Shown here in pieces: positions 1-64,000 of a stretch of 64,000 nucleotides of DNA. Position 1 is the stretch's first letter; each line of letters begins with the position of its first letter. The stretch is taken from positions 2,691,501-2,755,500 of the forward strand of contig NZ_CP130831.1 in NCBI RefSeq assembly GCF_030549525.1, written 5' to 3'. Source of the DNA: Stenotrophomonas sp. 704A1 (GTDB lineage Bacteria; Pseudomonadota; Gammaproteobacteria; Xanthomonadales; Xanthomonadaceae). A program made the position numbers and the translations under genes. The notes beneath the pieces were generated by a model that made no database searches, was not told where the DNA came from, and saw only the letters and a list, made by a program, of their open reading frames with translations.

Positions 1-109
1 CGGACTGCGTGTGGCCGGCAGCAAGGGCGACCAGCAGGCCCGCAGGGAAATGCAGGTCTTCCTGCGACGCCTGGACCGCGAACAGGCGGGCCTGGCGAAA
101 GCGGGCTGA
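1..109 (+). CDS. C-terminal fragment of an upstream gene, product unknown
   Basis: An open frame enters from the window edge (frame 2) and stops at TGA 107-109. It gives about 35 residues rich in Arg, Gln and Leu (for example FLRRLDREQAG near the end), which would suit a terminal amphipathic helix. Its stop lies 5 bp before the convergent desaturase stop, so the two genes converge tightly. No domain is recognisable in so short a piece and no function is proposed. Confidence 0.5.
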   Translation, partial: GLRVAGSKGDQQARREMQVFLRRLDREQAGLAKAG

Positions 110-114
110 GTCGA

Positions 115-1263
115 TCAGCCCGCGTTGGCCGATGCCGGCGCGGACATGATGTCCGGCATCGGCAGGCGGCGCGGCTTGCTCGGGAACGCGTGGCGCAGGA
201 TGCGCCAGACCACCTGGCCGAACTGGCGCGGCAGCGAGCCGTTGTTGTAGTGCTGGCCGTAACGGCGGCAGATGTCCTTCACTTCCTTGGCGATGGCCGC
301 ATAGCGGTTGGCCGGCAGGTCCGGGTAGAAGTGGTGCTCGATCTGGTGGCTGAGGTTGCCCGACAGCACGTTGATCAGGAAGCCGCCGCTGATGTTGGAC
401 GAACCGCGCAGCTGGCGCAGGTACCAGTGGCCGCGCGATTCATTGCGCAGGCATTCCTTCGGGAAGGTCTCCGATTCGGCGGTGAAGTGGCCGCAGAAGA
501 TGATCACGTAGGTCCAGATGTTGCGCAGGCCATTGGCCACCATGTTGCCCAGCATCACGGTGAGGAAGAACGGGCCGGCCAGCAGCGGGAAGAACACATA
601 GTCCTTCAGCACCTGGCGGGCCATTTTCCGCGCCACCGGGCGGGTCTGCAGCCACATCGCACGGCCACTGATACGCCCCTTCAGCCAACGACCCAGGCGC
701 AGGTCCTGCGCGGCCACGCCCCACTGGAACAGCAGCGCGAAGATCGGCGCGATGATCGGCTGCAGCAGGTAGAACGGCTTCCAGCGCTGTTCCGGGAAGA
801 TCCGCAGCAGGCCGTAGCCGATGTCATCGTCCATGCCACGCACGTTGGTATAGGTGTGGTGGCGGAAATTGTGGGTCTTGCGCCAGTTGTCGGCGGTGGC
901 CACGATGTCCCATTCGTAGGTGTTGCCATTGAGCTTGGGGTCGCCGGTCCAGTCGAACTGGCCGTGCATCACGTTGTGGCCCAGCTCCATGTTCTCCAGG
1001 ATCTTCGACAGCGCCAGCAGCAGCGTGCCGGTGATCGCGGCCGGCCACAGCAGCGGCATCCAGAACAACGGCGAGAATGCCGCCAGGAACAGCAGGCCAC
1101 GGCCGCCCACGCCGAACCAGCGCACGGCGGCAGCCACCCGGCGGATGTAGCGGGTATCGGAGGCGCCGAGGCTGCCGATCACACGGTCGCGGATCGCGTC
1201 GAGTTCCTCACCGAAGGCATGCATCTCGGCAGTACTCAGGGCACGGTCGGTAGCGCGGGTCAT
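115..1263 (-). CDS. desB: Fatty acid / acyl-CoA delta-9 desaturase, DesB-like
   Basis: A 382-residue integral-membrane di-iron desaturase that introduces a cis double bond into long acyl chains of membrane lipid precursors. The three histidine boxes are present: GHNVMH (His96-His100), HNFRHH (His131-His136) and HQIEHH (His306-His311). Hydrophobic membrane-spanning stretches flank them at about residues 55-85 and 165-260. It lies 11 bp downstream of a ferredoxin-reductase-like gene that would supply electrons, and a TetR regulator is divergent to that gene. This is the arrangement of Pseudomonas aeruginosa desC-desB/desT. The desaturase family is certain from the boxes; the exact substrate (acyl-CoA versus phospholipid) is inferred from the neighbourhood. 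Confidence 0.9.
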   Translation of the reverse strand: MTRATDRALSTAEMHAFGEELDAIRDRVIGSLGASDTRYIRRVAAAVRWFGVGGRGLLFLAAFSPLFWMPLLWPAAITGTLLLALSKILENMELGHNVMHGQFDWTGDPKLNGNTYEWDIVATADNWRKTHNFRHHTYTNVRGMDDDIGYGLLRIFPEQRWKPFYLLQPIIAPIFALLFQWGVAAQDLRLGRWLKGRISGRAMWLQTRPVARKMARQVLKDYVFFPLLAGPFFLTVMLGNMVANGLRNIWTYVIIFCGHFTAESETFPKECLRNESRGHWYLRQLRGSSNISGGFLINVLSGNLSHQIEHHFYPDLPANRYAAIAKEVKDICRRYGQHYNNGSLPRQFGQVVWRILRHAFPSKPRRLPMPDIMSAPASANAG

Positions 1264-1274
1264 GGCAGGCGTCC

Positions 1275-2345
1275 TCAGAGATCCAGGGTCAGGTCGGTGG
1301 TCGGTGCGCTCACGCAGATCCGCACCGGCTGTGCCGATTCGGACTGCAGGTCGCCGGTGCGCAGGTGGCGGGTGGCGCCACTGACGCGATCACAGGTGCA
1401 GGTATTGCAGATGCCCATGCGGCAACCATGCCTGGGCTTGATGCCATGGGCTTCGAGGCTTTCCAGCAGCGAGCGGCCACGCGGCACGCTCAGCTGGCGG
1501 CCACTGCGCGCAAGCGTCAGCGACACCTCGCCTTCGCTGCTGGCATCGCGCAGCGGCGCCGGCGGGGTGAAGGCTTCGGCCTGGAAACCGGCCACCTGGT
1601 GCGCCAGGCGCTCGCGCGCAGCGGCAACGAAGCCGTCCGGACCGCAGGCCAGCACATGGCGCTGCGCCAACGGCGTGTCATCGCCGGCCACCTGCAGATC
1701 ATGGGTATCGATGCGCGCGGCCGGCGCCTCACCCTCGCGGGTGGTCAGCAGGTGCACACGCAGGTTGGGATGCGCCGCGGCCAGCGCCAGCAGTTCGTCA
1801 CGGAACTGCAGGTGGGCGGCGCTGCGCTCCCAGTAGAACAGATCGACCGGTGCTGCCAGCGGGCGCTGGCAGGCGTCGCGCAACAGGCTGCGCATCGGCG
1901 TGATGCCACTGCCGGCCGCCAGCAGCAGCACCGGCGCCGCGGCCGGCATATGGAATTCGCCGAAGGCGGCATCAAGGCGGAACAGTTCGCCCGGCTGCGC
2001 ATGGTTAACCAGATGCTGGCTGACCCGGCCGCCGTCGATCGCCTTGACGGTGATCGCCAGCTCGCGTCGGCCCAGTGCGGTGGGGCTGTAGCTGCGTTGC
2101 CACAGGCGTCCTTCAATCTCGACGCCGAGGGTGACGTGCTGCCCGGCACGCATGCCGGCCCAGTGCCGGTTGGTGCGCAGGACCAGAGTGGCCGCGCCCT
2201 CGCCGGCCGGCTCGCGCCGGACCAGGCGGGCCACCGGCTCGCGCAGGGTCCACAACGGATTCAGCTGGCCGGCCCAGAAATCGAACAGCGACGGCGACAG
2301 CCAGCGGTGGGGAGAAAACAGGGACGGACGGACGACGGCGCTCAT
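1275..2345 (-). CDS. desC: Ferredoxin reductase / oxidoreductase electron donor for the desaturase, DesC-like
   Basis: A 356-residue protein with an N-terminal FAD- and NAD(P)H-binding reductase module and a C-terminal plant-type [2Fe-2S] ferredoxin domain. The cluster ligands fit C308-x4-C313-x2-C316-x27-C344. The flavin motif RSYSPT lies around residue 90, and a GSGITPM nucleotide-binding loop follows. The protein would pass electrons from NAD(P)H to the adjacent desaturase. I chose ATG 2345 (MSAVVRPSLF) instead of an in-frame ATG 39 bp upstream, because the upstream one falls inside the palindromic operator region. A -10-like TATAGT (2352-2357, minus strand) ends about 7 bp before this ATG, so the transcript may have almost no leader. 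Confidence 0.87.
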   Translation of the reverse strand: MSAVVRPSLFSPHRWLSPSLFDFWAGQLNPLWTLREPVARLVRREPAGEGAATLVLRTNRHWAGMRAGQHVTLGVEIEGRLWQRSYSPTALGRRELAITVKAIDGGRVSQHLVNHAQPGELFRLDAAFGEFHMPAAAPVLLLAAGSGITPMRSLLRDACQRPLAAPVDLFYWERSAAHLQFRDELLALAAAHPNLRVHLLTTREGEAPAARIDTHDLQVAGDDTPLAQRHVLACGPDGFVAAARERLAHQVAGFQAEAFTPPAPLRDASSEGEVSLTLARSGRQLSVPRGRSLLESLEAHGIKPRHGCRMGICNTCTCDRVSGATRHLRTGDLQSESAQPVRICVSAPTTDLTLDL

Positions 2346-2364
2346 GGGTGCACTATACGGGCGC

Positions 2365-2391
2365 ACACACAGCTGTGTATACATGTGTATA
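2365..2391. promoter_or_regulatory. Palindromic operator between desC and desT
   Basis: Two adjacent inverted repeats lie in the divergent intergenic region: ACACAGCTGTGT (2367-2378, a perfect 12-bp palindrome), then ATACA-TG-TGTAT (2379-2390, 5-bp arms with a 2-bp spacer). The position between desC and the TetR gene suits binding by the DesT/FabR-type regulator, controlling desCB and perhaps itself. The repeats are seen directly; the protein that binds them is inferred. Confidence 0.6.
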
Positions 2392-2437
2392 TTGAACCGG
2401 ATTGGGTATGATTCAGCCTTGCCCTACCGGAAGTCCC

Positions 2438-3094
2438 ATGGCCGCCGCCACCGTTCTGTCACCGCCTGAAGATGCCAACAGCCCGGCCCGCCGTACGGTG
2501 AGCCGCGAGGATCTGCTGGCCGCCGCGCTGAAACTGATCGGTCCGCATCGCAGCCTGTCCACGCTCAGCCTGCGCGAGGTCGCGCGGGAGGCCGGCATCG
2601 CGCCCAACAGTTTCTATCGCCAGTTCCGCGACATGGACGAACTGGCGGTGGCGTTGATCGACGTCGCCGGGCGTTCGCTGCGCACCATCATCGGCGAAGC
2701 CCGCCAGCGCGCCACTTCCAGTGCCACCAGCGTGGTGCGGGTGTCGGTGGAAACCTTCATGGAACAGCTGCGCGCCGACGACAAGCTGCTGCACGTGCTG
2801 CTGCGCGAAGGCGCGGTCGGCTCGGACGACTTCAAGCACGCGGTCGAGCGTGAACTGCATTACTTCGAGGAAGAGCTGCAGCACGACCTGGTGCGCCTGG
2901 CCGCACTCGACGGCGCGGTGCTGCACAAGCCGGAACTGGTGTCGATGGCGATCACCCGCCTGGTGTTCGCCATGGGCGCCTCGGCGATGGACCAGCCACC
3001 GGAGAACGATCCGGAGCTGGTGGAACAGATTTCCACGATGATCCGCATGATCATCGTCGGTGCACGCAGCCCCGCCGCCTTCCGCCGCGGCTGA
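2438..3094 (+). CDS. desT: TetR-family regulator of unsaturated fatty acid synthesis, DesT/FabR-like
   Basis: A 218-residue TetR-type repressor. The N-terminal HTH spans about residues 15-62, with LSLREVAREAGIAP followed by NSFYRQFRDMDEL, the FabR/DesT-type recognition helix. The helical C-terminal ligand domain would sense the acyl-chain saturation state. It is divergent from desCB across the palindromic region and is expected to repress that operon. The start is uncertain: TTG 2402, ATG 2408 and ATG 2438 are in frame. I prefer 2438 because GGAAG lies about 5 bp upstream and a -10-like TATGAT (2407-2412) would place the earlier starts inside the promoter. Confidence 0.83.
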   Translation: MAAATVLSPPEDANSPARRTVSREDLLAAALKLIGPHRSLSTLSLREVAREAGIAPNSFYRQFRDMDELAVALIDVAGRSLRTIIGEARQRATSSATSVVRVSVETFMEQLRADDKLLHVLLREGAVGSDDFKHAVERELHYFEEELQHDLVRLAALDGAVLHKPELVSMAITRLVFAMGASAMDQPPENDPELVEQISTMIRMIIVGARSPAAFRRG

Positions 3095-3143
3095 TCCCTT
3101 CGCTCCGGTGACGTGACCACAGGCACGGTCGCACCCGTTGAAT

Positions 3144-3161
3144 GTAATGTTATAACAACGC
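3144..3161. promoter_or_regulatory. Perfect 10-bp palindrome, possible Zur/Fur-superfamily site
   Basis: TGTTATAACA (3148-3157) sits in an AT-rich patch (GTAATGTTATAACAACGC) unusual for this GC-rich DNA, about 50 bp upstream of the MntR-type box of the TonB receptor. The core resembles gammaproteobacterial Zur sites, but the right arm breaks down beyond the 10-bp core. A second metal input is therefore only a suggestion. Confidence 0.3.
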
Positions 3162-3204
3162 TGTCGACTGATCTGTGCCGACGTGGCCCGGTGTGGCAGC
3201 GCCG

Positions 3205-3222
3205 ATATAGCAATTGCTATAT
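3205..3222 (+). promoter_or_regulatory. MntR-type operator upstream of the TonB receptor
   Basis: ATATAGCAATTGCTATAT is a perfect 18-bp palindrome. It matches the half-sites and spacing of the E. coli MntR box (ATAGC-N4-GCTAT core) and is almost identical to the palindrome in front of mntH in this window. Its right edge reads GCTATATT, which supplies a good -10 hexamer (TATATT), so a bound Mn-MntR would cover the promoter. It lies 72 bp before the receptor ATG. Confidence 0.75.
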
Positions 3223-3294
3223 TCATGAGCAACTGCTTTACTACGGCCCAGCCAGATCGTCCTCGCCAGCCTTCCCTCCAAGGACGCCGTTGTC

Positions 3295-5454
3295 ATGCCC
3301 GTTGCCATCCCCGTCTTCCGCCGCCTTCCCCTGGCCACCGCGTTGGCCACCCTGCTGCCGCTGCCGGCCGTGGCCGCGCCGCCCTCGCCCACCGAACTGG
3401 ACCGGGTGCAGGTCAAGGTCAGTACCGCCACCCGCAGCGAACGCCTGTTGTCCGATGTCCCGATCCGCACCGAAGTGCTGCGCAAGGAAGACATCGCGCT
3501 GCGCGCGGCCACCGACTTCTCGCGCGCAGTCGAACTGATCAACGGCCTGCGCGTGGAGAGCAACTGCCAGAACTGCAACACCAGCGAGGTACAGCTGCTG
3601 GGCCTGCCCGGTGCCTACAACCAGCTGCTGTTCGACGGCATTCCGCTGCTGTCGACGCTGGGCAGCGTCTATGGCCTGGAACAGATACCGGCCGGCTTCG
3701 TCGACCGCATCGAAGTGGTCAAGGGCGGCGGCTCGGCGCTGTACGGGCCGGGTGCGGTGGCCGGTGTGATCAACCTGATTCCGCCGCTGCCGGCGCGCAG
3801 CGGCGGGCATGTGCAGGCCGGCGTGGACGTGCTGAAGGGCACGCCGCAGAAGAATGCCGACGTGCGGCTCGACCTGGTGGCCAAGGACGCCGACGCCGGG
3901 CTGTCGGTGATCGCCCAGCGCAACTGGAACAGCGGCATCGACTACAACGGCGATGGCTACAGCGAGATCACCCGCAAGAACCTCAAGGTCGGCGGGCTGC
4001 AGGCCTGGTATGCACCCAACCCCGGCACCCGCCTCCGCCTGGACCTGCAGGTGACCGATGAAACCCGTCGCGGTGGCAACCGCCTGGACCAGCCGGAATA
4101 CCTGGCCAACATCGCCGAATCGCTGGATACCAAATACCGCCGTGGCAGCGTGTCGTGGGACCAGGAAATCAATGCCGACGTCGATTTCCGCCTGGCCTAC
4201 GCCTTCGCCGACATCGACCGCGACAGTTTCTATGGTGGCCTGGGTGACGTGGTCACCGATCCGTCCGCGCCCGGCTATGACCCGTCGCAGCTGGACCCCG
4301 ACGTGGCCGGCAGCGCGGCCTCGCGTTCGTGGCGCCAGTACGGCCGCACCCACAACCCACTGCGCTACATCGACAGCCAGTTGAACTGGCGGTTGGGTGC
4401 GCACGCGCTGGCCTTCGGCGTGCAGTACAAGCATGAGGCGCTGCGCGACGACAACCGCGCCGGGGACGGCCAGCGCCTGGCAGTGCTCGAAGACGCCACC
4501 TTCCACAACCTGGGCGCCTTCATCCAGGACGAGTGGAGCCTGCACGACAACGTCGACCTGGTGCTGGGTGCCCGCGTGGACAAGAGCTCGGAGCTGGACA
4601 ACGTGGTGTTCTCGCCGCGCGTCGCGCTGGCCTGGCAGGCGACGCCGAAGCTGAAGTGGCGGGCGGGCGTTGCCACCGGCTTCCGTGCACCGGAGATCTT
4701 CGTCGAGGACGTGCATGTCGATACGTTGGGGGCCGAACAGGTGCGCGTGCGCAATGCCGACGGCCTGAAGGAAGAGCGCGCGTTGACCACCCTGTTCGGC
4801 TTCGACTGGCGCTCGGACCCGGCCAATCCGGTGTGGAGCTGGGATGCCACGGCCTCCTACGCCCGCATCCGCGATACCTTCGCGCTGGGCGAGATCCAGC
4901 GCGGCGACGACGGCCGGCTCAGCCAGCTGCGCTACAACGCCTCGGGCTCGAACGTGCTGGGCATGGAAACCAACCTCGGCTGGCAGCCATCGCCGCAATG
5001 GCGCCTGAGCGCCGGCGCCTCGTGGTACCGCTCGCGTTTCCGCGAACCGCAGCGCATCTTCGACGACACCGGCGATGGCGGTGACACCGTCATCGAGAGC
5101 CGCGACTACCTGAAGACGCCACGCTGGACCGGCGTGGCCCAGCTCAGCTGGATGCCGACCGAGCCATGGGAAACCTTCGTCGCGCTGCGCCACACCGGCC
5201 CGATGCCGGTGCTGAACAACCGGCTGGGCGAACTGCGCCGTACCCGTGCCTTCCTGGTCACCGACCTGGGCGCGCGCTGGCACCGCCACCTGGGCGCGCA
5301 GGCGCAGCAGGAAGTGTCGGTGGCCGCAGGGGTCAAGAACGTGTTCGACCAGCGCCAGAAAGACCTGGAAGTGGGCGCGCTGCGTGACAGCGACTACGTC
5401 TACGGGCCGCGTTTCGCGCGCTCGTGGTACGTCAACCTGCGCTATGCGTTCTGA
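3295..5454 (+). CDS. TonB-dependent outer-membrane receptor, candidate manganese importer
   Basis: A 719-residue TonB-dependent receptor. It has a signal peptide (about residues 1-28), a plug domain and a 22-strand barrel ending in the typical aromatic C-terminus (NLRYAF). In the plug, EVQLLGLPGAYNQLLFDG and VDRIEVVKGGGSALYGPGA match the family; the residues NCQNCN (near 87-92) place a Cys-x2-Cys pair in it. The substrate cannot be read from the protein. The perfect MntR-type palindrome upstream, shared with mntH, argues for manganese, by analogy with the Mn-repressed outer-membrane channel MnoT of Bradyrhizobium. It overlaps the next gene by 11 bp. Cobalamin-, iron- or zinc-type substrates remain possible. 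Confidence 0.85.
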   Translation: MPVAIPVFRRLPLATALATLLPLPAVAAPPSPTELDRVQVKVSTATRSERLLSDVPIRTEVLRKEDIALRAATDFSRAVELINGLRVESNCQNCNTSEVQLLGLPGAYNQLLFDGIPLLSTLGSVYGLEQIPAGFVDRIEVVKGGGSALYGPGAVAGVINLIPPLPARSGGHVQAGVDVLKGTPQKNADVRLDLVAKDADAGLSVIAQRNWNSGIDYNGDGYSEITRKNLKVGGLQAWYAPNPGTRLRLDLQVTDETRRGGNRLDQPEYLANIAESLDTKYRRGSVSWDQEINADVDFRLAYAFADIDRDSFYGGLGDVVTDPSAPGYDPSQLDPDVAGSAASRSWRQYGRTHNPLRYIDSQLNWRLGAHALAFGVQYKHEALRDDNRAGDGQRLAVLEDATFHNLGAFIQDEWSLHDNVDLVLGARVDKSSELDNVVFSPRVALAWQATPKLKWRAGVATGFRAPEIFVEDVHVDTLGAEQVRVRNADGLKEERALTTLFGFDWRSDPANPVWSWDATASYARIRDTFALGEIQRGDDGRLSQLRYNASGSNVLGMETNLGWQPSPQWRLSAGASWYRSRFREPQRIFDDTGDGGDTVIESRDYLKTPRWTGVAQLSWMPTEPWETFVALRHTGPMPVLNNRLGELRRTRAFLVTDLGARWHRHLGAQAQQEVSVAAGVKNVFDQRQKDLEVGALRDSDYVYGPRFARSWYVNLRYAF

Positions 5455-6004
5455 GCCACTACGCGCGTTGCTGCTGGCCTGTGCCGTGCTGCTGGCCGCA
5501 CCGGCAATGGCGACAGACCTGCACACGCAAGTCTCCGCCTCGCTGATGCGGCCCGAGCAGCGCTCGCTGCGGCCGGTGCAGTGGTCGCCGCCACCCAGGC
5601 TGGTGGCGCTGTACTTCGGCGCCGACTGGTGCGGGCCGTGCCATGCCTTCGTGCCGACCCTGCGCAGCGTGCGTGACGCCCTGCGCCAGGCCGGTGCCGA
5701 TACCGAGGTGGTGTACGTCAGCCTGGATGAGAGCGAGGCCGCTCTGCGGCGCTACATGCAGCTGCAGGACATGCCGTGGCCGGTGCTGGACCCACGCCGG
5801 GCGCAGCGCATGCCGGCACTGCAGGCGCTGGCCGGGCCGGCGCCGCCGAACCTGGTGCTGATCGATGCCGATGGCAGGGTACTGGCCAATGGCTGGCAGG
5901 GTCACCGCTACGAAGGCCTGCAACCGGTGCTGAAGGCATGGACGGAACGGGCATGCGCGCAGCAACAGGCGCGATGCGCCGACGGCGACATCCCTTCACG
6001 GTAG
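5444..6004 (+). CDS. Exported thioredoxin-fold protein coupled to the TonB receptor
   Basis: A 186-residue protein with a signal peptide (hydrophobic residues 7-22, AMA-T-like cleavage site). The thioredoxin/tryparedoxin-like domain carries WCGPC (Cys63, Cys66) and a later cis-Pro region (APPNLVLIDADG). It is probably periplasmic and would reduce or shuffle disulfides. Its ATG lies inside the receptor's last codons (11-bp overlap), so the two genes are translationally coupled and presumably share the Mn-responsive promoter. The receptor plug has a Cys-x2-Cys pair, so the receptor is a conceivable client; that is inference. Confidence 0.75.
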   Translation: MRSEPLRALLLACAVLLAAPAMATDLHTQVSASLMRPEQRSLRPVQWSPPPRLVALYFGADWCGPCHAFVPTLRSVRDALRQAGADTEVVYVSLDESEAALRRYMQLQDMPWPVLDPRRAQRMPALQALAGPAPPNLVLIDADGRVLANGWQGHRYEGLQPVLKAWTERACAQQQARCADGDIPSR

Positions 6005-6070
6005 CGTCGGGCCATGCCCGGCGAAATGCGTGACGCAACATTACGCCCGCCGGGCATGGCCCGGCGCTAC
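6001..6070. repeat. Pair of inverted SMAG/REP palindromes
   Basis: Two copies of the repeat face each other: GTAGCGTCGGGCCATGCCCGGCG (6001-6023) and its inverted copy (6048-6070), with 24 bp between. Each copy is itself a GGGCATGGCCC-type hairpin. They lie between convergent genes and may act as a bidirectional terminator or mRNA stabiliser. Confidence 0.8.
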
Positions 6071-6072
6071 CG

Positions 6073-6543
6073 CTACGGCGCCCCGCCCTCGGCCCTGCGC
6101 ACGAACGCCTCGAACAGCGCCAGCGTCTGTTCGCTCACATGGTGCTCGATGCCTTCCGCGTCGCGCCGTGCCGTATCCGGGTCCACGCCCAACGCCAGCA
6201 GGAACCGCTCCACGGTCTGGTGGCGCTGGCGGCTGGCATGCGCCAGCGCTTCGCCTTCCGGGGTCAGGAACACGCCGCGGTACGGGCGCTGCACCACCCA
6301 GCCGTCGCGGGCCAGCCGGCGCAGCATCTTCGCCACCGTAGGCTGGGCCACGCCCAGGCGGGTGGCGATGTCGACCTGGCGGGCCTCGCCGCCGTCGGCC
6401 AGCAGGTCGGAGATCAGCTCGACATAGTCCTCCACCAGCTCCATCCGATGCGCTTCACGCACCTGGCGGAAACTCTCGACCTGGCGCTCGGCCTCGATCA
6501 GGGGGGTGCCTTTTGGCGATGTCGGATCGTCCGTACTGCCCAC
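6073..6543 (-). CDS. mntR: Manganese-responsive transcriptional regulator MntR (DtxR family)
   Basis: A 156-residue DtxR/MntR repressor, close to the length of E. coli MntR and with the same kind of N-terminal extension. The winged helix spans about residues 52-98 ([20 protein letters not shown], then RPYRGVFLT). By alignment with Bacillus MntR the Mn ligands are all kept: Asp39, Glu42, His108, Glu130, Glu133 and His134 (motifs VEDYVE, RHQTVE, AEGIEHH). No SH3-like domain follows, as expected for MntR rather than IdeR/DtxR. The start is GTG 6543. It is divergent from mntH with the operator between them, so autoregulation and mntH repression are likely. Confidence 0.93.
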
Positions 6544-6633
6544 GCGGGTGTCTGTCCTGCAGCTGATTCGGGGGGTGAACCTGAATTCTGGACCAGTGAC
6601 GCGATAAAGACGATTGTTTCACATTGCTATCGG

Positions 6634-6651
6634 ATATAGCAGTGGCTATAT
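6634..6651 (+). promoter_or_regulatory. MntR operator in the mntR-mntH intergenic region
   Basis: ATATAGCAGTGGCTATAT has the same arms as the receptor box at 3205-3222 (ATATAGC-N4-GCTATAT; the flanking G and T are also shared) and fits the known MntR box. Its right edge forms TATATT (6647-6652), a -10 hexamer 16 bp downstream of TTGCTA. Transcription would start near the mntH ATG at 6659, implying an almost leaderless mRNA. Confidence 0.85.
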
Positions 6652-6658
6652 TGAATCC

Positions 6659-7990
6659 ATGAACACCGTCGCATCGACCGACTCCACGGCCTCCACTGCG
6701 GCCAGCCTGGGTGCGCTCAACGCCTCGGTCGCCGTGCCCGACAAGGGCCACTGGGGGTTCCGCCTGCTCGCCTTCCTCGGCCCGGGCTACATGGTCTCGG
6801 TGGGCTACATGGATCCGGGCAACTGGGCCACCGATCTTGCCGGCGGCTCCCGCTTCGGCTACCTGCTGCTGTCGGTCATCCTCATTTCCAACCTGATGGC
6901 GGTGATCCTGCAGGCGCTGTCGGCACGGCTGGGCATCGCCACCGGCATGGACCTGGCCCAGGCCTGCCGCGCGCGCTACCCGAAGCCGGTCAATCTGGCG
7001 CTGTGGGCACTGTGCGAGGCGGCGATCATCGCCTGCGATCTTGCCGAGGTGATCGGTACCGCCATCGCCCTGAAACTGCTGTTCGACCTGCCGCTGCTGT
7101 GGGGCGCGGTGATCACCGCACTGGACACCCTGCTGGTGCTGCTGCTGATGAACCGCGGTTTCCGCGCCCTGGAAGCGTTCGTGATTGCACTGCTGGTGGT
7201 GATCTTCGGCTGCTTCCTGGTGCAGATCGCGCTCGCCGCGCCGCCGGTGATGGCGGTGCTCGGCGGTTTCATTCCGCGCGCGCAGGTGGTCACCGACCCG
7301 CATGCGCTGTACATCGCCATCGGTATCATCGGCGCCACGGTGATGCCCCACAACCTGTACCTGCACTCCTCCATCGTGCAGACCCGCGCCTACCCGCGTA
7401 CCGAGCAGGGGCGCCGCAGCGCGCTGCGCTGGGCGGTGACCGACAGCACCATCGCCCTGACCCTGGCGCTGTTCATCAACGCCAGCATCCTGATCCTGGC
7501 CGCGGCGGTGTTCCATGCCAACGGCCGCTTCGATGTGGAAGACATCGAGCAGGCGCACCAGCTGCTGGCGCCGATGCTCGGCGTAGGCCTGGCCTCCACG
7601 CTGTTCGCGGTCGCGCTGCTGGCCTCCGGGCTGAATTCCACGGTGACCGCCACGCTGGCCGGGCAGATCGTGATGGAAGGCTTCCTGCGCCTGCGCCTGC
7701 CGCCCTGGCTGCGGCGGCTGATCACCCGCGCACTGGCGATCATTCCGGTGGTGGTGGTGATCATGCTGTTCGGCGACCAGGGCGCGGTGAAGCTGCTGGT
7801 CCTGAGCCAGGTGGTGCTGTCGATGCAGCTGCCGTTCGCGATCATCCCGCTGGTGCGGATCGTGACCGACAAGGTGACGATGGGCGCGCTGGTGGCACCG
7901 CGCTGGCTGGGCGCGATCGCCTGGGTGATCGCGCTGGTGATCGTGGTGTTGAACGTGAAGCTGCTGGTGGATACCTTCAGCGGCGCATAG
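6659..7990 (+). CDS. mntH: Nramp-family proton-coupled manganese transporter MntH
   Basis: A 443-residue inner-membrane Nramp transporter importing Mn2+ (also Fe2+) with protons. The metal-site motifs are present: DPGN in TM1 (Asp52-Asn55, in [10 protein letters not shown]) and MPH in TM6 ([10 protein letters not shown]). Eleven hydrophobic segments can be followed. The ATG at 6659 gives MNTVASTD; an in-frame start 45 bp upstream lies in or before the operator and is rejected. An MntR box overlaps the promoter, and mntR is adjacent and divergent. Confidence 0.95.
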
Positions 7991-8063
7991 CGCGACATGC
8001 CAGGGACGCCGTTGTGGAGTCGAGCCCTGCTCGATTCATCGCGCATCGCGCATCGCGCGAAAG

Positions 8064-8136
8064 GCCGCCGGGCATGGCCCGGCGCTACGGAAATGAAAGG
8101 CGGCGCGAAAGGCCGCCGGGCATGGCCCGGCGCTAC
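8064..8136. repeat. Tandem direct copies of the SMAG/REP palindrome
   Basis: Two identical copies of GCCGCCGGGCATGGCCC-GGCGCTAC (8064-8088 and 8112-8136) stand in the same orientation, each preceded by GCGCGAAAG or CGCGCGAAAG, so about 34 bp is duplicated. They fill the gap between convergent mntH and the thioredoxin gene. Confidence 0.8.
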
Positions 8137-8161
8137 CAATGCGACCCTGGTTATCCCAACC

Positions 8162-8488
8162 TTACAGATGCAACGCGATCGCGGCCTCGATCTGTTGCGG
8201 CGACTGGAACCCGGCCAGGCGCGTACGTTCGTCGCCGTCACGGAACAAGGACAGCGTCGGCGTCTGCCGCAACCCCAGCTCCCTGAAGAACGCCTCGCCC
8301 ACCACTTCCAGCTGTACGCGCAGCAGCGTGGTGCCCTGCCCCGCCAGGCTGTTGGCCACGCGATGCAGCGACATCTCCAGCATGCGGCAGCCGGGGCACT
8401 GGTCCTTGTGGAAGTCCACCAGCACCCGTGGGTGTTCGGCCAGCAGCTGCTGGAACTGTTCAGGCGTGGTGGCGTCGATGATCTGCAT
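8162..8488 (-). CDS. Thioredoxin-family protein in the nrd operon
   Basis: A 108-residue cytoplasmic thioredoxin-fold protein with a non-standard active site CPGC (Cys31-Cys34) instead of WCGPC, and a cis-Pro motif (RQTPTLSLF). As the last gene of the nrdA-nrdB-flavodoxin operon it probably re-reduces the active-site or C-terminal disulfide of the NrdA subunit, a role filled by NrdH, thioredoxin or glutaredoxin elsewhere. The ATG 8488 (MQIIDATTP) is preferred over an in-frame ATG 45 bp upstream. It overlaps the flavodoxin gene by 29 bp, which suggests coupled translation. Confidence 0.8.
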   Translation of the reverse strand: MQIIDATTPEQFQQLLAEHPRVLVDFHKDQCPGCRMLEMSLHRVANSLAGQGTTLLRVQLEVVGEAFFRELGLRQTPTLSLFRDGDERTRLAGFQSPQQIEAAIALHL

Positions 8489-9002
8489 CGTGCGTGCTCC
8501 GGTAATGGGCCAGGACCGCGTCGGTCCAGGCATCGATGGCAGCGGCGTGGCGTTCGCCGTGCGGCATCTGTTCGATTTCCAGTGGCGGGTAGTCGCTGCG
8601 GAAATAGCGCCGCAGCCGATGCACGGCGCCGCAGTAGTATTCCTGCCCCCACTGCGTCTCGCCGGTACCGAACACCGCCAGCTGCCGCGGCCGCTCGCCG
8701 CGTTCGGCGATGCCGGCCACCCACGCCTTCATTTCCGCCGGGGTGCGGCCGGCGTTGTCGGTCCAGCAGCCCAGCAGCACCAGGTCGGCCTCATCGGCCG
8801 CCAGCGGCGGCGCCTGGCGCAGGTCGTCGGCCTCCTGCCAGTGCACCGCATGGCCGGCGCCGCGGCAGCGCGCGGCGATGTGCCGCGCCAGCTCGCGGGT
8901 ATTGCCGCTCAGCGAGGCGACCACGATCAGGATGCTGAGCGCGGGGCCGTGCTCAGAGGTCGTCGAAGCCGTTGTCGACGTTGGTCTTCTTGTAACTTGC
9001 AT
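8460..9002 (-). CDS. Flavodoxin-like protein in the nrd operon
   Basis: A flavodoxin-fold protein of up to 180 residues. The phosphate-binding loop for FMN is ASLSGNTRELA, following a hydrophobic first strand (SILIVV); later motifs are LGCWTDNAGRTP and VFGTGETQWG. It is larger than NrdI (about 130 residues), and I do not identify it as NrdI. Its place after nrdB suggests that it delivers electrons for assembly or repair of the NrdB metal-radical cofactor, where E. coli uses the ferredoxin YfaE. The only ATG in frame before the conserved part is 9002, overlapping nrdB by 50 bp. A CTG start nearer to SILIVV cannot be excluded. Confidence 0.75.
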   Translation of the reverse strand: MQVTRRPTSTTASTTSEHGPALSILIVVASLSGNTRELARHIAARCRGAGHAVHWQEADDLRQAPPLAADEADLVLLGCWTDNAGRTPAEMKAWVAGIAERGERPRQLAVFGTGETQWGQEYYCGAVHRLRRYFRSDYPPLEIEQMPHGERHAAAIDAWTDAVLAHYRSTHDADHRRHHA

Positions 9003-9993
9003 TGCGCATCTCGAAGAAGTCGGTCTTGGTTTCGGTGAAGTTGTCGGCGTAGGCCTTGATCCACGGCATCACGTTGTCAGTGGTATCGCTGTACAGGCGC
9101 TCGATGCCGAGCATGCCGGCCATCTTGTTGGCGCGGTACTTCACGTAACGCACCATCTCGTCCACGTCGATGCCATCGATGCCGTCCAGCACCTCCGCCG
9201 ACCACTGCGTCTCCAGCTCGATGGCGTGCTCGAAGGCACCGTGCACATAGGCAGTGAGTTCGTTGGTCTGCAGTTCCGGGTTCTCGCCGACGATGGCGCG
9301 GATCACCTCGCTGATGAACTTGGTGTGGGCCAGCTCGTCGCGGTTGATGAAGCTGATGATCTTGCCGGTGCCGGTCATGCGGTTCTGCCGCACCAGGTTG
9401 TAGAAGTAGGCGAAGCCGGAATAGAAGTTGATGCCTTCCAGGGTCGAGGACTGGATCAGCGACCTGAGCAGGGTTTCGGCAGTCTTCTCGCGCATGAAGT
9501 CGTCATACGCTCCCATGATCGGTGCGTTGCGCTTGATGATGGTCGGATGGGTGCGGGCCAGCTCGAATACCCGGTTCTGGTTGGGCAGGTCGGTGATCGA
9601 GGCCAGCACGTAGCTGTAGCTTTCGTTGTGGATCACTTCCTGCTGGCCGATGATCGCCGCATTGGCATGCGCGGCCGGGTCGGTGATGTACTCGGCGACG
9701 TTGTAGATGAAGCGGGTCTGCGGCGAATCCAGCGTCGCCAGCAGCCCGATGATCGAGTCATAGGCGTTCTTCTCGCGCCCGGACAGCTCGCCGTACTGGC
9801 GGGCGTCCAGCTTCATGTCGACCTCGTCGGGAATCCAGAAGTTGGTCGACAGTTCCTTGTAGGCCCGATAGAACGACGGGTACGGAATGTCGTTCCAGTT
9901 CAGGATGCCGCTGGTGCGGCCGTTGATGATGCCGGTGCTGCGGTTGGGGTGGCGCGGTTCGAGGATCTTGATGCGGTCGAGGGGGGTTGCCAT
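8953..9993 (-). CDS. nrdB: Class I ribonucleoside-diphosphate reductase, beta (radical) subunit NrdB
   Basis: A 346-residue ferritin-like R2 subunit that generates the radical needed by NrdA to make deoxyribonucleotides. Metal ligands by family alignment are Asp89, Glu119, His122 (QQEVIHNESY), Glu186, Glu220 and His223 (NRDELAH). The radical tyrosine is Tyr126. The NrdA-docking tail is acidic (NVDNGFDDL). The ATG at 9993 (MATPLDRIKI) follows a SMAG-containing spacer of 95 bp after nrdA. Whether the cofactor is Fe2, Mn2 or mixed cannot be read from the ligands. Confidence 0.94.
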   Translation of the reverse strand: MATPLDRIKILEPRHPNRSTGIINGRTSGILNWNDIPYPSFYRAYKELSTNFWIPDEVDMKLDARQYGELSGREKNAYDSIIGLLATLDSPQTRFIYNVAEYITDPAAHANAAIIGQQEVIHNESYSYVLASITDLPNQNRVFELARTHPTIIKRNAPIMGAYDDFMREKTAETLLRSLIQSSTLEGINFYSGFAYFYNLVRQNRMTGTGKIISFINRDELAHTKFISEVIRAIVGENPELQTNELTAYVHGAFEHAIELETQWSAEVLDGIDGIDVDEMVRYVKYRANKMAGMLGIERLYSDTTDNVMPWIKAYADNFTETKTDFFEMRNASYKKTNVDNGFDDL

Positions 9994-10008
9994 GGTCCTG
10001 CCTGCAGG

Positions 10009-10083
10009 GGTAGCGCCGGGCCGTGCCCGGCGGAAGGTGCGTATGCCGCGCGGTGCGCTCGCCGGGCCCGGCCCGGCGCTGCC
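10009..10083. repeat. Inverted SMAG/REP pair inside the nrd operon
   Basis: A degenerate pair of facing palindromes, TAGCGCCGGGCCGTGCCCGG (from 10011) and CGCCGGGCCCGGCCCGGCGC (from 10060), fills the nrdA-nrdB spacer. Inside an operon such hairpins could set the ratio of the two subunits by protecting nrdA mRNA or attenuating nrdB; this is inference. Confidence 0.7.
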
Positions 10084-10088
10084 GGTGG

Positions 10089-12467
10089 TCAGCTCGAACA
10101 CCACTCGCATTCGCTGATGTCGATGTCGTTGGAGCGCACGTAGTAGGTGGTCTTCAGGCCTTCGCGCCAGGCGCTCAGGTGCAGCTCCAGCAGAGTGCTG
10201 GCGCGGATGGTGCTGGGCACGTACAGGTTGAAGCTGATCGACTGGTCCACGTGGCGCTGGCGACGCGCGTTCTGGCGCACGCTGGCGAACTGGTCCACCT
10301 TGTAGGCGCCCTTCTCGTAGTACGGCCAGGTCTCCAGCGACAGGCCCGGCGCCGCCACCGGCCGGCGGAAGTCCTTCTTTTCCTCGTAGTAGAACGCGCT
10401 GTAGATCGGGTCGATGGAGGCGGTGGAACCGGCGATCTGCGCGGTGCTCATGTTCGGCGCGACGGCCAGCAGCCAGCCATTGCGCAGGCCGTGCGTGGCG
10501 ACCTCGCGGGCCAGGCTGTCCCACGCGGCGCCGCGGTAGTCGCGGTCACGGAAGTAGCGCCCGTTGTGCCAGTCGCTGCCAACGAACATCGGGTAGCTGC
10601 CCTTCTCCTTGGCCAGCTGCGCGCTGGCCTGGATGGTCAGGAAGTTGATGCGTTCGAACAGGCGGTCGGAGAGCGCTTCGGCTTCGGGTGACTCCCACTG
10701 GATGGCCTGCTGCGCCAGCAGGTGGTGCCAACCGAACGTGCCCAGGCCGATCGCGCGGTACTTGCGGTTGGTGATGGTGGCCTGCGGTACCGGCAATGCG
10801 TTGAGGTCGATGACGTTGTCGAGCATCCGCACCTGGATCGGGATCAGGCGCTCCAGCACGTCGGTGGCCAGCAGGTCGTCCGGCGCGCTGATCGCACGGC
10901 CGAGGTTGATCGAGGACAGGTTGCAGACCACGAAGTCGCCGGCGCGCCGCGTGGTGACGATCTGGTCGCCACTGACGATCTCCTGGATCATCCGTGTCGG
11001 GCTCATGTTCTGCAGGATCTCGGTGCACAGGTTGCTGGAATAGACCATCCCCGCGTGCTTGTTCGGGTTCTTCCGGTTGACTTCGTCACGGTAGAACAGG
11101 AACGGGTTGCCGGTTTCCAGCTGGCTGAGCATGATCCGCTTGAACAGGTCGATCGCCTTCACCGTACGGCGGCTGATGCGCTCGTCGGCCACCAGTTCGG
11201 CATAGCGGTCGCGGAAGCTGCCCGCACCGCGGGACTCGTCGTAGAAGTCCTGCAGGTACCAGCCCTTGGCCTGCTTCACTTCGTGCGGATCGAACAGGTA
11301 CCAGTCGGCGCGCCGCTCCACGGCTTCCATGAACAGGTCCGGCACGCAGATGGCGGTGAACACATCGTGCGCGCGCAGGCGCTGATCACCGTTGTTCAGG
11401 CGCAGGTCCATGAACGCTTCGATGTCGCGGTGCCAGACGTCCAGGTACACCGCCACCGCGCCCTTGCGCTGGCCCAGCTGATCGACCGACACGGCCGTGT
11501 TGTTAAGCTGCTTGATCCACGGCACCACGCCGCCGGAGGAATTGGGTACGCCGCGGATCGGCGCACCGCTGCTGCGCACATAGCCCAGGTAGGCGCCGAC
11601 ACCGCCACCGTGCTTGGACACGCGCGCGATATCGGTATTGGAGTCGTAGATCCCCTGCAGGCTGTCGTCCACCGTGTCGATGAAGCAGCTGGACAGCTGG
11701 CCACCGACCTTGCCGGCGTTGGCCAGGGTCGGTGTGGCCACCGTCATGTACAGGTTGGACAGCGCCCAGTACGCCTCGCCGACAAGCTGCATGCGCCGCT
11801 CGCGCCCGCTTTCACCAGGTCCGCCCTCGTCCTGCATCAGGTACAGCGCGATGGTCAGCCAGCGCTCCTGCGGCAGTTCATAGACGTCACGGCTGCGGTC
11901 GCTGGCCAGGTAACGGGTGGCCAGCAGGTACAGGCCGTTGTAGGCGAACAGGCGGTCACGATCGGGGTCGATCATGTCACCGGCCCGCTGCAGCTCTTCC
12001 TTCGAATAGCAGCGCAGGATGTCGTTGCTGTAGATGCCGCGGTCGGCCAGGCTTTCCTGCAGGCCTACGTAGGAGCCGTACTTCAGGCTGACATCGTAGA
12101 AGCGGTTGCGGCTGGCGCGCTTGTACAGCCGTCGCAGGTACAGGCGTGCGGCGAACTGTTCCCAGTCGGGTGCGACCAGGTCCACGCGCGATTCCGCTTC
12201 GCGGATCAGCAGGTCGACCAGATCGTCGGCACTGATGCTCGGTTTGCGTTCGACCATCGCCTGCACCACGCGGCGGTAGTCGGCCACATCCAGCTGCGGC
12301 AGTTCGGCATGGATGGCATCGATGCTGCGCTGCAGGCGCTGCGCGTCGAATGGCAGGCGGCGGTTGCCCGCCTCCTTGGTGATCCAGGTGGGCACCTGCT
12401 CGCCGCCCACGCGCAGGGCGTCGCCGGCGCCGGCCAGATCGGCCACGCGGAAGGTACTGTCGGTCAT
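10089..12467 (-). CDS. nrdA: Class I ribonucleoside-diphosphate reductase, alpha (catalytic) subunit NrdA
   Basis: A 792-residue catalytic subunit. An N-terminal ATP-cone (about residues 25-115, from VPTWITKEAGNRRLPFDAQR) would give allosteric activity control. The catalytic site shows SSCFIDTVDDS (first redox Cys), SNLCTEI (thiyl Cys and Glu) and VVCNLSS (second redox Cys). The radical-transfer tyrosines are in KTTYYVRS, and the C-terminal cysteine pair is CEWC. The ATG 12467 begins MTDSTFRVAD; the open frame continues upstream with no family similarity. The ATP-cone and length fit class Ia rather than Ib. Confidence 0.95.
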   Translation of the reverse strand: MTDSTFRVADLAGAGDALRVGGEQVPTWITKEAGNRRLPFDAQRLQRSIDAIHAELPQLDVADYRRVVQAMVERKPSISADDLVDLLIREAESRVDLVAPDWEQFAARLYLRRLYKRASRNRFYDVSLKYGSYVGLQESLADRGIYSNDILRCYSKEELQRAGDMIDPDRDRLFAYNGLYLLATRYLASDRSRDVYELPQERWLTIALYLMQDEGGPGESGRERRMQLVGEAYWALSNLYMTVATPTLANAGKVGGQLSSCFIDTVDDSLQGIYDSNTDIARVSKHGGGVGAYLGYVRSSGAPIRGVPNSSGGVVPWIKQLNNTAVSVDQLGQRKGAVAVYLDVWHRDIEAFMDLRLNNGDQRLRAHDVFTAICVPDLFMEAVERRADWYLFDPHEVKQAKGWYLQDFYDESRGAGSFRDRYAELVADERISRRTVKAIDLFKRIMLSQLETGNPFLFYRDEVNRKNPNKHAGMVYSSNLCTEILQNMSPTRMIQEIVSGDQIVTTRRAGDFVVCNLSSINLGRAISAPDDLLATDVLERLIPIQVRMLDNVIDLNALPVPQATITNRKYRAIGLGTFGWHHLLAQQAIQWESPEAEALSDRLFERINFLTIQASAQLAKEKGSYPMFVGSDWHNGRYFRDRDYRGAAWDSLAREVATHGLRNGWLLAVAPNMSTAQIAGSTASIDPIYSAFYYEEKKDFRRPVAAPGLSLETWPYYEKGAYKVDQFASVRQNARRQRHVDQSISFNLYVPSTIRASTLLELHLSAWREGLKTTYYVRSNDIDISECEWCSS

Positions 12468-12899
12468 TGTCGTGCTGCTCCAGGCTCGCGCGCGGGGTGG
12501 CGTTCGATGCCATGGCGGCCCAGCACGCGATACCGGCGCACGGGGCGAACGGGTGGATGTGCCAGCGCACGGGAACGGAGGTCGTCGGCATCTGCCTGCG
12601 CCTGCGGCCGGTATCCGGGCCGTGGGGGCGACCTGCGTCCGCACGATGGCGGCCGCGTCGACACGGCAAGCCTTCAGGGGCGGGCCGCGGGACGTTTGCT
12701 GCATGTCCGGCGGCGGCGGCTGACCGGGAGTGACGGCCACAACATAGTGGGGATATCCGGACTCGTCAACACAAGATGCGGTAATCAGCACAGGTCGCGA
12801 CCATCGGTCGCAGGATGCCGTGTTGCACCTGCGCCGCCTTGTCGACAACGCCTGCGTCCCCAGTTCGGTACAACATCAACTTTCCCCGGAACACCGCCC
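12468..12899. other. 432-bp divergent intergenic region: nrdA promoter and long leader
   Basis: No convincing gene was seen. On the minus strand a good promoter (TTGACG, 17 bp, TATGTT) lies at 12741-12769, which gives nrdA a leader of about 265 nt. The rest of the leader is very GC-rich, with several potential stems. The right-hand part carries the promoter and ribosome site for the divergent oxidoreductase at 12900. No known riboswitch was recognised. Confidence 0.5.
12741..12769 (-). promoter_or_regulatory. Predicted nrdA promoter
   Basis: TTGACG (12769-12764) and TATGTT (12746-12741) are separated by 17 bp, close to the sigma-70 consensus. The -10 lies within CCAC-TATGTT-GTGG, an inverted repeat that may be an operator. 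It is 2 bp too short to fit the NrdR box. Confidence 0.55.
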
Positions 12900-13877
12900 A
12901 TGCGCGCTGCCCAGTACCCCTCCTTCGGCGACCCGGCCGACGTCCTTGCCATTGCCGATGCCGCCCTGCCCGAGCCCGGCCCCGGCGAGGTGCGCATCCG
13001 CACCGTGCTGGCGTCGATCCACAACCACGACCTGCTGACCGTGCGTGGCCTGTACGGCTACAAGCCGACGCTGCCGGCGATCGGTGGCAGTGAAGCACTG
13101 GGCGTGGTCGATGCGCTCGGCGACGGTGTCGACGGCCTGCAGATCGGCCAGCGGGTTGCCGCCGCCTCGGTGCACGGCACCTGGGCCGAAGCGTTCATCG
13201 CACCGGCACGCATGGTGATTCCGATGCCGGAAGCGATCCCCGACGAAATGGCCGCACAGCTGATCGCGATGCCGCTGAGCGCGCTGATGCTGCTGGAGTT
13301 CCTGAAGGTGGAGACCGGCCAGTGGATCGTGCAGAACACCGCCAATGGCGCGGTGGGCAAGTCACTGGCGATGCTGGCACGCGCTCGCGGTGTCAACGTG
13401 GCCAACCTGGTGCGCAATGCGAAGGCGGCGGCGCAGCTGCAGGCGCTGGGCATCGACCACGTGTTCGATACCTCGGTGGACGGCTGGAAGGACCGCGTCC
13501 GCGAAGCCACCGGCGAAGCGCAGGCCGCGGCGGCGGTGGACTCCATCGGCGGCGACGCCAGCGCCGATCTGGTCGACCTGCTGGGCCACCACGGCACCCT
13601 GGTGTCGTTCGGGGTGATGAGCGGCGAGCCGATGCGCATTCCTGCCGGTGGCCTGATCTACAAGGAAGCCACGGTGAAGGGCTTCTGGGGCAGCAAGGTC
13701 AGCCAGGCGATGGCGGTGGAAGACAAGCGCCGGCTGGTGGGCGAACTGCTGCAGCGCGCCGCCAGCGGCGAACTGACCCTGCCGGTGGACGCCATCTTCG
13801 CGCTGGACGATATCCAGGCCGCGGCGACCGCCAGCGCGCAGCCGGGGCGTGGCGGCAAGGTGCTGCTGCGCGTCTGA
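12900..13877 (+). CDS. Zinc-free medium-chain oxidoreductase (quinone/enoyl reductase type)
   Basis: A 325-residue MDR-superfamily NADPH-dependent oxidoreductase. It has a GroES-like N-terminal domain (residues 1-115, with SIHNHDLLTVRG and GSEALGVVDALG). A Rossmann domain follows, with the nucleotide motif NGAVGKSLAMLARARG in place of the usual GxGxxG. The zinc-binding cysteines of alcohol dehydrogenases are absent. It resembles mitochondrial-type 2-enoyl reductases (MECR/ETR1) and quinone reductases, and the substrate is unknown. The ATG at 12900 (MRAAQYPSFG) fits the family's start. It is divergent from nrdA and appears monocistronic, followed by a SMAG repeat. Confidence 0.85.
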   Translation: MRAAQYPSFGDPADVLAIADAALPEPGPGEVRIRTVLASIHNHDLLTVRGLYGYKPTLPAIGGSEALGVVDALGDGVDGLQIGQRVAAASVHGTWAEAFIAPARMVIPMPEAIPDEMAAQLIAMPLSALMLLEFLKVETGQWIVQNTANGAVGKSLAMLARARGVNVANLVRNAKAAAQLQALGIDHVFDTSVDGWKDRVREATGEAQAAAAVDSIGGDASADLVDLLGHHGTLVSFGVMSGEPMRIPAGGLIYKEATVKGFWGSKVSQAMAVEDKRRLVGELLQRAASGELTLPVDAIFALDDIQAAATASAQPGRGGKVLLRV

Positions 13878-13898
13878 AGCAGCGCCATCGACACCACG

Positions 13899-13921
13899 GT
13901 AGCGCCGGGCCATGCCCGGCG
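13899..13921. repeat. Single SMAG/REP palindrome
   Basis: GTAGCGCCGGGCCATGCCCG-GCG sits between the convergent oxidoreductase and betT stops. It can form a GCCGGGC/GCCCGGC hairpin and may serve as a shared terminator. Confidence 0.75.
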
Positions 13922-13929
13922 CCCGCGCA

Positions 13930-15909
13930 TCACCGGCTCAGATGCAGGAACTGCAGGTGCCGTTCGTACTGGCTGATGATGTCGTTGATGATCTGCTTGC
14001 GGCTGTAGCCGACCAGGTCGTAGTCCTGGCTGCCTTCGTACAGGTGCACCTCGGCGCGGTAATAGCGCTGGTTGCGCAGCTGCTGGGCGGCGAAGGACGG
14101 GGTCAGGTAGCCGCTGAGGATCACCCGGTACTGGAAGTCCTGCTGCTCGCCATGGTTGACCGACAGTTCCATGTCACCGGCATCGAACCGCGTATGCACC
14201 TCCCAGCCCTGCCCGCGAAGCTGCTCGGCCACCGCTTCCATCGCCGGCTTCACCGTGTCGTCCATGAAACGGTAGACCTGGTCGCGCACCGGGAAGTGCA
14301 TGGCCTGGCTCAGCCGCTGGCGCCAGCCCTGGTGGTGGCGGTCATCGCCGATCAGCGGTGACGGGCGGTACTGCTGCGCGCGCTTGCGGTGCGATTCGTC
14401 GCTGAAGGCCCGGGTCAGGCCCCACATCATCAGCAGCAGTACCGCCGAGAACGGCAGCGAGGCAAGCACCACCGCCGATTTCAGCGCATCGATGTTGCCG
14501 GCCAGCAGCAGGCCGGCGGTCAGCACCGCGATCACCGCGCCCCAGAACACCCGCAGCCACCGCGGGCCATCGTCTTCCGGCGCGCCGCCGTGCGAGGACA
14601 AGGTCGACAGCACCACCGCACCGGAATCGGCCGAGGTGACGAAGAAGATGAAGCTGACCAGCACGGTCACCGCGATCACCACCTTGCTCCACGGATAGCC
14701 GTCCAGCAGCGCGTACAGCACCGTGGGCGGGTCATCCACGGCCAGCTGCGCGAGCTGCTGCTGGCCATGGTGCAGTACCTGGTCCAGCGCGCTGTTGCCG
14801 AAGATGGACAGCCAGGCCAGGGTGAAGCCGAGCGGGATCAGCAGTACGCCGAACACGAATTCGCGGATGGTGCGGCCGCGCGAAATGCGCGCGATGAACA
14901 GACCGACGAACGGCGCCCAGCCGATCCACCAGGCCCAGTAGAACACCGTCCAGCCGCCCAGCCATTCCGGGCGGCCGCCATAGGCATAGACATCGAAACT
15001 CTTGCCGACCACGCTGCCCAGGTAGTCGCCCAGGTTCTGCATCAGCGTGCTCAGCAGGTACTGGGTGGGACCGGCGCAGAGCATGAACAGCACCAGCGCG
15101 ATGGCCAGCAGCATGTTGATGTTGGCCATCCAGCGCACGCCCTTCTCCACGCCGGACACCGCCACGGCCACCGCCGCGCCCATCATGCTGACCACCAGCA
15201 CGATCTGCACGAAGTTCGAATGCGGGACGTCGAACAGGTGCGACAGGCCTGCGTTGAGGTGCAGCACGCCAAAGCCCATGTCCGCGCCGATGCCGAACAC
15301 GGTGGCGACGATGCCCAGCGCGTCCACGGTGTAGCCGATCGGTCCATTGATGCGCTTGCCGATCAGCGGGTACAGCGCCGAGCGCAGCGCCAGCGGCAGG
15401 TTGTGGCGGTAGGCGAAGTAGGCCATCGCCATCGCGGCCAGCGCGAACACGCCCCAGCCATGCAGGCCCCAGTGCAGGAACAGCAGCTGCATGGCCTGGC
15501 GCGCACCGGCCTCGCCGGCGGCCGGCGCGCCCTGTGGCGGTTGCAGGTAATGGGTCAGCGGCTCGGAAACACAGAAGAAGAACAGCGTGATGCTGATACC
15601 GGCGGCGAACAGCATGCCGGCCCAGGAGAGGTAGCTGAACTCCGGCTCGTCATGGTCGGCACCCAGCTTGATGCCGCCGTACTTGGACAGCGCCACGCCC
15701 ACCACGAACACCAGGTACAGGGTCATGGCCAGCAGGTAATACCAGCCCACGTTGAGCGCGGCCCAGTCCTGCGCCGTGACCAGCAGGCGGCCGGCGCCGA
15801 TGGGAAACAGGCTGACGAACAGTGCGAACGCAACGACGATGATCGCCGCGAAGGCGAAGACGGGCCGAAGGGTGCGCACCGGCTGATGTTGAGGCTCCAG
15901 TGCTTCCAT
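13930..15909 (-). CDS. betT: BCCT-family choline/betaine transporter, BetT-like
   Basis: A 659-residue inner-membrane transporter with about 12 transmembrane segments. The BCCT hallmark region is present (WAWWIGWAPFVGLFIARISR), as is the early GGIKLG motif. The long hydrophilic C-terminal tail (from about residue 530) is the feature of BetT that tunes high-affinity choline uptake to osmotic conditions. It would import choline for glycine betaine synthesis or catabolism. No bet dehydrogenase genes are next to it, so it is apparently a stand-alone gene. Confidence 0.88.
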   Translation of the reverse strand: MEALEPQHQPVRTLRPVFAFAAIIVVAFALFVSLFPIGAGRLLVTAQDWAALNVGWYYLLAMTLYLVFVVGVALSKYGGIKLGADHDEPEFSYLSWAGMLFAAGISITLFFFCVSEPLTHYLQPPQGAPAAGEAGARQAMQLLFLHWGLHGWGVFALAAMAMAYFAYRHNLPLALRSALYPLIGKRINGPIGYTVDALGIVATVFGIGADMGFGVLHLNAGLSHLFDVPHSNFVQIVLVVSMMGAAVAVAVSGVEKGVRWMANINMLLAIALVLFMLCAGPTQYLLSTLMQNLGDYLGSVVGKSFDVYAYGGRPEWLGGWTVFYWAWWIGWAPFVGLFIARISRGRTIREFVFGVLLIPLGFTLAWLSIFGNSALDQVLHHGQQQLAQLAVDDPPTVLYALLDGYPWSKVVIAVTVLVSFIFFVTSADSGAVVLSTLSSHGGAPEDDGPRWLRVFWGAVIAVLTAGLLLAGNIDALKSAVVLASLPFSAVLLLMMWGLTRAFSDESHRKRAQQYRPSPLIGDDRHHQGWRQRLSQAMHFPVRDQVYRFMDDTVKPAMEAVAEQLRGQGWEVHTRFDAGDMELSVNHGEQQDFQYRVILSGYLTPSFAAQQLRNQRYYRAEVHLYEGSQDYDLVGYSRKQIINDIISQYERHLQFLHLSR

Positions 15910-16108
15910 GGGCAGCCATCTCCGGGTCGATCAGAAGGTAAGCCGACCGATTCTGGATGAACCGCAGTGGACAAAGCATGAAGTGCAGGCACCGCGCAGC
16001 CCTGATCGGCCGGCGTTCCGTGCTACGCGCGCGTCCGCAGCCGTGCGGGTGCGCGCGCCGGCCGGCTCACTCCGGTCCCGTTACGACACACCGGACCCGT
16101 ACCGCCGC

Positions 16109-16489
16109 TCAGCCCAGCACGTGCACCGCGCACAGCTTGTTGCCGTCCGGATCGCGCAGGTACGCCAGGTACAGCTGGCGGCCGGCCTTGTGGCGGACCC
16201 CGGCCGGGTCTTCCACCGCAGTACCGCCGTGCGCGGTTCCAGCCTCCTGCCAGGCATGCACGGCCTGCGGGCTGTCCAGCGCGAATCCGATCGTGCCGCC
16301 ATTGGCATGGCAGGCCGCCTGGCCATCGATCGGCGGGGTGACGATGAACATCCGCCCATCCTTGATGTAGACCAGCTTGCCGTCTTCGTCGGTCATCCCC
16401 GGGCGCCCGCCGATGGCGACGAACAGGGCATCGTAGAAGCGGCGTGCAATGGCAAGATCGTTCGAACCGACGGTGACATGACTGAACAT
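16109..16489 (-). CDS. VOC/glyoxalase-family protein
   Basis: A 126-residue protein with the vicinal-oxygen-chelate fold, comparable to other single-domain VOC proteins. It begins MFSHVTVGSNDLAIARRFYD and ends with the typical RDPDGNKLCAVH. His4 (SHVTVG), His in CHANGGTIGF and the terminal region are candidate metal ligands. It may be a lyase, a dioxygenase-like enzyme or a resistance-type binding protein; the substrate cannot be told. The gene lies about 65 bp downstream of mdtI, on the same strand. Confidence 0.8.
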   Translation of the reverse strand: MFSHVTVGSNDLAIARRFYDALFVAIGGRPGMTDEDGKLVYIKDGRMFIVTPPIDGQAACHANGGTIGFALDSPQAVHAWQEAGTAHGGTAVEDPAGVRHKAGRQLYLAYLRDPDGNKLCAVHVLG

Positions 16490-16554
16490 GAGGGCACTCC
16501 GTTGCGGAAAGGCCGAGTGTCGGCCAGCGCAGCGGCATCTGCAATCGCCGCGGC

Positions 16555-16875
16555 TCAGGCGGTGCTGAGCAGCAGCACTGCAGCGGTCACCAGACCGATG
16601 CCGACCCAGCCGATCGGGCGCAGGCGGTTGCCGAACAACAGGCGGCCGCAGGTGGCGGTACCGATCACGCCGATCGCACCCCACATCGCATAGGCCGTGG
16701 CCAGATCCATGTAACGCACCGCCTGGCCCAGCAGGGCGAAGGCGATCCAGACCAGGATGATCGCGCCGACGCCCCATCGCCAGCGGCGGAAACCTTCCGA
16801 CTTGGCCACCATCATGTTGGCGGCGACGTCGATCAAGGCCGAACAGATCACGAAAAACAATGCCAAGGTATTCAT
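16555..16875 (-). CDS. mdtI: SMR-family efflux subunit, MdtI-like
   Basis: A 106-residue, four-helix small multidrug resistance protein. The MdtI-like features are DVAANMMVAKSEGFRRW in the first half and DLATAYAMWGAIG in helix 3. Together with the upstream partner it should form a heterodimeric exporter; in E. coli MdtJI exports spermidine. Its ATG overlaps the partner's TGA by one base (TGATG), implying translational coupling and 1:1 synthesis. An Asp (ALIDVAAN) replaces the central Glu of SMR proteins in this subunit, while the partner keeps Glu. Confidence 0.85.
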   Translation of the reverse strand: MNTLALFFVICSALIDVAANMMVAKSEGFRRWRWGVGAIILVWIAFALLGQAVRYMDLATAYAMWGAIGVIGTATCGRLLFGNRLRPIGWVGIGLVTAAVLLLSTA

Positions 16876-17228
16876 CAGTGCGCCTCCCCGAGGGTGACGC
16901 AGACGATGCCGGCCACCGCCAGCACCAGGCCGGCCAGCTGCTGCAGCGACAGGCTTTCACCGAAGACGGTGATGCCGACCACGGTCAGCAGGGTCAGGCC
17001 CAGGCCTTCCCACACTGCGTAGGCCACGCCCACGGCGATGCGGCGCACCGACTGCGCCAGGAAGAAGTAGGACAGCGCCAGCGCGCCGGCCATGATCAGG
17101 TAACCGGTCCAGCCGCCATCGCGGGCGGCATGGGCCATGAACGAGGTGCCGACCACTTCGGCGACGATCGCCACGGTCAGGCAGGCCCAGGCGACCAGCG
17201 CGCCACGGGCGGGAACAGTACGGGACAT
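16875..17228 (-). CDS. mdtJ: SMR-family efflux subunit, MdtJ-like
   Basis: A 117-residue four-helix protein with the essential membrane Glu in IVAEVVGTSFM and the MdtJ-type signature IAVGVAYAVWEGLG, followed by FGESLSLQQLAGL. It is the first gene of the mdtJI pair. The divergent LysR gene 159 bp away is the likely regulator. The 5' side carries an ATCCACGC-type palindrome (17271-17294) in the intergenic region. Confidence 0.87.
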   Translation of the reverse strand: MSRTVPARGALVAWACLTVAIVAEVVGTSFMAHAARDGGWTGYLIMAGALALSYFFLAQSVRRIAVGVAYAVWEGLGLTLLTVVGITVFGESLSLQQLAGLVLAVAGIVCVTLGEAH

Positions 17229-17270
17229 GTGAAACTCCTTGCAGGGCGGGGACCGCGCCGCCTTTTCATA

Positions 17271-17294
17271 GATCCACGCCGTGCGTGGAGGATC
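17271..17294. repeat. Short palindrome of the TCCACGC-NNN-GCGTGGA family
   Basis: TCCACGC (17273-17279), CGT loop, GCGTGGA (17283-17289). The same family recurs at 18255-18277 and 63715-63729, so it is a dispersed intergenic repeat rather than a specific operator, although its place in the mdtJ-lysR gap would let it influence either gene. Confidence 0.6.
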
Positions 17295-17387
17295 CGGAAC
17301 GCCCCGCAGACGGGGGCGACGGAAGCCAGTATCATCGCCTTTTACGGTGGTATCAAAATGGATTCCATCGACAGGAGCGATGGATAA

Positions 17388-18239
17388 ATGCCCTACTCCC
17401 CTGAATCCCTGCAGGCCTTCGTGGAAGCCGCGGCGCTGGGCTCGTTCTCGGCGGCGGCGCGACGCCTGCGCAAGACCCAGTCGACGGTCAGCACCGCCAT
17501 CGCCCACCTGGAGGCCGACCTGGGCGTGCGCCTGTTCGACCGCAGCGGGCGCTACCCGCAGCTGACCGAGGCTGGCCGCCAGGTACTGGGCCATGCGCAG
17601 GAGATTCTTGCCGCCGATGCCCGCCTGCAGCAGCTGAGCGTGCGCCTGGCCGCACCGGTCGAGCCGCGCCTCACCGTGGTGTTTTCCGACGTGTACCAGC
17701 TCGATCCGGCGCAGCGGATCCTGCAGCGCTTCGTCGAGGTGTTCCCGGAGATCGAACTGGAATGGCTGGATGCCGAAGGCGAGGACGTGCTGGAGCTGGT
17801 TGGCAGGGGGCGTGCCGGGCTGGGCCTGCTGCCCAGGCAGGCGCGCTATCCCGATGAACTGGTGGCCCGACCACTGGCCCACCACAGCGAACTGGCGGTC
17901 TACGTGGCGCGCGAACATCCGCTGGCCAGCGCCGGCCGTCGCACCGCCGCGCAGCTGGCGCGGCATCGGCAGGTGCGGCTGAGCGCCGAGACCGATCACG
18001 CACGCGTGGTCACCGGCCTGGCCTGGACTGCCAGCGATTACCTGATGGTGATGGAGATGGCCGAGGACGGCATCGGCTGGGCCGAACTGCCGCGGGCGCT
18101 GGTGCAGCGCTACGACCGGGGCCGGCTGGTGGAACTGGTGCTGCCCGGCTGGCCGCGGCGCATCCACAGCGACCTGTTGTGGCGCCGTGATACGCCGCCG
18201 GGACCGGCGGCGCTGTGGTGGGCCGACGCGTTGGGGTGA
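17388..18239 (+). CDS. LysR-family transcriptional regulator, divergent to mdtJI
   Basis: A 283-residue LysR-type regulator. The N-terminal winged HTH (residues 1-60) contains LGSFSAAARRLRKTQSTVST and the family's DLGVRLFDRSGR. The C-terminal substrate-binding domain begins near residue 87 (LTVVFSDVYQ). It is divergent from the mdtJI efflux pair, the usual position for the activator or repressor of such genes. It is followed by a strong hairpin. Confidence 0.88.
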   Translation: MPYSPESLQAFVEAAALGSFSAAARRLRKTQSTVSTAIAHLEADLGVRLFDRSGRYPQLTEAGRQVLGHAQEILAADARLQQLSVRLAAPVEPRLTVVFSDVYQLDPAQRILQRFVEVFPEIELEWLDAEGEDVLELVGRGRAGLGLLPRQARYPDELVARPLAHHSELAVYVAREHPLASAGRRTAAQLARHRQVRLSAETDHARVVTGLAWTASDYLMVMEMAEDGIGWAELPRALVQRYDRGRLVELVLPGWPRRIHSDLLWRRDTPPGPAALWWADALG

Positions 18240-18254
18240 CACACCGTCACCGCG

Positions 18255-18277
18255 CCCTCCACGCAGGGCGTGGAGGG
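18255..18277. terminator. Perfect 10-bp hairpin between convergent genes
   Basis: CCCTCCACGC, loop AGG, GCGTGGAGGG. The stem is perfect and lies between the convergent LysR and M14 carboxypeptidase stops. There is no T-run, so it is either a weak bidirectional terminator or simply a member of the dispersed CCACGC repeat family. Confidence 0.55.
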
Positions 18278-18293
18278 GATGCCGCCCACCCGG

Positions 18294-19214
18294 TCAGCGA
18301 TGGGCGAGCGCGTAATCCAGTGCCGAACACACCGCCACCGCCTGGGCGTCATTGCACTGCTGTGGCGTGGCGCGCGGACTGTCCGGGTAGACCTCGGTGG
18401 TGGTGGTGTACTTCGCACCGGTAATGCCCGCGCACAGGCCCAGCTTCACCAGCGGATACTCGATCACACCGTGGGCCACCACCGGTGAACCGATGATCTC
18501 GCCCTTGTCGTCGGCGGGGGCGATGTGGGTCACCTTCTCCACCGCGGCGATCACTGCCTGCTGGAAGGCCGGCTGCGGATGCTCGCTGTCGTCGACCAGA
18601 TAGAAACCATCGGGGATCAGCCCCGGCTCGAACGGCTTGCCGTCGCGCGCGGCCAGCGCCGGCCGGAACTCGCTCTCGTCGCTGTCGGTGGTCTCGTGCA
18701 GGTCGATGTGCAGCACGAACTGGCCCTTGACCGGTGCGATCAGCTCGATCAGCGCGGTCGATTCGCGGGCCGGGCCGTCGGCGCGGAAGTTGCGGTTCGG
18801 ATCGATCGCATCGAAATTCCAGCGGTTGATGCGCTCAAACCCCCACGGATTCACGCACGGCGCCACCAGCAGGTTGACCTGGCCGGCATAGTCGGCGGCG
18901 TGCTTTTCGAGGAACTCCAGCGCGCCCATCACGCCGCTGGTCTCATAGCCGTGCACGCCACCGGTGACCAGCGCGGCGGGCAGCGCCGGGTTCCAGTCGC
19001 GGCTGCGCAGCGCGAACAGGGTGTAGGTTTCGCCGGCGTAATCGAGCTGGCCATAGGCCACCTTGTCGAAGCGCGAGGCCAGCGCCTCGATGCGCGGCAG
19101 CACCTCCTCGTCGTAGCGGCGCAGGCGCTGCTGGCGGCCACGCCACGCCTCCCGTTCCGCCGCTCCCCACGGCTGGCCAGGGGTTCCGACGGGGTAGAAA
19201 GCGGCTTGGGACAT
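18294..19214 (-). CDS. M14-family zinc metallocarboxypeptidase
   Basis: A 306-residue enzyme. The zinc ligands are seen as His-x2-Glu in TGGVHGYETSG and His in VLHIDLHET; the catalytic Glu is in TTTTEVYPDSP. Substrate-binding residues lie in the NRNFRADG stretch. No signal peptide is visible, so it probably acts in the cytoplasm on peptides, perhaps cell-wall or other modified peptides. I chose ATG 19214 (MSQAAFYPVG) over an in-frame ATG 27 bp upstream because the conserved part begins there. It is divergent from the FecA-like receptor. Confidence 0.87.
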   Translation of the reverse strand: MSQAAFYPVGTPGQPWGAAEREAWRGRQQRLRRYDEEVLPRIEALASRFDKVAYGQLDYAGETYTLFALRSRDWNPALPAALVTGGVHGYETSGVMGALEFLEKHAADYAGQVNLLVAPCVNPWGFERINRWNFDAIDPNRNFRADGPARESTALIELIAPVKGQFVLHIDLHETTDSDESEFRPALAARDGKPFEPGLIPDGFYLVDDSEHPQPAFQQAVIAAVEKVTHIAPADDKGEIIGSPVVAHGVIEYPLVKLGLCAGITGAKYTTTTEVYPDSPRATPQQCNDAQAVAVCSALDYALAHR

Positions 19215-19305
19215 GGCGGATCTCAGCGAGTCAGGAAGCAATCGCCAACTTTACCACCGGGGCATCGGCATGAACCGGAGGTGCATTCCATTGGCAAATG
19301 GAATC

Positions 19306-19324
19306 AGCAATAATTCTCATTTAC
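19306..19324. promoter_or_regulatory. Probable Fur box upstream of the FecA-like receptor
   Basis: GCAATAATTCTCATTTA (19307-19323); read on the minus strand it contains AAATGAGAATTATTG, a close match to Fur sites. It is about 22 bp upstream of the chosen receptor ATG, so iron repression of the receptor is expected. Confidence 0.65.
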
Positions 19325-19345
19325 GACCTTCCACTTCCGACTTCG

Positions 19346-21424
19346 ATGCCCATCTACGCCCTGAAACCGGCCCGCCTGCCGCTGGCCGCCGCACTTGCCC
19401 TGTGTCTGTGCCCCGCCGCCGCCTTCGCCCAGGACAGCGCCACCACGCTCGACAGCATCCAGGTGTCCGGCAGCTGGCTGGGTACCGGCCTGCATGACAG
19501 CGTCAAGCGCTTTGCCGGCGCGCGCACCGTGGTCGATCGCCAGCGCATCGAGGCCAGCGGCGCGGCCAGCCTGGGCGACGCGATGCGCCGCATTCCCGGC
19601 GTGCAGGTCACCGACAACTCGGGCACGGCCGGCAGCTCGGTCTCGCTGAACATCGGCGTGCGCGGCCTGACCGGGCGCTACTCGCCGCGCTCGACCGTAC
19701 TGCTGGATGGCGTGCCGCTGGCGGTGGCCCCCTACGGCCAACCGCAGCTGTCGTTCGCGCCGGCCAGCCTGGCCAACATCGAGTCGATCGACGTGGTGCG
19801 CGGCGGCGGCGCGGTGCGCTACGGGCCGCAGAACGTGGGCGGCATCATCAATTTCAGCACCCGCGCCATCCCCACCGAAGCCGGCCTGCACGGCGAGGTC
19901 GGCGCGCGCTACACCGCCTACGACCACGGTGGCGGTGACAGCACCCAGTACAACGTCTTCCTCGGCGGCACCGCCGACAACGGCCTGGGTGCCGCCCTGC
20001 TCTACTCCGGCCAGGATGGCCGCGGCTGGCGCCAGGGCAGCGACGACCGCTTCAACGACCTGGCGCTGAAATTCGCCTACGCCCTCGATGACCGGCAGGA
20101 ACTGCGCGCCAAGCTGTCCTACTACGATGTGCGCTCGTTGACCCCGGGCGGCCTGACCCGTGCGCAGTACCAGGCCGATCCGTTCCAGAACACCCGCCCC
20201 ACCGATTTCTGGAAGGGCCATCGCAGCGGCATCGACCTGGGCTATACCAACACGCTCTCTGACAACAGCGAGTTCGAGGTGCAGGCCTATTACAACGAAA
20301 GCACCCGGGCCAGCGCACTGATCAATGCCGCCAGCACGCAGATCACCGTGCAGCCGCGCGACTACCGGGTGCTCGGCATCGAGCCGCGCTACACCCAGCG
20401 CCTGCACTGGGGCAGCAGCGTGCACGACATCACCGCTGGCTACCGTTTCCTGCGCGAGCGCGGCAACGATCGCAGCTATACGGTCACCCGCCGCACCGGC
20501 GCGGCCGGCGCCACCACCCGCTTCGACAATGCCACCGATGCGCATGCCTTCTACATCGATGACCGCATCGCGATCGGCCAGTGGCGGATCACCCCCGGCG
20601 TGCGCATGGAATGGATCGACATGGACCGCCGCCAGGCCGGTACGGCGGCCACCTTCAGCAGCCGCAACGACAAGGCGCTGCCCTCGATCAACATCGCCTA
20701 CCTGCTGACCCCGCAGCTGACCGTGTTCGGCAACTACACCACCTCGTTCGGGCCGGTGCAGAACATCCAGCTCAATTCGCAGACGGCCAGCAACCCGCTG
20801 AACCCGGAAGTGGCCAAGACCACCGAGCTGGGTGCGCGCTGGCAGGACGGTGCCCTGCGCGCGGAAGTGACGGTGTTCAAGATGCGCTTCGACAACCAGA
20901 TCCTGCAGGTGCCGGGGATCACTCCGCCGACCTTCCAGAACATCGGCGCCACCGACCACAAGGGCGTGGAAAGCGCCGTGGAATACCGCTTCGCCGAGGA
21001 CAGCGCACTGGCCGGGCTGGAGCTGTACGCCAACTACACCTGGACCAAGGCGATCCAGCAGTCCGGCGACAACCGCGGCCTGGACGTGCCGTTCTACGCG
21101 CGTGACACCGACAGCGTCGGCGCCCGCTACGCACTGGCCGGCTGGACCTTCAACGTCTCCAGCACCCACCAGAGCGGACAGTTCTCCGATGCCGCCAACA
21201 CCTGGGACGAAAGCGCCGATGCACGCGTGGGCCGCGTGCCGGGCGTGCGCCTGTGGAATGCACAGGTGGCCTGGCAGGTGCCGGGGCTGGGCGACAGCGA
21301 GATCGCGCTGGGCGTGAACAACCTGGCCGACAAGCGCTGGTACACCCGCAATGTGGACGGCAATGCCGGACGCATGGTGGCTGCACCCCGTACGTTCTAC
21401 GTGCAGGGCCGCTACCGCTTCTGA
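19346..21424 (+). CDS. TonB-dependent siderophore receptor, FecA-like
   Basis: A 692-residue outer-membrane receptor. It has a signal peptide ending near AFAQ, and a plug with LNIGVRGLTGRYSPRSTVLL and SIDVVRGGGAVRYGPQNVGG that closely resembles FecA. The barrel ends in the aromatic C-terminus (FYVQGRYRF). It probably imports a ferric chelate such as ferric dicitrate. No N-terminal signalling domain and no fecI/fecR genes are present, so the usual surface-signalling control is missing here and Fur is the likely regulator. I chose ATG 19346 (MPIYALKP); the frame is open from 19298, but that would overlap the Fur box. Confidence 0.87.
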   Translation: MPIYALKPARLPLAAALALCLCPAAAFAQDSATTLDSIQVSGSWLGTGLHDSVKRFAGARTVVDRQRIEASGAASLGDAMRRIPGVQVTDNSGTAGSSVSLNIGVRGLTGRYSPRSTVLLDGVPLAVAPYGQPQLSFAPASLANIESIDVVRGGGAVRYGPQNVGGIINFSTRAIPTEAGLHGEVGARYTAYDHGGGDSTQYNVFLGGTADNGLGAALLYSGQDGRGWRQGSDDRFNDLALKFAYALDDRQELRAKLSYYDVRSLTPGGLTRAQYQADPFQNTRPTDFWKGHRSGIDLGYTNTLSDNSEFEVQAYYNESTRASALINAASTQITVQPRDYRVLGIEPRYTQRLHWGSSVHDITAGYRFLRERGNDRSYTVTRRTGAAGATTRFDNATDAHAFYIDDRIAIGQWRITPGVRMEWIDMDRRQAGTAATFSSRNDKALPSINIAYLLTPQLTVFGNYTTSFGPVQNIQLNSQTASNPLNPEVAKTTELGARWQDGALRAEVTVFKMRFDNQILQVPGITPPTFQNIGATDHKGVESAVEYRFAEDSALAGLELYANYTWTKAIQQSGDNRGLDVPFYARDTDSVGARYALAGWTFNVSSTHQSGQFSDAANTWDESADARVGRVPGVRLWNAQVAWQVPGLGDSEIALGVNNLADKRWYTRNVDGNAGRMVAAPRTFYVQGRYRF

Positions 21425-21487
21425 TCCGCGCCGCCACCTGATCCGGTGACGGTAGCGCTCACGGTGGCGGCGTATCATGCCGCCACC

Positions 21488-23260
21488 ATGTCCCCCACCG
21501 TTTCGCCATCGCGCCTGCATCTGGCCTTCCAGGGCCTGCGCCTGCGCCTGCGTGGCAGCGACCTGTGGTTCATCGCGCTGGCCCTGGTGGTGGGCCTGAT
21601 CGCGGGCGGCCTGACCCTGCTGCAGGCCGGCCTGGCGCGCGGCCTGCAACGCGCCCTGTATGGCCTGGACGAAGGCATGCGGCTGAGCTCCCTGCCCTCG
21701 CTGGCCTGGACCGCGCTGCTGGTACTGCCGCTGGGCGGGCTGCTGGTCGGCCTGGTCAGCCTTGCCGCCTCCCGCCTGAAGCGTCCGCTGCTGGATGCGG
21801 TGGAAGCCAACGCGCTGCATGGCGGCCGCATGTCGATGCGCGACAACCTGATCGTGCTGACCCAGACCCTGGTCTCCAACGGCTGCGGCGCATCGGTCGG
21901 GCTGGAAGCCTCGTATACGCAGATGGGTGCCGGCAGCGGTTCGCAGCTGGGCCGGGTGATGCGCCTGCGTCGCAACGATGTGCGCATCCTGGTCGGAGCC
22001 GGCGCTGCCGGTGCCATCGCCGCTGCGTTCGGCGCGCCTCTGGCCGGCGCCTTCTACGCCTTCGAGATCGTCATCGGCGCGTACACGCCGGCCGCGCTGG
22101 CGCCGGTGGCCGTGGCCGCACTGGCCGGCGCCTTCGTCGCCGACCAGGCCGGCGTCGAAGCCTATCTGCTGCCGGCCGCGGCCACCATCGACGTGCGCGC
22201 CGCCGACTACGCGATCTACGGCCTGCTCGGCTGTTGCTGCGCGATGGTCGGGATCGGGGTGATGCGCCTGATCGCCTCCATCGAAGGCACGGTCAAGCGC
22301 AGCCCGCTGCCGCTGTGGGGGCGCCCGGTGGTGGGCGGTCTGCTGCTGATTCCGTTGGCACTGGCCAGCCCGCAGGTGCTGTCCTCGGGCCATGGCGCGC
22401 TGCACCTGGACCTGACCACGCACCTGCCGCTGATCTGGATCGGGGGCCTGCTCACGCTCAAATGCCTGGCATCGGGCATATCGCTGGGCTTCGGTTTCCG
22501 TGGCGGGCTGTTCTTCGCGTCGCTGTTCATGGGCACCCTGGTCGGCGCGCTGTTCGCCGGGCTGCTGGCGATGGCCACCGGGGTGCCGGTGGTCGATGCC
22601 ACCTCGGCCGCGCTGGCGGGCATGGCGGCCCTGGCGGCCGCGGTGGTGGGTGCGCCGATGACCATGGCCATGCTGGTGCTGGAAGGAACCCACGACTTCC
22701 TGCTGACCAGCGTGGTGATGAGCGCGGTACTGGTCTCCAGCACGCTGGTGCGGCAGTGGTTCGGCTATTCGTTCTCGACCTGGCGCATGCACCTGCGCGG
22801 TGAAACCATCCGCAGCGCACGCGATGTCGGCTGGGTTCACAACCTCAGTGCCGGGCGGATGATGCGCAAGGGCGTGGCCACCGCGCCGGCCGACCTGGAT
22901 GCCGCCGCGTTCCGCCAGCGCTTCCCGCTCGGCTCCGGCAGCCGGGTCATCCTGATCGACAGTGAAGGCCACTACGCTGGCATCGTGCAGATCCCGCGCC
23001 TGTTCGGCGACGGGGTGAAGCCCGACGCCGTGGTCGGCAGCTTCGCCGAGAGCCGCGATGTGGCGCTTTGCGCCGGCGCGGACGTGGTCAGCGTGATGCA
23101 GCGCTTCGACCAGACCCAGGCCGATGAGCTGGCCGTGGTGGCCGGTGACGGCCAGGTGCTGGGGGTGGTATCGGAGGCGTTCGTGCGCAAGCGCTATGCC
23201 GAGGAACTGGACAAGCGCCAGCGTGAACTGATGGGCGAGCGGGTCGAGGACACCGACTGA
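21488..23260 (+). CDS. ClC-type chloride channel/antiporter with C-terminal CBS-like region
   Basis: A 590-residue membrane protein with about ten hydrophobic segments and a cytoplasmic C-terminal region (from about residue 450) resembling CBS domains. The ClC filter is divergent. The gating glutamate appears as SVGLEAS (Glu140) where E. coli ClcA has GREGP, and the later GxFxP motif reads RGGLFFAS. It may be a chloride/proton antiporter or channel; ion selectivity is uncertain because the filter Ser/Pro residues differ. The ATG at 21488 begins MSPTVSPSRL. Confidence 0.83.
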   Translation: MSPTVSPSRLHLAFQGLRLRLRGSDLWFIALALVVGLIAGGLTLLQAGLARGLQRALYGLDEGMRLSSLPSLAWTALLVLPLGGLLVGLVSLAASRLKRPLLDAVEANALHGGRMSMRDNLIVLTQTLVSNGCGASVGLEASYTQMGAGSGSQLGRVMRLRRNDVRILVGAGAAGAIAAAFGAPLAGAFYAFEIVIGAYTPAALAPVAVAALAGAFVADQAGVEAYLLPAAATIDVRAADYAIYGLLGCCCAMVGIGVMRLIASIEGTVKRSPLPLWGRPVVGGLLLIPLALASPQVLSSGHGALHLDLTTHLPLIWIGGLLTLKCLASGISLGFGFRGGLFFASLFMGTLVGALFAGLLAMATGVPVVDATSAALAGMAALAAAVVGAPMTMAMLVLEGTHDFLLTSVVMSAVLVSSTLVRQWFGYSFSTWRMHLRGETIRSARDVGWVHNLSAGRMMRKGVATAPADLDAAAFRQRFPLGSGSRVILIDSEGHYAGIVQIPRLFGDGVKPDAVVGSFAESRDVALCAGADVVSVMQRFDQTQADELAVVAGDGQVLGVVSEAFVRKRYAEELDKRQRELMGERVEDTD

Positions 23261-23316
23261 TCGCCGTCCCCGCGTGGTGTGGATCTCCTGTCACCTGGTG
23301 GGAGTAGACTCCGGCC

Positions 23317-24033
23317 ATGCGCTTCATCGAGACCTTCCAGCCCGGTCCCTTCGCCGACACCGTGGTCAGCCTGCTGGCCGCCTTCGTGCTGGGCACCCTG
23401 ATCGGCGCCGAACGCCAGTACCGGCAGCGCACCGCCGGCCTGCGCACCAACGTGCTGGTGGCGGTGGGCGCGGCCGCCTTCGTCGACCTGGGCATGCGCA
23501 TCGCCGGCAGTGCCGAAGCGGTGCGGGTGATCTCCTACGTGGTGTCCGGCGTCGGCTTTCTCGGCGCCGGTGTGATCATGAAGGAAGGCATGAACGTGCG
23601 CGGGCTCAACACCGCCGCTACGCTCTGGTGCTCGGCGGCGGTGGGCAGCTGTACCGGCGCGGACATGCTGGCCGAGGGCGTGCTGCTGACGGTCCTGATC
23701 ATTGCCGGCAACACCCTGCTGCGGCCGCTGGTGAATGCGATCAACCGTATCCCGATCAATGAGGCCGCCACCGAGGCGACCTACGAAGTGCGCCTGAGCG
23801 TGGATGCCGAAGCGGTCCCGCGCGTGCGCGAGCGGTTGGTGGATGCGCTGGAAGCAGCGCAGTACCCGGTGGGCGACATCCAGCTGGTGGAGCATGCCGA
23901 CGCCCCGACCGATGTGATCGCGGTGCTGGTCAGCACCGCCGTCAGCGCCGATGAACTGGACGTGGTGCTGGCGCGGATGGAAGACGTCCCCGGCGTGCTG
24001 CACGCCACCTGGGAAATCAGCACCCGCGATTGA
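23317..24033 (+). CDS. MgtC/SapB-family inner-membrane protein
   Basis: A 238-residue protein with five N-terminal transmembrane helices carrying the MgtC signatures LGTLIGAERQ, TAGLRTNVLVAVGAAAF and GVGFLGAGVIMKEG. A C-terminal ACT-like cytosolic domain covers about residues 150-238. Family members limit F-type ATPase activity and support growth at low magnesium and survival in phagocytes. No Mg-sensing leader was recognised in the 56 bp before it. It follows the ClC gene and may be co-transcribed. Confidence 0.87.
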   Translation: MRFIETFQPGPFADTVVSLLAAFVLGTLIGAERQYRQRTAGLRTNVLVAVGAAAFVDLGMRIAGSAEAVRVISYVVSGVGFLGAGVIMKEGMNVRGLNTAATLWCSAAVGSCTGADMLAEGVLLTVLIIAGNTLLRPLVNAINRIPINEAATEATYEVRLSVDAEAVPRVRERLVDALEAAQYPVGDIQLVEHADAPTDVIAVLVSTAVSADELDVVLARMEDVPGVLHATWEISTRD

Positions 24034-24092
24034 CCGGTGCCGTGGCAAGCGGAGGAACCGTGGGCCGGCGCCCGGCGCGGATGGCTCCGCCT

Positions 24093-24497
24093 TCAGCCAC
24101 CGCTGACGCGCTGCTGCGTGCGCAGCAGCTTGCGGAATGAACCGCAGCGGCGCGCGTCCTGCGCCTGCGGGCAGGCCGCCGCACGCTGGAGGTGGCGGCG
24201 GACCCGCTGCAGGCGGGTGATCTGCTGCTGCAGCACCTCGGCCTGCGCCAGCAGCGCGCCGCGGTCCAGGACGATCCGGCCCTGCTGCGGCAACGAGGCG
24301 CCGATCTGCTGCAGCGACAGCCCCGCCGACTGCCCCAGCCCGATCAGCGCGAGCCGCTCCAGCACCTGTTCACTGTACTGCCGGCGCAGACCGCGACGGC
24401 CCAGCACCTGCACCAGGCCCAGTTGCTCGTAATAGCGCAGGGTCGAGGCCGGCACCCCGCTGCGCTTGACCACTTCACCGATATCCAGTTCCCGCAC
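24093..24497 (-). CDS. MerR-family transcriptional regulator
   Basis: A 134-residue regulator with an N-terminal MerR winged HTH (IGEVVKRSGVPASTLRYYEQ) and a coiled-coil dimer helix (about residues 85-115). Two C-terminal cysteines (Cys-x8-Cys) do not form the SoxR CxxCxC cluster. I chose GTG 24497 (MRELDIGEVV) because the frame's upstream ATG (24533) would place the 14-bp palindrome inside the coding region. It is divergent from a SAM methyltransferase gene. The inducer is unknown. Confidence 0.82.
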   Translation of the reverse strand: MRELDIGEVVKRSGVPASTLRYYEQLGLVQVLGRRGLRRQYSEQVLERLALIGLGQSAGLSLQQIGASLPQQGRIVLDRGALLAQAEVLQQQITRLQRVRRHLQRAAACPQAQDARRCGSFRKLLRTQQRVSGG

Positions 24498-24502
24498 GGG
24501 GC

Positions 24503-24526
24503 TTGACCTCAAGTCGACTTGAAGCG
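24503..24526. promoter_or_regulatory. MerR-type operator, SoxR-box-like
   Basis: TCAAGTCGACTTGA (24509-24522) is a perfect 14-bp palindrome directly preceded by a TTGACC -35 element (24503-24508). It closely resembles the CCTCAAGT-ACTTGAGG SoxR family box. It lies between the MerR gene and the methyltransferase gene. Confidence 0.65.
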
Positions 24527-24561
24527 CCACCATGGACGCAGTCCCTTCGCCAGGCAAGCCC

Positions 24562-25389
24562 ATGCACACCCCTGCCCCACTCGATCAGAACACGCTCTGG
24601 AACGGCCCGGGTGGCCAGACCTGGGTTGCCCAGCAGGCCCTGCTCGATGGCCTGTTCCAGCCGCTGGCCGACGCCCTGCGCAGCGAGCTGCCCGCGACCG
24701 TCACCGAATTGCTGGATATCGGCTGCGGCACCGGGGCCAGCGTGCTGGCGGCGGCCCAGGCGCGGCCAGGTGCGCGCTGCACCGGCGTGGACATCTCCGC
24801 ACCGATGCTCGCGCTTGCCCGGCAGCGTGCCGCCGGCCTCGGGCTGGACATCGACTTCATCGTTGCCGACGCCCAACGCCATCGGTTCGACAGCGCACGC
24901 TACGACTGGATGCAGTCGCGGCTGGGCGTGATGTTCTTCGACGATACGCAGGGCGCGTTCGCCAACCTGCACCGTGCTGCCCGCAGCGGCGCCGGCCTGC
25001 GCGCCATCGCCTGGCGCGGCGCAGAGGAAAACCCCTTCATGACCACCGCCGAGCGCACCGTGGGCGACCAGCTGGCGCTGCCGGAGCGGCGACCCGGTGC
25101 ACCGGGGCAGTTCGCCTTTGCCGATGCCGGGCAGGTACGCCGGCAGCTGCAGGACGCCGGCTGGCGCGACGTGCAGGTGCAGCCGCTGGACCTGGCATGC
25201 TCGCTGGCCCGCGACGACCTGCCGGCCTACGTACGTCAGCTCGGGCCGATCGGCCTGGCCCTGCGCAGTCTGCCGGCCGACCGCGCCGATGCCCTGCACG
25301 CACAGGCGCTGGCGGCATTTGCACCCTTCATCGAGGGCGACCGGGTGCGGGTGGATGCGGCGTGCTGGCTGCTGCGCGCCTGCGCCTGA
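24562..25389 (+). CDS. Class I SAM-dependent methyltransferase
   Basis: A 275-residue methyltransferase. The SAM motif I is LLDIGCGTGASVLAAA (from about residue 50), with CTGVDISAPMLALAR (motif II acidic residue) and VADAQRHRFD after it. The family's N-terminal LWNGPGGQTWV is present. The methyl acceptor is unknown. It is divergent from the MerR gene with the operator between, so MerR-dependent control is likely. I chose ATG 24562 (MHTPAPLDQN); ATG 24532 is also in frame but lies only 10 bp after the operator. Confidence 0.83.
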   Translation: MHTPAPLDQNTLWNGPGGQTWVAQQALLDGLFQPLADALRSELPATVTELLDIGCGTGASVLAAAQARPGARCTGVDISAPMLALARQRAAGLGLDIDFIVADAQRHRFDSARYDWMQSRLGVMFFDDTQGAFANLHRAARSGAGLRAIAWRGAEENPFMTTAERTVGDQLALPERRPGAPGQFAFADAGQVRRQLQDAGWRDVQVQPLDLACSLARDDLPAYVRQLGPIGLALRSLPADRADALHAQALAAFAPFIEGDRVRVDAACWLLRACA

Positions 25390-25412
25390 GCCGCGCCGTC
25401 CACGCCGGCGCG

Positions 25413-25676
25413 CTACAACGCCTCGCCGGCGTCGGCCAGGCGCGATTCGATCAGCGCGTACCACTGCTGCAGCATGTCCACCAGCATGTCCAGTTCGGCG
25501 TCGGCACGCTGGGCGCGGCCGCTGCGCAGGCAGGCCTGTGCCTCCTGCAGCTGGGTGAGGAAGCCGGCCACCGTATCGGCCTGCAGGATCAGGCCCGGCA
25601 GGCGCCTGCCGGGGATGCGTACCACCGCATGGTTGCCGAGCTGGCCGTACACGCTGAGAGTGGTTTCCGTCTTCAT
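25413..25676 (-). CDS. Small conserved protein, DUF6959-like
   Basis: About 87 residues, beginning MKTETTLSVYGQLGNHAVVR and continuing with PGRRLPGLILQADT. Residues 40-80 look helical and acidic (LDMLVDMLQQWYALIE). It is similar in outline to a family of small proteins of unknown function that I associate with DUF6959. Two further in-frame ATGs lie upstream (25703, 25715) without a good ribosome site, so the start is open. It is convergent with the methyltransferase gene. Confidence 0.6.
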   Translation of the reverse strand: MKTETTLSVYGQLGNHAVVRIPGRRLPGLILQADTVAGFLTQLQEAQACLRSGRAQRADAELDMLVDMLQQWYALIESRLADAGEAL

Positions 25677-25825
25677 GGACAGGGGCAGGAACTGGGCGTT
25701 CATCAGGTGCACCATGGAAGAAACCTGGCCTACCGGCAGGCGTGGAAAACGGGGGAGACGTTTCCACGTCCTGCCGGCAGATCAGGGGGGACTCGGGACA
25801 CCGGGCACCTGCCCGGCAGGCGGAA

Positions 25826-26662
25826 TCAACGGGGCTGGGCGACACCGGCGATCTGCACCCGGCGGTTGGGTGCCAGGCAGGCAATCAGTTCGCGGCGGTT
25901 GCGCTGGTCGCACTGCACCAGCGGCTCGGCCGCGCCGCGGCCCTCGGCGCTGATGCTGGCGGCCGGCACACCGCCCTGCACCAGTGCCATGCGCACCGCT
26001 TCGGCGCGGCGCTGCGACAGGGTCTGGTTGTAGGCGGCACTGCCGATGCGGTCGGTGTACCCGACCACCTGGATCGACTGCACCTGGCTGGCCTCGCGCA
26101 CCTGCGCCAGCACGCCCTGCACCGCCTGCTGCCCGCTCGCGCTGAGCACTGCGCTGTCGAACCCGAACAGCGCATCGGCGGCCAGCCGCAACGGCTGCTC
26201 CGGCAGCGGCGCGGGCGGCGGCGGTGCCGGCGGCCGCGGCGGATCGAGGACGGCGGCACACGATTCGGGCTTCCAGTAGCCGCCCTGGGCGATGCCCTTG
26301 CTGTCGAAACGCACCTGGAACTGGCAGGTGAAGTACTCCGCGCCCTGTGCGGTGCGGAAGTTGAACAGGTAGTTCCATTCGCGCACGCCCCACATGCCTT
26401 CGTTGAAGTGCGGCGTGCCCAGCAGGCTGTACAGCTGGCGCTTGCTCATGCCCGGCGCGAACCGGCGCAGGTCGGCGATGTCCGGGTAGATGCCCTCCTT
26501 CAGCGACGCCTTGCCCGCGTCGGGGAAGGCGACCGCGCTGGCGGCGGCAGGGCCCTCGGCAGCCGGCGCGTGGCTGCGGCAGGCCGCCAGCAGCCCTGCG
26601 CCCAGCACCAGGCCCAGCAGGGCGACGAAGCGGCCGCGGTCGGCGATGCGATGCAGTTTCAT
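25826..26662 (-). CDS. tpgA: OmpA-domain lipoprotein, TpgA-like partner of the trimeric adhesin
   Basis: A 278-residue protein. The signal peptide ends in a lipobox (GLLAAC). A SmpA/BamE-like domain follows (GMSKRQLYSLLGTPHFNEGM), then a Pro-rich linker, then an OmpA-like peptidoglycan-binding domain (about residues 165-270, with GYTDRIGSAAYNQTLSQRRA). The BamE-plus-OmpA layout and the position 62 bp downstream of the trimeric autotransporter match TpgA of Acinetobacter, which links its adhesin to peptidoglycan. The ATG at 26662 (MKLHRIADR) was chosen because the signal peptide begins there. Confidence 0.83.
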   Translation of the reverse strand: MKLHRIADRGRFVALLGLVLGAGLLAACRSHAPAAEGPAAASAVAFPDAGKASLKEGIYPDIADLRRFAPGMSKRQLYSLLGTPHFNEGMWGVREWNYLFNFRTAQGAEYFTCQFQVRFDSKGIAQGGYWKPESCAAVLDPPRPPAPPPPAPLPEQPLRLAADALFGFDSAVLSASGQQAVQGVLAQVREASQVQSIQVVGYTDRIGSAAYNQTLSQRRAEAVRMALVQGGVPAASISAEGRGAAEPLVQCDQRNRRELIACLAPNRRVQIAGVAQPR

Positions 26663-26724
26663 GTCATTCCCCCTGTAGACGTTGCCCTCGGCGCCGGGCC
26701 GCGGTTGCGACCCGGCGCGGGCGA

Positions 26725-29700
26725 TCACCACTGGATGCCGGCGCCGACGGCCACACCGGCCTCGCCACGGCTGTTGGTGGAACCACTGAACTTGTAGATC
26801 CAGCGTCCGCCCTCGGAGACGCCCGAGATGCCCAGCGCCACGCCGGATTCGCCGTTGTAGCTGCCGGCCGCGATCGAGGCCATGCTGCGGCCGGCCTCGC
26901 TGGGCTGCGGCAGCGCGGCGGTCGCCATCGCCGACGCGATACCTGCCGAGGCGCGGTTGTCGGTCTTGCGCAGGTCGCGCTCGAAGCCGCCCATGCGTTC
27001 GTCGGTGTAGGCCTTGGACCAGTCCAGCGTCTGCGCCATGCCCGACTTCAGCTGGTCGACGTTGACCGCGTCGGTCCCGGCGGTGCCGGCGGCCACGTTG
27101 CGGACCGTGGTCGGGCCACTGCCGGTGCTGCCCAGGGTGACGCTGTTGTAGTTGGTGGCGCCGTTGGTGGTGGTGTCGTAGCGGATCGTGCCCTGCTGCG
27201 AGGCCTGCAGCTGGCGCACGTTGACCGCGTCGGTGGCCTGCGAACCGTCGGCCACGTTGACCACCTGGCGTTCGGCCCCGGCGGCACCGACCGACACCGT
27301 GTTGGCCCGGTTGGCGACCGAGCCGGCCCCCAGCGCCACCGAATTGTCGGCCTGCGCCTGCGAGCCGTTGCCCAGCGCGGTGGCGTTGGCACCGGCGGCG
27401 GTGGCGCCGGCACCACCGGCGGCCGAGTTGGCCCCGGTCGCCGCCGGATCGGCCAGGTTGTTGCTGTTGTTGGCGCGGAAGCTGCCGGCCACGTTGGTGA
27501 TGTTCTGGATCTTCTGGTCGGTGTAGGCCTTGGACTGGTCGATGGCGTAGTTCACGCCGTTCTTCAGCTGGCCGACATTGGTGGCGTCATGGTCATCGGA
27601 ACCGTCGGCGACATGGGTGATCTTGCGCTCACTGCCACTGCTGCCGACCGCCACTTCGCCCACCGAGTTGCTGGCGCCGGCCTGCCCGTAGGCGCCGGTG
27701 TAGCCGCTCTGTGCACCGACGCTGGCCACCGAACCGGCACCCAGCGCGACGCTGTTGTCGGCACTGGCACTGGCACCGTTGCCCAGGGCGACACCATTGG
27801 CACCGGCAGCGCTGGCCTGGGGGCCGACCGCGACCGCTTCGGCACCGGCAGCACTGGCGGCGGCCGCCGTCGAGTTCACTGCCAGGTAGGCACTGCCACC
27901 GCCGCCGTTGGTGATGCGCTGGTTGAGGATCCTCAGCGAGCCATCCACCGCAGTGAACGCGGCGGTGACATTGCTGTAGTCGTTGGCGGTGATGCTGCCG
28001 TCGGTGGCGATGCTGGAGATGTTGAAGGTCGGCGCCGTCCACTGGTTGCTGCCACCGTCGAAGCTGGTGGTGCCACCGAAGTAGGTGGACACGCTGCTGT
28101 TGGTGCTGAACAGCTGGTCCCCGGTGATGGCATCGCTGCTGCCGGCCAGGATGCTGCCGGCGGCCACGTTGGTCACCTTCACCGGCGCGCCGCCGGTGCC
28201 ACTCAGCGTTACCGTATCGACCACGTTGCCACTCCCGTCCACGTCGTACTTCACGGCGCGCGCGTCCAGCTCGTCGGTCTGGTCGGCGACATTGGCCAGC
28301 GAGGTGCTGACCGCATCGAAAGCGGTGCCCACGTCGTTGTAGCTGCCCTGGCTGACGGTACCGTTGGCGGCGATGTTGTTGAGCGTGTAGGTCGGCGCGG
28401 TGACCACACCCGCGGCGTCGACCGCCGCGCCACCGCCCAGGTGGGTGGCCACGGTCTGGTTGGCGGCGAACAGCTGCGCGCCGTTGATCGCCTCGCTGCT
28501 GGCGGCGCTGATCTGGCCCGGACCGAGATTGCGCAGGGTGGTGGCGGTACCGCTCTGGCCTAGGGTGGCACTGGCGTAGTTGACGCTGCCGTCGCCGTTG
28601 AGGTCGTAGCGCAGCGCGCCCTGTTCGGAGGCCTGCAGCTGGCCCAGGTTGACCGCGTCGGTGGCGGCGGTGGCGGCGGCGACGTTGGTGACCTGGCGCT
28701 CGGCACCGACGGCACCGATGGATACGCTGTTGGCCCGGTCGGCCACGCTGCCGGCACCCACGGCAATGCTGTTGGCGGCGCTGGCACTGGCGCCGGCGCC
28801 GACAGCGATCGATTCGGTGCCGCTGGCGATGGCTTCGGCGCCGGTCGAGTTCACCCGCAGGTACTTGGTGCCGCCGTTGCGGATGTCGGTGATCTGCGTA
28901 TTGAGGTTGACCAGCGAGCCATCCACCGCATCGAAGGCGTCGGTGACGTTGTCGTACAGGCCCTGTGCCACGGCGCCGCCGGTGGAGATGGTGCTGATCT
29001 CGAACAGCGGAGCGGTGAAGGTGCTGGTGAGCGGATCGAACGCGGCGCGGCCCCCGAAGAACTGCGCCATCGCGGTGTTGCTGGAGAACAGCTGGCTGCC
29101 GTTGACCGCTTCGCTGCTGGTGGCCGTCACCGCGCCGCCGGCCAGGTTGCCGATGGTGGTGGTGCCGGTGCCATTGCCGAGGGTGACCCGGCGGTAGTCG
29201 GGATCGCCCGCACCGTCCAGGTCGTAGGTGACCGCAGCAGCACCGACCGCATCGATCTGGCTGATCGCGCCCTTCAGCTGGGCCACGTTGACCGCATCGG
29301 TGTTGGCGCTGCCGGCGGCCAGGTTGGTGATCTGGCGCTCGCCGCCGCCGGCGGTGCCCACCGACACTTCACCGGCCGACACCTGTGGCGCGGTCAGGCC
29401 ATACGCGCTGTAGCTGGCCTGGGCCCCGCGCAGTGCGGCGGAACGATAGCCCAGTGCCACCGAGTTGGCCTGGTTGGAGGTGCTTTCCGCACCCAGCAGG
29501 GTCTGGCCATTGGCGGTACCGCTGGCACTGTCACCGACCACCACCGAATGCCCCATGCGCGCGGCATAGTCCGCAGTGGGGACGCCGGTCGGATCGCTGG
29601 GATCGTTGGCACCGGCGCCCGGGAACGCCACGTTGGCATCGACCTTCGGCAGCTCGTGGCGGGCGTTGGCGCCGATCACCACTTCCTTGGAACCGTTGGC

Positions 29701-31308
29701 ATAGGCGCCATCGCCCATCAGTACCTGGTAGTCCTGCGCGGCATTGACCGCCCAGCAGGAGATGTCGGCCAGTGCGATGTCCAGGCACTTGGCGGCCCAC
29801 GCCGGGGAATCCTGCGGCAGCAGCAGGCCGAGCAGGCCGCCCGGGTTGCCGTTGTTGATGTTGTAGATGTAGCTGTCGGAGGTGACGCCACCGATCAGGG
29901 TCAGGTGCGAGCTGCCACCGGTGACCGCACCGCCCAGGCCATTGAGCGTGGTCCCCACCGGAGTGGCGTTGACCACCGGCAGGCCCAGCACGTTGACCGT
30001 GGAGTAGGTCTGCATGACGTTGGCGGTGCTGAGCTTCAGGTTGCCATTGGACAGATAGCCGTCACCGCCGAACAGGCTCGCGGTGGTCGGCCCGATCAGC
30101 TGGCCGACACCGCCCACCAGGCCACCGGTGCCGATCAGCAGGCCGGCATTCGGATCTGCTGCCGCCGGCGCCTTCGGGCTGGTCGGCGGGATCGCCGAGG
30201 GCTTGGTCAGCCCCAGCCCGCCCAGGGTGCTGCCGACCAGGCCACCCACCGCACCGCCCAGGTTGCCGACGGTGCCGTTGAGATCGCCGTCGAGCAGGCT
30301 GCCCACCGCGCTGCCCACGCCATTCAACGCGGTGCCGACGCCGTTCAACAGGCCCCCCAGCCCCAGTGCGCTGGTCTGTGCCCCGACCGTGGCGGTACCT
30401 GCCAGCTTCAGGTTGCGATCGGCCACCACCTCCTGCCCGTCCGGTCCCTGCACGCGTACCTTGCCGGCCACGCCGGCATCGAACGCGGCGCTGATCGCGC
30501 GATCATCGGTCTCGCCGGGGACCTCTTCCTTGGCCGGCAACACCACCGCTGCAGTCGCCGAGGCCTGGCCCTGCCCCTCGATGGGATGCCCGGCCACGGC
30601 CAGGTGGGCGTCGGCCTTGGCATCGACGGCGGCCTTCAATCCCGACAGCGGGCCGGCCGGTGCACGGGTGACGGCAGCCGCCACGGCGGTGCCGGTATCG
30701 ACCGAGGCCACCGGCGTACCGGCGAGGCCGACGTTGGCCTTGGCCTGTGCATCGGCCGCCAGCGCCAGCGGCGCCGGTGCGGTCGGCGCGACCTTGGCGG
30801 CAAGCCCGGCGTCGATCCGGGCAGCGCTGCTGCCGGCACCGAGGCGGGCTTGGACATCGGCGGCCAGCGTGGGCGCCGCCACCTGCTGCGGCGAGGTGCC
30901 GGCGCCCAGCCTCACCTGGACCGTGGCCGGCAGCACATCGCGCACGACGGGCAACGCGGTTGTGCTCAGCTGCAGGCCGACCCGCGCATCGGCGTTGATT
31001 GCCGGGCTGGCCTGTGCCTGCCGCGCGGCTGCGGCCAGCGCCACTTCGGCGTCGACCTTCACCGGCATCGGCTGGGTGTACTTCGCTGCCAGCGCCTGCA
31101 GGTCGCGCAGCGACTGGTTCGATTCGGTTGCCGATGCCGCGCCGCTGGCCAGGATGCACAGCAGTGCCAGGGCCAGGGTGCTGGGCATCAGCAGCGCGGT
31201 GCGCGGATCGCGCGGTGCGGTGCCACCGCTATCGCCGGTGGCCAGTTCCGAAGCCACGACCAGAGCATTGAGCTGGCGGTTCCATACACGCCGGTAGATG
31301 CGGTTCAT
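26725..31308 (-). CDS. Giant trimeric autotransporter adhesin (YadA/Hia type)
   Basis: A 1527-residue type Vc autotransporter. It begins with the extended signal peptide region (MNRIYRRVWNRQLNALVVAS) and a hydrophobic core to about residue 60. An Ala-rich passenger start and a Gly-rich stretch with LNGVGTALNGVG follow. Then come YadA-like head repeats (SVALGAGSVA, ALGNGA) and at least five neck/connector modules of the AxNVAQL type (TDAVNVAQLKG and relatives), with a short coiled-coil (AYTDERMGGFERDL) before the C-terminal YadA anchor, about the last 75 residues, ending in W. It probably mediates surface adhesion. The ATG at 31308 has GGGGG 8 bp upstream, better spaced than the ATG at 31314. 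A Cys pair in ALADISCWAVNAAQ and KCLDI is unusual for the class. Confidence 0.92.
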   Translation of the reverse strand: MNRIYRRVWNRQLNALVVASELATGDSGGTAPRDPRTALLMPSTLALALLCILASGAASATESNQSLRDLQALAAKYTQPMPVKVDAEVALAAAARQAQASPAINADARVGLQLSTTALPVVRDVLPATVQVRLGAGTSPQQVAAPTLAADVQARLGAGSSAARIDAGLAAKVAPTAPAPLALAADAQAKANVGLAGTPVASVDTGTAVAAAVTRAPAGPLSGLKAAVDAKADAHLAVAGHPIEGQGQASATAAVVLPAKEEVPGETDDRAISAAFDAGVAGKVRVQGPDGQEVVADRNLKLAGTATVGAQTSALGLGGLLNGVGTALNGVGSAVGSLLDGDLNGTVGNLGGAVGGLVGSTLGGLGLTKPSAIPPTSPKAPAAADPNAGLLIGTGGLVGGVGQLIGPTTASLFGGDGYLSNGNLKLSTANVMQTYSTVNVLGLPVVNATPVGTTLNGLGGAVTGGSSHLTLIGGVTSDSYIYNINNGNPGGLLGLLLPQDSPAWAAKCLDIALADISCWAVNAAQDYQVLMGDGAYANGSKEVVIGANARHELPKVDANVAFPGAGANDPSDPTGVPTADYAARMGHSVVVGDSASGTANGQTLLGAESTSNQANSVALGYRSAALRGAQASYSAYGLTAPQVSAGEVSVGTAGGGERQITNLAAGSANTDAVNVAQLKGAISQIDAVGAAAVTYDLDGAGDPDYRRVTLGNGTGTTTIGNLAGGAVTATSSEAVNGSQLFSSNTAMAQFFGGRAAFDPLTSTFTAPLFEISTISTGGAVAQGLYDNVTDAFDAVDGSLVNLNTQITDIRNGGTKYLRVNSTGAEAIASGTESIAVGAGASASAANSIAVGAGSVADRANSVSIGAVGAERQVTNVAAATAATDAVNLGQLQASEQGALRYDLNGDGSVNYASATLGQSGTATTLRNLGPGQISAASSEAINGAQLFAANQTVATHLGGGAAVDAAGVVTAPTYTLNNIAANGTVSQGSYNDVGTAFDAVSTSLANVADQTDELDARAVKYDVDGSGNVVDTVTLSGTGGAPVKVTNVAAGSILAGSSDAITGDQLFSTNSSVSTYFGGTTSFDGGSNQWTAPTFNISSIATDGSITANDYSNVTAAFTAVDGSLRILNQRITNGGGGSAYLAVNSTAAAASAAGAEAVAVGPQASAAGANGVALGNGASASADNSVALGAGSVASVGAQSGYTGAYGQAGASNSVGEVAVGSSGSERKITHVADGSDDHDATNVGQLKNGVNYAIDQSKAYTDQKIQNITNVAGSFRANNSNNLADPAATGANSAAGGAGATAAGANATALGNGSQAQADNSVALGAGSVANRANTVSVGAAGAERQVVNVADGSQATDAVNVRQLQASQQGTIRYDTTTNGATNYNSVTLGSTGSGPTTVRNVAAGTAGTDAVNVDQLKSGMAQTLDWSKAYTDERMGGFERDLRKTDNRASAGIASAMATAALPQPSEAGRSMASIAAGSYNGESGVALGISGVSEGGRWIYKFSGSTNSRGEAGVAVGAGIQW

Positions 31309-31753
31309 GAGCATTTCCCCCGTAGGCGAACAACTTGAGTGTCAGTGGACTTGCCGTGAGGCAGGTGACTGACATTTCGCGCCTTTCAACGAGGGCCGAG
31401 CACTTCATTCCGGCAGGGCAATCGCGCATTCCGGCAAATCCACGGCCGGATTCGGCAGCCGAATATGCAAAACCGGCAGGAGCGCTGGCCGGGCTGCCTC
31501 CGGCACCGCCGAGGCCAGGCAGACGCCAGCGCAACCGCCGCCCTGGTTATGTCGACAGGATCGATCTTTGATTCCAGGTGATTATTTCGATCTAAATCGA
31601 AATCCGTGATCCGACTTTCCAGCCGCCGGGCATGGCCGGCGCTTCATCCGATAAAGCGCGCTGAAAACGGTCGAACGCGGGGTGGGTCCGGTTGCCGGGG
31701 CAGTTTCAGGGTAAGGGCGCTTTGCCTGCGCCCGAACGCCCGGCCGCTACCCC
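31309..31753. other. 445-bp upstream region of the adhesin
   Basis: No gene was seen. The region holds the adhesin promoter (not clearly resolvable), an AT-rich inverted repeat (31584-31603) and a degenerate SMAG copy (31622-31644). The AraC gene stops at 31754 on the same strand, so read-through from it could also reach the adhesin. Confidence 0.5.
31584..31603. promoter_or_regulatory. AT-rich inverted repeat upstream of the adhesin
   Basis: ATTTCGAT-CTAA-ATCGAAAT has 8-bp perfect arms and a 4-bp spacer. It lies about 275 bp upstream of the adhesin ATG. Its low GC content stands out, and it could be an operator; the binding protein is unknown, with the neighbouring AraC regulator one candidate. 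Confidence 0.4.
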
Positions 31754-32734
31754 TCAGGCCGGCTGCCCGAGCTGCGCCGGCGCCCGCATCAGGGTATCCC
31801 GCGGCAGTTCGCCGAATACCTTCCGGTAATTGTCCGCGAAGCGCGACAGGTCCCACAGCCCGCAGCTCAGCGCGATCGCCTTGACCGAGCGCCGGCTGGA
31901 ATCGGCCATCGACAGGCTGCGGCACGCTGCACACAGCCGCAGCATTGACAGATAACGGTTCGGCGAGGTCCCGAACAGATCCTCGAAGGCATAGCGCAGA
32001 CCGCGTTCGCTGACCCCGGCGGCGTCGCAGATCTCATTCATGTAGATGTTGCGGCGCAGGTTGAGGCGCATGAAATTCTCGGCGCGCTGGGCAATCAGGT
32101 AATGCGTACGCCGCGCCCGGCTGCAGCCGGGCCGGTCCGCCGGGCCCGCGCCCAGCAGCGCCTGGATATGTTCGTGCAGCAGGTGCTCGGTCTCTTCCGG
32201 TGGCAGGCCACTGCCCTGCCCCAGCTGCACGTGAAGCTGCTGATAATGGCGGGCCAGCGGCACCGCCTCGCTGCTCAGATTGAACAGCGACAGCGCCTGC
32301 CCGGCCGGCGGCGTATTGCGCAGGCTCAGTTCGGTCAGTTTGCGCTGCACACGTGCCACCGGCACCAGCATCAGGGTCATCTGGGTGCCGGGGCTCAGGG
32401 TGAACTCACTGATGCCCTCGGGCATCACCGTCAACGCCATGCCCGGGGTCAGCGGCACGCCGTGGCACCAGCTCAGGGCATCGTCGGTGGTGTGCAGGTA
32501 ACCGAGCATGGCCCAGTCCGGCGGCAGCATGAAGCGGCCACGACAATGGAAACCACAGCTGATGCTGCAGAACAGCGCTTCCTCATGCACGCGTGACGCG
32601 AACGCGGCACGCGGACCATTGCCGTCAAGCAGCAACAGTTCCACATCGCACACGCGAAGCACGCCGCTCAGTGTCGCCAGGTCGATCGACCTGAGATCGC
32701 TGTCGCCGCCGCCTTCCACCCCACCATCGACCAT
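31754..32734 (-). CDS. AraC-family transcriptional regulator between adhesin and Tad loci
   Basis: A 326-residue protein. A poorly conserved N-terminal sensor domain (with HCRGRFMLPPDWAMLGYL and MALTVMPEGISEF) precedes a C-terminal AraC DNA-binding region (about residues 225-320: two HTHs with AAGVSERGLRYAFEDLFGTS and CGLWDLSRFADNYRKVFGELP). The frame is open well upstream, but ATG 32734 (MVDGGVEGGG) begins the plausible protein. The position between two adhesion systems suggests control of one or both; the ligand is unknown. Confidence 0.82.
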   Translation of the reverse strand: MVDGGVEGGGDSDLRSIDLATLSGVLRVCDVELLLLDGNGPRAAFASRVHEEALFCSISCGFHCRGRFMLPPDWAMLGYLHTTDDALSWCHGVPLTPGMALTVMPEGISEFTLSPGTQMTLMLVPVARVQRKLTELSLRNTPPAGQALSLFNLSSEAVPLARHYQQLHVQLGQGSGLPPEETEHLLHEHIQALLGAGPADRPGCSRARRTHYLIAQRAENFMRLNLRRNIYMNEICDAAGVSERGLRYAFEDLFGTSPNRYLSMLRLCAACRSLSMADSSRRSVKAIALSCGLWDLSRFADNYRKVFGELPRDTLMRAPAQLGQPA

Positions 32735-33071
32735 GACAGTGTCGTCCCCCGTTGGTCTGCTGCACGGCCCCGCCCCCACTGCCTGACAGGGCGTACGCCG
32801 TTTCCAAGAGCATCGTCCGTTGCTGCGATGGCCGCTGCCGAGTGCGCGCGACCATGCCTGAAAGTGCAAAACCTTGAATGCGAGTATGCCCGATAATCGG
32901 CAGCCGTAAACAGGGCGTTTCAACGCGCCGGCATTATCCGCCGCGTGAAGCAATGTCCCGGACAAACCCGTGGACAATGGCACGCTTTTCGCATGCGCGT
33001 GGCGCGCACTCACATTATCTGCACGACAATGAATCGTTTTGCGGAGGAATGGATTTACGTCACAGAACCGG

Positions 33072-33086
33072 CCTGAAACTTTCAGG
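33072..33086. promoter_or_regulatory. Palindrome CCTGAAA-C-TTTCAGG upstream of flp
   Basis: Seven-base perfect arms with one central base, 350 bp upstream of flp and in an AT-rich patch. Candidate operator for the Tad operon; not matched to a known regulator. Confidence 0.4.
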
Positions 33087-33308
33087 AATAAAACGAATCT
33101 GCCGAATTTGCATATAGGTTCCGGTTGCAGGGAACCGCCATTCAGGCAAAGTCGATATCACGGTGATCCGGCCGCGTGGAAAGCGGCGACACCCGGGGGA
33201 ACCAGCATGACCAGGCGCGCACCACAAACTGCTTCGACCACCGGCCGGGTGCCGCGCGGTCGCAGCTGCGCGGCTGCTGCCCTGCCCGGGAACGATCACC
33301 CTGTTTGA

Positions 33309-33386
33309 GTGTGGCGGAAGGTCCGCCGCACCTCCCCTTCCAGGAAGGAGGGGGCCCAGGGACGGTCCCGGCGGAGCCGGGCGACC
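33309..33386 (+). ncRNA. Structured 5' leader of the flp-tad operon
   Basis: Strong hairpins GTGTGGCGGA-AGG-TCCGCCGCAC (33309-33331, one G-U pair), then a C/G-rich stem, then GGTCCCGGC-GGA-GCCGG-(GC)-GACC (33364-33386). Together they take up most of the 130 nt before flp. This would suit an mRNA stabiliser or a regulatory leader. I compared it mentally with c-di-GMP-I riboswitches and do not see their conserved blocks. Confidence 0.4.
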
Positions 33387-33436
33387 GGCCACGCAGGTGT
33401 ACCGCAGCAACTGACAGGTAGAGGGAGACAACCGTC

Positions 33437-33616
33437 ATGAACGCATCGATCCGCAGGTTCCTGAAAGAAGAAGATGGCGTTACCGCGCTCGAATACGGGC
33501 TGCTGGCCGCCGTGATCGCCGGCATCCTGATCGCCGTGGGCAGAACCCAGATCACCGAGTTCTTCACCACGCTGTTCACCCGTCTGTCGGCGATCGCGAC
33601 CGAAGCGACCACCTGA
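33437..33616 (+). CDS. flp: Flp-type pilin (type IVb major pilin)
   Basis: A 59-residue prepilin, the main subunit of the Tad pilus. The short leader is MNASIRRFLKEEDG. Cleavage is expected after Gly14, followed by the type IVb motif VTALEYGLLAAVIAG (Glu-Tyr at +5/+6), a hydrophobic core and a short soluble tail. A purine-rich ribosome site (GAGGGAGA) lies 8 bp before the ATG. It opens the Tad cluster, with the structured leader upstream and the prepilin peptidase gene about 100 bp downstream. Confidence 0.9.
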   Translation: MNASIRRFLKEEDGVTALEYGLLAAVIAGILIAVGRTQITEFFTTLFTRLSAIATEATT

Positions 33617-33718
33617 GTGCGCTGCGCAGGTTCCACCGGCGGTCGCAGCGGCGACCGCGGTGGCCGCGCCGGGACAGCGCTGCAGCATGGGTCCAGTGAA
33701 GGACGGAGAGCGTGTGCG

Positions 33719-34264
33719 ATGACACTGCTGGGATTGTTGGCCATCGGGCTGTGCCTGCGGATCGCGATCAGCGACCTGTATGCCCGTCGGGTGCCCAACG
33801 CCTGGCTGCTGGCCGCGTGCGCGATCGGTGCGCCGCTGATCGTGGTCGCCCAGTTCAGCGCAGCCGGCCCGGACTGGACCGCGCACGTGCTCGGCGCGGT
33901 GATCGGGCTGGTGGCGCTGCTGCCGTTCTATGCGCTGCGCTGGATGGGCGCCGGCGATGTGAAGTTCTTCGCCGTGCTGGGCCTGCTGCTGGGGTGGCAG
34001 GCATTGCTGCCGGTGTGGGTGCTGGCCAGCCTGGCGGCCGGAGCACATGCGGTGGCGGTGCTGATCGGCCGGCAGCTGCGCGCGCACCTGCCGCTGCGCC
34101 TGCAGCTGCAGGTCAGCCGTGCCAGCACGCAGTGGCAATCGCACCCCGCCGTACGCGAGCTGCAGGCTGCGCGCCAGGGACGGCAGGGCATCCCCTACGC
34201 CGCCTATCTCGCGCTTGCCGCGATGGGCTGGGTCGTCGCCACCACCTACGGAGGTGTGGCATGA
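33719..34264 (+). CDS. tadV: Prepilin peptidase TadV/CpaA (A24 family)
   Basis: A 181-residue integral-membrane aspartyl peptidase that cleaves the Flp prepilin leader. The catalytic aspartates are in ISDLYARRVPN and GAGDVKFFAVLG (GxGD motif). It has about five membrane helices. The ATG at 33719 is chosen because the hydrophobic start MTLLGLLAIG follows; the frame is open upstream. Its TGA overlaps the next ATG (ATGA). Confidence 0.9.
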   Translation: MTLLGLLAIGLCLRIAISDLYARRVPNAWLLAACAIGAPLIVVAQFSAAGPDWTAHVLGAVIGLVALLPFYALRWMGAGDVKFFAVLGLLLGWQALLPVWVLASLAAGAHAVAVLIGRQLRAHLPLRLQLQVSRASTQWQSHPAVRELQAARQGRQGIPYAAYLALAAMGWVVATTYGGVA

Positions 34265-34734
34265 ACACATCCACCCGACGCCGCCAGACCGGTGTCGCCA
34301 GCATCGAATTCGCGCTGATGCTGCTGCTTGGCCTGGTCCCCCTGTTGCTGTTCACCTTCTCCGGTGTGCTGATCATGGCTGCACAGCAGACCCTGGCCAC
34401 CGCCTCGGCCGAAGGTGCGCGGGCGTCGCTGCGGTACGCCGGCGCGGGCGAGCGACGCACCGCTGCCTGCCTGGCCGCACGCCGCTCCATGCAGTGGCTG
34501 CTGGAGTTTTCCGGGCAGAACCCGGACTGCAGCAGCGGCGGCAGCGGCGCCATCGTGGTGTCGCCGCAGGCCCCCTGCGCCGGCCTGGCCACGGTGCAGT
34601 GCATGACCGTGACGGTCAGCTACGACTACGCACGGAATCCCTTTCTTCCCGGCACCGCCACGCTCTATGGCTGGGTGATGCAGGGCCCCATCCGCAGCGT
34701 CGCGGTCGCCCAGCTGGACCTCGGCAGCAACTGA
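34261..34734 (+). CDS. tadE: TadE-like pseudopilin
   Basis: A 157-residue protein with a short N-terminal basic stretch (MNTSTRRRQTG), then a TadE-type hydrophobic segment beginning VASIEFALMLLLG, where Glu follows the processing site (probably after Gly11). A periplasmic region with four cysteines follows. The ATG overlaps the stop of tadV by 4 bp. TadE-like pseudopilins are minor components needed for pilus assembly. Confidence 0.85.
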   Translation: MNTSTRRRQTGVASIEFALMLLLGLVPLLLFTFSGVLIMAAQQTLATASAEGARASLRYAGAGERRTAACLAARRSMQWLLEFSGQNPDCSSGGSGAIVVSPQAPCAGLATVQCMTVTVSYDYARNPFLPGTATLYGWVMQGPIRSVAVAQLDLGSN

Positions 34735-34757
34735 CGATCGCTACAGGAGACGGTTTC

Positions 34758-35807
34758 ATGCTCAAGTTGACCCGCATCGCCGCCATCGCCCTGATCGCAC
34801 TGGCTGTCCTGCTGGCTGTGGTCGCCCTGGTGATCGGTCGCAAGCCCGCCGCGTCGGCCGACACGCCGTCGACCGTGGTGCAGGCCGATGCGCAGACCTT
34901 CAGTGTTGTCGAAGCGGTCGCCCGCCTGCCAGCCGGTGAGCCGATCAGCGCCAATGGCGTGCGGCTGGCGCGGCGCACCGCCGAAGTCCCCGGCGCCGCC
35001 GCCGAGCTGGCCGCCGTGGTCGGCAAGGTGCCGGTGCAGGACATCAGCGAGGGCAGCGCGATCGGCGCCAGCCTGCTCGCCCAGGGGTTCTCGCTGCAGC
35101 TGCGGCCGGGTGAGCGTGCGCTGGCGGTACCGGTCGACGAGCTGGTGGCCGCCGGCAACCGGATCCTGCCGGGCGATTTCGTCGACGTGTTCCTCAACCT
35201 GCGCAGTGCCCCCAACAGCTTCAATGGCCAGCCGGACGTCGCGCAGACCCGCCTGCTGCTGTCGCGCCTGCGCGTGCTCAGCTACGGCCAGCAGGATATT
35301 GCCGCAGCGCCCGGCCCGGCCGGGAGCGAGGCGGCCACCGAACCGCGCAGCGATGCACGCGCGGCAGACATCACCGGCAGTGCGGGCGCCGCTGGCGGGA
35401 GCCGCAGCGGCGGCGACGCCACCCAGCCGGCACGCACTGCGGTGCTGGCGGTGCCGGTCGCCGACGCCAACCGCCTGCTGTTGGGCGCGCAGCAGGGCAA
35501 GCTGTTCCTGGCCCTGCGCAATCCCGCCGATACCGGCCTGCCGGACCTGGCGCTGTTCCCGCAGGCACGCGGCGTCCTGGACCCGCTGCGCGGACTGGAC
35601 AGCGAACAGCAGAAGGCGCTGGAACGCCCGGAGAACCATGCCTATGCCGGTATCGACGGCGACGCGCTGGCCGGCCACCGCGGCAGCACAGCGACCGCCC
35701 GCAGCGAGGCGCCGGCGCGTGCGGCGGCACCGCGCCGGACCGCACCGCGCCCCGCCGGCATCGAGATCATCCGCGGTGACAACGCGGCCCCCCGTGGCTC
35801 CCTTTGA
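34758..35807 (+). CDS. rcpC: Flp pilus assembly protein RcpC/CpaB
   Basis: A 349-residue protein with an N-terminal transmembrane anchor (IAAIALIALAVLLAVVALVI). A SAF/CpaB-like domain follows (VEAVARLPAGEPISANGVRL and LRPGERALAVPVDELVAAGN). The C-terminal third is Ala/Pro/Arg-rich and probably disordered. It would support the RcpA secretin in the periplasm. The ribosome site AGGAGA lies 8 bp before the ATG. Confidence 0.88.
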   Translation: MLKLTRIAAIALIALAVLLAVVALVIGRKPAASADTPSTVVQADAQTFSVVEAVARLPAGEPISANGVRLARRTAEVPGAAAELAAVVGKVPVQDISEGSAIGASLLAQGFSLQLRPGERALAVPVDELVAAGNRILPGDFVDVFLNLRSAPNSFNGQPDVAQTRLLLSRLRVLSYGQQDIAAAPGPAGSEAATEPRSDARAADITGSAGAAGGSRSGGDATQPARTAVLAVPVADANRLLLGAQQGKLFLALRNPADTGLPDLALFPQARGVLDPLRGLDSEQQKALERPENHAYAGIDGDALAGHRGSTATARSEAPARAAAPRRTAPRPAGIEIIRGDNAAPRGSL

Positions 35808-35825
35808 CCCGTATCGAGAGCGTCC

Positions 35826-37184
35826 ATGACTGAACCTCGTTCCCGCCTCCGCCCCACTGTCCGCCAGCGCTGGCTGGCCCTGCTGCTGGTGCTGCTGGCC
35901 CCTGGCGCGAGTGTGGCCGCTGACGACCTGCTGCTGCAGACCCGTGAGCAGCGCCCCTGGACCCTGCCGGCCGACCTGGAGCGGGTCGCCATCGCCGACC
36001 CCGGCGTGGCCGACATCGTGATGCTGCGCGGCCAGCGCCAGGCGCTGCTGGTGGGCAAGGCGCCCGGCACCACCACCCTGCTGCTGTGGCACCGCCGGCA
36101 GGCCGAGCCGCAACGCGTGCAGGTGCGGGTGCAGAGTGCGGTGCAGGGCGCGGCCGATGCCGGCGGCACCGGCCTGGTGTTCACCCAGCAGGACCAGCAG
36201 GGTCTCCTGCAGGGCAGCAGTGACAGCGTGCTGGCGCACATGCAGGAACAGAAGACCGCGGTGATGGCGCTGGGCAAGGACGGCAGCCTGGCCGATGCGT
36301 CCACCGTTGCCAGTGGCGGCGTGGTGCAGGTCGAGGTCAAGGTGGTCGAGTTCAACAAGACCGCGCTGAAGCAGATCGGCATCAGCTTCCAGAACCGCAA
36401 CGGCGACTTCGCCTATGGCATCGCCCGCCCCGGCGGCATCCTGCCGGGCAACACCGGCATCCTGCCCGGCATGCAGGAAGGCAATTCCAGCAACGAGACC
36501 GAATCGCCGATCTCCTCGGCATTCCGCCTGGTGTTCGGCTCGCGCAAGGGCCTGTGGAACGCCGACGTCGACCTGCTGCAGGCCAACGGCATGGCGCGCG
36601 TGCTGGCCGAGCCGACGCTGGTGGCCTTGTCCGGGCAGAGCGCCAGCTTCCTGGCCGGTGGCGAGCTGCCGATCCTGGAGCCGCAGGGCCTGGGCACCAC
36701 CACCGTCACCTACAAGCCGTTCGGCATCGGCCTGACGGTGACCCCGACCGTGCTGGCGCCTGGCCGCATCGCGCTGAAGGTCGCGCCGGAGGCCAGCGAT
36801 CTGGACTACACCAACGCCATCGCGCTGAACGGCGTGCAGATCCCCTCCATCACCACCCGCCGCGCCGACACCACCGTGGAACTGGGCGATGGCGAGAGCT
36901 TCGTCATCGGCGGCCTGGTCAGCTCCAGCGTGGCCTCCACCGTCAACAAGATTCCGCTGCTGGGCGACCTGCCGATCATCGGCTCGTTCTTCCGCAACTT
37001 CGACTACAAGCGCCAGGACAAGGAACTGGTGATCATCGTTACACCGCGGCTGGTGCAACCGCTGGCCCGCAACACCGAACTGCCGCTGCCCGGTGATCGC
37101 GAATCCAAACCGCACCTGCCCGAATGGGGTGCATGGCTGCTGGGCCCGGTCAGCCGCGATCCGGTGCCTGGTTTCTCGCGCTGA
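35826..37184 (+). CDS. rcpA: Flp pilus secretin RcpA/CpaC
   Basis: A 452-residue outer-membrane secretin with a signal peptide (to about residue 31). The type II/III pilus N-terminal domain (about 35-110) carries VAIADPGVADIVMLRG. The C-terminal secretin domain contains VGGGVVQVEVKVVEF-like and VEPTLVALSGQSASFLAGGE-like blocks and ends with NKIPLLGDLPIIGSFFR. It forms the outer-membrane channel through which the pilus emerges. It starts 18 bp after rcpC. Confidence 0.92.
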   Translation: MTEPRSRLRPTVRQRWLALLLVLLAPGASVAADDLLLQTREQRPWTLPADLERVAIADPGVADIVMLRGQRQALLVGKAPGTTTLLLWHRRQAEPQRVQVRVQSAVQGAADAGGTGLVFTQQDQQGLLQGSSDSVLAHMQEQKTAVMALGKDGSLADASTVASGGVVQVEVKVVEFNKTALKQIGISFQNRNGDFAYGIARPGGILPGNTGILPGMQEGNSSNETESPISSAFRLVFGSRKGLWNADVDLLQANGMARVLAEPTLVALSGQSASFLAGGELPILEPQGLGTTTVTYKPFGIGLTVTPTVLAPGRIALKVAPEASDLDYTNAIALNGVQIPSITTRRADTTVELGDGESFVIGGLVSSSVASTVNKIPLLGDLPIIGSFFRNFDYKRQDKELVIIVTPRLVQPLARNTELPLPGDRESKPHLPEWGAWLLGPVSRDPVPGFSR

Positions 37185-37257
37185 CCCACACGATGCTTCC
37201 GGTACCACGCCCATGCCCTACGCCACCGCCCTGCCACTGCACCCGCAAGGACCGCCG

Positions 37258-38469
37258 ATGAACCTGGTCCTGTACGGTATCGACCGTGAACTGCTGCCGC
37301 GCCTGGCGGCGAAGCTGCCGCCGGCCACGGTGCTGCACTGGCAGGACAGCGGCGAGCCGACCTCGGCGCAGGACCTTCAGCGCGGCCCGCAGAATCTGGT
37401 CCTGCTCGACTTCCGGCCCGAACATGCGTCGGCCTCCACGGTGCTGGCGCAGCAGCTGCAGCAGACCCAGCCGGAGCTGACCCTGGTCGCAGTGGGCGCC
37501 ACCAGCACCGGTCAGGTCGAGGGCGTGGTGATGGCGCTGCGCGCCGGCCTGCGTGACGTGCTGGATCTGGACAGCGACAACACCGGCATCGAGGCGGCGC
37601 TGCGCCGCGCGCTGTCGCCGCGCCCTGCTGCCAGCGCGCAGCAGGTGCACAAGGCACGCCTGATCGTGCTGCTCGGGGTCCGCGCCGGCGTCGGCACCAG
37701 CACCCTCGCGGCCCACCTGTCGGTACTGGCGCAGCAGACCCGCACCCTGGCCCAGGGCGAGGCCGCCGTACAGGACGGCCTGCTGATGGAGTTGGCGCAG
37801 CCTGCCGGCGATCTGGCGCTGTACCTCAACCTGGACAGCCGCTTCCATTACGAGGATGCGCTGCGCAACGCCAGCCGCATCGATGCCACGCTGGCGCGCA
37901 CCGCGATGGCCCGGCACGCCAGTGGCCTGGTGCTGCTGGACCGCGCCAGTGGCAGCGACGCGTTGCCGCCCTCTGATCCGGGCGCCCTGCTGCAACGCCT
38001 GCGCGGGGTGTTCGCCAGCGTGCTGTGCGATGCCGGTGGCTGCCCGCTGCGGCAAGTGCCGCCGCTGCTGCTGGACCAGGCCGACGAGATCTGGCTGGTC
38101 GCCGACGCGTCGATCGCGACCCTGGTGTCGCTCGATCATGCATTGAAGCACCTCGCCGGCCAGCGCGATCGCGAGAAGCGGCTGCAGCTGCTGATCAACC
38201 GCCATGACGACAGCAGTGGCATGAGCCCGGAGCAGATCGCACGCCGCTTCGAACTGCCGCTGCTGGCCACCCTGCCCGAACGTCCGCGCGTGCGCAGCGC
38301 CGCCAGCCAAGGCCATCTGCTGCTGCAGGATGCACCGCGCGACCCGTACCTGCGTGCCCTCGCCCCGCTGGTGCAACGCCTGGATCCGGCTGCGTGCCCG
38401 GTCCAGGCGCACGGCCTGCGGGAAAGACTTGCCCTTGCCCTGGGTGGATCGCAATGGAAGACAAAGTGA
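37258..38469 (+). CDS. tadZ: Tad pilus localisation ATPase TadZ/CpaE
   Basis: A 403-residue protein. An N-terminal receiver-like domain (to about residue 120, with LVLLDFRPEHAS) is followed by a MinD/ParA-like domain. The deviant Walker A reads LGVRAGVGTSTLAAHLS; the signature lysines of KGGxGKT are replaced by Arg and Thr, as is common in TadZ, so ATP hydrolysis may be weak or absent. AAGGA ribosome site 7 bp before ATG 37258; an earlier in-frame ATG at 37213 has no ribosome site. It overlaps tadA by 16 bp. Confidence 0.87.
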   Translation: MNLVLYGIDRELLPRLAAKLPPATVLHWQDSGEPTSAQDLQRGPQNLVLLDFRPEHASASTVLAQQLQQTQPELTLVAVGATSTGQVEGVVMALRAGLRDVLDLDSDNTGIEAALRRALSPRPAASAQQVHKARLIVLLGVRAGVGTSTLAAHLSVLAQQTRTLAQGEAAVQDGLLMELAQPAGDLALYLNLDSRFHYEDALRNASRIDATLARTAMARHASGLVLLDRASGSDALPPSDPGALLQRLRGVFASVLCDAGGCPLRQVPPLLLDQADEIWLVADASIATLVSLDHALKHLAGQRDREKRLQLLINRHDDSSGMSPEQIARRFELPLLATLPERPRVRSAASQGHLLLQDAPRDPYLRALAPLVQRLDPAACPVQAHGLRERLALALGGSQWKTK

Positions 38470-39803
38470 CTCCGTTTCCGCACGTTGTCGGCCGCAACCT
38501 GGCGCCGGAGAATGCACCGGGCACGTTGCCGTTCGCGCAGACCGAGCAGTACCAGAAGGTCCTGTCGGCCGCGCACGAGCACCTGCTCAACAGCATCGAA
38601 GACGAGCGCATCGACATCGACTCCTGGGCCCCGGACACCATCGCACGCTGGGTGGAGGTGCAGACGGTGAGCTTCATCCAGGAATGGCGCATTCCCATCA
38701 ACGAGGAAGAAATGCAGGTGGTGGCCGAAGGGCTGGTCAAGGAGCTGACCGGATTCGGTCCGCTCGATGACCTGCTGCACGATCCCACCATCGAAGACAT
38801 CCTCATCAATGGCTTCAAGGATGTGCATGTCTCACAGGGCGGGCAGCTGAAGCGCGCGCCGCAGCGCTTCACCGATGACACCCATCTGATGCGCATCCTG
38901 CGCCGCATCCTGGCCCCGCTCGGCCGCCGCCTGGACGATTCCAACCCGATGGTCGACGCGCGCCTGCCCAACGGCGGCCGCCTCAACGCGATCATCTCGC
39001 CGCTGGCGGTGGACGGCCCGATGGTCTCCATCCGCAAGTTCCGCAAGGATCCGTTCACCCCCGACGAGCTGCTGGCCAAGGGCACCTTCGATGCACCGAT
39101 GCAGGCGCTGCTGAAGGCGATGGTGCTGGGCCGCTGCAACATCCTGGTGTCCGGTGGCACCAGCTCGGGCAAGACCTCGCTGCTCAATGCATTGGCCAGC
39201 TACGTGCCGCCGAACGAGCGCGTGATCACGGTGGAAGACACCGCCGAGCTGTCGCTGAACCATCCGCATGTGGTGCGGCTGGAAAGCCGCATCGGTGGCG
39301 CCGAGGGGCAAGGTGCGGTCAGCATCCGCGACCTGGTGCGCAACAGCCTGCGCATGCGTCCGGACCGCATCGTGGTCGGCGAGGTCCGTGGCGCCGAGGT
39401 GCTGGAAATGCTGCAGGCGATGAACACCGGCCACGACGGCTCGATGGCCACCATCCATGCCAACTCGCCGCGTGACTGCCTGTACCGCATCGAGATGCTG
39501 GCCGGCTTCGCCGGTTTCCAGGGCAGCGAAGACAGCCTGCGCCGGCAGATCGCCAGCGCGATTGATTTCATCGTGCAGATCTCGCGCCTGGGCAGCGGGC
39601 GTCGCGTGCTGGTGTCGATCACCGAAATCACCGGAGTCAGCGACAACCTGATCACCACCCAGGAGATGTTCCGTCACGAAGTCCAGATCGATGGCAACGG
39701 CAAGGAGGTCGACCGCTGGATCGGGCTGGGCTTCCAGCCGCATTCGCACAAGCTGGAACCGTTCCGGCAGCTGCTCCGCGAATCGCTGTACGGGGACTTC
39801 TGA
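38454..39803 (+). CDS. tadA: Tad pilus assembly/secretion ATPase TadA/CpaF
   Basis: A 449-residue secretion ATPase of the VirB11/type II family that powers pilus assembly. The Walker A is SGGTSSGKTS (Lys240). The Asp box and Walker B are in RMRPDRIVVGEVRGAE, and the His box is TGHDGSMATIHAN. The start MEDKVTPFPHV lies inside the end of tadZ, and the stop is 2 bp before tadB. Confidence 0.95.
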   Translation: MEDKVTPFPHVVGRNLAPENAPGTLPFAQTEQYQKVLSAAHEHLLNSIEDERIDIDSWAPDTIARWVEVQTVSFIQEWRIPINEEEMQVVAEGLVKELTGFGPLDDLLHDPTIEDILINGFKDVHVSQGGQLKRAPQRFTDDTHLMRILRRILAPLGRRLDDSNPMVDARLPNGGRLNAIISPLAVDGPMVSIRKFRKDPFTPDELLAKGTFDAPMQALLKAMVLGRCNILVSGGTSSGKTSLLNALASYVPPNERVITVEDTAELSLNHPHVVRLESRIGGAEGQGAVSIRDLVRNSLRMRPDRIVVGEVRGAEVLEMLQAMNTGHDGSMATIHANSPRDCLYRIEMLAGFAGFQGSEDSLRRQIASAIDFIVQISRLGSGRRVLVSITEITGVSDNLITTQEMFRHEVQIDGNGKEVDRWIGLGFQPHSHKLEPFRQLLRESLYGDF

Positions 39804-39805
39804 GC

Positions 39806-40747
39806 ATGGGTACCGGCCTGCTGCTGGGAGTGTTGAGCATCGTGTCGGTGCTGCTGGCGCTGGCGGTCTGGCTGTGGGGCACGGCCAGCAGCCATGAACA
39901 GCGCCAGGCCTCGCTGCAGCATGCCGAGCAGCAGCTGGCCCGCGGTACCGGCGCGGCCACCGCCGCCGACGCGGCCCGCCTGCCGCCGCCGCTGCCGGCC
40001 AGCGGGCGCCGCGTGCTGCCCTGGGACGGGCTGCTGCAACGCGCCGGCCTGGCCACCGGCTGGAAGCTGCCGTTGCTGATGGTGCTGCCCGGCGTCGCGC
40101 TGTCCCTGTTCGGCATGTGGCGGCTGGGCACCGGCTGGATGTTTCCGCTGACCCTGCTGCTGTACCTGCTGGGCTGCTGGCTGTGGCTGATGCGCCGCAC
40201 GACCCGCCTGCAGGCGCAGCTGCTGCACCAGCTGCCGGATTTCCTCGACAACCTGGTGCGCCTGACCGCGCTGGGCAACAGCCTGCAGGCGGCCTTCCAG
40301 GTTGCGTCCATGCAGACCAATGCGCCATTGCGCGGCCTGCTCGACACCACCGTGCGCTATGCCCGCGGCGGCATGGACCTGGACCGTGCGCTCAACCTGG
40401 CCGCGCAGCCCTATCGCATGGATGTGCTCAAGGTACTGGCCGTGGTGATGGGTGTGAGCGTGCGCATCGGTGGCCGTGCCGATCAGATCCTGCAGCGCAT
40501 GGGCGATTTCATGCGCGACCTGGAACAGGCCCAGCAGGAACTGGCTGCCACCACCTCGGAAACCCGCATGTCGGCCTGGGTGCTGGGCCTGCTGCCGCCG
40601 GCCTGTGCGGTGCTGATGGCCATTTCCAGCCCGGAATTCTTCCAGCCGGTGCTGCACGATCCGCTCGGCCACCGGATCCTGCTGATCGCACTGGGGCTGG
40701 AGCTGGTCGGTGGCTTCCTGCTGTATCGCCTGGCCAAGTCGCTATGA
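39806..40747 (+). CDS. tadB: Tad inner-membrane platform protein TadB
   Basis: A 313-residue T2SS-F-type membrane protein. It has an N-terminal helix and a second pair around residues 90-130 and at the C-terminus, with the family motif PDFLDNLVRLTALGNSLQAA. It forms the inner-membrane platform with TadC for the TadA ATPase. It starts 2 bp after tadA and is followed by tadC about 28 bp downstream. Confidence 0.92.
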   Translation: MGTGLLLGVLSIVSVLLALAVWLWGTASSHEQRQASLQHAEQQLARGTGAATAADAARLPPPLPASGRRVLPWDGLLQRAGLATGWKLPLLMVLPGVALSLFGMWRLGTGWMFPLTLLLYLLGCWLWLMRRTTRLQAQLLHQLPDFLDNLVRLTALGNSLQAAFQVASMQTNAPLRGLLDTTVRYARGGMDLDRALNLAAQPYRMDVLKVLAVVMGVSVRIGGRADQILQRMGDFMRDLEQAQQELAATTSETRMSAWVLGLLPPACAVLMAISSPEFFQPVLHDPLGHRILLIALGLELVGGFLLYRLAKSL

Positions 40748-40775
40748 CCCCTACCCCGCTCCCGCGAGGTGTGCG

Positions 40776-41705
40776 ATGAACGCCGGCGCCTGGTTCATGG
40801 CCGCGCTGCTGCTGCTGGCTGCCGGCCTGGGCCTGCTCGGGCTGGGCGGCTGGGTGCGCAGCCATCGCGAAGACCGCAGCGCGGCAACGCTGAAATCGGC
40901 GCTGCGCCCGCGCGACAACGACGATGTTGGCACCGAAGCGCGCAAGGACTCGCTGGGCTGGCTGGAACGACTCGGCCGCGGCCTCAGCGGCGGCCGCCTG
41001 GAAGCGGCGCTGCTGGCCGGCGAGGATCGCCTGCTGCTGGACCTGGCCGGCTGGAACACGCGGCGCGGCACCGCCATCTACCTGGGCCTGCGCCTGCTGC
41101 TGGCGGTGCTGGTGCTGATCGTCACCCTGGCGATCAGCGACGCCACCGGACTGTCACGGATCATGGTGGTGGTGGGCGCACTGGCCGCCGGCCTGCTGCT
41201 GCCCAAGTTCGCACTGAGCGCCTGGGTCAAGCGCCGCCGCCGCGCGGTGAACAACGAACTCCCGCTGCTGATCGACCTGCTGCGCCTGCTGCAGGGCGTG
41301 GGCTTCAGCATGGACCAGAGCCTGCAGACGCTGGGCGACAAGCTGCGCGATGCACTGCCGGTGCTGGGCCGGGAGATCCAGGAGGCGAACGTGGCCTACA
41401 CCCACGGCCGCACCCGCGCGCAGTCACTGCGCCGCCTCAGCGATGTCTACGGCGACGACGATCTGTCCAGCCTTGTGCAGCTCATCCTGCAGGTCCATGC
41501 ACACGGCGGTGCCGTGCAGGAGCCGCTGCGCCAGTTCAGCATCCGCCTGCGCGAGCAGCGCCGCAACGCGCTGAAGGAAAAGGTCGGCAAGCTCTCGGTG
41601 AAGATGACCGTGGTGATGATGCTGACCCTGCTGCCTGCATTGATGCTGGTGCTGGCCGGACCTGCCCTGGTCGCGCTGGCTACAACCTTGTCGAAAATGG
41701 GATGA
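40776..41705 (+). CDS. tadC: Tad inner-membrane platform protein TadC
   Basis: A 309-residue T2SS-F-type membrane protein with paired membrane helices at each end. The cytoplasmic motif is ELPLLIDLLRLLQGVGFSMD, and SLRRLSDVYGDDDLSSLVQL is typical of the family. ATG 40776 (MNAGAWFMAAL) gives a proper N-terminal helix. Its stop overlaps the next ATG (ATGA). Confidence 0.92.
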   Translation: MNAGAWFMAALLLLAAGLGLLGLGGWVRSHREDRSAATLKSALRPRDNDDVGTEARKDSLGWLERLGRGLSGGRLEAALLAGEDRLLLDLAGWNTRRGTAIYLGLRLLLAVLVLIVTLAISDATGLSRIMVVVGALAAGLLLPKFALSAWVKRRRRAVNNELPLLIDLLRLLQGVGFSMDQSLQTLGDKLRDALPVLGREIQEANVAYTHGRTRAQSLRRLSDVYGDDDLSSLVQLILQVHAHGGAVQEPLRQFSIRLREQRRNALKEKVGKLSVKMTVVMMLTLLPALMLVLAGPALVALATTLSKMG

Positions 41706-42586
41706 CCGTCATGCCTGTCCTGCGCCCCGCCTGCCTGCTGATCACCGTGCTCATCGCCACGGCCGGTTGCCGTTCGACCTCGCCCACCTACCTGCGGGCG
41801 CCGAGCCTGGCCGAGCCGACGCCGGCGCCGCAGGACAGCCGCAATGCCTACCTGGAGCTGATCCAGCGCATGCAGCAGCAGGACGCGTGGTACGCCTCGC
41901 TGGCGCACGTGGACGCGTTCCGTCAGCGCTACGGCGATTCACCCGCGTTGCGCCTGCTGCAGGCCGATGCGTTGCGGCAGACCGGGCAGACCGACGCCGC
42001 GCTGGCGTTGTACCGCGAACTTGCCAATGGCCCGCAGGCGGCGGCGGCCGCGCATGGCCTGGGCCTGATCGCGGCGCTGCGCGATGACGACGACGGCAGC
42101 GAGCAGGCGCTGGCGCGGGCCACCCAGCTGCAGCCCCTGAACACCGATTACCTGGGCGACCTGGGCTACGCGCGGCTGCGGGCCGGCCGCTTCGAACAGG
42201 CACGCGAGCCGCTGGCCAAAGCCCTGGAACTGTCGCCGGGCAACGCCAAGGCAACCGCCAATCTCGCATTGTGGGCCGTGCTGCGCGGCGACACCGCCAC
42301 CGCCGAGCGCCTGGCGCAGCAGGCCAGCTTCAGCGACGACACCCGCCGCAGTGTGGAACAGCAGGCCCAGCAGATCCGCGCACGCCTGCAGCACCGCCAG
42401 GCAGCGGCCAGCCCTGCCACGCCGCGCCCGCCCGGCCGGCGGCCGGCGGCGAGCGCCAGCGACGGCCCGCGGCTGGCGTCCGAAGCACGCCGCGAAGGCA
42501 CCGATCCGCGCGATCCCGCACGGCTGCCGCCATCGATGCTGGAACGCTTCAGCAGCTCCGACCACCCCACCGGGAACACGCCATGA
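41702..42586 (+). CDS. tadD: TadD-like TPR lipoprotein
   Basis: A 294-residue protein with a signal peptide ending in a lipobox (LIATAGC). TPR repeats of about 34 residues (LRLLQADALRQTGQTDAALAL and following, to about residue 215) are followed by a low-complexity Ala/Pro/Arg C-terminus. TadD is the lipoprotein that assists RcpA stability. ATGA overlap with tadC, and again with the next gene. Confidence 0.88.
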   Translation: MTVMPVLRPACLLITVLIATAGCRSTSPTYLRAPSLAEPTPAPQDSRNAYLELIQRMQQQDAWYASLAHVDAFRQRYGDSPALRLLQADALRQTGQTDAALALYRELANGPQAAAAAHGLGLIAALRDDDDGSEQALARATQLQPLNTDYLGDLGYARLRAGRFEQAREPLAKALELSPGNAKATANLALWAVLRGDTATAERLAQQASFSDDTRRSVEQQAQQIRARLQHRQAAASPATPRPPGRRPAASASDGPRLASEARREGTDPRDPARLPPSMLERFSSSDHPTGNTP

Positions 42587-43035
42587 ACGCGACGCCGCTG
42601 ATCCACCGCCTGCTGCCCCTGGCCACCTGCCTGCTGCTGGCCACCGGCGCACGCGCGCAGACGCCGCAGCCACCGTTGACCGGCCAGATGCTGGCGGCCC
42701 CGACCCAGACCGCGCCGTCGCCGCAGGAGGCCGAGGTGCTGCCCCGCGTGGATGTGGTGCCGGCTGCCGCCAGCGCCGCGCCGCGTGAACCGTCACGCGT
42801 TGCCGCAGCGCCGCCGGCGCCGTTGCCGCCGCCCCGCACCGAGGTCGGGGACAGCACGCGCTACCTGCTGCGCCTGCAGGCCTCGGGCCAGCAGGCCGGC
42901 CCGCGCCTGCCGATCCTCGGTGACCAGGCCACGGCCAGCTACGCGCGCTACCTGAAGAGCTTCCAGTACGACATCCCGCAGTTCTTCGACACCGATGTCG
43001 GCAAACCCATGAACAGCTCGCGCACCGGACGCTGA
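42583..43035 (+). CDS. DUF3613-type exported protein of the Tad locus
   Basis: A 150-residue secreted protein. It has a cleavable signal (ending GARAQ), a Pro/Ala-rich middle and a conserved C-terminal block (LRLQASGQQAGPRLPILGDQ, ARYLKSFQYDIPQFFDT). I recognise the DUF3613 family, often found in Tad loci of Xanthomonadaceae and Burkholderiales; its function is unknown. ATGA overlap with tadD and 8 bp before tadG, so it belongs to the operon. Confidence 0.75.
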   Translation: MNATPLIHRLLPLATCLLLATGARAQTPQPPLTGQMLAAPTQTAPSPQEAEVLPRVDVVPAAASAAPREPSRVAAAPPAPLPPPRTEVGDSTRYLLRLQASGQQAGPRLPILGDQATASYARYLKSFQYDIPQFFDTDVGKPMNSSRTGR

Positions 43036-43043
43036 GGCCCGCC

Positions 43044-45194
43044 ATGAACCGTGCCCGCCCGATCACCTTCAGCCGCCCGCGGGGTGGCATGTCGGTCACG
43101 CTGATGCTGGTGATGATCGCGCTGGTGGCGATGCTCGGCCTGATCGAGATCGGCTTCCTGTACTGGGCCAAGCGCGATGCGCAGAAGGTGGTCGACCTGG
43201 CTGCGCTGGCCGGCGCGCAACGGCTGGACCTGTGTGCCGCCAACAATGCCGACAACAGTGCTGCGCGGCAGAGCGCGCTGGTCCAGAACGGGTTCCGCGG
43301 GGAGCTGCAGATCGAATGCGGCAACTGGAACGCTGGCCGCAACGCCGTCGACCACTTCAGTCCGAGCGTGGATGCCAGCAACCCGCGCAACGCGGTGCGG
43401 GTGGTGGCCGAGCGCGGCGTGCTGCCGTTCTTCGCCCAGAACCGTTCGCTGCCGACGCTGCGCGTGCGCGCGGTGGCCAAGCGCTCGGAGCCGTCGGCGG
43501 TGTTCGCGGTGGGTTCGCAGCTGCTGCGCACCAATGGCAACTCGCCGCTGATGACCACGCTGCGCCTGGTCGGGCTGGACGTCACCAATGCCACGGTGCT
43601 GTCCTACGACGGGCTGGCCCAGGCCAGCATCACCCCGTCCGGGCTGCTGGCCGCGCTGGGCATTCCGGTCACGGCCGACCTCAGCGTCGCCGACTTCAAC
43701 CGCCTGCTCTCGCTCAACCGCGTATCGCTGGCGCAGCTGGTCAACGCCACCGCCACCGTGGTCGGCCGTGATACCACCGTGGGGGTGCAGTTGCAGGCCC
43801 TGTCCAATCTGGTCGGCACCCGGCTGGACATCAACCAGCTCAACATCCTGCTGGGCAGCCCCTCGGGCGGTGGTGGCCTGTTCGCCGAAGTGATCTCGCC
43901 CGATGGCACGGTCGGCAGCGCGCTGGAATCGAAGATCAACGTGCTGGACCTGGTCAACGCCGCGATCTCCATCGCCAACGACGGCAACGGGGTCACCGTG
44001 CAGGGCCTCAACCTGCTCGGCATCGAGGTGAAGGCCGGCGTGGTCGAACCGCCCTCGATCGGCATCGGCGGTGTCGGCACGCGTGCCTACAACGCGCAGG
44101 TGCGCTTGATGGTGGATGTCGACAGCGATCGCCTGTTCGCGATCGGGCCGCTGCTGTCGCTGCTGGGTACGCGCCTGCACCTGCCCCTGCACGTGGATGT
44201 CGCCAACGCGATGGGAACGCTGAGCAGCATCCAGTGCGGCGCCGTGCCCCCTACCGCCACCATCCAGGTGGATTCCTCGGTGCTGCGCGCCTGCGTGGGC
44301 AGGGTCGACGCCGCCGATCGCTTCTCCAAGAGCAATGTCTGCGATGCCACCCTGCAGAACGAGCAGCTGCTGAAGCTGCTGGGGCAGCCGCTGATCAACA
44401 ACCGGATCACCCTGCCCGCGCTGACCGGCAGCCAGTCGCTCACCCTGGCCGCGGGCCAGACCGGGTCGACCCGGATCAACCCGCTGGCGGTCGGCACGGC
44501 GGTGTCCGACCTGGTCAACGAGCTGTTGCGGGTGCTGTCGGGCATGCTCAGCTCGCCCAGCCAGGGCATGACCGCCAACGATACTGCCAAGGCCCTGGCC
44601 GACCGCTACCTGCAGGCGGCCTTTCCGACAGGCGGCCGCTACAACGTCGACCAGGTGATTCCGTTGCTGCGCGATGGCGACCCCGCGCGCAACCTGGCGC
44701 CGCTGGGCAACTGGACGGTCACCAAGGGCGTGCCCAAGCCCTGCCTGATCGGCCTCACCACCTGCTGGGAAAACGGCTCGGTGTGGACCGGCTTCCGCAC
44801 CACCGTCACCGGCCAAGGCCTGGGCCTGCTCGACGGCCTGCTCGGCTCCCTGGTCGGCGGCCTGCTGATCAACCGCTGCGACAGCCTGCTCGGCAACCTC
44901 ATCGACTACAACGGCTGCGTACGCACCAACCTGGCCTCGTACATCCAGACCGCCCCCGCCGGCTTCCTCGATGGCGCCGGCGGCAGCGGGGTAACCACGC
45001 CGGGCAACAACGTGACCTGCAGCGGCCTGCTGTGCGCGGTGCTGAACCCGGTGCTGGCCGCGCTCAAGCCGGTGCTCAACAGTGTCGGCGCGCTGCTGAC
45101 CAACACCCTGGCCAGCCTGCTGGGCCTGGAACTGGGGCGTACCGATGTCAGCGTGCAGTCGATCCAGTGCAGCTCGGCACAGCTGGTGTTCTGA
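43044..45194 (+). CDS. tadG: TadG-like pilus assembly protein
   Basis: A 716-residue protein. The N-terminal TadE/TadG-type membrane helix (about residues 18-38, MLVMIALVAMLGLIEIGFLY) is followed by KRDAQKVVDLAALAGAQRL, the usual start of the TadG-like domain. The long extracytoplasmic region has cysteines near 56, 92 and 400-655. TadG anchors or caps the pilus assembly. It closes the Tad cluster. Confidence 0.87.
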   Translation: MNRARPITFSRPRGGMSVTLMLVMIALVAMLGLIEIGFLYWAKRDAQKVVDLAALAGAQRLDLCAANNADNSAARQSALVQNGFRGELQIECGNWNAGRNAVDHFSPSVDASNPRNAVRVVAERGVLPFFAQNRSLPTLRVRAVAKRSEPSAVFAVGSQLLRTNGNSPLMTTLRLVGLDVTNATVLSYDGLAQASITPSGLLAALGIPVTADLSVADFNRLLSLNRVSLAQLVNATATVVGRDTTVGVQLQALSNLVGTRLDINQLNILLGSPSGGGGLFAEVISPDGTVGSALESKINVLDLVNAAISIANDGNGVTVQGLNLLGIEVKAGVVEPPSIGIGGVGTRAYNAQVRLMVDVDSDRLFAIGPLLSLLGTRLHLPLHVDVANAMGTLSSIQCGAVPPTATIQVDSSVLRACVGRVDAADRFSKSNVCDATLQNEQLLKLLGQPLINNRITLPALTGSQSLTLAAGQTGSTRINPLAVGTAVSDLVNELLRVLSGMLSSPSQGMTANDTAKALADRYLQAAFPTGGRYNVDQVIPLLRDGDPARNLAPLGNWTVTKGVPKPCLIGLTTCWENGSVWTGFRTTVTGQGLGLLDGLLGSLVGGLLINRCDSLLGNLIDYNGCVRTNLASYIQTAPAGFLDGAGGSGVTTPGNNVTCSGLLCAVLNPVLAALKPVLNSVGALLTNTLASLLGLELGRTDVSVQSIQCSSAQLVF

Positions 45195-45294
45195 GCACGC
45201 CGGCCCCGCTTGGCGGCGCCCATGCGCATGCTAGACTCGCTGCGGGGAACCACTTTTCATCTCAACCCACACTACATCCGTGGACGGTCTAGAC

Positions 45295-45999
45295 ATGCGA
45301 GAAACTTCAGGGGGCACCGCCTTCGCCCGGTATCCGCGCGGCGCAGCACTGCTGGCCGTGGCCATGATCCTGGTTGCGCCGTCGGCGCTGGCCGCGCGGA
45401 GTGAGCGCACTGCCCCGGCCGAGCCCGCCCGGCCGGCGCCGGTGGTACGCAATACCGTCGACGAGCTGAAGCAGCTGATGGATGCGCAGCAGTTGACCGA
45501 ACTGCGCACCACCTACAACGGCAACTACGGCGCCAGCCTGCTGTTCAACGCAAACACCCTGACCTACTACGTCGCCCTGTTCCAGGAAAAGAATTTCTGG
45601 CGGGTGATCAAGACCGATGCGGTCGACAACGCCGAACGTGTCTACCGCACCTTCGTGCAGCAGACCGAGCAGCTCGCCCAGGTCTACATCGACACCACCC
45701 GGCTGGAAGCCGGCAAGCGCTATACCGAGCGCCTGGTGGCCTACAACGAAGAACGCCTGCGCACCCTGCAGCAGGAAATGGAACAGCAGCAGGCGCAGTC
45801 GGCGCAGGTCAGTGCCGCCCTGCAGCAGGCGCAGCAGCAGGCCGTGAGCCTGAGCACCGACGTGCAGAGCACCAACAGCCAGCTCGACGCGCTGCAGCGC
45901 CGTATCCAGATCCTGCAGGCCGAACAGGGCAACCCGGAACTGAGCCTGCCCACGCCGGACGCTCCGGCCGTACCGGCCGCGGCCAGCGACGGTCGCTGA
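45295..45999 (+). CDS. DUF2968-type exported coiled-coil protein
   Basis: A 234-residue protein. A signal peptide (ALLAVAMILVAPSALAA) precedes a globular conserved region (residues 58-118, VDELKQLMDAQQLTELRTTYNGNYG) and a long Gln-rich coiled coil (about 130-215). I recognise the DUF2968 family, of unknown function. GTG 45280 is an alternative start. It lies about 100 bp after tadG and is closed by a strong terminator, so it may be the last gene of the Tad transcript. Confidence 0.78.
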   Translation: MRETSGGTAFARYPRGAALLAVAMILVAPSALAARSERTAPAEPARPAPVVRNTVDELKQLMDAQQLTELRTTYNGNYGASLLFNANTLTYYVALFQEKNFWRVIKTDAVDNAERVYRTFVQQTEQLAQVYIDTTRLEAGKRYTERLVAYNEERLRTLQQEMEQQQAQSAQVSAALQQAQQQAVSLSTDVQSTNSQLDALQRRIQILQAEQGNPELSLPTPDAPAVPAAASDGR

Positions 46000-46021
46000 G
46001 ACGGTCTGGCACGCGCCCGGC

Positions 46022-46046
46022 AACGGCACCTTCGGGTGCCGTTTTT
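46022..46046 (+). terminator. Rho-independent terminator after the DUF2968 gene
   Basis: Stem AACGGCACC (46022-46030), tetraloop TTCG, stem GGTGCCGTT (46035-46043), then T-rich TTT. A textbook intrinsic terminator. Confidence 0.9.
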
Positions 46047-46054
46047 CGTTGCGC

Positions 46055-46444
46055 TCAGCGGCAGGCCGCGCGCACCGCGTCGTCCAGCTGGCGCCGCTGC
46101 AGGTAGTCCAGCCGGCGTGCGCCGGCCAGCGCCGTGACCTGCCGCCGCCGCGCGCGTTCGCAGCCGGCCGGGTCGGCCGCGAGCGGGATCATGGCCCCCT
46201 GCGCATGCCCGCGTGCAGGCCGTCGCGGCGTGCGTGGTGGTGCAGGAGCTGCCGCTGCGGAAGGCGCGGCACGCGCCGCGGCGTCCTCGGCCGGCACCTC
46301 CCATCGCCATTCCGCGCGGCCCTGGCAGGGCGTCTGCTGGTAGACCGGGTGCGCGCCCTCGCTGCACTTGTAGACATTGGTCTGTGCCATCGCAGGCAGC
46401 GCCAGCAGCAGGCCCGGCACCACGTGCCACCTCCCTTTCGACAT
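46055..46444 (-). CDS. Small secreted protein, DUF4124-like
   Basis: A 129-residue protein. ATG 46444 gives a signal peptide ([14 protein letters not shown]) followed by [20 protein letters not shown], the DUF4124 pattern (Val-Tyr-Lys-Cys and a second Cys). An Ala/Pro-rich linker and a short Arg-rich C-terminus with Cys at each end follow. Function unknown. The frame is open upstream of the chosen start but has no family similarity there. Confidence 0.7.
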
Positions 46445-46635
46445 CCCCCACTCCCTGCACCGCCACCGACGCGCATGATCGCCAGGGGTGCCACCGGCCG
46501 CCAGAGCGGGTCGCGTCAACACCGCGCTGCAATCGGACACAGCCGTGCAAGACCGGCGCCGGCGCGTGCGCTGTACTGCCGGAGGCCCGGCCACCGATGC
46601 CGGTGCCTTCCCTCCCTTCCGCCAAGGAACCTGCA

Positions 46636-47460
46636 ATGAGCAACTTCGTCACCGTCAACGACGGCGCCCGCATCTTCTACAAGGACTGGGGCACCGGCCA
46701 GCCTGTCGTGTTCGCCCATGGCTGGCCGCTGTCGTCCGATGCCTGGGACCCGCAGATGCTGTTCATGGGCCAGAACGGCTACCGCGTGATCGCCCATGAC
46801 CGCCGCAGCCACGGCCGTTCCAGCCAGACCTGGGACGGCAACAACATGGATACCTACGCCGATGACCTGGCGGCGGTGATCGAGGCGCTGGACCTGAAGG
46901 ACGCGATCCTGGTCGGCCACTCCACCGGCGGTGGCGAAGTGGCGCACTACATCGGCCGCCATGGCAGCGCGCGCGTGGCCAAGGTGGTCCTGGTCGGCGC
47001 CGTACCGCCGCTGATGCTGAAGACCGACGCCAACCCGGCGGGTACCCCGCTGGAAGTGTTCGATGGCATCCGCAAGGGCACCGGCGGTGACCGCTCGCAG
47101 TTCTTCAAGGACCTCAGCACGCCGTTCTTCGGTGCGAACCGCGAAGGCAACAGCGTCACCCAGGGCATGCGCGATTCGTTCTGGCTGCAGGGCATGCTGG
47201 GCGGCGTCAAGGGCCAGTACGACTGCATCCACGAGTTCTCGGAAGTGGATTACACCGGGGATCTGAACAAGATCGATGTGCCGGCGCTGGTGGTGCATGG
47301 CGATGACGACCAGATCGTGCCGTTCGATGCGTCGGCCAAGCTCTCCTCGCAGATCATCAAGGACGCCGAGTTGAAGGTGTACGCCGGTGCTCCGCATGGC
47401 CTGACCGTGACCCACGCCGACCAGTTCAACGCCGACCTGCTGGCGTTCGCTCGCCGATGA
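46636..47460 (+). CDS. Alpha/beta hydrolase, non-heme haloperoxidase/esterase type
   Basis: A 274-residue hydrolase with the catalytic triad Ser96 (VGHSTGGG nucleophile elbow), Asp in [10 protein letters not shown] and His in AGAPHGL. The oxyanion motif is HGWPLS. It is close to bacterial non-heme chloroperoxidases/arylesterases, although physiological substrates are unknown. AAGGA ribosome site 6 bp before ATG 46636. It stands alone and ends in a strong hairpin. Confidence 0.9.
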
Positions 47461-47466
47461 CCTGCC

Positions 47467-47492
47467 GCGGCGGCGCCTCATGGCGCCGCCGC
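47467..47492 (+). terminator. Perfect 11-bp hairpin after the hydrolase
   Basis: GCGGCGGCGCC, loop TCAT, GGCGCCGCCGC. The stem is perfect but there is no T-run. It may terminate transcription or stabilise the mRNA. Confidence 0.65.
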
Positions 47493-47503
47493 ATGTCTAC
47501 CGA

Positions 47504-47598
47504 GCCGCCGGGCATGGCCCGGCGCTACCGTCCGGAATCCGCTGTCGTGCCCTGACGCACCGCCGGTGCGTGTTCCGCCGGGCATGGCCCGGCGCTAC
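47504..47598. repeat. Two SMAG/REP palindromes
   Basis: Two same-orientation copies (47504-47528 and 47575-47598) of the CCGCCGGGCATGGCCC-GGCGCTAC unit lie between the convergent hydrolase and MFS genes. Confidence 0.8.
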
Positions 47599-47601
47599 CC
47601 C

Positions 47602-49248
47602 TCAGATGTCGTGGTGATGGTGCGGCACTGCGGACGGCAGCGGATCGTGACCGCCTACGAAATGCCGTACCACCGGCGCACGTTCGCCCCGGTGCAGCGC
47701 CCGCAGCACTTCCTGTATCGCCTTGTCATCGGCGGTGATGCGCTCGTGCTGGCGCAGGTGCTCCAGCCAGGACACCGCCACGAAATACTCCAGGTGGATC
47801 CCCGGACTCGCCACATCCTCGACCACGCCCCAGACCACGGCGCCGTCGCGGCGACGGATGGCACCCAGGGCCCGCATCTGGGCCTGGAACGCAGCGCGGT
47901 CGGCGGCATCGATGCGGTACTCGATGGTGACCAGCACCGGGCCACGGTCCTGCGACACCGGCACCGACAGTTCCGGGGCGGGCCAGTGACCGGCCGGGCG
48001 CAGGTCCAGGTCTTCGGTGCCGGCGATGCGCACGCGCCATACCAGCAGCCCGCCGACCACCGCGCCGGCGGCCGCCAGCAGCAGTGCCAGCTCCGGCGAG
48101 GTGCGTTGTGCCAGCGCGCCCCAGCTCAGGCCGCCGGCCGCCATGCCCGCGGAGAACACCATGATGTACAGCGCCAGCGCACGCGCGCGCACCCATGCCG
48201 GGACGGCGGTCTGCGCGGCGATCTGCAGCGACGACAGCACGGTGATCCAGGCAAAACCGTTGACCAGCATCACCAGCGGCAGCACGTACCAGCTTCGGGT
48301 CAGCGCCAGCCCGACCAGGCTCAGCGCCAGCGACAGCGTGGCCAGCAGCACCAGCAGGTCACGGTCCAGCCGCGCGCGCAGCTTCGGCAGCAGCAGCGCG
48401 CCACCCACTGCACCGATGCCGATGCAGCCCAGCAGCACGCCGTACTGCCCCGCCCCGCCGTGCATCTGACCGCGCACCACCACCGGCAGCATCGCGTTCA
48501 TGGCCGCGGCGAAGAAGAAGAAACCGACCGACTTGATCAGCACCGCCTGCAGGCGTCCGGCACGGCTGGCATAACGCAGGCCTGCCTTGAGCCCCGCGCC
48601 GAAGCCCTCCGGCGGCAGGCTGGACGCCTTCGGGTCGCGTTTCCAGCCCCACACCACGAACAGCATCGCCGCGAAGGTGATGGCGTTGAAGCCGAACGCC
48701 CAGACCGCACCGAGCTGGGCCACGATCACGCCGCCGATGGCCGGCCCGATCGAACGGGCGATGTTGATGCCGATCGAGTTCAGCGCCACCGCCGACGCCA
48801 GCATCGGCTGCGGCACCAGCTCGGACACGATCGCTGCCTGTGCGGGCATCGCCATCGCTGCCCCACAGCCCATGCAGAAGGTCAGCAGCACCAGCAGCTG
48901 CGGTGTCAGCAGGTCCATCGCTGTCAGCGTGGCCATCACTGCCGCCACCAGCAGCATCCAGCCCTGGGTGGCCAGCAGGTATCTGCGGCGGTCGACGATG
49001 TCGGCCAGGGTGCCGGCCACCAGCGCCAGCAGGACGATCGGCACGGTGGTGGCCGACTGCACCAGGGCCACCATCAGCGGTGACCCGGTACGCTCGGCCA
49101 TCACCCAGGCGGCGGCGACGTCGTTGACCCAGGTACCGATGTTGCTGGCCAGGATCGCCAGCCACAGCGAGCGGAACATGCCGATCTTCAGCGGCGACCA
49201 GGCCCCGGTGGCCTGCGGGGAGTGCTGCGACGCGGATGCGTTCACCAT
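47602..49248 (-). CDS. MFS exporter (MFS_3 type) with extra C-terminal domain
   Basis: A 548-residue major facilitator with about 12 helices over residues 1-410 (MFS_3/EntS-like; LADIVDRRRYLLATQG is the helix 2-3 loop). The C-terminal soluble domain covers about residues 410-548, contains IEYRIDAADRAAFQAQM and SWLEHLRQHER (ABM-like, monooxygenase-fold) and ends in HHHHDI. It is the last gene of a six-gene operon. GGAG sits 7 bp before ATG 49248; the porin stop overlaps by 7 bp. The substrate is unknown. Confidence 0.82.
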   Translation of the reverse strand: MVNASASQHSPQATGAWSPLKIGMFRSLWLAILASNIGTWVNDVAAAWVMAERTGSPLMVALVQSATTVPIVLLALVAGTLADIVDRRRYLLATQGWMLLVAAVMATLTAMDLLTPQLLVLLTFCMGCGAAMAMPAQAAIVSELVPQPMLASAVALNSIGINIARSIGPAIGGVIVAQLGAVWAFGFNAITFAAMLFVVWGWKRDPKASSLPPEGFGAGLKAGLRYASRAGRLQAVLIKSVGFFFFAAAMNAMLPVVVRGQMHGGAGQYGVLLGCIGIGAVGGALLLPKLRARLDRDLLVLLATLSLALSLVGLALTRSWYVLPLVMLVNGFAWITVLSSLQIAAQTAVPAWVRARALALYIMVFSAGMAAGGLSWGALAQRTSPELALLLAAAGAVVGGLLVWRVRIAGTEDLDLRPAGHWPAPELSVPVSQDRGPVLVTIEYRIDAADRAAFQAQMRALGAIRRRDGAVVWGVVEDVASPGIHLEYFVAVSWLEHLRQHERITADDKAIQEVLRALHRGERAPVVRHFVGGHDPLPSAVPHHHHDI

Positions 49249-50525
49249 TGCCATGCTCCAACAAGTGAGGCGAACAGCGTGTCCTGGCCGCCGGCCTGCT
49301 TCAGCGCAGGCCCCGCGTCGATCCAGGCCAGCTGCAGCTGCCATTGCCAGCGGTCACTGACCTGCCAGCGGGTTTCGGATTTGTATTGGGTGCCGATCCG
49401 GCGCGCACCGCCGGCGCTGCCGGGCAGTGCCACCAGCGGCGCCGGTGTGGTGTAGACGGCATCGGCGCGGCGCTGCTTCCAGGCCACCTGTACACCGAGT
49501 TCGGTGCTCAGCGTGTCGTGCAGGCGCAACCCCAGCGTCGGCTGCACGTCCATCAGGTTGGCCGGTGCCAGCAGGCTGGCCTCGCTGAAGTAGGCGGACT
49601 TCGGGAACAGCGCGTTGAAGGTGCCGAGCCGGTGGTCCTGGCGGTCACCGTCGCCGCTGGCGATGTCGGCCTTCAGGCCCAGCCGTGGCTGCAGTGGCCG
49701 CTCGCTCCATCGCCAGCCGGTATCGGTGGCCAGGGTCCATGCGCGGATGTCCAGACTGGCACCGGCGGTGCGCAGCTGGCCGCCCTGCACCACCAGCTCG
49801 GTGTTCCAGTCCAGCGCACCGGACTGGCCGAACCAGCGGGTGCCCAGGGTTTGCCGGCGCTCGATGCCGCTGCCGGCGGCGAAGCGTGCGCCTTCACGGC
49901 GATAGTCCAGCAGGTACAGGTCCCATTGGCCGGGGCCCTGGCCGCGCGCGGTGGTGGCATAGGCGCCCCACAGGTGGGCACCGGCTTCGCCGCGGTCATC
50001 GAACGCACCCGGCCGGTTCTGCACCGGCCGCAACGCCATCAGCTCGAGCGCGCCGAGGCGGCCCTGCCAGCCTGCGCGCGCGCCATCGAAGGCCAGGCGG
50101 ATGTTGGGGCCATCGCGGACCGACAACAGCCGCGAACTGCCATAGCCCGCTTCCTGCCGGCCCAGCTGCAGATGGAAGCTGCCGTGCTGCCAGCGCCAGT
50201 ACGCCTGCTGCACATCCAGCGCGCTGCGGTCGGTCCTGCCCGGGCCGCCGGCCTTGCCGCGCTCGCCGTGCACGCCCAGCTGCAGTTTCGCCTGCCAGTC
50301 GTCCTCGGCATAGGTGGCCGAGCCCAGCGCGCGCAGCAGGCCATAGCCGTCCTCGCTGCCGCCGATGCCGAACCGGGTCGGGTCGTAGTACATGCCGCGC
50401 ACGCGCAGCGCCCCCTCCCACTGCAGCTGGCCATCGCCCAACGCCGTGCAGTGCCCTGCGCTGCAGGCCTGCGCCAGCGTTGGCGCGGCCAGCAGCGCGA
50501 GCGTCAGAACGCGAAGCACGAACAT
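49242..50525 (-). CDS. Outer-membrane porin, alginate-export (AlgE/OprD-like) type
   Basis: A 427-residue beta-barrel protein with signal peptide (LTLALLAAPTLAQAC). Repeated amphipathic strands end in Trp (VGAWQW), typical of the Alginate_exp family. It probably admits or releases a small organic molecule; alginate itself is not implied. It overlaps the upstream amidohydrolase by 22 bp and the downstream MFS by 7 bp, so all three are coupled. Confidence 0.82.
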   Translation of the reverse strand: MFVLRVLTLALLAAPTLAQACSAGHCTALGDGQLQWEGALRVRGMYYDPTRFGIGGSEDGYGLLRALGSATYAEDDWQAKLQLGVHGERGKAGGPGRTDRSALDVQQAYWRWQHGSFHLQLGRQEAGYGSSRLLSVRDGPNIRLAFDGARAGWQGRLGALELMALRPVQNRPGAFDDRGEAGAHLWGAYATTARGQGPGQWDLYLLDYRREGARFAAGSGIERRQTLGTRWFGQSGALDWNTELVVQGGQLRTAGASLDIRAWTLATDTGWRWSERPLQPRLGLKADIASGDGDRQDHRLGTFNALFPKSAYFSEASLLAPANLMDVQPTLGLRLHDTLSTELGVQVAWKQRRADAVYTTPAPLVALPGSAGGARRIGTQYKSETRWQVSDRWQWQLQLAWIDAGPALKQAGGQDTLFASLVGAWQW

Positions 50526-52474
50526 CCCATCGCACCCCAGAAGGCACTCAGGTCGTCTGTCGGCGCGGCATGCCGTGCGGCATGGCCATGGGCACCGTGG
50601 GTGCTGCAGGCCACGCCATGGTGATGCCGGTGCGCCGCCGCCAGTCCGGTTGCGGCACCGCCGACGTGGTAGCCACCGAACCGGTTCACCGGCGACCAGT
50701 CCGGCATTGCCGGCGGCAGCTGCGGCGCCAGCCCGGCGTAGTCGCCGTCGGCATGCACAATGCGCCCCCCGACCACGGTCAGCACGCTGGTGATGTCGGC
50801 GATCTGCGCCTCGTCGACGCGGAAGAAGTCGGCCGAGAGCAGGATGAAGTCGGCCAGCTGGCCGGCCTTCAGCGTGCCCTTCACCGCTTCATCGCCGGAG
50901 AACCAGGCACTGCCCTGGGTCCACAGGCGCAGCGCCTGCTCACGCTCCAGCAGGTTCTCGTCGCCATACAGGGCCAGCCCGCCCACGGTGCGCCCGGTCA
51001 CCAGCCACGACAGTGCCACCCAGGGGTTGTAGCTGGCGACGCGGGTGGCATCGGTGCCCGCCCCCACCGGCACGCCTTCGGCCAGCATGCGCTTGACCGG
51101 CGGGGTATGGCGCGCGGCCTGCACGCCATACCGTTCCACGAACGCTTCGCCCTGGTAGGCCATGCGGTGCTGTACCGCGATGCCGCCGCCCAGCGCGCGG
51201 ATGCGTTCGATGTTGCGCGGGGTGATGGTCTCGGCGTGGTCGATGAACCAGTGCAGGCCATCGAACGGCACCTCACGGTTGACCTGCTCGTAGACATCGA
51301 GGATGCGGGTGATGCTCTCGTCGTAGGTGGCGTGGATGCGGAACGGCCAGCGCTTCTCCACCAGCAGCCTGACCACCTCGTGCAGTTCCGGTTCCAGTTC
51401 CGGTGGCAGTTCCGGGCGCGGCTCGTTGAACAGTTCGAAATCGGCGGCGGAGAACACCAGCATCTCGCCGGCACCATTGTGGCGCAGCAGGTCATCGCCC
51501 TGGCGTGGCTGCAGCATCTCGCTCCAGCCGCGGAAGTCGTTGACCTCGTTGCCCTTGTTCTGGGTGAACAGGTTGTAGGCGATGCGCACGGTCAACTGGT
51601 CGTCGCGGTGCAGCTGCTCGATGACCTGGTAGTCCTCGGGATAGTTCTGGAAGCCACCGCCGGCGTCGATCACCGAGGTGATGCCAAGCCGGTTCAGTTC
51701 GCGCATGAAATGCCGGGTGGAATTGGCCTGGTACTCGATCGGCAGCTTCGGTCCCTTGGCCAGGGTGGCATACAGGATCAGCGCATTGGGCTTGGCCAGC
51801 AGCAGGCCGGTGGGATTGCCCAGCGAATCGCGCACGATCTGGCCACCCGGCGGATCCGGGGTGTCCTTGCTGTAGCCGCAGGCCCGCAGCGCGGCACGGT
51901 TGAGCAGCGCGCGGTCGTACAGGTGCAGCAGGAACACGGGGGTGTCCGGCGCGATCTCGTTGAGCTCCTGCAGGGTCGGCAGGCGCTTTTCGTTGAACTG
52001 GGTGGCGGTGAAGCCACCGACCACCCGCACCCATTGCGGGGCCGGTGTACGGTCGACCTGGGCCTTGAGCATGTCCAGCGCATCGCCCAGCGAACGCAGG
52101 CCATCCCAGCGCAGCTCCAGGTTGTAGTTCAGGCCACCGCGGATCAGATGGGTGTGGCTGTCGTTGAGGCCCGGCAGCAGGCGCCGTCCCTGTGCATCGA
52201 TGATCGTCGCTTCATTGCCCCAGCCGCGCATGATGTCCTGATCGCTGCCGACGGCGAGGATGCGGCCATCGCGCACGGCCAGTGCCTGTGCATGCGGCAG
52301 CTGCGGATCGAGGGTGGTGATGCGGGCATTGCGGATGACCAGCGTGTTCATGCGGCGCTCCTTGGGAGGGGATTCGAGTGCCGAGGCGGTGCCACCGGCC
52401 AGGCCGAGCGTCAGCGCAGCACCGGTCGCCAGCACGACATCACGGCGGCGCGGATCGAAGGGAGGGTTGCTCAT
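50504..52474 (-). CDS. Tat-exported amidohydrolase, YtcJ-like
   Basis: A 656-residue metal-dependent amidohydrolase. The N-terminal Tat signal has RRRDVVLATGAALTLG. The metal-binding site starts with NDSHTHL (His107, His109) and continues with IDHAETIT. The family (YtcJ/NfdA-like) hydrolyses N-substituted amides or cyclic amides. The C-terminus beyond about residue 590 is unusually His-rich (RHHHGVACSTHGAHGHAARH) with a Cys pair (GCSCF). An internal ATG at codon 42 would remove the Tat signal. It starts within 4 bp of DoxX (ATGA). Confidence 0.85.
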   Translation of the reverse strand: MSNPPFDPRRRDVVLATGAALTLGLAGGTASALESPPKERRMNTLVIRNARITTLDPQLPHAQALAVRDGRILAVGSDQDIMRGWGNEATIIDAQGRRLLPGLNDSHTHLIRGGLNYNLELRWDGLRSLGDALDMLKAQVDRTPAPQWVRVVGGFTATQFNEKRLPTLQELNEIAPDTPVFLLHLYDRALLNRAALRACGYSKDTPDPPGGQIVRDSLGNPTGLLLAKPNALILYATLAKGPKLPIEYQANSTRHFMRELNRLGITSVIDAGGGFQNYPEDYQVIEQLHRDDQLTVRIAYNLFTQNKGNEVNDFRGWSEMLQPRQGDDLLRHNGAGEMLVFSAADFELFNEPRPELPPELEPELHEVVRLLVEKRWPFRIHATYDESITRILDVYEQVNREVPFDGLHWFIDHAETITPRNIERIRALGGGIAVQHRMAYQGEAFVERYGVQAARHTPPVKRMLAEGVPVGAGTDATRVASYNPWVALSWLVTGRTVGGLALYGDENLLEREQALRLWTQGSAWFSGDEAVKGTLKAGQLADFILLSADFFRVDEAQIADITSVLTVVGGRIVHADGDYAGLAPQLPPAMPDWSPVNRFGGYHVGGAATGLAAAHRHHHGVACSTHGAHGHAARHAAPTDDLSAFWGAMGCSCFAF

Positions 52475-52896
52475 GCGATGTCTCCAGAAGGCAGCAGGCT
52501 GTCCACCGCCCAGGTGCCGGGGCCGGCCAGGGCGACGGCCAGCAATGCCGCGGTCCACAGCAGCGGGTACTCGGCACCGCCACGCATCCAGAACCAGCCG
52601 CGTGGCAGCGCCAGCAGCGCGGTGAACCCAATGAAGGCCGCGGCTGCAAGCGCCGCGAACCGGGTCTGCCAACCCACCAGCACGGCCAGGCCGGACAGCA
52701 CCTGCAGCAGTGCCAGCAGCAGTGGCAGCGGCGCGGCGGCGGGCAGGCCGAAACCGCGCAGCTCGGCGGCGAAGCCCGCCAGGCCGGGCCCGTTGAACCA
52801 GCCCAGCAGCTTGCCCAGCGCGTGCGGCAGCAGGAATCCCCCCGCCACCGCCCGCAGCATCAGCAGGGCCAGGTCAAGGCCATGGCCGTTGCTCAT
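52471..52896 (-). CDS. DoxX-family inner-membrane protein
   Basis: A 141-residue protein with four hydrophobic helices and the DoxX-type start LLMLRAVAGGFLLPHALGKL. DoxX proteins are linked to redox or quinone-related membrane roles, but this member's job is unknown. ATGA overlap with the amidohydrolase and 2 bp from the upstream hydrolase stop. Confidence 0.82.
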   Translation of the reverse strand: MSNGHGLDLALLMLRAVAGGFLLPHALGKLLGWFNGPGLAGFAAELRGFGLPAAAPLPLLLALLQVLSGLAVLVGWQTRFAALAAAAFIGFTALLALPRGWFWMRGGAEYPLLWTAALLAVALAGPGTWAVDSLLPSGDIA

Positions 52897-52898
52897 GC

Positions 52899-53555
52899 TC
52901 AGTGTCCGCCTTCCTGCGCACCGAACATGCTCTTGGCGTACTGGATGCCCACGCCGTAGCCGCCGGCGTGGTCCCGGGCGATGCCGGTGGTCAGCGCGTA
53001 GGTTTCGCCACGCGCCCAGTCGCGCTGCAGCTCCAGCAGATACTGCACGCTGGTGACCGGCACGGCGCCGGCCTGCACCATGCGGCTGATCGCACGCTCG
53101 TGGGCCTCATCGCTGACGTCGCCGCAGGCATCGGTGATCACATACACCTCGAACCCCTGCTCCAGCGCCGACAGCGTCGGGCCGACGATGCACACGCTGG
53201 TCCACAGCCCGGCCAGCACCAGTCGGCGCTTGCCGATGCGGTTGATCTCATCGATCACCTGCGGGTCCTCCCAGGTGTTCATCGAGGTGCGGTCGAACAC
53301 CGGCTGGTCCGGGAAGATCGCCGGCAGCTCCGGGAACATCGGGCCGGAGAACGATTTCTCCGCCACGGTGGTCAGCAGCACCGGGACATTGAAGCCCTTG
53401 GCGGCCTTGCTGATCAGCGAAACGTTGTTGCGCAGCGCGGAGATGTCGATGGTATGGGTGGCAAAGGCCATCTGCGATTGGTAGTCGATCAGCACCAGGG
53501 CGTGATCGGTCGGCGACAGCAGCGCCTTGGCGGGAACAGCAGTAGCGGGGCTCAT
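52899..53555 (-). CDS. Isochorismatase-like cysteine hydrolase, YcaC type
   Basis: A 218-residue cysteine hydrolase. The catalytic set is Asp (VLIDYQSQM), Lys (TTVAEKSFSG) and Cys (WTSVCIVGPTLSAL). YcaC-like proteins are orphan members of this family that form octamers. It probably cleaves an amide or a similar bond, perhaps on a product of the neighbouring amidohydrolase. ATG 53555 (MSPATAVPAK); the frame is open upstream, over the AraC gene. Confidence 0.85.
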   Translation of the reverse strand: MSPATAVPAKALLSPTDHALVLIDYQSQMAFATHTIDISALRNNVSLISKAAKGFNVPVLLTTVAEKSFSGPMFPELPAIFPDQPVFDRTSMNTWEDPQVIDEINRIGKRRLVLAGLWTSVCIVGPTLSALEQGFEVYVITDACGDVSDEAHERAISRMVQAGAVPVTSVQYLLELQRDWARGETYALTTGIARDHAGGYGVGIQYAKSMFGAQEGGH

Positions 53556-53968
53556 GGATGGACTCCGGTGGAGGAAACAGCAGGAGGAAGCGCGAGTGCG
53601 GCATCGCCGGCCAGGTACTGGCCAGGACTGCAGCCGGTCTCGGCACGGAAACTGCGCACGAAATGACTCTGGTCGAAGAAGCCCAGATGCTGGGCCAGGC
53701 AGGTCATCGACTGCGCGCTGCCGGGCAGCAGCTGCCGCGCCCGCTCGATGCGACGGCGGCGCACGTAGCGCAGCGGGCTGGCACCGGTACCGCTGCGGAA
53801 CAGCCGCACCAGATGGAAACGGCTCACGCAGGCCACTTCGGCCAGTTCGGTGACCCGCAACGGCTGCGAAAGATGCGCATCGATATAGCGCAGGGCCCGC
53901 TGCAGGGCCGCCGACTGCCGGGGCGCCAGCGCGGGCATCGGCGGGACGGAAGAGGAAACGGTAGCCAT
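53552..53968 (-). CDS. Short AraC-family regulator
   Basis: A 138-residue protein that is almost only the AraC DNA-binding domain: two HTHs (VTELAEVACVSRFHLVRLF and LAQHLGFFDQSHFVRSFRAE), with about 20 residues before and no sensory domain. It is the first gene of the coupled six-gene operon and overlaps the isochorismatase-like gene by 4 bp, so it likely controls its own operon. Confidence 0.83.
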   Translation of the reverse strand: MATVSSSVPPMPALAPRQSAALQRALRYIDAHLSQPLRVTELAEVACVSRFHLVRLFRSGTGASPLRYVRRRRIERARQLLPGSAQSMTCLAQHLGFFDQSHFVRSFRAETGCSPGQYLAGDAALALPPAVSSTGVHP

Positions 53969-54047
53969 GCGGGGGCGCCGTGACGGGGGTGGCCCATGGT
54001 GCGATGGCGCGCAGCCCGGCCCTACCCCCGACGGTCGCAGCGGCCAC

Positions 54048-54380
54048 TCACCCGAACGGGGGAGGCCCGCGCCCCAGCAGGCGTCGTCCGAACAGGCGCG
54101 CATCCAGCGAATAGGCGCCCGGCCCGAGCAGCAGCAGCGCCAGCGGCAGCAGCGACCACGGCAGCGCCACCCCCTGCCCGTGCAGCGTGATCGCCGCCAG
54201 CGCCACCGCCAGCGGCGTGAACAGGCCCGACAGCAGCAGCCCCATCGCCAGCAGGCACACCAGCCCGCCCCTGCCGGCAGGCGTAGCCGGCACCCACAGC
54301 GCCGCCGCCACGCACAGCCGCAGCCACAGCAGTCCGAGGCCCGGACCGCGGTCGGGAAACATCACATACAAGCGCTGCAT
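54048..54380 (-). CDS. Small membrane protein, DoxX-like
   Basis: A 110-residue protein with four hydrophobic segments and a C-terminus reading GPGAYSLDARLFGRRLLG, a pattern common in DoxX-like small membrane proteins. ATG 54380. It is divergent from the sensor kinase gene (about 96 bp apart) and ends 79 bp upstream of the AraC gene on the same strand, so it may belong to either unit. Function unknown. Confidence 0.7.
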   Translation of the reverse strand: MQRLYVMFPDRGPGLGLLWLRLCVAAALWVPATPAGRGGLVCLLAMGLLLSGLFTPLAVALAAITLHGQGVALPWSLLPLALLLLGPGAYSLDARLFGRRLLGRGPPPFG

Positions 54381-54476
54381 TGCCGGGCTCCCTGCTCCAT
54401 GACCGCGTGATAGCCGACCGCAGCGCGGCCCGCCTACCCCGATCGGGTCACCCCGGCATGCCCCGCACCTGCCAGA

Positions 54477-57400
54477 ATGACCGCCATGCGTGGCCGCCCC
54501 CTCCTCCCCCTGCGCTGCCTGCCGGCGCTGCTGGCGTGGCTGCTGTGGTTGATTGCCCTGCCCGTGTCCGCCACGCAGCACCCGGCGGTCAGCGACGGCC
54601 TGCCCGGCTACCAGCACACCGCGTGGCGGGTCGGCCAGGGCGCGCCCGGCGATATCTGGGACATCGCCCAGGATCGCCAGGGCATGTTGTGGCTGGCGAC
54701 CGGCTCGGGCCTGTACCGCTTCGACGGGCGCCGCTTCGAACGACAGGACGCGCCCGCCGGCAACCATTTCCCGTCCACCAACATGGTCACCCTGGGGCTG
54801 GATGAGCGCGACGGTCGCGATGGCCTGTGGATCGGCTATTTCCAGGCCGGCATCAGCCAGTTCACGCCGGCGCGGCTGCGCAGTTTCGGGCGCCCGCAGG
54901 GCGTGCCGGTCGGCGTCGTGCCGCGCTTCGCACATGACCGCAGCGGCCGCCTGTGGGCCGCCGTCAACGGTGGCCTGCGCTGGTTCGACGGCCAGCACTG
55001 GCAGGCGCCGCCCGCCAGCGACGGGCTGCCGCAGCGGCGCGTGCAGTGGGTGCTGCAGGACAGCCATGGCACCTTCTGGGTGCTGGCCGACCTGCAGGTG
55101 TGGAAGCGGCCAGCGGGACAGACCCGATTCGAGAACACCGGCATCGCGGTTTCGCAGATGGCATCGCTGGTGGAGAGCCCCGCCGGCGAGATCTGGCTGG
55201 CCGACCGCGTGCGCGGAACCTCGCCACTGGCCAACGCGCGGGGCCTGCTGCCGGCCAGCGAGCGCGAAGCACGTCGGTTGCCGGAGCTGGTCGCCGCGCG
55301 CCTGCAGTTCACCGCCGACGGCGCACTGTGGGCCACGCTGAGCCCGCACGGCGGTGTTGCCCGGGTCACCTTCGATGGCACCCGGGCGGTGCGCATCGAG
55401 CGCTTCGATGCAGCGCAGGGACTGACCGCCACCTCGGCGGTCCCGGTCATTGCCGACCGCGAGGGCAATCTCTGGGTCGGCACCAATCTGGGCCTCAACC
55501 GCTTCCGCGCGCACAGCGTGCAGACCCTCGCGGTGGGGCCTACCGATCCGTACCGGACGCTGGTGCGCGGCAGCGATGGCCGGGTCTACGGCTACGGTGA
55601 AGACCTGCGCCTGTTCGATCTGCGCCGCAGCCTGCTGACCGGCACGGCCGCGCAGCTGCAGGCCGCCGCACGCGCGGCGCCGACCCCGGTCTGGCAGTTC
55701 GACTGGATCAACCTGGCCCGCACCACCGGCGGGCACACCACCCGCATTGCGCTGCCTGCCCCGTTCACCGGGCAGCCGCTGCACGCGCTGCTGTTTGCCG
55801 ACGACGAGCAGGCCTGGGTCTGCGCCGGCGAGCGCGCCGTGCTGCAGTACACGCACAACCAGTGGCGGCGCGAAACCCGGCTTCCCGAACAGGCCTGCTC
55901 CTCGTTGGCACGCGCGGCCGATGGCAGCCTGCTGCTCGGCTATGCCGATGGCACGCTGCGCCGCCTGCACGACGGTGCCGTTGACCGCGTCGACGCCGCG
56001 CAGGGCCTGTCCGTGGGTCCGGTGACCGCACTGCTGCAGCATGACGACCTGCTGCTGGTGGCCGGCGAGGCCGGCCTGGCGGCGCGGGTGGGCAGCGGGC
56101 GCTTCACGGCGGTCCGCACCGACATGGCCGGTGTGCTGGAAGGCATCACCGGCATGGTCGCCGATGGCAAGGGGCAGCTCTGGCTCAATGGCAGCCGCGG
56201 TCTGGTCCGGCTGCAGGGCGCGGCGCTGCGCAGCGCGCTGCGCGAGGGGCATGCGGTCACTCCGCGCCTGTTCGATGCGGTCGACGGCATGCCCGGCATC
56301 GCCCTGCAGAGCGGGCCGATCGCAACGGCGGTGCTGGCCGCGGATGGCCTGCTGTGGCTGGCCACCAACCAGGGCCTGGCCTGGCTGGATACCACGCAGT
56401 CGCACGTGAACCCGATGGCACCGGGCGTGCGCATCGGCGATGTCCTGTATGGCAACACCCAGACGCCCCTGCTGGAAGGCCTGCGGCTGCCGGCCGGCAC
56501 CACCCAGCTGCAGATCGACTACGTCGCGCTGTCGCTGGCGCGTCCCGAACGCAACCGCTACCGCTACCGGCTGTCCGGGGTCGATGACGGCTGGCAGGAG
56601 GTTGCCGGCAGCACGCGCGCGTACTACACCAACCTGGCGCCGGGCCATTACCGCTTCGAGGTCCAGGCTGCCAACGAAGACGGCATCTGGAGCCGCGCGC
56701 CGGCCAGCCGCAGCTTCCGCATCGCCCCGACCTTCCTGCAGAGCATCTGGTTCAAGCTGCTGTGCGTGCTGCTGGTGCTGGCCACGCTGGTGATGGCCGT
56801 ACGCATCCGCAGCGGCCAGCTTGCTGCGTTGTTCCGCGCGCGCCTGCAGGAGCGCAACGGTGAACGCGAACGCATCGCCCGCGACCTGCACGACACCCTG
56901 TTGCAGGGCAGCCAGGGCCTGATCCTGCGCCTGCATGCGATCAGCCAGTCAGCGCAGACGCCCGAGCCGGTGCGTCACCAGCTGGAGGAGGCGATGCTGC
57001 TGGCCGAGCGCAACCTGGCCGAAGGCCGCGAACGGGTCAACGCGCTGCGTGATGGACCGTTCGCCGGTCGCGACCTCGCCTCGGCCCTGGCCGACGTGCA
57101 CGCCGAGTACGCCGGCCAGGGCATCAACCCGCTGCGCCTGACCGTGGAAGGTGCGCCGCCGCCGCTGCAGCCGGAGGCCGCCGAAGAAGTGTTCCTGATC
57201 GGCCGCGAGGCGATCCGCAATGCGTTGCGGCACGCCCACGCCCGCGCCATCGAAGTGGAACTGTCGTATGGCCCGCGCTGCTTCCTGCTGCACGTGCGCG
57301 ACGATGGCGTCGGCATTGCCGACGCAGACGCCGGCCGCGGCCACTGGGGCATGCAGGGCATGCGCGAACGCGCGCATCGGCTGGGCGCGCAGCTGCAGTT

Positions 57401-57515
57401 GTGGACCCGTCCCGGCCTGGGCACCGAAGTTGCACTGGCGGTTCCCGCGCGCCGCCTGTATCACCGCCGTCGCGGCCACTGGCGCTGGCCCTGGAGCAGA
57501 CCCACCCATGACTGA
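54477..57515 (+). CDS. Sensor histidine kinase with periplasmic beta-propeller (reg_prop/Y_Y_Y)
   Basis: A 1012-residue two-component sensor. It has a signal peptide, two-component-regulator propeller repeats (about 55-680, e.g. GDIWDIAQDRQGMLWLATGS and DREGNLWVGTNLGLNRF), a Y_Y_Y domain (about 670-745, RYRYRLSGVDDGWQEV) and one TM helix (near 755-775). A HisKA_3 domain (ARDLHDTLLQGSQG, His805) and a HATPase (NALRHAHAR, DDGVGIAD) follow. A Met 3 codons in (54486) is an alternative start. The ligand is unknown. The stop overlaps the response-regulator start by 8 bp. Confidence 0.9.
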   Translation: MTAMRGRPLLPLRCLPALLAWLLWLIALPVSATQHPAVSDGLPGYQHTAWRVGQGAPGDIWDIAQDRQGMLWLATGSGLYRFDGRRFERQDAPAGNHFPSTNMVTLGLDERDGRDGLWIGYFQAGISQFTPARLRSFGRPQGVPVGVVPRFAHDRSGRLWAAVNGGLRWFDGQHWQAPPASDGLPQRRVQWVLQDSHGTFWVLADLQVWKRPAGQTRFENTGIAVSQMASLVESPAGEIWLADRVRGTSPLANARGLLPASEREARRLPELVAARLQFTADGALWATLSPHGGVARVTFDGTRAVRIERFDAAQGLTATSAVPVIADREGNLWVGTNLGLNRFRAHSVQTLAVGPTDPYRTLVRGSDGRVYGYGEDLRLFDLRRSLLTGTAAQLQAAARAAPTPVWQFDWINLARTTGGHTTRIALPAPFTGQPLHALLFADDEQAWVCAGERAVLQYTHNQWRRETRLPEQACSSLARAADGSLLLGYADGTLRRLHDGAVDRVDAAQGLSVGPVTALLQHDDLLLVAGEAGLAARVGSGRFTAVRTDMAGVLEGITGMVADGKGQLWLNGSRGLVRLQGAALRSALREGHAVTPRLFDAVDGMPGIALQSGPIATAVLAADGLLWLATNQGLAWLDTTQSHVNPMAPGVRIGDVLYGNTQTPLLEGLRLPAGTTQLQIDYVALSLARPERNRYRYRLSGVDDGWQEVAGSTRAYYTNLAPGHYRFEVQAANEDGIWSRAPASRSFRIAPTFLQSIWFKLLCVLLVLATLVMAVRIRSGQLAALFRARLQERNGERERIARDLHDTLLQGSQGLILRLHAISQSAQTPEPVRHQLEEAMLLAERNLAEGRERVNALRDGPFAGRDLASALADVHAEYAGQGINPLRLTVEGAPPPLQPEAAEEVFLIGREAIRNALRHAHARAIEVELSYGPRCFLLHVRDDGVGIADADAGRGHWGMQGMRERAHRLGAQLQLWTRPGLGTEVALAVPARRLYHRRRGHWRWPWSRPTHD

Positions 57516-58161
57516 TTCCCCCGCCCGTATCGGCGTCCTGGTGGTCGACGACCATCCCCTGCTGCGCGACGGTCTGGCCGCCCTGCTCGGTGCCCATCCG
57601 GACCTGCAGCTGCTCGGCGAAGCCGCCGACGGCGAGGAGGCGCTGGCCTGTTACCCGCGGCTGCAGCCGGACGTGGTGTTGATGGACCTGCAGATGCCGC
57701 GCATGGACGGCGTGGAAGCCATCGTGCGGATCCGCGCCCTGGATCCGCGCGCCAGGATCATCGTGCTGACCACCTACCGTGGCGATGTGCGCGCGGTGCG
57801 TGCACTGCAGGCCGGCGCCAGTGCGTACCTGCTCAAGGACATGCTGCGCCACGAGCTGGTGGACACCATCCGCATGGTCGCCAGCGGTCGCCGCGCACCG
57901 ATCCCCGCGGCGGTGGCCGCGGGCATCGCCGCACACGTGGTGGAAGACCGGCTGTCGCCGCGCGAGACCGAGGTGCTGCGCCACGTCGCCGGTGGCCTGT
58001 CGAACAAGCGCATCGGTGAACGCATGCAGATTTCCGAGCAGACGGTGAAGGCGCACATGAAGAGCCTGATGGACAAGCTGGGCGTGGGCGACCGCACGCA
58101 TGCGGTCACCCAGGCGTTGCGGCGCGGCATCATCAGCCTGGACGACACCGGTCACGACTAG
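57508..58161 (+). CDS. NarL/FixJ-family response regulator
   Basis: A 217-residue response regulator. The receiver domain has VVDDHPLLRDG, the phosphoacceptor Asp60 (VVLMDLQMPRMDG) and Lys (AYLLKDM). The LuxR-type HTH is at about 150-205 (LSPRETEVLRHVAGGLSNKRIG). It is the partner of the upstream kinase, with an 8-bp overlap. Targets are unknown; the divergent membrane-protein gene or the MFS gene downstream are candidates. Confidence 0.92.
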   Translation: MTDSPARIGVLVVDDHPLLRDGLAALLGAHPDLQLLGEAADGEEALACYPRLQPDVVLMDLQMPRMDGVEAIVRIRALDPRARIIVLTTYRGDVRAVRALQAGASAYLLKDMLRHELVDTIRMVASGRRAPIPAAVAAGIAAHVVEDRLSPRETEVLRHVAGGLSNKRIGERMQISEQTVKAHMKSLMDKLGVGDRTHAVTQALRRGIISLDDTGHD

Positions 58162-58167
58162 AGCGGC

Positions 58168-58192
58168 CCGGCAGGGCGCGCCGCCCTGCCGG
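58168..58192. terminator. Bidirectional hairpin between response regulator and MFS genes
   Basis: CCGGCAGGGC, loop GCGCC, GCCCTGCCGG: a 10-bp perfect stem between convergent genes. Confidence 0.65.
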
Positions 58193-58199
58193 ACACCCC

Positions 58200-59393
58200 T
58201 CATCTCAAACGAAGCAGCAGGCTGCCGGCCGCACACCCCACCGCCAGCCAGGCCACGCCCTGCCACCCCCATTGCGCCAGCGCCAGGCTGCCCAGCGCAC
58301 CACCGGCGGCCATGCCGATGAACATGCCGGTGAACAGCAGCGCGTTGAGCCGGCTGCGCGCCGGCGGCACCAGGCCATAGACCAGCGTCTGATGCGCCAC
58401 CAGCGCCGACTGGAAACCAAAGTCGAACAGCAGCGCGCTCACCACCAGCAACGGCAACAGCGCGGCGGCCGGCAGCCAGGGCTCGGCCAGCAGCAGGCCG
58501 AAGCCGAGCAGCGCCACCACGATCGCCAGCCGCGCCACTGCATGGCTGCCCAGTCGATCGGCGAAGCGGCCAGCGAACGGCGCGGCCAGTGCACCGGCCG
58601 CACCCGCAACGCCGAACGCACCTGCCGCCGCACTGCCCAGTCCCAGCCGTGCATGCAGCATCAGCGCCAGGGTCGACCAGAACGCACTGAAGCCCACCGC
58701 CAGCAGCGACTGGCTGGCCACCGCGCGGCGCAGCTGCGGCTGCCCGCGCCACAGCGCCAGCAGCGATCCTAGCAGGGCGGGATAGCGCAGCGTGCTGGTC
58801 GGTGCGAACCGGGGCAATGCCCGTGCCATCACCGCGCCCATCACCGCCACCGACACCGCCGCCAGCATGAACTGGCTGCGCCAGCCCCAGGCCTCGGCAA
58901 CCAGGCCGCTGACCACCCGCGACAACAGGATGCCCAGCAGCAGCCCGGTCATCACCCGGCCGACGATCTGCCCGCGCTGCGCATCCGGGGCCAGCACCGC
59001 GGCGGCGGGCACGATGTCCTGTGCCAGGGTCGCCATCAGCCCCACCAGCAGGCTGGCCAGCAGCAGGCCGGGAAGGTGCCCGACCGTTGCCGCGGCGCCC
59101 AGCGCCACCGCCAGCAGCGCCGATTTCCCCAGGATCAGGGCACGGCGATCGAAGCGGTCGCCCAACGGCGCCAGCAACAGGATGCCCAGCGCGTAGCCGA
59201 GCTGGGTCAGGGTCGGCACCAGCCCGGCGGCGCGCTCACCCGCGCCGAGATCGGCTGCGATCAGCCCCAGCATCGGTTGGCTGTAGTACAGCGAGGCCAC
59301 CGAAAAGCCTGCACCGGCGGCCATGGCCAGCACCAGCGGGGTGGACGGTGCGGTGACCGGGACGGTGGCCGCGGACAGCAAGGGAGTCGACAT
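58200..59393 (-). CDS. MFS-family exporter
   Basis: A 397-residue major facilitator with about 12 helices. MFS signatures appear at GYALGILLLAPLGDRFDRRAL (loop 2-3) and GRFADRLGSHAVAR (loop 8-9). The N-terminal SLYYSQPMLGLIA places it among DHA1-type transporters of the YnfM/YfcJ kind. The substrate is unknown. It is divergent from a LysR gene that probably regulates it. Confidence 0.87.
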   Translation of the reverse strand: MSTPLLSAATVPVTAPSTPLVLAMAAGAGFSVASLYYSQPMLGLIAADLGAGERAAGLVPTLTQLGYALGILLLAPLGDRFDRRALILGKSALLAVALGAAATVGHLPGLLLASLLVGLMATLAQDIVPAAAVLAPDAQRGQIVGRVMTGLLLGILLSRVVSGLVAEAWGWRSQFMLAAVSVAVMGAVMARALPRFAPTSTLRYPALLGSLLALWRGQPQLRRAVASQSLLAVGFSAFWSTLALMLHARLGLGSAAAGAFGVAGAAGALAAPFAGRFADRLGSHAVARLAIVVALLGFGLLLAEPWLPAAALLPLLVVSALLFDFGFQSALVAHQTLVYGLVPPARSRLNALLFTGMFIGMAAGGALGSLALAQWGWQGVAWLAVGCAAGSLLLRLR

Positions 59394-59485
59394 GGGGGAA
59401 TCCTGGAAGGAAGTGCGCGCATCCTCCCCTTATTCGCCGCGCGTCTGTAGTAGGCTGAACCACATACCCTTCATACTTAGAACGC

Positions 59486-60415
59486 ATGAACGACTCCGCG
59501 GCCGGCGCCGATCGCCTGGATCTGCTGCGCACCTTCCTGCGCATCGTCGATGCCGGCAGCCTGTCGGCCGCCGCCGTGCAGCTGGGCACCACCCAGCCGA
59601 CGGTCAGCCGGCGCCTGCAGGCGCTGGAGCGGCAGCTCGGACTGCGCCTGCTGCAGCGCTCCACCCATGGCCTGCAGCTGACCGAAGAGGGCCTGCGCTG
59701 CCAGCGCCACGCTCAACGGGTGGTGGACGAATGGGAATCGCTGCAGGCCGAACTGCACGGCGAACCGGAAACCCTGCGCGGGCGCCTGCGGGTGATGGTG
59801 CCGCATGCCTTCGGCCAGGCGCAGCTGCTGCCGACCATGCTCGGCTTCCTCGACCGGCATCCCCAGCTGAGCCTGGAATGGATCCTGGAGGACCGCCGGC
59901 CGGACTTCATTGCCGAAGGCATCGACTGCGCGGTGCGGGTGGGCCCGGTGGACGAGCCGCGCATGGTCGCACTGCCGTTGGCCGAGGTGCCGCGCATCGT
60001 GGTGGCGGCGCCGTCGCTGGTGCAGGCCAGCACGGTCAGCTCGCCGGAACAGGCGCAGTCACTGCCGTGGATCTCGCTGGTCACCTACTACCGCGAGCGC
60101 CTGCTGCTGCATGACGCGCAAGGGCGCGCGCATACGCTGTCGATCAGTCCGCGCCTGCTCAGCGACAACCTGTTCGTCGTGCAGCAGGCCGCGCGTGCCG
60201 GCTTGGGAGCGGCGGTGGTCTCGGCCTGGCTGGTCGCCGAGGACCTGGCACAAGGGCGGCTGGTGCAGCTGCTGCCGGACTGGCAGGCTCCACCCCTGCC
60301 GGTGCACGTGGTGTTTCCCGCCGCACGCCATCAGCCACCGCGGCTGCGCGCCTTCATCGACGCGATGAAGGCCGCGCTGCCGCAGCTGCATGGAATGCGG
60401 CCGGCGTCGCGTTGA
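59486..60415 (+). CDS. LysR-family transcriptional regulator, divergent to the MFS gene
   Basis: A 309-residue LysR regulator with the N-terminal HTH (AGSLSAAAVQLGTTQPTVSR) and LQALERQLGLRLLQRST. The C-terminal ligand domain is of the DNA-binding/periplasmic-binding type (LRVMVPHAFGQAQLL). The 92 bp between it and the MFS gene carry the probable shared operator. Confidence 0.9.
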   Translation: MNDSAAGADRLDLLRTFLRIVDAGSLSAAAVQLGTTQPTVSRRLQALERQLGLRLLQRSTHGLQLTEEGLRCQRHAQRVVDEWESLQAELHGEPETLRGRLRVMVPHAFGQAQLLPTMLGFLDRHPQLSLEWILEDRRPDFIAEGIDCAVRVGPVDEPRMVALPLAEVPRIVVAAPSLVQASTVSSPEQAQSLPWISLVTYYRERLLLHDAQGRAHTLSISPRLLSDNLFVVQQAARAGLGAAVVSAWLVAEDLAQGRLVQLLPDWQAPPLPVHVVFPAARHQPPRLRAFIDAMKAALPQLHGMRPASR

Positions 60416-60446
60416 CACGCTGGTCGGATCCGCCCCCCTCCGATCG

Positions 60447-61904
60447 TCAGTTCGCCTTCGCCGCCTCGGCATCCCACGCGGCGACCTTGGCCCGGGTATC
60501 GGCCAGCATCCGGTCCAGCGCCGCACGGTCATGGACGGTGCCGCGCAGGATCACGCTGTCGATCTTCTCGGTGGCCGCGATGTCCTGCAGCGGATTGGCG
60601 GTCAGCAGTACCAGATCCGCAGCCTTGCCCTGTGCCACACCACCGTAGCGGTCCATCTGGCCAAACCAGGCCGGGCCGGACCGGGTTGCGGCCGACAGCG
60701 CCTGCGGTGCGCTCAGGCCTTCCTTCACGAACAGCTGCAGTTCCTGGTGCAGGGCGATGCCCGGGAAGTTGAACGAGTTGAGGAAGCCGGCATCGGTACC
60801 GGCAATGATCGTCACGCCTGCTTCCTGCAGCAGCGGCAGCACTGCGGCCACCTGGTGGTACTGCGCGTGGCGCGCTTGGATCTGTGCCGGCGTAGCCTTG
60901 GCCGCGCGGTCCACGCGCCACTGGTAGGTCGCGCGCAGGCCCGGGCCGATGTAGGCCAGGTACGGGTCGTCGGCGTGGTTGTCCTGGTCGAGGAAGTCGA
61001 GGATGCGGCCGCCGTTGAGGGTCGGCGTCACGAACACGCCACGCTTGGCGAAATCCCGGTAGGCGTGCATCGCGGTGTCGCGGTCGAAGCTGGCATCGAG
61101 GCGGCGGTTGGCTTCGGCGCGATCGATGCGGCCGGCGCCGAAATCGGCGGCGATCTGCGCCTCGTCCTTGCTGCCGGCCTTGAACGCATAGTCCAGGTGC
61201 TCGATCGAGGCCAGGCCGGCATCGACCGCCTGCTCCACCGTCAGTGCCATCGGGATGTGGCCCGAGGCCTTGAAGCCGGCCTTGCGCGCGGCACTGGCCG
61301 AGTACAGGAACAGCTCGGGCTTCAGCGTGCTGTCGGTGATCTTCACGAAATCGACCTTGTCGTGCTGCAGGCGCGCGATCGCGGCGTCCGCATCGGCCGT
61401 GCTGCCCACTTCGATCGTGCCCTTCCACACCGGCTTGATCCCTTCGATCTTGGCCCCCGAGGTCAGCAGGCGCGGCCCGAACAGGGTGCCGTTGGCGATC
61501 TCGCCGCGCCACTGCAGCACCTGCTGCGGCAGGTCACCCGAACAGTCACGCACGGTGGTGATGCCATGGGCGATGTACAGCGGCAGCAGCGCCTTGTTCT
61601 CTTCGATCAGCGCCGGGCCACCGCCGAAGTGCACGTGCATGTCCCACAGGCCCGGGATCAGGTACTTGCCCTTGGCGTCGATCTGGCGGGCCGCGCTCCA
61701 CTGGCCGCGCAGCTGCGCGTCCGGGCCGACCGCGACGATGTCCTCGCCACGGATCACCACGCTCTGCCCGGCCTGGGTGCGGGCGTGTTCGACATCGACC
61801 ACGGTGGCATTGCGGATCAGCAGGTCGGCGCGTTCGGCAGCCGAGACCGACAGCGGCGCGACCGCAAGGAGGATGGCAAGGGACAACGGACGGGAACGGA
61901 ACAT
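60447..61904 (-). CDS. Exported amidohydrolase (imidazolonepropionase/prolidase-like)
   Basis: A 485-residue metal-dependent hydrolase with a signal peptide (LSLAILLAVAPLSVSAA), so it is periplasmic or secreted. The metal-binding HxH is in GLWDMHVHFGG, His in KASGHIPMA and SIEHLDYA, and Asp in IIAGTDAGF. The substrate could be a dipeptide or cyclic amide. AGGA lies 8 bp before ATG 61904; ATG 61913 is also in frame. It follows the ankyrin lipoprotein gene by 52 bp. Confidence 0.85.
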   Translation of the reverse strand: MFRSRPLSLAILLAVAPLSVSAAERADLLIRNATVVDVEHARTQAGQSVVIRGEDIVAVGPDAQLRGQWSAARQIDAKGKYLIPGLWDMHVHFGGGPALIEENKALLPLYIAHGITTVRDCSGDLPQQVLQWRGEIANGTLFGPRLLTSGAKIEGIKPVWKGTIEVGSTADADAAIARLQHDKVDFVKITDSTLKPELFLYSASAARKAGFKASGHIPMALTVEQAVDAGLASIEHLDYAFKAGSKDEAQIAADFGAGRIDRAEANRRLDASFDRDTAMHAYRDFAKRGVFVTPTLNGGRILDFLDQDNHADDPYLAYIGPGLRATYQWRVDRAAKATPAQIQARHAQYHQVAAVLPLLQEAGVTIIAGTDAGFLNSFNFPGIALHQELQLFVKEGLSAPQALSAATRSGPAWFGQMDRYGGVAQGKAADLVLLTANPLQDIAATEKIDSVILRGTVHDRAALDRMLADTRAKVAAWDAEAAKAN

Positions 61905-61956
61905 GGACAGCATCCTGGTGGGCACGACCCGCGTGCAGGGTGGAAGGGGACGGTCT

Positions 61957-62658
61957 TCAGCGTGCCGCGCCGTGCTGGCGCAGCAGGGTTTCAATCTCGG
62001 TATGGCCGCGCTGGCGCGCGTGGGCCAGCGGCGTCACGCCTTCGCCATCCGCCAGCTCCGGGTTGGCACCGGCATCCAGCAGCAGCTGCACGATCTGCAC
62101 ATGGCGCGGACCGCCATCGCCGAGCAGGATCGCTTCCAGCAACGCGGTCCAGTGCAGGCGGTTGACATGATCGACGGCCACGCCGGCGCGCAGCAGCGTG
62201 CGCACGGTGGCAACGTGGCCACGCTCGGCGGCCGGAATCAGCGCGGTCCCACCGTAGCGGTTGGTGCTGCGCAGGTCGGCACCGTGCGAGAGGGTCAGCG
62301 CCAGGATCTCATCCAGGCCGCGCGCCCCGGCGTACAGGTAGGCGCTGTCCTGCAACGCATCCTTGGCATTGACGTCGGCGCCAGCTTCGATCAGCTCGCG
62401 CGCGGCATCCACGTGGTTGCCGTGCGTGGCCAGCAGCAGCGCGGTACGCCCCTGGCCATCGCGCACCTCAGGATCGGCGCCCGCCGCCAGCGCCTGGCGG
62501 ACTGCCCCGGCATCACCGCGGCTGGCGGCATCGCGCAGCTGGGCATCGGCCTCCACACCGGCGGTGGCGGTACAGGCCGGCAGCGCCATGGCCAGCAGGC
62601 ACAGCAGCAGCACGCGGCCGGCGCTGGCACAGCGGAAACGGGAACGCGGTGGCTGCAT
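61957..62658 (-). CDS. Ankyrin-repeat lipoprotein
   Basis: A 233-residue protein with a signal peptide ending in a lipobox (MALPAC) and four to five ankyrin repeats (each about 33 residues, e.g. DGQGRTALLLATHGNHVDAA and RYGGTALIPAAERGHVATVR). It is probably exported and membrane-anchored, and may bind another protein. The AGGAG ribosome site precedes two adjacent ATGs; I took the better spaced 62658. It is the first gene of a pair with the amidohydrolase. Confidence 0.83.
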   Translation of the reverse strand: MQPPRSRFRCASAGRVLLLCLLAMALPACTATAGVEADAQLRDAASRGDAGAVRQALAAGADPEVRDGQGRTALLLATHGNHVDAARELIEAGADVNAKDALQDSAYLYAGARGLDEILALTLSHGADLRSTNRYGGTALIPAAERGHVATVRTLLRAGVAVDHVNRLHWTALLEAILLGDGGPRHVQIVQLLLDAGANPELADGEGVTPLAHARQRGHTEIETLLRQHGAAR

Positions 62659-62752
62659 CATGGTTCTCCTCCTGCGCGGTGGTGCCGGCCGTTGCCGGGC
62701 CCTGCCGTGCATGGTAGAAGTCGACCTTGGCATCCAGAAGTGAAATGTTCAA

Positions 62753-63634
62753 ATGCAAGACAGTGCCAAATCGAATAGGACACTGTTCGAGCTGGACCTG
62801 CTGCGGGCGCTGGTAATGGTGGCCGACTGCGGCAGCTTCACCACGGCCGCCACGCGCCTGCATTCCACCCAGTCCACGGTCAGCCAGAAGGTGCGCCGGC
62901 TGGAGGAACTGGCCGGACATCGCCTGCTCGAGCGCGGTCATCGCGACGTGCACCCCACCGATGCCGGCCATACCCTGCTCGGCTATGCGCGGCGCATGCT
63001 CGACCTGAACGAGGAAATGGCGCAGGCGCTGGCCGGCGCCACCGTAGAAACCGCAGTGCGCATCGGCGTGCCGGAAGATTTCGTCAACGCGCAGACCACG
63101 CGCATGCTGGCCGCCTTCAGCCGCCGCCACCCGCAGGTGAAGCTGGAAATCAGCAGCGGCCTCAGCCGTGACCTGGCCCACGGCTTCGACCATGGCGAGC
63201 TGGACCTGGTGCTGGTCAAGCAGCGACGCAACACCCGGCAGGCCGTGCATTGCCGGCGCGAGCCGATGCACTGGATCGACAGCCTGCGCAGCAGCTGCCT
63301 GATGCACGAGCCGTTGCCGCTGGTGACCTTCCCGCCCCGCGGGCTGTACCGCGACGAGATGATCCACGCCGTGGAGGCACTGGGCCTGCGCTGGCGCATC
63401 GCCTTCACCAGTTCCTCGCTGAGCGGCATCCAGGGGGCGGTGGCCGATGGCATCGGCATCAGCCTGCTGCCGCGCCGCGCGGTCACCCGCGACCATCGCA
63501 TCATCGATGGCGAGCGCGAACTGCCGGTGATCGACACCTACGAAATCGGCCTGCTGCATCGCGCCGATGCCGATGATGCGGTGCGTGCGCTGGCCAGTGA
63601 ACTGTGGCGGCAGGTGCAACGCGAGCCGGAGTGA
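62753..63634 (+). CDS. LysR-family transcriptional regulator
   Basis: A 293-residue LysR-type protein with the N-terminal HTH (GSFTTAATRLHSTQSTVSQ) and VRRLEELAGHRLLERG. The C-terminal domain begins VRIGVPEDFVNA. It is divergent from the ankyrin-amidohydrolase pair (94 bp apart) and is the likely regulator of that pair. It lacks strong similarity to a known sub-type, so no inducer is proposed. Confidence 0.88.
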   Translation: MQDSAKSNRTLFELDLLRALVMVADCGSFTTAATRLHSTQSTVSQKVRRLEELAGHRLLERGHRDVHPTDAGHTLLGYARRMLDLNEEMAQALAGATVETAVRIGVPEDFVNAQTTRMLAAFSRRHPQVKLEISSGLSRDLAHGFDHGELDLVLVKQRRNTRQAVHCRREPMHWIDSLRSSCLMHEPLPLVTFPPRGLYRDEMIHAVEALGLRWRIAFTSSSLSGIQGAVADGIGISLLPRRAVTRDHRIIDGERELPVIDTYEIGLLHRADADDAVRALASELWRQVQREPE

Positions 63635-63666
63635 GGACGGCCGGTTCCGGTCTCGGGCGGAACCGC

Positions 63667-63729
63667 TGCCGGGCAGGGCCCGGCACAACAAGAGGGGGCC
63701 GCGTAGCGGTTCAGCCACGCACGGCGTGG
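63667..63729. repeat. Two palindromes between convergent genes
   Basis: TGCCGGGC-AGG-GCCCGGCA (63667-63685) is a SMAG-like hairpin, and CCACGC-ACG-GCGTGG (63715-63729) belongs to the CCACGC family. They lie between the LysR and cytosine-deaminase-like stops. Confidence 0.65.
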
Positions 63730-63731
63730 AT

Positions 63732-64000
63732 CTACAGCCAGCGGCCGTCGACCACCACCCGTCGTTCCACCGGCACGGCGGCCACCGCCGCCGGGCCATG
63801 GTCGGCACGCACCGCCACGAAGGTGGCCGGATGTTCTTCGGCAAGGCCGTACTGTGGCAGCCCGATCACCTGTGCGGCATGGGTGGTCACCATGTCCAGC
63901 GCCAGCATCAGGTCGGCATCGGTGTAGAAGCCGGACCGGTAGCCGAGCAGCATCGCCCGCTGCAGCAGGTCGCCATTGCCATACGGCCACCAGCAGTCAC
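63732..64000 (-). CDS. C-terminal part of a cytosine deaminase-like amidohydrolase (cut by the window edge)
   Basis: The open frame continues off the right edge. Its 89 visible codons encode CWWPYGNGDLLQRAML, then GYRSGFYTDADLMLALDMVT and a C-terminal strand region (TFVAVRADHGPAAV, VPVERRVVVDGRWL). The WPYGNGD block and the closing beta-sandwich match the end of CodA-like amidohydrolases. The catalytic residues are outside the window, so the substrate is only inferred. Confidence 0.75.
   Translation of the reverse strand, partial: DCWWPYGNGDLLQRAMLLGYRSGFYTDADLMLALDMVTTHAAQVIGLPQYGLAEEHPATFVAVRADHGPAAVAAVPVERRVVVDGRWL

Follow-up and report, generated by a model that had tools for sequence, protein, structure and literature searches.

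A TonB-dependent receptor operon of Stenotrophomonas sp. 704A1 with an MntR box and a conserved Zur-type element in its promoter, and its candidate manganese and zinc cargo

The window, a stretch of 64,000 nucleotides from Stenotrophomonas sp. 704A1, contains a gene for a TonB-dependent receptor of 719 aa (3295..5454, + strand), in which the plug and beta-barrel domains (Pfam Plug and TonB_dep_Rec_b-barrel) both exceed their cut-offs. Its end is overlapped by 11 bases by the start of a + strand gene (5444..6004) encoding a thioredoxin-fold protein with a CGPC motif (Thioredoxin_8, 50 bits against 27). Beyond these lie mntR on the − strand (6073..6543) and, on the + strand, mntH (6659..7990), encoding an Nramp-type manganese importer (NF001923, 643.2 bits against a cut-off of 430). 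MntR exceeds the equivalog cut-off of the Gram-negative type (NF008273, 248.7 against 153 bits). In an alignment to the structure of Bacillus subtilis MntR, it keeps all six metal ligands (D39, E42, H108, E130, E133, and H134), supporting the original prediction of an adjacent mntR with its ligands retained.

Pattern scans identified two MntR boxes, neither assigned to a strand: ATATAGCAATTGCTATAT (3205..3222) before the receptor gene, which is also conserved in relatives, and ATATAGCAGTGGCTATAT (6634..6651) before mntH. Both are flanked by G on the left and T on the right. With up to three mismatches to ATATAGC-N4-GCTATAT, these are the only matches in the window; 100 dinucleotide shuffles of the window gave a mean of 0.18 matches, and two matches were reached in 2 of the 100. 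The genome, a single contig of 4,686,432 bases, contains two perfect sites, one site with a single mismatch, and 12 with three mismatches; no site has exactly two. Sites with three mismatches are considered to be noise, since the reversed control pattern gives more matches at up to three mismatches (23 against 15). The window boxes are two of the three genome sites at up to two mismatches; the third, with one mismatch, precedes mntP, upstream of a manganese riboswitch (RF00080) and an MntP-like gene that scores 207.2 bits, below the cut-off of 214. Based on these scans and shuffles, the near-identical pair of boxes with the same flanks is real. The further claim, that both are placed alike relative to a TATATT −10, holds for the equal spacing (TATATT at 3218-3223 on the receptor side and 6647-6652 on the mntH side); however, the −10 is assigned by eye, because a sigma-70 consensus and terminator scan of 3095-3300 found no promoter and no terminator, and the distances from box to start codon differ (72 bp for the receptor, 7 bp for mntH).

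Relatives were compared in 77 loci, from the best 80 of 107 relatives, and 120 of 2111 proteins were listed; gene calls in these neighbourhoods are a rough heuristic, with several ORFs in the wrong frame. The 420 bp ahead of the conserved receptor start contain the exact core TAGC-N4-GCTA in all 16 Stenotrophomonas loci and in 13 of the 61 non-Stenotrophomonas loci; in the remaining 48 it is missing from the stretch searched (this stretch was shortened for L040 and L076, and L047 and L048 carry the core further up). Elsewhere in the same loci there are 21 exact cores in 1,362,860 bases: 16 mntH boxes, two beside mntR (L047 and L048), and three that are unexplained. All 16 Stenotrophomonas receptor loci contain mntH, each with the box core ahead of it; none of the 61 loci outside the genus yielded an mntH. 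A broader scan at two mismatches was used just for boxes near mntR or the receptor, because for most of its matches the control gave as many or more (for example, 18 against 9). In Xanthomonas, Luteimonas, Sphingomonas, a Caulobacteraceae MAG, and Opitutaceae, too, MntR-type boxes lie ahead of the receptor or of the operon containing it; a search of other genomes, a check suggested with the original prediction, finds the box in all 16 Stenotrophomonas loci compared and also in Xanthomonas. Outside Stenotrophomonas, the association of box, mntR, and receptor spans two phyla. An mntR-like gene (>100 bits) is within 3 kb of the receptor in 15 of the 61 loci, and the three that were scanned against NCBIfam (L037, L045, and L051) are all over the MntR cut-off.

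Control of this receptor module by MntR is already known, having been shown for the orthologue in S. maltophilia Sm18 (PMC13217887, May 2026). The module reported there, orf2357-orf2358 (TBDR-pTFP), has MntR boxes and a CQNC plug motif; its receptor promoter fusion is silenced by 80 nM manganese and raised in an mntR deletion. The prediction that the receptor and thioredoxin-fold genes belong to the manganese regulon is borne out. As described, the Sm18 module resembles the one in the window in having a receptor and thioredoxin-fold gene by mntR and mntH, a box before the receptor, CQNC, and a third box at mntP, but differs in its thioredoxin motif, CAPC rather than the CGPC of 704A1. CAPC is also found in 15 of the 16 other Stenotrophomonas loci, and CGPC, CVPC, CLPC, and CPPC occur among relatives' thioredoxins. 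The Sm18 authors suggest a role for the thioredoxin on the CQNC pair, and report that deleting either gene left growth unaffected under their test conditions (PMC13217887). They also report that manganese still partly lowers expression in the mntR deletion and that low iron is needed too (PMC13217887); these two effects fit neither MntR nor Zur, which counts against a manganese and zinc reading. The main text of that paper never mentions Zur, Luteimonas, Sphingomonas, or Xanthomonas, and names zinc only in passing.

Fur control of the receptor was considered and rejected: the best matches to three consensus forms in its promoter have 5 to 9 mismatches, equalled by 151 to 860 of 1000 shuffles. 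With no Fur-like site there, the published iron dependence is left unexplained by Fur. In the gap between mntR and mntH, the Fur form AATGAGAATNATTCTCATT matches at 6607 with 6 mismatches, equalled in 18 of 1000 shuffles.

The receptor promoter contains a second conserved sequence, a putative Zur-binding element (TGTAATGTTATAACA, 3143..3157, no strand assigned) with two mismatches to TGTTATANTATAACA; an equal match was found in 0 of 1000 shuffles. The element reads GTAA-N5-TAAC, one base away from the Zur regulon operator GTTA-N5-TAAC (PMC4176598), is exact in 15 of 17 Stenotrophomonas receptor promoters, and is similar to sites preceding zigA-like and ZnuD-like genes. It begins 62 bp ahead of the MntR box, at a position above the promoter where repressors do not usually bind. 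With up to three mismatches allowed, the Zur-type pattern matches the genome 10 times and its reversed control 8 times, and therefore only sites with up to two mismatches were weighed; there are five of these, one of which (L096) has no recognised metal gene alongside. Neither mntH nor mntP has a Zur-type site (6 and 7 mismatches). The 704A1 genome has no ZnuA-family gene at E up to 0.001 and has a separate ZnuD-like receptor (452.6 bits, cut-off 950). Ownership of the element by fabR was ruled out, as the element is exact in L017, L020, L028, and L043, in which the fabR ORF is about 2.9 kb off.

A further 395 genomes were taken from a larger group; these overlap with the 77 loci, so the counts are kept apart. 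For the Lysobacteraceae promoter comparison 24 of 25 genomes were entered, the 704A1 genome being read separately. The Zur-type element follows the receptor, being present in 8 of 9 genomes with it and 0 of 15 without it. Of the two signs, the MntR box is found more often in the Lysobacteraceae (20 of 24 genomes), and five other receptors of this family have a Zur-type site, weak in two cases, and no MntR box. Two of these five are in genomes with mntR elsewhere (G144 and G343); one, G395, lacks mntR and is a 2.8 Mb MAG that may be incomplete. The receptor match in G331 covers residues 28-450 alone. On the receptor tree there are three state changes between MntR and Zur labels, which were assigned by hand, with three-mismatch sites behind two "zur" rows (L035 and G065) and imperfect cores behind three "mnt" rows (L041, L045, and L079). 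No report of the Zur-type element or of an MntR/Zur regulator shift was found in the open-access literature searched.

The receptor structure model has a mean pLDDT of 86.9, and its fold is closest to siderophore, catecholate, and cobalamin receptors; fold rank is no guide to cargo. A plug motif, Cys91-Gln-Asn-Cys94 (codons 3565..3576, + strand), and a barrel motif, Glu471-Asp-x-His474 (codons 4705..4716, + strand), stand out in the alignment of relatives, where all 77 sequences keep Cys91, Cys94, Glu471, and His474, a candidate metal site (L055, with its receptor split over two ORFs, is excluded from this alignment). In another set, C94 is kept in 41 of 42 relatives, with His in the remaining one. 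A loop, D216-x-N-x-D-G-x-x-E224 (codons 3940..3966, + strand), is EF-hand-like by eye; D216 and D220 are present in all 77 aligned relatives, of which 63 have E at position 224 and 14 have D. A CxxC motif together with a His resembles the ligand set of a zinc site, and Mn(II) is not usually bound by two cysteines. In OprC of Pseudomonas aeruginosa, ionic copper is reported to lie between plug Cys143/Met147 and barrel His323/Met325 (PMC8610252). The window receptor likewise has a plug cysteine motif and a barrel histidine motif, but these are CxxC and EDxH rather than the CxxxM and HxM of the copper receptor; OprC is among the Foldseek matches of the model from rank 18 on. ZnuD and other Zur-controlled TonB receptors are similar in being outer-membrane metal receptors tied to Zur-type sites; however, the window receptor's 24 NCBIfam matches at E up to 0.001 do not include the curated ZnuD model (NF038289), and its gene is preceded by an MntR box.

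The metal genes near the receptor differ by locus, with mntH, a manganese/iron-type ABC system, or a ZIP-like gene. In L042, the receptor is followed by a ZnuA-family binding protein, an ATPase that passes the cut-off for manganese/iron ABC systems (394.8 against 393), an ABC-3 permease, and a second permease-like ORF (rough call). A secreted Fe/Mn superoxide dismutase is near the receptor in L035. Zinc-chaperone-type zigA-like genes are within 3 kb of the receptor in L033, L035, L037, L038, L053, and L056, that of L056 having no Zur-type site (7 mismatches) and that of L035 just a three-mismatch site.

Passage of manganese through the outer membrane has been described for few bacteria, and the cases that a literature search turned up are MnoT and the Sm18 module. 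The statement in the original prediction that such uptake is rarely described stands as to the small number of cases, but it missed both the Sm18 paper (PMC13217887) and MnoT of Burkholderia thailandensis, a TonB-dependent manganese transporter (PMC8602904). The Zur-type element of the receptor promoter likewise went unnoticed there. MnoT is similarly a TonB-dependent receptor, and is induced by low manganese; its reported partner is instead the secreted manganese-binding protein TseM (PMC8602904).

On balance we lean towards an MntR-held receptor and thioredoxin operon whose most likely cargo is Mn(II), ionic or in a loose chelate, along with Zn(II). When manganese is sufficient, MntR would hold the operon down; when it is short, the receptor would be made and may bring a metal cargo through the outer membrane, driven by TonB. 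The periplasmic thioredoxin may keep Cys91 and Cys94 of the plug reduced, so that cargo is held and released, and MntH would then move manganese into the cytoplasm. Zur binding, metal transport, the nature of the cargo, and the job of the thioredoxin are what we infer here. Zn(II) is a likely cargo besides Mn(II) because the Zur-type element is conserved in the same Stenotrophomonas promoter and because several relatives lack the MntR box but carry a Zur-type site. Of the proposed outer-membrane manganese import, MntR regulation is upheld, but manganese as the sole cargo is weakened by this element and is not established; manganese plus zinc, or a shared ligand, fits best. Some observations count against manganese plus zinc: the one-base departure of the element from the consensus and its position upstream of the promoter, the lack of a growth phenotype in the Sm18 deletions, the two-cysteine site, odd for Mn(II), and the 61 other loci, with no mntH and 48 lacking the exact core.

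That the receptor imports manganese only, as suggested by the Sm18 authors and the original prediction, is unlikely. The Zur-type element would then be a relic or not a Zur site, and the thioredoxin would serve the CQNC pair alone. Manganese and MntR control in Sm18 (PMC13217887), the linkage of mntR, the manganese/iron-type ABC genes of L042, and the lack of a Zur-type site at mntH and mntP all agree with this, but it leaves unaccounted for an element that is conserved, follows the receptor, and resembles zigA- and ZnuD-like sites, and the five Lysobacteraceae receptors with that site alone. It is rather improbable that a metallophore or metal-binding protein is imported, its ligand carrying manganese or zinc so that the operon answers both shortages. 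Metal-responsive TonB receptors are reported often to import metallophore complexes (PMC6103462), the nearest folds include siderophore receptors, and two metal regulators on one promoter suit a shared ligand; against this, no synthesis genes were noticed in the part of the neighbourhoods inspected by eye (rough gene calls), and the invariant Cys/Glu/His set suits bare metal. Zinc as sole cargo, with the receptor having joined the manganese regulon as low manganese and low zinc coincide (for example, in oxidative stress or host metal withholding), is very improbable: the zinc-like ligand set, the zigA neighbours, and the box-less relatives with Zur-type sites are outweighed by the commoner MntR box in Lysobacteraceae, the response to 80 nM manganese in Sm18 (PMC13217887), and the ABC partner in L042. 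Chance origin of both palindromes, for which no supporting point was found, is already refuted by the window and genome scans, conservation in relatives' loci, and the published Sm18 reporter results.

For the family as a whole, it is tentatively suggested that these receptors may serve a joint manganese and zinc supply, their control having shifted between MntR and Zur, with both acting at once in Stenotrophomonas, and that manganese, zinc, or a common ligand may be imported. If one receptor does serve both metals, shortage of one would affect the supply of the other.

The host genome is a single contig of 4,686,432 bases; named Stenotrophomonas strains have receptors with up to 95% identity to the one in the window, which points to this genus. 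In the window, an MntR box (3205-3222) precedes the TonB-dependent receptor gene (3295-5454), which is overlapped by a thioredoxin-fold gene (5444-6004); mntR (6073-6543) lies on the opposite strand to the receptor gene, and a second MntR box (6634-6651) stands before mntH (6659-7990). The predicted pairing of near-identical boxes at the receptor and mntH is borne out, these being the only matches in the window at up to three mismatches. The adjacent mntR is likewise as described: its product scores over the curated MntR cut-off in a profile search and keeps the six residues that we take to be the metal ligands. Next to mntH, on the minus strand (8162-12848), are genes for thioredoxin, flavodoxin and the beta and alpha subunits of ribonucleotide reductase; the flavodoxin falls just below the ribonucleotide reductase-associated threshold (TIGR01754, 161.9 bits against 163.8). 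A tie between manganese import and this possibly manganese-using reductase is worth a look.

At up to two mismatches the genome contains three MntR boxes, two of which are those in the window. The third, in the locus L003 (1501-1518), is upstream of a manganese riboswitch (1587-1676; RF00080, 46.8 bits against a gathering score of 45) and an MntP-like gene (1766-2341). In Stenotrophomonas maltophilia Sm18, an mntP fusion is reported to have no expression when MntR is missing (PMC13217887), as if MntR activated mntP.

MntR control of the receptor module is correct and is already in print. Argueta-Zepeda et al. (May 2026; PMC13217887) report the same locus in Sm18 as an MntR-regulated TonB-dependent receptor and periplasmic thioredoxin-fold protein (TBDR-pTFP) module. 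Their receptor promoter fusion was on only when manganese and iron were both limiting, 80 nM manganese abolished its activity, and deletion of mntR raised it, with manganese still repressive there, less strongly; these published data support the original prediction that receptor and partner belong to the manganese regulon. Deletion of receptor or partner left growth unchanged under the conditions tested. The authors also describe the CQNC motif, model manganese coordination at it, and propose that the partner acts as a disulfide reductase (PMC13217887); the main text makes no mention of Zur, Luteimonas, Sphingomonas, or Xanthomonas. An earlier TonB-dependent manganese transporter is MnoT of Burkholderia thailandensis (PMC8602904). 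To the published finding the present analysis adds a Zur-type element and the reach of the system outside Stenotrophomonas.

The MntR link extends past the genus. Contigs were scanned with an alignment of 42 relatives; the best 80 of 107 gave 77 loci, 16 from Stenotrophomonas and 61 from elsewhere, and the exact core TAGC-N4-GCTA was sought in the 420 bp upstream of the conserved receptor start. Among these best 80 of 107, the core is present in 16/16 Stenotrophomonas and 13 of the 61 other loci (3 Xanthomonas, 5 Luteimonas, 3 Sphingomonas, 1 Opitutaceae, and 1 other Verrucomicrobia). The remaining 1,362,860 bases of the 77 loci hold it 21 times: 16 mntH boxes, two that adjoin mntR in L047 and L048, both alphaproteobacterial, and three unexplained. 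In the same best 80 of 107, mntH is found in 16/16 Stenotrophomonas loci and was detected in 0/61 others; 15 of these 61 have an mntR-like gene (>100 bits) within 3 kb, three more have weak matches (25 to 41 bits), and 34 have the thioredoxin partner, upstream of the receptor in one (L054). The mntR-like genes of L037, L045, and L051 are over the MntR cut-off.

Several of these neighbourhoods have features of their own. In L047 and L048, TTGTAGC-N4-GCTACAT adjoins mntR. L048, from a Caulobacteraceae MAG, carries mntR, a multicopper oxidase, a ZIP-like protein (under the Pfam cut-off, 25.8 against 35.1), the receptor, and thioredoxin in this order (6936-12560). Downstream of the receptor in Cephaloticoccus (L042) come genes for a ZnuA-family binding protein, an ATPase (394.8 against the manganese/iron ABC cut-off of 393), and an ABC-3 permease, with a second permease-like ORF. 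The distant receptors of L056-L092 (Acidobacteria, Verrucomicrobia, and other groups) are mostly without an mntR neighbour, some having a thioredoxin partner; their plug CxxC is nearly always CQNC, with some CQSC, CQTC, and CMNC.

The putative Zur-type element (3143-3157), identified by sequence comparison, has two mismatches to TGTTATANTATAACA, equalled by 0/1000 shuffles, and differs at one base from GTTA-N5-TAAC, reported as a conserved feature of Zur sites in many proteobacteria (PMC4176598). In the receptor promoter alignment, TGTAATGTTATAACA is exact in 15/17 Stenotrophomonas, L019 and L029 deviating. At up to two mismatches the pattern has five genome sites: one stands ahead of a TonB receptor, one ahead of a ZigA-like GTPase that scores 574.7 bits (cut-off 600), one ahead of a ZnuD-like receptor that scores 452.6 bits (cut-off 950), one ahead of the window receptor, and the fifth at a position where no metal gene was recognised; at up to three it is no commoner than the control (10 against 8 genome matches). 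The exact Zur-type and MntR composite occurs in 19/61 Stenotrophomonas genomes (reversed control 0/61). Among the genomes shared with the 395-genome survey, it is present in 8/9 with the receptor and 0/15 listed without it. The genome has a Zur-like gene (126.2 bits, cut-off 167). A search of it for ZnuA-family binding proteins found none at E up to 0.001, so inner-membrane zinc uptake may take another route.

The receptor is present in 25 of 395 family genomes, and the sites were surveyed in 24, leaving out the host genome. MntR boxes at up to two mismatches occur in 20/24: 12/12 Stenotrophomonas, 4/4 in g18 and g53 (assigned to Xanthomonas from their matching contigs), 4/6 in g29 (Luteimonas), and none in the receptor genomes of genera g19 and g20. 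Zur-type sites at this threshold occur in 14/24 (12/12 Stenotrophomonas, G331, and G343), with three-mismatch sites in G159, G018, and G065. In the Luteimonas loci L033, L034, and L036, a Zur-type site is present and the MntR core absent. In L033 (genome G144; 9420-9849), the Zur-type box, with one mismatch, stands farther upstream, and a MerC-family gene follows it in operon order, ahead of the receptor. Among 19 receptor-bearing genomes, mntR was found in 16; G018, G065, and G395 (the genome of L036), where it was not found, belong to the five without an MntR box, and the other two, G144 and G343, have mntR elsewhere.

L033, L035, L037, L038, L053, and L056 each carry a zigA-like gene no more than 3 kb from the receptor, and L034 a weak one. 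Zur-type sites at up to two mismatches precede zigA in L033, L037, L038, and L053 (0/300 shuffles each); L035 has a three-mismatch site only, and none was found before zigA of L056. In L037, L038, and L053, the Zur-type site is at zigA and the MntR box at the receptor. On a 29-receptor tree labelled 'mnt', 'zur', or 'both', some labels being based on weak sites, the labels require 3 changes (shuffled mean 10.2, 0/200 as low), and 'both' forms one supported clade.

Cys91, Cys94, Glu471, His474, Asp216, and Asp220 do not vary among the 77 receptors aligned (that of the window and those of 76 loci, from the best 80 of 107). Of the 42 rows in the scanning alignment, 41 retain Cys94; the exception, P0110, has CQNH for CQNC, and a histidine there fits metal binding better than disulfide formation. 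In OprC, ionic copper is reported to sit between Cys143/Met147 of the plug and His323/Met325 of the barrel (PMC8610252), a precedent for a candidate site built from a plug Cys and a barrel His. The barrel also contains an invariant D-x-[ND]-x-D loop (window 3940-3966, same best 80 of 107), EF-hand-like by eye, which is possibly a calcium or manganese site. By Foldseek, the structural model (mean pLDDT 86.9) most resembles PirA, Cir, and PfeA, and by VIA-align BtuB and Cir; these likenesses do not settle the cargo. The exchange of MntR-type and Zur-type sites among the relatives is best fitted, with moderate confidence, by a receptor that would serve both manganese and zinc.
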